This document shows, in pieces, positions 1 through 64,000 of a stretch of DNA of 64,000 nucleotides. The DNA comes from Protonemura montana (taxonomy: Eukaryota; Arthropoda; Insecta; Plecoptera; Nemouridae): contig OX387603.1 in NCBI GenBank assembly GCA_947568835.1, forward strand, positions 18,376,651 to 18,440,650, read 5' to 3'. The number at the start of each line of letters is the position of its first letter. Position 1 is the first letter of the stretch. The notes beneath the pieces are model-generated. The model was not told the DNA's origin, made no database searches, and saw only the letters and a program-made list of their open reading frames with translations. The translations under genes were made by a program, and so were the position numbers.

Positions 1-981
1 TGCTAAACATAGACCATGGAAAACTTGGTGTTTATCATAATTAATATCCAGGGGCAGGGTATTTGCTTGGATTTTAGAGTGTACTTTTTGGGACTTGGCT
101 ATTTTGAAGATAAATATTTCTGTTCTGTATTGTATTTGTTACCATGTTGTACCTTTTAAAGGCATGAGAAACCATCGATAATTTCCTTAATTGACGAATT
201 TCCCTTAATTTCCCTTAATTTCCTTAATTTCTTATGGGCGATTCAAGCCCAAAGTCTACAGAACGAATATAGAACAGTTTGGTTTTGAACAGAACATCGA
301 ATGAATCAATCTCAGCGTTCATTTGTAAGACGGGGCGACAAAAATAGATTTCCAAAATTGAAAAGTAAACGCCATCTTGTTATTACAGGAAAGATGTTCT
401 CAGCCTGAGTAGTATATTTAATTAACCCTCTGTAGGAACTAGATTAAGAAGTGTAAATGCCTCTTCTGAATGGATCTGAAACATTTTTCAGATACGCACA
501 AGACAGAAGACTAACCCCTTCTTGCTCGAGTGACGTGGTAGATTTTAAAAATAACCTCACAGTTCTTCATATAAATTTAGTTAAGGATCAAAACTACCGA
601 TGGCTCTGGCCGCCAATTATGAAGCCAAATACGAAAATACAAAAATACAATTTATGTATTCAACCAAAGTTCGTGACACGTACAAAAATAGCGAGACGAG
701 GCTTTGGCACGAGTGGCTGGAAGTTTTTTTTTTTAATATGATGCGGTGCTAGGTGATATATTGGAGTCTTGAGACTAAGAATTATTGAAATATTAATGTC
801 ACGCAATTAATAAAACAAACATTTGAGTGACAGTTGTATTAGAAAAGAGAATATGACAGTTGTATTACGCTAAATGTGTATTAGAGTATGTACGAATCAA
901 AATTCAGCGATTTTGGTACTTTAACTCAAGGTTGCTACGCTCATTTCTAGAAAATAGCTCTTATGCCGGTGTCAACGCCCT

Positions 982-1149
982 GGGGCCGGATAACCACAAT
1001 GAACAGTTTAAACGTTACCCCCATATAATTGGGGGTTAATTTGTTATTTCTATAGTTACAACTTCTGCAAATCTGGAAACACAGTCTGTGATTGGCAGAT
1101 CATCTTACTCCAGCTGGTAATTTAAGCTTTGCTTTGTGGATCAGACCCC
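982..1149. mobile_element. MITE-like element, family A copy 1
   Basis: 168 bp with imperfect terminal inverted repeats: GGGGCCGGATAACCACAATG at the left and GCTTTGTGGATCAGACCCC at the right. The same ends occur in the copy at 34207-34365. No coding capacity. Confidence 0.6.
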
Positions 1150-2400
1150 GAAGAATAATTTTGAAGACCTTGAATTTTCTTTTCCCGAATGAAAATCGAT
1201 TAAGTTTCACTCATACCGAGCAGTCCTTCAAACTAAACATCCTCCCGGTATCCACCATCCAAGAAACCCCTAAGGATCATTCAACCCATTCGTAAGTAGC
1301 AAGTGTGGAACCACAGGATTCCAGAAAACTATTTATTGACGGGAGAAGCTTACTTTTACTGGCCACGAACTTGACTCAGTGGAGCCACGAACAACACAAG
1401 GTATTTCAGGTGCATTTGGAATCGGCACGTCCACACCTCGTATATTGAAATGTTTAAAACCGCGCTGGAAGTAACCAGAATAGCGATCTTCAAAGACCAC
1501 ATCCAGAGAAACACACACACACACTCACTCTCACATTCGCTCTACCAACACATGCACACACGCAAAAACCTGCGACTATAAATAATATATGTTATTTTAC
1601 AATCGTATGTATAAACGTGAAAACGAATTTGATGCTGGTTCGCACCCTTATTTTGAATGGTGTTGGCTATGATAGAGTTTGGCGTAGGTTGGATGTGGCA
1701 TGAGTATACCTTTCCAAATAGAAGAAGGACCCCATACCTATAAACAGGCACGAATAATCTAAATATTTATTTCAATGAGAAAAGCAGAGATCTTGGATTT
1801 AACAGATATAATAAACAATTGGAGAAATTAGATAGAAGGGCATCTTTAGCGTTTTGTTGTATTTGAAATGTCTCTTAGAATTTGTAAGTGATTGTTAGAA
1901 ATGAATGAATGTCTAGGGTTATGTATTTAACTATGGGGACCCTGCGCCCTTAGCGGCAAAGGATCCTTTATTGGGATAACTCAAGAAATTTAATATTTTG
2001 TTGAAGGACAACATTTTTGGTCAAATTATAATTTGAATGTCTTAAAGTTTTCTAAAAGAAAATTGGTAAAATAATTGGATTTCTTTGTAAATTTAATAAC
2101 CCAGCCCTTTTACATTAACTAAACTCACGAAATTAGATTTAAATGGTTATAAAATATACAATAAAATCAATTTAACTGCCTCCAATGCCATGACAAGTCA
2201 ATCAAATTAAGGTCTGTATTTGTATTGAGTAAACTAACAAAGATTTTATTGCATTTTCTTTCCTTGAAAATAAGAGACAGTGTCGAGAATTTCCCTGAGA
2301 CTTATGATATCCAAAAATATCATAAAATACTCTACGTCAACATATGAAAAATCTGGTTTAAACAAATACACAAGGAATCAATTTTTGAGACGGCAGTATA

Positions 2401-2462
2401 GTGTTCATAATAATAAACTACCCCGCGCATTGCAAGCGTTTGCAATTTAAATAAGATTTCAA
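2401..2462. repeat. Dispersed repeat family R2, copy 1
   Basis: About 62 bp matching the right part of the hairpin element at 42316-42375. The left arm is missing here. Confidence 0.55.
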
Positions 2463-3739
2463 ATCCACAAGGTTCTTAGAATTACCAATTTTGTATCCGT
2501 TGAAGATAAATCAAAGATTATTAAAAAAAATAAATGGTACAAATCAACGAAGAGAATCTACCAAATCTACCAATTACGTAGCTCTAACTAAACTGATATC
2601 TTCCTAATTTCAAGATTTCAGAGCGACAAAAACTGAGATCGCTACCTTATGCACTGCAGCAAACATCGCTTATCCATAATAACCAACCAAAAAGCACCAT
2701 ACAATAAGCTCCTGGATTTCACGCACATAAAAATGCCAGAGCACAATTCCAGAGCAACCTTAGCACCAGTAATATCAAAGACACCAAGACAAATCGTCGA
2801 GAGGAATCCACTGAAAATACCCGTAGTCCCAGGGGAAGTCATTACCTTCACCACAAACTGTCACGATGACACCTACTAACGACATTCTAAAAATGAAATA
2901 CGACCGCTATCTTTACCGATAATTACAAAAGAATAAAATATATTTTTGACACTTACCGAATTCAAAAGAGCATTCTCATTTCGACAGATTTACTATTTTC
3001 AAAAGGTGGGCCGATAATATTCTTTTCCCAATTGTATGAATAGAGAGCATTCTTTAAAAGAAGCAATTTAAATATCTTTTGAAAAACCTTCGGTCAATTT
3101 GCCTATCAAATCTAAGTTATAGCTCCAGATATTAATTGTATAAGTCGTTACATCGTTTAAAAAAAAGCTAGAGCTGTTTGATCTCAAAGAAGGACGATAC
3201 CGAAACGATTTTCACTCAATTAAAAATAAGATATTAGCAATGGCAAAGAGATGTTCGCTGCTTAAAAAGGAGGCCAAGACGTCTGGCCAGGACGTCTATA
3301 GGTGCTTTGCTAGCGAGGGTCGCACTTGGTTACTGTACAAGAAACGGCAAAAGGGGCGGCAATTTTCCAACAACGCAAGGTGAAAGAAATTGTCGACCCA
3401 ATTCAAATAGATGCGCACACAATCACAGGATAAAACTAGCCGGAAAAAAACACGGCTGAAGGTACTTACACACAAGAAACGATTATAATCTGTCACTGTG
3501 AGGAAGAAATTGACACCGATGCTCTAATTCCTAGTCAATTTAACATTTCTCTCGTTCGAATACGAGCTGTTGATCGAATTGACCATCACCAACACATAAC
3601 TAATCATCACCAAACTCATTTCAAACACTATCCAACGAAAACCTAACGCACACGCTCACCAAAATCAAACCATTACAGACTAAAAACTAGCATAAGATGT
3701 TGAGTTAACTGTTTCAAGTGAGGAACTAATAGTTTTTGG

Positions 3740-4060
3740 AAGCCGCGAGTTTTATCGTGAGGGGGGCATGCGTACAGCGTTCACAGATTTTGGATGGTGT
3801 TTGGGTACGGATTTAGACTCAGTGGATGTTCATAGCAATAGCATGTCTCAAGTGAGAGCAAGAGGGCAAGAGGTACGCGTGAGGCGGTCGGGGGCGAAAC
3901 GCCGTTCCCCACCACAGGGGAAACCGGCGGGGAGCGGCGACGTCGAGCGTCGCAGGTGAAGAGGGGTGTGCTCGACGGCGACTAGACAGCCGGCGGCGTC
4001 GGCGTCGCCGTTTGACAGTCGACGAGCCGATAGAGAGATCGCAAGAGATTTTGTCGCGAG
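3740..4060. other. GC- and CpG-rich island
   Basis: Sharply richer in CG than its surroundings (many CGGCG, GTCGCCG, GACGTCGAGCG words). It could be a promoter or 5' exon of an unseen neighbouring gene. A 63-codon plus-strand frame crosses it without recognisable motifs. Confidence 0.45.
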
Positions 4061-7000
4061 ATGTGAGATGGGTGACGCTTTAAGGGTGTGGGTGGAAGGG
4101 TTTGGTTACACATAGGGGGTGAGATTTTAATAGTATCGTACATTTTGAAAGAACTTTGGTGGGAGCCTTTTAAGATTCGACGCACAATAGGTGGTAATCG
4201 TGGGGGAACTGGTGCAAAAGTCTATGAATAATTCGCTCAAGATAGTTGTTAACATCTTCTGATAATCAGTTTGAAGGCAATCAGCTAGAGAGCCGTCTCT
4301 TGTCGTCTACACCTAAATTTACCTGTGGACTTACGACAGTTTTAGCACGATCTTAATTGAAAGCGACAGACTCAAGTCTAGGCTGAATGACAACCGTGGC
4401 CTAAATATTTGGCATAGGCATGAATGGCAAATGAAATCCGACTAAAAATAACACTGGCGGTCCATTCAAATCTCAAAGTACTTCTAAGTTTTCTCTGAGC
4501 CTGGCACCTCCACCTTCATTAAGTACTTGTTCGAAAAGGAGTCTACCATTCTCCTGCTTGTAAATCACCATCAAAACGAAATAATGTTATGCACGACATC
4601 ACCTTTCAATAATTGAATTGCACTGCGACGATAATTGCTGTTGTTGACATGCGATAATGGATCAGCAGTCGAATAAATCTTCCGAATTGTCGGTAGACCG
4701 CCTCACAATGCACTGCTGCAATTCCTCCACACGCCTCCACAGTACGCCTTTGACATGCACCACTAGGGGGGTTGACAATGCCAGTGCACGAGCTCTCCAA
4801 GGTGTTGACTGATGAGCACTATCTATTAGTTGAGGTTAATAGGGGTGGCAACTTGCTGGCTTCCCTAATTTACACGTTATTTTAGTAAACATAGCTATAT
4901 TTTGCCATGCGTGTTAAATGCGTGCGGCCCAGCCCATGCAATAGCACGCGTCCACACATAGAATAACGTATTTTCTTGGTAAAATCTCCCCGACATTCGA
5001 AATGAGGGGTTGTAAGATTTTAAGCATTCGTCGCGGTGACTTGTTTAGGCTGCGAACACGTTTGTCTTCGTTGCCTGTTCTGGCAATCAGCGTTGAGACA
5101 GGAAGGGTAGTTTTTGTTTTACCCTAATGTTTTGCATACCACGCGCTCATTTCCCTCAAAATGCTCTTTGGGGGTGCACGCACAGCGAAATATTCTGATA
5201 ATTTACATTAAGGTGCAGCGTTACGACTTTGCCAGACCGAAAAGTTTATTTATGGGGGTTTCACGCATCAACCGACGACGCATAAAATAGCACGATAGCG
5301 ACATGCGTAAGGCAGGCGGGGGCGTGCGTGAAGAAATTTACGCGCTCTCTCAAAGCGGTTTTTCTTCGGTGGTAGTAAATAGATTTGCGGGAAGCGATTG
5401 ATCTATCTTGTTTAAGCTTTTGTGGCAAGTTCTCGTTTGTTAATAAATTAGAAGCCAATTCGTCCTGGAAACAGGTTGAAAGATGCTGGTTATAGAAAGG
5501 AGGCAAGTGGCGAATGGACTAGTGATAAATGAAGTCCATTTCGGTCAGGGATTTAGCAACGACAACCGCTCCTCAAAATTAATTTCGGCGGAATTCTTTT
5601 CTTTACCTTTGATATTGACTGTTTAGTTTCTGTTCTCTTTTGCCGGGGCTGAAGATGAACAAGTATTTCTAGGAAAATTAATGTATTTAGTAAGTGACAA
5701 GTACCATACGTACGTATACATGGTTTCAATACCTGTGTCCTGATAGATTGTCCGCGTTTCTGAGAAAGTACACGCCTTAGCGACAAAAAAAGGAAATTTT
5801 ACCGCCTATTTTGTTTTCACAATAACGAGGAAAGTGGATGCGTGGTGGTTTTCATTCATAAGATTTCAGAATGAATGAGTATAAAAAGGCACAATAGAAA
5901 TGTGGATTCGGTTCAGAGATGGTAAATTACTTCGTACAATGCATGCATTACCGCAGTCTCTCTCTCCCTCCCAATGAGTGTGTGCAATTTTAAATAACAC
6001 TCTTCAAATTAATTCATGACCATGTTATGATCTTGTAACGTACCACCTATTTACCGACGACATAAACGTCGGTTTACAAATTCGAACAGCTCGCTCACTC
6101 AACGGAACATCCCCAGATACATAAATCAATGCAGTTGTAGATTACTGCAGCTGACTTTTTCTGGACAACAGAAAGATTTTTTATTTTTTTTTTAGTGACT
6201 TCAGGGTGGTACTTGTTATATGATGTTGTAGAAGAAGAGAAAAAAACGTATTAAACTCTTCTAGTGATGGTGAAGGCGATGTATTTAAAAATAACTTAGC
6301 AGACTATCTGCAGTTTTAGTGAGTCTGCTTTCACTTGAAATGGGGCCCACAACACCCAAATGTACACTAAACTTACACGATTTTAAAGGGTTGAAACAGC
6401 AACGTATTTCAACACAGTGTAATACATCTGTGTTTAATGCTACTGACTGATATGGTTAGGTTAAAACTAAAAAGTGACCGTCATTGGCATTGAACTATTA
6501 GAAATCTAGTTATTTAGCACATTTCCCATCACTTCAGTTAGTAACATATCATTCAGTAACTCCGACATTTGTTTGAGCTATATTTTCAGGAGCATGGCTG
6601 TAGTACAATTCAAGTGCACATACCTCTTTCAGTCGCCAAATGACAGCAGATTGCTCCGATTGCTTGATGAAAAAAATATTCCTGCATTGACACAAACTAA
6701 ACAGAACACTGTCGCTATAACCCACAATAATTATTCGTTATTTCGTCGCAGCACAGATGCGATACTTGTTGTGTTCAGTGATGTTTTATTTCGTAACGGT
6801 TCGTTTGAATAAAAATTCGGAGCATTAAGTCTGTTCTCGACCGGCGAGTTTAACTCAACAACTGGCCATAGAGAGCAGCATTTGTCACAGACATTTGAAC
6901 CCTGTTCTCCCTTGTCGTCACATTGTCTGTCAAGGTCAGAAGCATGCCGACTGGTAATTTTGTGTTTACATTGTTCAGATATTATGTTAGCTAACATTGA

Positions 7001-8274
7001 TTAATGTATCGTGTTTCATATATTGCACATACAGTTCATTCAACTATTGTGACCTGCTATATACTGCCTACATGTCTGACCGCTACAGTTTAATTACTGG
7101 CATTTTTTTACTACAAAGGTTTTTTATGGAATTGACCAAATTTGTATCGAAATTTTACGTATTTAGCCTAAAACTTGTCAACTCTCATCAAATAAAACGA
7201 ATAAGTTTGTAGGGCATTTGTAGGTATTCCAACCCGAATCCCTACCATTGACTGCCTTTGTTGCTAGTCCCTATTAGCCAATTACTTTCATTGTTTTGTC
7301 TGCTGGCCCTATTGTTGTTACAGCAAGCTGAAGCGCTGGCTCTGAAAAGGTGACACACTTCGACCGATTGCTAGAAACAGATACGCCTCTCAAAGTGCTT
7401 ATTGTTTTCAAAAGCGCCGATACAAAATCCTGCACAAGCTTTTCAAATTCAACTTTGACAGACAACATTTTACTTTAGAACTTTAGTGTGGTTGCAGTTG
7501 CAGCTGCTCTTTTTGAAATATTCTGTTTTGGAAATGGCCTAAACGTGTGGCTTACCGCATATGCTTTCTGGCGTCTTGTAGTTACTGCTGAAATACGCTA
7601 ATTGTGTGTCAAAACTAAATGCATTCTCCTAATCGACTACGTTTCTGTTGGGCCCCTCAATGTAGAAAGGGTTATGATTTTTTCGTTGATAATGGATGCT
7701 AGTGGGTGTTAGATCAAGGAAAACCACAAACAGAATCGAGCCCAGGGACCTTAAATAAATTTTAAATAAACGAGTTCTATACCCATAAAATGATACCATC
7801 ATAGTACAACAGAGAAAAATATTGTGTGCTCTTCGGCTGAGATTGCACGGGTATATGCACAACCATGTAAGCACATTTCGGTGACGTTTCTCATCAAATC
7901 CAACCAATCATTTCCGCTTGCAAGCATGCACAGATTATTGTCATTTGATTCGAGAACACGTCAAGTAATTCAGGTAAAAATTCATTCTCTATAATGAGAT
8001 GGGTAATAGTTAGTATGTATGTATGTATCCGGTCAGCGAGTTTCATTTTATCCCAAGGGAAATTATTGAAATCTGCGAAATAAAAGTAGTGAGTGGTTAG
8101 GTGATTACAGCCTTGGTTCCATTTCGTCCAAATGACGACATGATCTAGAGAAATATATCACATTCATAATTTAGAAACAGTCCCATAAAAATGTTTGCAG
8201 TAATTTATTTTAAGACACCCCAAATGTCGACCTCTAAATTCAGTGGATCAACCCCTAATTTTACCAAATAGTTT

Positions 8275-8600
8275 GGCGCGTTGGAAACAAGTTAAGCAAC
8301 ACAGTGTTGGGCCAGGTACTGGAAGGGGGACCATCATACACATGGCCAGTTCTGTTTGAAAGATAAGTTGGAGGGTTCCTCGACTGTATGGATTTGTGGT
8401 GAAATCCTTAAACCGCTGATCCCCTTTATGCTTTTTAATAGGAGTAGGCTAAGTGCCGGTACCGGATTACCCTTCCTCTCTTCTAGGCTTTATAAGGTTC
8501 ATTATCACCCAACCATTCACAGACGCCATTAGACCAGAGCCACGGACCAGTTGTTAAAACTGTGCGTCGTTAAACACTACAAATCAATCAATCTAAATAT
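8275..8600 (+). mobile_element. 5S-rRNA-derived SINE, copy 1
   Basis: The head AAGTTAAGCAACACAGTGTT, then GGGCCAGGTACTGGAAGGGGGACC, mimics the internal promoter half of 5S rRNA (family SINE3 type). The body shares GCCGGYACCGGAT, the CTAG-rich stretch and a GTTCATYATC block with the copies near 24.5 and 36.1 kb. The end is GTGCGTCGTTAAAC followed by an AATCAATC tail. Lies downstream of Ino80. Confidence 0.78.
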
Positions 8601-10442
8601 TTCACTGCTATCTATAGAAGACCTCAAAAAGTTAAACAAAATAGATTATCCAATAAGTTTTTCCGAGTAAGTCTACCAAACGACAATTGATTTTCCCACT
8701 GTTTCTTCGGTCGAAATCGATTTAAGTGCAGCTAAAGGGAAAGAAGCACGTAAGATTCGGGACACAAATCAGAACAGGATGTGGTTACGTTCTAGCATGA
8801 GACATACGCTGGTATAAAATTATGAAAAATACAATACTTACTTAATGTTTATCGTAGCTGGTGAGTCATAGCTGACGACTTGGCTGTCATCTTACCTTAG
8901 CTGTCAACGGTACCTGGTACCATGTTCCCACGGCTTCGAGTCTTGAGATTTGTGACACGAGTTTGAGGTAGAATAGGTTATTCGCTGCTCGCAATAGTGG
9001 ATTCTACGATTGATATAATATTCTACTGATGTCCAAGGATAAAAAATGCGTCAAAGCTTTTCATGGGTCCGACCCATGCGAGAGGACGAGGACGGTTGCA
9101 TTCTTTTGCATAAACTTGGAAGGAAATGTTTGATTCTGTACAGAATGCGTTGTCAATTCTATCCTGATTATTTATTTTATTGATTTCAGGTAACTAAAAT
9201 AATAAGTGCGCTCTAATTATTCAAAACACTGTCAAAAGTTACAGTCACAGGTAACTAGGCAAATGTAAAAAATAACCAGGCTTCGCGCACGCTCTAAATC
9301 ACGTTGAAGGATGAGCACTAATTTGTCTTTAAAATTCAATGAGAACACAACATATTGCTTAAATATGGCAAAAATAGTGAAAAAAACGTCTAATAAGTGT
9401 GAACAGAACTGGTATGCGAAAAATTGAGGATCTATACGTTTCAGGCATGGCACATCTCAATGCGATAAACATTTTTGCAAAAGTTGGTTATGTTTTGGTA
9501 ATTACTCAAGCATTCATTAAGTTTGGAAATTTTGCAATTTATTTAGTTTTTTTTTCGAAAAAAATCGATAAAGAAATCCTGTCGGTTGTTTTTAAAACTA
9601 AGCACACAGAATTCCACAGGTCTCGAAGGTGTCCTGAAAGTTTCATAGTGACCGGTCCAGGCGGTAATTGGTGAGTAGGAAATCGAACAAACACATAAAA
9701 AGAGCACCCATATTTTGTTTGCATTATCGAATTGAGTCTTCACAACTAACATACAAATCAAACGGAGTTGACGACGGATCGACGGAGCTGGAAAAGGAGA
9801 ATCGGGCAAACAAACTTACAAAGAATATGTAAAAAAAATGAACTACGAGTTTATTACGAAGATGGATACTTGAATATCAGTTTCATGTGATTCGATAAGG
9901 TTCACTGAATAAGTATATACACACACACAAACTACAACGCAAATATAATATTTATATAAAACTGTAAAGGGGTTTCGTTTTCTGGCACTTTTTCGATGGA
10001 TTGTTAGATTGGCCTATATATACTCGATTTCAGTTTGAGATGAAAAAAGGGTTTCACTCCCTCGCAGAGCCCATTGTTGCCAGAAATAAAATTTGCTACC
10101 CGACGATAGCAACAGTGGACCTTTTTGAATGTGCAAACCCTCTTTCATTTCACAATCAGACCGAGTGTAGGGGTTTCGTTGTTGCTGCTGCATCTAGTGT
10201 ATTGCTCAAGTGGCAGTCACATTTGGTCAATTACACGAACAACGGGTATTTAAATTCAGTTTTAAATAAAATGCAGTAAAAAGAAATACACATAAATAGA
10301 AAAAAATTTGATTTTTGAAGAAAACTCCTAGGAAAACTACGATCGACTATGATGTAACTGTTGTCTGCGTTGTCTTAATTCCATTCTAGCCCCGAGCCTC
10401 TAAAAGCAGAGAAAACAGACCATGAGTCCGGTGATATATTAA

Positions 10443-10448
10443 TTTATT
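10443..10448 (-). terminator. Possible Ino80 poly(A) signal
   Basis: AATAAA on the minus strand, about 350 bases past the Ino80 stop codon. It is the first well-placed canonical hexamer I see if the 3' UTR is unspliced. Such hexamers are common in AT-rich DNA, so this is tentative. Confidence 0.35.
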
Positions 10449-10800
10449 GTACATTGAGATCGGTTTGCTGAATAAAGAGATGAATGTCTAAACATGGAAC
10501 AGCTTACAAAATCGCTGCCGCTGTTTCAACATCCCTACAATATGTAATTCGCTTTTCGGGAGCCAAACAGTTTTGTATAGGGTCTGTTTTACGGTGAACG
10601 TGATAAACAACTCAAGATCTTAAAACGCTATTGGGGTATGATAATTAAACCACATATTAAACATTCAGTTGCGATCAATACTACACAGAGAGCACACCAT
10701 AAACAAATCGACGCCATTAAGCTGGAGCACATCGTCAAATCGTTGCGTCGTCAAATATCACAATGCTAACAAATCGTTGTCTATGCCCGTACTTACCGGA

Positions 10801-53756
<42,956 letters not shown>

Positions 53757-54283
53757 CGCATAAATTAAGGGAAATTTATGAAAATGCTGGCTATAAAGAA
53801 GGTTACTGTGTGATCAGCTACCACCACTTCCGCAGGCAACTACGGCATTGCTTGGTTAACCCTATCCAGAAGGGGGCAAGCTCAAAATAAATTGAATATA
53901 TTAAGATCACATTGCTGTTAAATCTTCAGAAACTTTCCCACAAAGTCTAGGTTATGAATGAAAAGTGAAGTAAAAATCAGTAATACGCTCGCAAATATCA
54001 AGTCAGGTTATTGGCACCAGAACCCGAAAATATAGTCGATAGATATCACCAAGACTTGAGAAGTTAATAAACAACAAGAAATTAGATAAATTTGAAAACC
54101 AAGAAATACATACACATTCCTGTTATAAATGTATATCGCACATGTTTCGTTAATTTCAGTCCTAGTGCTATAGATACGACACAACGGCGATGCACATTTT
54201 CCACTCGCCAGAAATGGTTTGATTCTAAAGGAAAAAGGGGACATCTCATTATTATTTGGCCGCATCAAGGAGAACAGCTGCGC

Positions 54284-54348
54284 TGCCATCTTTTAGCACT
54301 AGAGGCTTCACACCCGCAGCTGCCGGGAGAATCCTACGTTCCTATTGG
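54284..54348 (-). promoter_or_regulatory. Candidate Ino80 promoter (CCAAT box and YY1-like motif)
   Basis: On the minus strand, CCAAT (54348-54344) lies about 50 bases upstream of AAGATGGCAGC (54292 downward), which matches the YY1 core AAnATGGC often found just after transcription starts. This is 530-590 bases upstream of the Ino80 ATG and points toward it. A 94-codon frame starts at the ATG of this motif (54289-54008, minus). It could be an upstream ORF or an alternative first exon, but I do not recognise it. Confidence 0.35.
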
Positions 54349-55814
54349 TCAATAAAGTTTAAGATCATGGTCACCACCAAACGAAAGAAATATTTACTTT
54401 TTTTTCTCAAACTTTCATAAAGCATCGACAACCAAACGATGCCAAAATTTCTAGCCTGTACATATAAAATTTTATATTTCACCATTTTCAACTTAAATAA
54501 AATAGCATTAATATCCGAAAAAAAGAACAGGTTGAAAGCCGACTTTGTGCAGAGGGTGGTAATGGTTTCACCGCTCGATAAATTATCATGACGTAGTCGC
54601 CAAACATTAACCGCTAACTTCAATTCTTTAATATCTGATAATTGTATTTAAATGTTAGGATAAAATATGAACGTAATGTTACGAAATGCATTAAAGTAAA
54701 CCCCAGCAAGTGGGCCCTACCATAAGAAATAAAAATATTTATATATGTGAAGTATTAAACACTGATTAAATGCAATTAATACATTTTTTAAATTTTCTGT
54801 GCAAGTGAATTTTTCAATTGTTTGCATCAATGAATTTTAGCAATTTCACTAGACGATTAGATCTTATCCACCACCCATAAAACTATGCACACAATAAGAA
54901 TGCTGATCAAAAATTTGATTGTGTCACTATCATCAGTGGAGTAAACAAGTTTGTCTTTACTTTGTTGTTTCTCAAGCCAATCAAACATGTAAGTGCCTTA
55001 ATTCTGTTTCTTTCTGTAATCTGCTGGTATTCCATTTCTATTTTAGGTCGGTTTATTATGCATTAGTAGAATCACATATTTTGTGTGACTTATGGGCATT
55101 ATGGGCATCATTGAAAAAAATATATATAAATATCTACACATATAACTTTCATTTGTCAAATTAGTTCTGAAAAAAAAATTAATTAATAACTAACTTTTTA
55201 ATAATTATCATTTTCTGCCAGCAAGCAAACTATATATTGTATTCATTTGTTTTTATTTTTCTCTTACAAATATACATTTCATGGAATGTGTTTTTACAAC
55301 CATAGTCCATAGACCAACAAATAGTTATAATTATGAGTGCATAAACATCTAATATATAATTAAAAATATAACTACGCAAAATATATTTGCTAGGAACACA
55401 TAATTGTAAGGAACAAATCTTATTTTATTTATTTTATTTAATTTTGTTCCTACAATTAGTTACATTAATTAGTAGGTACTAGGAACTTACTGAACTATCA
55501 GACTGAACATAGAACCAAAGGGCTGACAATTGCCAAATTTAGAGATTTAATTTCTAACCATAGTTGATTCCCATAGTTAGTTAGTAACTAATATTATATT
55601 TTACTATTATTAACAGTTCCTTACCACGTACCATACCATGTACAATTGTAAGATGAAAAATAAATATAAAATATAAAATATAAAATATATGCCTACAGAA
55701 TACTTCTTCAGTTTTATTTTAACGACAATCATCTGATTATGGTGAGTTTAACGATTTTGCTCTGTTGGAATTGCCTGCTGGTCTGAAAATGGATCTAGAA
55801 AGTTGATGTTTTGA

Positions 55815-55965
55815 TGTTTGATCAGCGTTGGCGCCGACATTCTTAAGCTGATAAAACGTTGGCTTTTAAGGTCCTTTTTAGGATTAGGAGGCAATCTCAA
55901 CAGAGCCTTTAAAAGTTTAAACACAACACCTACGGCTCTGAACCACTTTGCCAATCTGATTTTCA
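55815..55965. repeat. Dispersed repeat family R3, copy 2
   Basis: Second copy of R3, in the divergent intergenic region, more diverged in its middle. Same orientation as copy 1. Confidence 0.65.
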
Positions 55966-56639
55966 GATTCTAAATTCCACTACAGAAATAAAAGCAAGAT
56001 TAAGATATAAGAACCAATTCTTAATCCCTCCTCACATTAACAAACATAGAAAACAATTACCTACGGGAGTAAAATGTTCCTGTTTTCTTAAACATGTTAT
56101 ATCGTGTACCTTTATTTTTATAATTAAATAGTTTGTTATTAAATTATGTTAATGTTTTTGCTAAAATAATTGTACCGGTCTCTGATTGTTTTGAAGATGT
56201 CTTGTAGGTAGTGTACAAGAATGTGTAAATATGAATAATTTATTTCAATTTTAAATTATAGCAGGAACATTCGATGATTTTCTTGGACATTGTAACAAAT
56301 ATATTATTTTGTCTAGATCATTGCTTTGCTTTGCATTTTTTGTTGTTATATTTGCACTGAATAACATTACTTTTGTGATAATTTGAGCATGGAATTGGAT
56401 TTTTTTTATCATTTTCAATAATTGTTTTTAATTGAATCAACTCCACGATTTTAGCAAGGTCAATTACTATTACTAGATGGTCTCTGATTATATTGACTAA
56501 TTGGATGCATATTTTGATTTAATCTAAAGAAAATATACTAGCTTGATTGTAGGGTAGCGGTAAATGTATGTTTAAAGCAATTTGTGACAACTTGCAAAGA
56601 AAAAAATTGTAAAGAACAATCAAATTTAAAAGTTGTTCT

Positions 56640-56839
56640 TGACGAAGACCCTGGCGCTACCTACTCGTCATTTCCTGTTGAATCCACCGCTATTCCGTTT
56701 CCCGTGAAGTCCCCGCCTTCCACTCTTTCCGTTGCTGAATGTTCTGTAGGGAGGTCGGCTAGTTGTTAGGGAAATCTTTAAATTGTTTTTTGTGCATTTC
56801 TCATTGCAATCAATTGAATACGCCCGATACGAATACGAG
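56640..56839 (+). other. Candidate 5' UTR exon of the SR factor
   Basis: A locally GC- and pyrimidine-richer block in very AT-rich surroundings, ending in ACGAG/GTGAGT at 56839/56840, a strong donor. It could pair with the acceptor at 57381 just before the SR factor ATG. The 5' limit is a guess. A 61-codon frame here has no recognisable product. Confidence 0.4.
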
Positions 56840-57382
56840 GTGAGTTTTTTAATGCTGTTGCATTAGTTTTCTTTTATTGTAGCATCAATATCATAACATT
56901 TTATCGGAAATTTTACCGGCATCATGCTACAACAGCACAGCGAGAGGGAATGCTTAGGAGTAAAATGGACGCCGATCAATGATGATGCGAAAACGTATTG
57001 CAATCGCTAGGCATCCTACTAATCTTGTATTTAACCAAAGAAATATTCAGATAAGATCAGTCCTTTAATTTAGATGGTTATTGAGCGTAAAATATTATCG
57101 TCTTATCTTCGCACTGTTTCAAAGCATCGAGCAAAATTCCATCGCCGACCGACCTGCGGCTGTTAATAAGTAAATTTGCTAAACGTTTATCGTAAGCGGT
57201 TTGACCAAGGTGACTATCACAAGATAATTACCAGAATAAGTTTTTAAGTGTGGACATGAATTTCAATAAAGAACAGCACCAATCCTGCCTGCGCCTGATG
57301 TAACTCATCGCTTGGGTTTCTTAAACTCCCCACGCTGAAATGCTTATTTGAATTGTTTCAAGCTGCTTTTTTTTATTGCAGT

Positions 57383-57505
57383 ATGGGCACCCGAGTTTTT
57401 GTTGGGGGTCTCACGTACCGGGTGCGGGAACGTGATCTCGAGAAGTTCTTCCGCAAATATGGCCGAATAAAGGAAGTGGCAATGAAGAATGGATTTGCTT
57501 TTGTG
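57383..57505 (+). CDS. B52: SR factor coding exon 1 (RRM1 start)
   Basis: 41 codons: [20 protein letters not shown] then [24 protein letters not shown]2 is VFVGGL and RNP1 spans into exon 2. The acceptor (T-rich tract, then TTGCAG at 57379-57381) leaves one untranslated base before the ATG. Confidence 0.96.
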
Positions 57506-60500
57506 GTAAGTTTCATTAGAGGACTGGCTTAAAAATGTACCTATTGCTTTTCTCTTATGTTCCAATTCTTAATTTCCACTTGAAGGTTATTGATTAGCAT
57601 TTATCTTCATTTTTACCTCATGCCTGAGAGTATTATTGCTATGATGATTTTCACAATTGTCTTCTTTCCCTGACAGACTGTTCTGTGGTGAGAGTGATTT
57701 ACTGAGCACAAAAACTACTCATTTCAGTTCTCAGTAGCCTCGGCACAATTCAGTTTTCTTGCGTGTCTTTATGTTGGTATTGTATTGCTTTTTTTAGGAG
57801 TTTGATGATTATCGAGATGCTGATGATGCAGTTTATGAACTAAATGGAAAGGAACTTCTTGGGGAAAGGTAAGCGTTACTACATTTTTTTTACCTATTTT
57901 TCTGGACTGAAGGAATATTTTGGGCCTGAGACTTTTGTATATGCCCAACTGATTGTTTTGCACTTCATTTCATTCAACCTTGACACCGATGGTGTTGTTT
58001 CCCTGACCCAAATTTTGAGACTGATAATCCTGGCTATCATATAGTTATTCAATTTGTTGTTAATATTGTTAGAAGGTAAACCCTAAAATCTATTTTCAGT
58101 GGGTTTTTGACATCAGTACATTTTGTTTTATTTTTAAAATTTAAATCAATATTCACCTGTTGGTGGCTTGCTCTGCTCTCAATTAAATCTCCACCAGCGT
58201 TTGTTTGTACGTGTGGTGTATACATATCCTCTAGGCTTTTGACGGCTGCGTTGAAGGAAGGAAGGAAGGACGAACGTACTGACGGAGGGCGGCACGTAAA
58301 GGTTCGTGTTCTTTTGTTTCTAGGGTAGTAGTGGAACACGCCCGAGGCAATTCCTCCCGTCGCGGTTACGGAGGCCGAGATGACTACAGCCGTCGTCGAA
58401 GCAAGTAAGTAACTACATCGCTGCTGCTTGTTGTTGCAGAGTGTCTGTAGAGAAGGCTCGTGGGACACCGAGAGGAGGTGACCACATGGGCCGCGGGTCG
58501 AGTCGCGGCAGCAGTAGCGTGCCGCCGCGCCAGAGGAGCCGGGCTCGGTAATGTAACGACGTCATAAGATGCGTTTGCCAAGAAGTACCAATTGTCTGGG
58601 CTGCCTCTTGTGAATAGAAAAGTGGCTTGGAGTTTTTTTATTCAATCTAACTGAATCCATACTTCGTGCTTACAAGCTTATGTCAAACGTGTTTCTACAC
58701 ATAAACTTGTGGGTGCTAGTCAGTTTTATCACTAGCAGTCATCTATCTTGGTCTTGTGCCATTTGGCTCCTGCTTAATTAACGAAAGCAATTATTAACTT
58801 GCAGGTCTATAATTGTTCACTCCTAGCACAAATACTCTGTAGTTTTTATATCATCAGTCACGTATTTGGTGAAGGCGCAGTTCCATTAACATTGTGTGGT
58901 ACTTTTTGGTGGCCATTCTTAAACGACGCCGTCGTTGAAAGCGTCGAGCCCTTCAACTCCTCTGCCTGGCGTCAATATCGATGCAAATTGCCTCTTTGCG
59001 TTCTACAGATCCTGTCTTGACCTGACTAACTGCCGAGAGCGAGTGCATGCGTGTGAATGACTTGCTTTCCGTGGTGGACTTCTTTTTCCAATTAATGCTA
59101 CCAGTAGCCAATCCTTACTATTTTTTTAGATCCTTTGCTGCTTGTTTGGTAGATGCCAGCGGTTTTTGCTGCACTTAATGATATCTGTTATTGTCTTCAC
59201 TAATTTTGATATGAACATGATTAATTTTCTTAATCTCTTACAAATGACACTGGGCTAGACTTGGTTACTTGATTTATTGATCCATTTCCTAAAACTACAG
59301 TGATGATATTTGATTACCCATCTTTTGGGTCTGGTTTGTTTCTCGAAGACAACCCTAAACCTGAACAATTGTATCCATTATTACCAAGATTAGAACCTGA
59401 AATGTATGAACAGCTAACCAGATTGAAAATTTAAAGTTAAATTCATTGCCTCATTCTTTTAAACGCATTAAAAACTTTATTTCTACCAATGTCTGGGGTT
59501 GCTTAGTAGTAATGTTAATTTTCTTCGGGTGTTCCAAATGAGTTGTCTGTTTGTCAGTTACATGGATCTTGCAAGGAATTTCTAGTTTTTGCTTTGGTTC
59601 TCTCATTTTGTGCAACTGATATTTTGCTAGTTTTCCTTTTTTTTAGTAATTGCTATCCGCTAAATAAGCCTTAATCATTTTTTCTCAAGTGTGATGACCC
59701 TCTCAAAATTGCAGTGATGATATTTGATTACCCATCTTTCGGGTCTGATTTGTCTCTTGAAGACAACCAAAAATCTGAGCTTTAATTTTGAGAATTGTGT
59801 CAAATGTCCTTGCAGTGGTTTATAACAGTAGAACCAGAATTATACAAAGATTGAGCAAAGTTCAATATTTTTCTGTTTATAACTGTCTTTAGTTGATAGA
59901 TTGCCAGAGTCATATGGTAGTTAGGGTTCTAAAGTCTCCAACAAGTAGTAATGCTTGCGGTTGAACCAATGGATGGGCTACGCTGGGAAACAGGGTGGAA
60001 AAAAAACTCTTATTTCCGATTCCAACCAACACAGTGATGATATTTGATTACCCGTCTTTTGGGTCTGGTTTGTTTCTCGAGACAACCCAAAACCTGAACA
60101 ATTGTATCCATTATTACCAAGATTAGAACCTGAAATGTATGAACAGCTAACCAGATTAAAAATTTAAAGTTAAATTCATTGCCTCATTCTTTTAAACGTA
60201 TTAAAAACTTTATTTCTACCAATGTCTGGGGTTGCTTAGTAGTAATGTTACTTTTCTTCGGGTGTGCCGAATGAGTTTTCTCTTTGTCAGTTACATGGAT
60301 CTTGCAAGGAATTTCTAGTTTTTGCTTTGGTTCTCTCATTTTGTGCAACTGATGTTTTGCTAGTTTTCCTTTTTTTTTTTAGTAATTGCTATCTGCTAAA
60401 TAAGCCTTAATCATTTTTTCTCAAGTGTGATGACCTATTTTCCAAAATTGCAGTGATGATATTTGATTACCCATCTTTCGGGTCTGATTTGTCTCTTGAA

Positions 60501-63500
60501 GACAACCAAAAATCTGAGCTTAATTTTTGAGAATTGTGTCAAATGTCCTTGCAGTGGTTTATAACAGTAGAACCAGAATTATACAAAGATTGAGCAAAGT
60601 TCAATATTTTTCTGTTTATAACTGTCTTTAGTTGATAGATTGCCAGAGTCATATGGTAGTTAGGGTTCTAAAGTCTCCAACAAGTAGTAATGCTTGCGGT
60701 TAAACCAATGGATGGGGTACGCTGGGAAACAGGGTGGAAAAAAAAACTCTTATTTCCGATTCCAACCAATGCCAGTGATTGCTGAAGCAAATATTACTTG
60801 CACAAGCCTGTGGTTTAAACTTGGTGACTTGAACCTTTGCAAGGAATATGCTGACTGCCTGGTAATCTTTCGATTATTGAAGTGTTCCGTGACACTTTTT
60901 GCCAAACTGGTCTCTTAGCTAAGACTACCACAAAGATGATTAAGAGTCGAATTTTTTTTTTAGATATACTTATTCTGACTTACAATCTTGAAATGGTAGT
61001 GGACTTGTAGTCTGACAAATGTGTTCTGTTGACAGTGATATGGATGTTCGAATTCAAGATCGTTACGGGCCTCCGACACGCACTGATTACAGACTTGTCG
61101 TCGAGAACCTTTCAAGCCGTGTCAGCTGGCAGGTAAGCATCGATAGTACAACTAGGATCCAGTTTATGTATTTTAAAAATTGATAGTTGAGATTTTTTCT
61201 TTTACGAATGGCCTGTAGGTGTTTTTTAAACCTCAAAACACTGAAGCATTTTAGCCTATGTGCTAAGAAAAGTTTTATGTGCAAGATGCTACTGTTTAAT
61301 TGATCTGCATTAAACTTCGTTTAGTATCTAGCAGAGTAGCCGTAACCGAGCAAGTAGTGTTTTGCATCAACACCCAGGTGTAAACGTAATTGCAATACCC
61401 CAAACCTGCCTCGGCCAGGATCAAAACGGATAACTAGGTCCGACTACAAGAAGATGGCCAATTGCAACGTGCTCCCTGATGTGGAAGAAGACTAAATTTG
61501 ATCCTGGGAGAGGGAGATCGAGACCCTATGGAACCTGCGGCCAATGCCCGATGATAGGAAGCAAAGAAGGCCTGGACCTCGAGTGCGAAGTATACCCATG
61601 TGAAGCGCTCCGAAGGATGAGCAGAAGAAAAAGTCGGATCGACTGTCCCCCCCCCCTCCAATGGAACTACGACGAAAACCTGCTCCGAAATCTGCTTGGT
61701 CCTCGCCGAGTCCCCCCCTGCTGAAACTTGCTCGGTTGCGAGAATGCTATCTGATTTTTTGTCAGGCTGTAGTTTTAGAGTCTACCCTCCATTATCTATT
61801 CTTTAATTTATATAGCTTATAAGCCTTTTTTTTTTTTACTTTAAAGCACCAGCGCAAATGTTTGATAAAGTTAACGCTGTTTTTTCCGAAGAGCCTTGCC
61901 ATGGACGTACCGAGGCTCCAGTCCTGTCGATGGGGTGTGACCGTTAACTGAGAGAGAGAGAGATCGTTTCCGATGGTTGCCATTCGTTCCGAACTGAGAG
62001 ACAGACCGAACGGACAGAGACGACGCCCACTCGAGAGAACGATGGGCGGAGTGTCACTTCCAATTCTGTTGGTGTGGTCAACCGTTGATGACCGTGTGAC
62101 TGGCTAGGGCAAAGGCTCGCACGTTCGCTCTGAGGTCGTGGCTCCTTGTGATTGGTTCCCCGTCGACCGATCGATACCGTTAACTGTGCCCGCCGCACGG
62201 CTGGGTTCAAGGTAAATGATCTACCGTAAGAACGAAACAAAAAAAGTAAACAATTCGAGCATGTGAGGTGAGCGTCGGCAAAATGTGGAACCTTTCGTTT
62301 GTAGTACCTATTTCTCTTGGTGATGCTTTTGATCGTATGTTTAAAAAGTTTATATTTTTCTACGACTTAATGTTGTCTGAATATGCTCAAACAAAGCTTT
62401 TACAATGCCTTTACCTTTTGCATAACAATTATTTGAAAAGCATATCCAATTTAGCATTTTGTTCCAAACAAAAAATTCTTATTGATCTGATCTCACAACA
62501 TTTCTAGCTCTAGGCAGTTAGGTTTTTTTAAACTATATGATTGATGAAACAAGATGACTTCCAACAAATATTGAATCTGGATAATGAAGAAACTTCTGGT
62601 CAACGCCCTTGTCCCAGGGAGAAGATCAGCTAAATGGCTGTGCAGACTACTGTGATTTCAGACAAGTCAGTTTTCCACCAAAGAGGGTAAACCCATGATG
62701 TAACCTGAAGAAGCAGATTAGATATCCGTCCCACAAATCGAGAATTAAGCAAGAACAGATTGTTTCTACCGATTTGGAAAACTGATTGTCCTAGGACTGA
62801 TACTAATCCCCAAGTCATCGAAGGATCGAAGATTCTACTGGCGCCTCTTATTTGACACCTTCCAAGGTCCCCGAAGATTTCAGAAATGGGAGGTCCGAGG
62901 AGCGATATTGACCCCTACCTGGCATCAAGCTGAGATGGAGGCCATCGTCTTGCAAGATTGAACTGGTCAAACTAGGACATATTCTTCTCATCTTTCCACT
63001 GACCGATCTGGGGACAACGTTTGTAAAAGAAATGGAATGAACTTGGACTCTGCTGCCATCCTGCAAACTACATCCATGCCACTGTGGGTTTCTGTTCTCG
63101 GTGTCCAGGAAGCCTGAAGAATGAAAACCAACTTGTAAATCTCTGTAGGATTGGTGGTACCCAAAGTTACCAGAGCAAGAAAAGTTGTGGTTTCAAATGG
63201 ATCTGTGATTGTAACCCAGCCTGTTTTGAGCATATTCAAAATTTATCATCTCTTCCTAATAAATGTTTCCAAATGGATGAGGAATTCCAAATGCAACTGC
63301 GTAATTAAGTTGAATTTGAACTCGCAAATAGTGAAGTTAAGCGTAATGTTTTGGAATCATTTGTTGAGGGCGAGCATATACCATTTGCTGACTTTTTTCT
63401 AACTGTTTGCGATCTGTTTGGTGTGTAGGACCTTAAGGACTACATGCGGCAGGCAGGCGAGGTGACTTACGCAGATGCTCACAAGCAGCGACGAAATGAA

Positions 63501-63990
63501 GGGTAAGTGGAACATAACTCATTGACCGTAAACAAAGCCTTCTTTCCCTGTTAAAAGTTGACTTACCCTAGTGTATATTTTCTATTTTTTTATTCATTGG
63601 ATACTAATTGATCATGGTATCTCCTTACAGAGTTGTCGAGTTCGCCACAAGCTCCGACATGCGCAACGCCATCGACAAGTTGGACGACACCGATCTAAGT
63701 GGCAGACGAATCCGCCTGATCGAAGACAACCGCCGCAGCGGAGGAGGAGGAGGTGGTGGTGGTGGAGGAGGAGGAGGCGGTGGTGGTGGGGGCGGCGGCG
63801 GCAATCGACGCCGTTCTCGCTCATCATCTTCACGCTCTCGATCGCGCTCTCGCCGCAAGACCCGCTCCAGGACGCGCTCGCGCAGCAGCCGTTCACGCTC
63901 CCGTAGCCGCTCCAAGTCTCGTGCTCGCACAAAGTCCAAGTCCCGCTCCCGGTCTAAGTCTCGGCGCGCTGCATCACGCTCAAAGTCCAA
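57383..63990 (+). CDS. B52: SR splicing factor, B52/SRp55 (SRSF4/5/6) type, 3' end cut by window
   Basis: Nuclear RNA-binding regulator of splicing. Exons 57383-57505, 57798-57868, one of two alternative linker exons (58324-58404 or 58440-58547), 61036-61132, 63429-63502 and 63631-63990 join in phase. Protein: RRM1 (about 1-72; VFVGGL and GFAFVEF), a linker, a second RRM with SWQDLKD, the family signature used for binding RNA and kinase, a 21-Gly run, then an RS domain whose serines are normally phosphorylated by SRPK/CLK kinases. The start ATG follows a 3' splice site by one base, so the 5' UTR is spliced. At the right edge CCAA/GTGAGT looks like a donor; the alternative is a TGA stop at 63992-63994, giving a 269-residue protein with exon 3a. 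The next intron hosts snoRNA-like units. Known members autoregulate through alternative and poison exons (family knowledge). Exact orthology within SRSF4/5/6 is not settled. Confidence 0.95.
57798..57868 (+). CDS. B52: SR factor coding exon 2 (RRM1 end)
   Basis: [20 protein letters not shown] then LGE, the C-terminal half of RRM1, nearly invariant in B52/SRSF4-6. Ends in phase 2 at AAAG/GTAAGC. Confidence 0.96.
57869..58323 (+). other. SR factor intron 3
   Basis: 455 bases between RRM1 and the alternative linker exons, with GAAGGAAGGAAGG near 58254-58267, a purine-rich tract that could act as a splicing enhancer (inference). Confidence 0.45.
58324..58404 (+). CDS. B52: SR factor alternative exon 3a (linker)
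   Basis: 81 bases, phase 2 in and out: RVVVEHARG, then a short [14 protein letters not shown]-like linker. The acceptor is TTTCTAG and the donor CAA/GTAAGT. Reading past the donor hits TAA at once, so failure to splice would truncate the protein. Confidence 0.9.
58440..58547 (+). CDS. B52: SR factor alternative exon 3b (linker)
   Basis: 108 bases with the same phase 2 at both ends as exon 3a. Read after exon 2 it gives [20 protein letters not shown] and a longer Ser/Arg/Gly linker. RV-VE-ARG mirrors exon 3a, and ARGTPRG resembles linkers of insect SRp55 (from memory). Borders GTTGCAG and CTCG/GTAATG. It lies 35 bases after exon 3a, which favours mutually exclusive use. Confidence 0.75.
58548..59292 (+). 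other. SR factor intron, part before the snoRNA units
   Basis: AT-rich intron following the alternative linker exons. I see no further exon or RNA gene here that I can support. Confidence 0.5.
59293..59375 (+). ncRNA. Box C/D snoRNA-like unit, copy A1 (diverged)
   Basis: Shares the 5' half of the B copies. Box C GTGATGA (59300-59306) and D CTGA (59361-59364) are intact, but D' reads CTGG, the guide reads CATCTTTTGGGT (one G-U wobble), and the flanking stem is weak (TACA with TGTA). It could be a snoRNA variant or a decaying copy. Confidence 0.5.
59702..59791 (+). ncRNA. Box C/D snoRNA, copy B1 (28S rRNA guide)
   Basis: In the SR factor intron. Box C GTGATGA (59714-59720), D' CTGA (59745-59748), C'-like TGAAGA (59758-59763), D CTGA (59775-59778). 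Flanks can form a terminal stem: CAAAATT..GC before box C with GC..AATTTTG after box D. The 13 bases before D' (CCATCTTTCGGGT) are exactly complementary to ACCCGAAAGAUGG, a segment I recall as universally conserved in large-subunit rRNA. By the fifth-base rule this would guide 2'-O-methylation of the G in ACCCG. Excised from the host intron (inference). Confidence 0.72.
60027..60108 (+). ncRNA. Box C/D snoRNA-like unit, copy A2 (diverged)
   Basis: Duplicate of copy A1. Box C 60034-60040, D' CTGG 60065-60068, D CTGA 60094-60097. The guide has one more change (CCCGTCTTTTGGGT), so pairing to 28S rRNA is poorer than in the B copies. Confidence 0.48.
60441..60530 (+). ncRNA. Box C/D snoRNA, copy B2 (28S rRNA guide)
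   Basis: Near-identical to copy B1: box C 60453-60459, D' CTGA 60484-60487, C'-like TGAAGA 60497-60502, D CTGA 60514-60517, the same 13-base guide, and a terminal stem from CCAAAATT..GC and GC..AATTTTTG. It belongs to the second unit of a 734-bp tandem duplication. Confidence 0.72.
61036..61132 (+). CDS. B52: SR factor coding exon 4 (RRM2 start)
   Basis: [20 protein letters not shown] then [12 protein letters not shown], the start of the second (pseudo) RRM. In phase with either alternative linker exon. Borders GACAG and CAG/GTAAGC. Confidence 0.96.
61133..63428 (+). other. SR factor intron with two GC-richer blocks
   Basis: Between RRM2 exons. 61380-61740 (with a C run near 61650) and 61850-62215 (with GAGAGAGAG near 61950 and two GTTAAC-containing sites near 61943 and 62177) are clearly more GC-rich than the rest. 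They could be poison-exon or regulatory segments or mobile-element remains. I could not link any frame to a protein family. Confidence 0.45.
63429..63502 (+). CDS. B52: SR factor coding exon 5 (RRM2 middle)
   Basis: [20 protein letters not shown] then RRNEG; with the previous exon it forms SWQDLKD. Borders GTGTAG and AAGG/GTAAGT. Confidence 0.97.
63631..63990 (+). CDS. B52: SR factor coding exon 6 (RRM2 end, Gly run, RS domain; edge)
   Basis: [20 protein letters not shown] and RRIRLIEDN complete RRM2. Then come 21 consecutive glycine codons (63740-63802) and a long RS-repeat domain. The frame either splices at GTGAGT (63991) or stops at TGA (63992-63994). Family members usually have longer RS tails, which favours splicing. 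Confidence 0.93.
63740..63802 (+). repeat. 21-codon glycine tract in the SR factor
   Basis: All four glycine codons are used (GGA, GGT, GGC, GGG), so this is not a pure triplet expansion. It links RRM2 to the RS domain. Confidence 0.95.
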
Positions 63991-64000
63991 GTGAGTTGCT

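Follow-up and report, generated by a model that had tools for sequence, protein, structure and literature searches.

Background

How does a single gene for a splicing factor come to carry several units of one rRNA-methylation guide, and which of these units are likely to work? The question is raised by a locus in the stonefly Protonemura montana, where an earlier note, made from the sequence alone, had claimed a four-copy box C/D snoRNA cluster within one intron of an SR-factor gene. The locus lies near the end of the window analysed here (the whole stretch of 64,000 nucleotides, OX387603.1:18376651-18440650), whose last 7 kb contain the start of the gene on the + strand; the genome searches reported below cover 258 Mb in 34 contigs. 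The type of RNA is already known, but its multi-copy setting in one SR gene is unusual.

By comparing the units with each other, with simulated and shuffled sequence, with RNA families and with the rest of the genome, we arrived at the following reading, which we consider highly probable: two of the four units (type B) are intron-encoded C/D guides for a G in 28S rRNA and divergent relatives of SNORD2, and the other two (type A) are decayed older paralogues.

Results

The host gene

The exons given in Table 1 were placed by their boundaries and the open frame, and the gene continues past the window end, where its RS-rich exons are found. Joined, they encode an RRM (RRM_1 match), and the solved chain nearest to the product is an 'Arginine/serine-rich splicing factor 6 variant' (9.2e-30), in agreement with the SR-factor host named in the earlier note. 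We take the gene to be of the SRSF4/5/6 type, a placement made from the solved-chain match together with the general make-up of such proteins. Exons 3a and 3b are likely mutually exclusive. A tandem duplication has doubled the gene's 3' end, including the final two exons (1127 matches, 19 mismatches).

Table 1. Features of the SR gene and its guide units, in window positions (the scale is continued past the window end for the SNORD2 copies)
Feature	Position	Strand	Remarks
SR-protein gene, first exons	57383..61132	+	from exon boundaries and open frame; continues past window end
SR gene exon	57383-57505	+	
SR gene exon	57798-57868	+	
SR gene exon 3a	58324-58404	+	alternative to 3b
SR gene exon 3b	58440-58547	+	alternative to 3a
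SR gene exon	61036-61132	+	
Host intron, counted from exon 3a	58405..61035	+	predicted from exon boundaries and open frame; contains all four units
A+B unit (about 739 nt), twice in tandem	59293..60769	+	
A-type unit, copy 1	59300..59364	+	C and D kept; D' CTGG; C' CGAAGA; wobble at target base
B-type core, copy 2	59714..59778	+	C GTGATGA 59714-59720; D' CTGA; C' TGAAGA; D CTGA 59775-59778
D' guide CCATCTTTCGGGT, copy 2	59732..59744	+	
A-type unit, copy 3	60034..60097	+	D' CTGG; C' CGAGA (one base lost); second guide wobble; C and D kept
B-type core, copy 4	60453..60517	+	65/65 nt same as copy 2
D' guide CCATCTTTCGGGT, copy 4	60471..60483	+	
SNORD2 copy 1	64454-64525		last intron of SR gene
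SNORD2 copy 2	65705-65776		last intron of the SR gene's duplicated 3' end

Two complete and two altered units

The host intron contains four box C/D units on one strand (+), two of type B (copies 2 and 4) and two of type A (copies 1 and 3). The four GTGATGA...CTGA blocks, described earlier as having their boxes 50-60 bases apart, were all found, with a distance of 53-54 nt in each. The B-type units are complete, i.e. they have the boxes C and D and the terminal stem that define the class, the internal D' and C' boxes and a 13-nt D' guide. In the A-type units boxes C and D are present, a convincing terminal stem is absent and the internal boxes deviate (CTGG; CGAAGA or CGAGA); these units are probably decaying.

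The chance occurrence of such boxes was estimated from 60 simulated windows (first-order Markov, both strands). C...D pairs alone are within the simulated range, with seven on the + strand and none on the - strand where the simulated windows averaged 2.4 and reached at most 10, but the complete C-D'-C'-D order, which occurs twice in the window, appeared in none of the simulations. The terminal stem is present in the folds of both B copies. The fold of copy 2 is clearly better than that of shuffled sequence (z -3.50; 0/200 shuffles as good) and that of copy 4 modestly so (z -1.84; 9/200). The D' and C' boxes and the flanking stem reported for the second and fourth blocks were all seen again. 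The folds of copy 1 (z -0.64) and copy 3 (z -0.32) are not significant; 48 and 68 of 200 shuffles, given in that order, were as good. The 'four-copy cluster' consequently stands as a set of four units but not as a set of four intact ones.

Within the window the guide CCATCTTTCGGGT is present at two places and absent from the opposite strand, and a profile search of the window returned no fifth copy below E 0.1 (the next had 0.16). All four candidates scored in a genome-wide DNA search lie within the host intron. The pattern TGATGAN{5,30}ATCTTTCGGG matched the genome three times, i.e. at the two B units and at a third place (C5) that has no D' box; it is not a full census, because the SNORD2 copies described below, with their spacer of 2 bases, escaped it, and more guides may exist elsewhere in the genome.

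The guide and its predicted target

All 13 bases of the B-unit guide, CCATCTTTCGGGT, pair with ACCCGAAAGATGG, as the earlier note had proposed, and in copies 2 and 4 its fifth base lies opposite the G that the note had named as the target base. It is exactly complementary to the conserved 28S segment ACCCGAAAGAUGG, which was seen in a eukaryote-like contig end; a given 13-mer has a chance of about 9e-5 of occurring in 6 kb of rRNA. The pairing supports the G of ACCCGAAAG in 28S as the predicted target of the B units. The A copies have a T in place of the target-facing C, giving a wobble at the target base; it is the only one in the guide of copy 1, and the guide of copy 3 has a second. For two of the four copies the earlier reading is supported as to class (box C/D), D' guide, target base and SR host.

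The predicted target fits the G that is methylated as yeast Gm805 and human Gm1522. In the part of PMC5597630 seen (Table 2), SNORD2 is given as the guide for human Gm1522, and an excerpt of PMC11542601 has Gm1522, Gm805 and Gm814/815 in one table row, whose columns stood without heads and were taken by us as human, yeast and plants; the same excerpt gives the site as methylated in several lineages. The yeast G805 named in the earlier note agrees with both sources. Drosophila Me28S-G1083 was considered as the equivalent site and rejected, since its counterparts are yeast snR60 and mammalian U80 (PMC1821038, in part).

In the consensus lines of SNORD2 and SNORD96, AUCUUUCGGG stands one base before the D' box, so that the fifth guide base of these families faces the same G. 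The segment CUUUCGGG before D' is common to the consensus lines of SNORD96, snoR29 and SNORD2.

A 24-base 28S pattern with up to one mismatch had 0 matches in this assembly. The 5.8S family was found at four places, of which one exceeded the cut-off (scored: 39 of 7976 candidates). In the 9901 bases around that match, Rfam gave nothing else and each of four further rRNA motifs was absent. Because no further rRNA turned up there, targets of the guide before D were sought in 5.8S only: against the one 5.8S above the cut-off, unbroken standard or wobble pairing extended over at most 4 bases for B and 5 for A. Among public contigs there was one viral_contigs match with a short 28S-like end and one match with an 18S-like end, a second 28S pattern had 0 matches, and eukaryotic rRNA had 0 in genome_contigs.

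RNA families and the SNORD2 copies past the window end

At the Rfam gathering score the whole window had 0 matches, and a relaxed scan (E up to 10) yielded 22. In that scan copy 4 matches SNORD96 (RF00055) with 35.3 bits over 60446-60525 and copy 2 with 34.1 bits over 59707-59787 (E 0.00034 and 0.00069 for the two units), below the cut-off of 43. A covariance-model scan, which the earlier note had suggested as a check, thus gives the B units a C/D match short of the cut-off and leaves the A units unmatched, as these are absent from all 22. The B units also match snoR29, snoU30, SNORD37 and sR7 weakly, and snoR69Y is matched in copy 4 only. None of the four intron units matches SNORD2 (RF01299; gathering cut-off 37) at E up to 10.

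In the genome, the SNORD2 family has two matches, both with 50.1 bits and above that cut-off (61 of 50731 first-look candidates scored), and both in the same SR gene past the window end (Table 1). They are identical to each other, and the first ends 73 nt upstream of the 3' splice site, near the distance of roughly 70 nt described as favourable in the part of PMC1821038 seen. Their D' box is CCGA, the spacer between C box and guide is 2 bases, and the guide, after a mismatch at the first base, forms 10 pairs, then one wobble and one more pair. Compared as a whole, the B core and the SNORD2 core reach a score that 0 of 2000 shuffles attain; outside the guide and D' the likeness is weak (75/2000). 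Judged by these scores, B units and SNORD2 copies are likely of common descent. In all, this SR gene has six units of the same guide type, reached through two separate tandem duplications, each of which spanned a guide.

Duplication history and constraint

The two A+B copies align with 716 matches, 19 mismatches and 16 gap columns, counting the ends of the flanks, which contribute a few of the differences, and from this alignment all four intron units derive from a recent tandem duplication of one A+B unit. Its left breakpoint lies a few bases upstream of an A unit's C box, the 5' flank of copy 3 being the duplication junction.

In copies 1 (A) and 2 (B), the cores are identical at 58 of 65 positions (89%), whereas over the 60 bases upstream the alignment is at shuffle level (66/300 reach the score), over the 80-90 bases downstream only weakly better (5/300) and further downstream again at shuffle level (190/300). 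Because the cores agree while the flanks have diverged, the split between A and B looks old, and the cores look to have been preserved, through selection or gene conversion. Since the tandem duplication, the A core has acquired two substitutions and one loss in 65 bases (P 0.24 for three or more) and the B core 0/65 changes (P 0.15-0.18, not significant), and neither rate differs significantly from that of the whole unit. The two A copies disagree at one base of their guide before D.

Position in the intron

Animals mostly have one snoRNA per intron, and two per intron can yield snoRNA-ended long RNAs (PMC11028025, in part); four units in one intron are an unusual departure from this. The last D box and the 3' splice site of the host intron are 518 nt apart, and this arrangement is unfavourable for ordinary processing. 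According to a simple matrix, the best internal 5' splice site of the intron scores 5.5 versus 9.4-11.1 at four predicted sites of the gene, and the 5' site of exon 3b only 3.8, while several internal acceptor-like sites match the gene's own (up to 10.4 versus 3.0-6.5). Because these acceptor-like sites score well and the 5' site of exon 3b poorly, hidden small exons between the units are possible.

Discussion

The sequence relations suggest that the B-type units most likely function as ordinary guides for one conserved 2'-O-methylation. Their RNAs would be released with the spliced intron of the SR gene and trimmed to a particle built on boxes C and D and the terminal stem; the D' guide would then pair with ACCCGAAAGAUGG in 28S, and fibrillarin would methylate the G that is equivalent to yeast Gm805 and human Gm1522. 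The A-type units would be older paralogues of which the D'/C' half has decayed. We infer the expression and processing of the B units, the methylation and the common descent with SNORD2.

The kept C and D boxes of the A units, and a core that is still 89% identical to that of B despite the divergence of the flanks and must hence have been kept for long, would also suit A units that function, via the guide before D or a retuned D' guide, rather than decay. We nevertheless think this unlikely, as the A copies no longer share an identical guide before D, the three changes since the duplication give no sign of constraint, and the A folds resemble those of shuffled sequence. Slightly less credit still goes to the idea that only the two SNORD2 copies make a working guide, the four intron units being old duplicates without a stable product: the former exceed their Rfam cut-off and have the favourable distance to the 3' splice site, and the latter crowd one long intron, with the A types altered in D' and C', but both B cores are complete and identical and have a standard D' box (CTGA versus CCGA) and 13 paired guide bases, whereas the pairing of the SNORD2 copies is imperfect.

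That the SR gene regulates itself via its six guide units is a very improbable reading, drawn by analogy: intron-bound particles might slow splicing or yield snoRNA-ended long RNAs, and the isoforms of the SR protein might be tuned in this way at exons 3a/3b and at the duplicated last exons. Human SNORD2, according to the part of PMC11028025 seen, acts in cis on EIF4A2 splicing. That the boxes came together by chance, or that the units are a dispersed repeat or a retrotransposed snoRNA, can be practically dismissed; the number of C...D pairs alone would permit it, yet the candidates of the genome DNA search all lie in the host intron and the full box order is absent from the simulations.

The locus shows six units of one conserved type of rRNA-methylation guide within one gene for a splicing factor. 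If both kinds of guide are expressed, the gene could serve as a natural test case for the excision of several C/D RNAs from the same intron, for the dosage of a single rRNA mark and for possible mutual regulation between guides and SR host. The open-licence literature, searched by titles and the starts of abstracts, does not describe this arrangement of snoRNAs in an SR gene, which is weak evidence of absence, and held nothing that pairs SNORD96 with Gm1522 or snR39b with G805.

Comparison with known systems

Among the Rfam families, the B units match SNORD96 best, a family with a target in 5.8S; it belongs to the same clan as SNORD2 (CL00072) and likewise has CAUCUUUCGGG before D'. It differs in that the B guide before D pairs over at most 4 bases with the 5.8S-like sequence of the genome. 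The plant family snoR29 (RF01603) has the segment CUUUCGGGUCUGA in common with the B units, but these score only 25.4 and 23.0 bits against a cut-off of 50. SNORD2, also known as snR39B, resembles them in the AUCUUUCGGG guide before D', the same target base and the C/D architecture, and differs in the spacer between C box and guide, which is longer in the four intron units. Its host is EIF4A2 (PMC11028025, in part), whereas here an SR gene holds several copies.

In terms of arrangement, the likeness is to the DmSnR60 cluster of Drosophila in mfl/Nop60B, where, as far as the excerpt of PMC1821038 goes, a single protein-coding gene also carries four isoforms of one C/D guide. That cluster differs in its targets (G1083 and A1092) and has each isoform in an intron of its own, about 70 nt upstream of the 3' splice site, whereas the SR gene described here holds four units in one intron.

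Gene architecture around the SR gene

The SRSF4/5/6-type SR-protein gene (SR gene) lies on the forward strand and runs past the window end, and the INO80-like helicase pieces are divergent relative to it. Its third exon is present in two versions, 3a and 3b, which are separated by a gap of 35 nt, i.e. too short for joint splicing, and it is therefore likely that they form a mutually exclusive pair. The 5' splice site of exon 3b is weak (score 3.8). The tandem-duplicated 3' segment of the gene comprises the last two exons, the SNORD2 intron and sequence beyond; its copies are spaced 1251-1270 nt apart, are 95-99% identical by block, and keep an open frame in both last exons.

Features in the window, past its end and on contig C5 (L017, stretch past the window end; L014, stretch around the 5.8S match on contig C5)
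Feature	Position	Strand	Basis
INO80-like helicase pieces (DBINO, SNF2 domains)	48547-52572	-	domain matches
C/D-like element, SR-gene intron 1	57633-57712		weak matches to several snoRNA families
SR-gene exon 3a (VVVEHARG...)	58324-58404	+	in-frame
SR-gene exon 3b (VSVEKARG...)	58440-58547	+	in-frame
Tandem-duplicated SR-gene 3' end	L017:1753-4273 (window 64102-66622, beyond its end)		
Lone 5.8S rRNA match, contig C5	L014:6671-6825		112.4 bits

Additional C/D-like sequences

The intron 1 element matches SNORD11B best in Rfam (23.9 bits versus a cut-off of 50) and also SNORD34 (20.5 versus 38), and its fold is no better than that of shuffled sequences (56 of 200 equally good). Its D box lies ~92 nt upstream of the 3' splice site, and the pyrimidine-rich D' guide could alternatively be a splice acceptor. 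Additional GTGATGA boxes, without a clear snoRNA unit of their own, occur at 59691 and 60427, respectively 23 and 26 nt 5' of the C boxes of snoRNA copies 2 and 4.

Ribosomal RNA matches

No further Rfam match was found in the 9901 bases surrounding the 5.8S match. Eukaryote-like rRNA was also seen at the ends of two public IMG/VR contigs (L005:3330-3430; L006, 3' part), which are probably chimeric assemblies.
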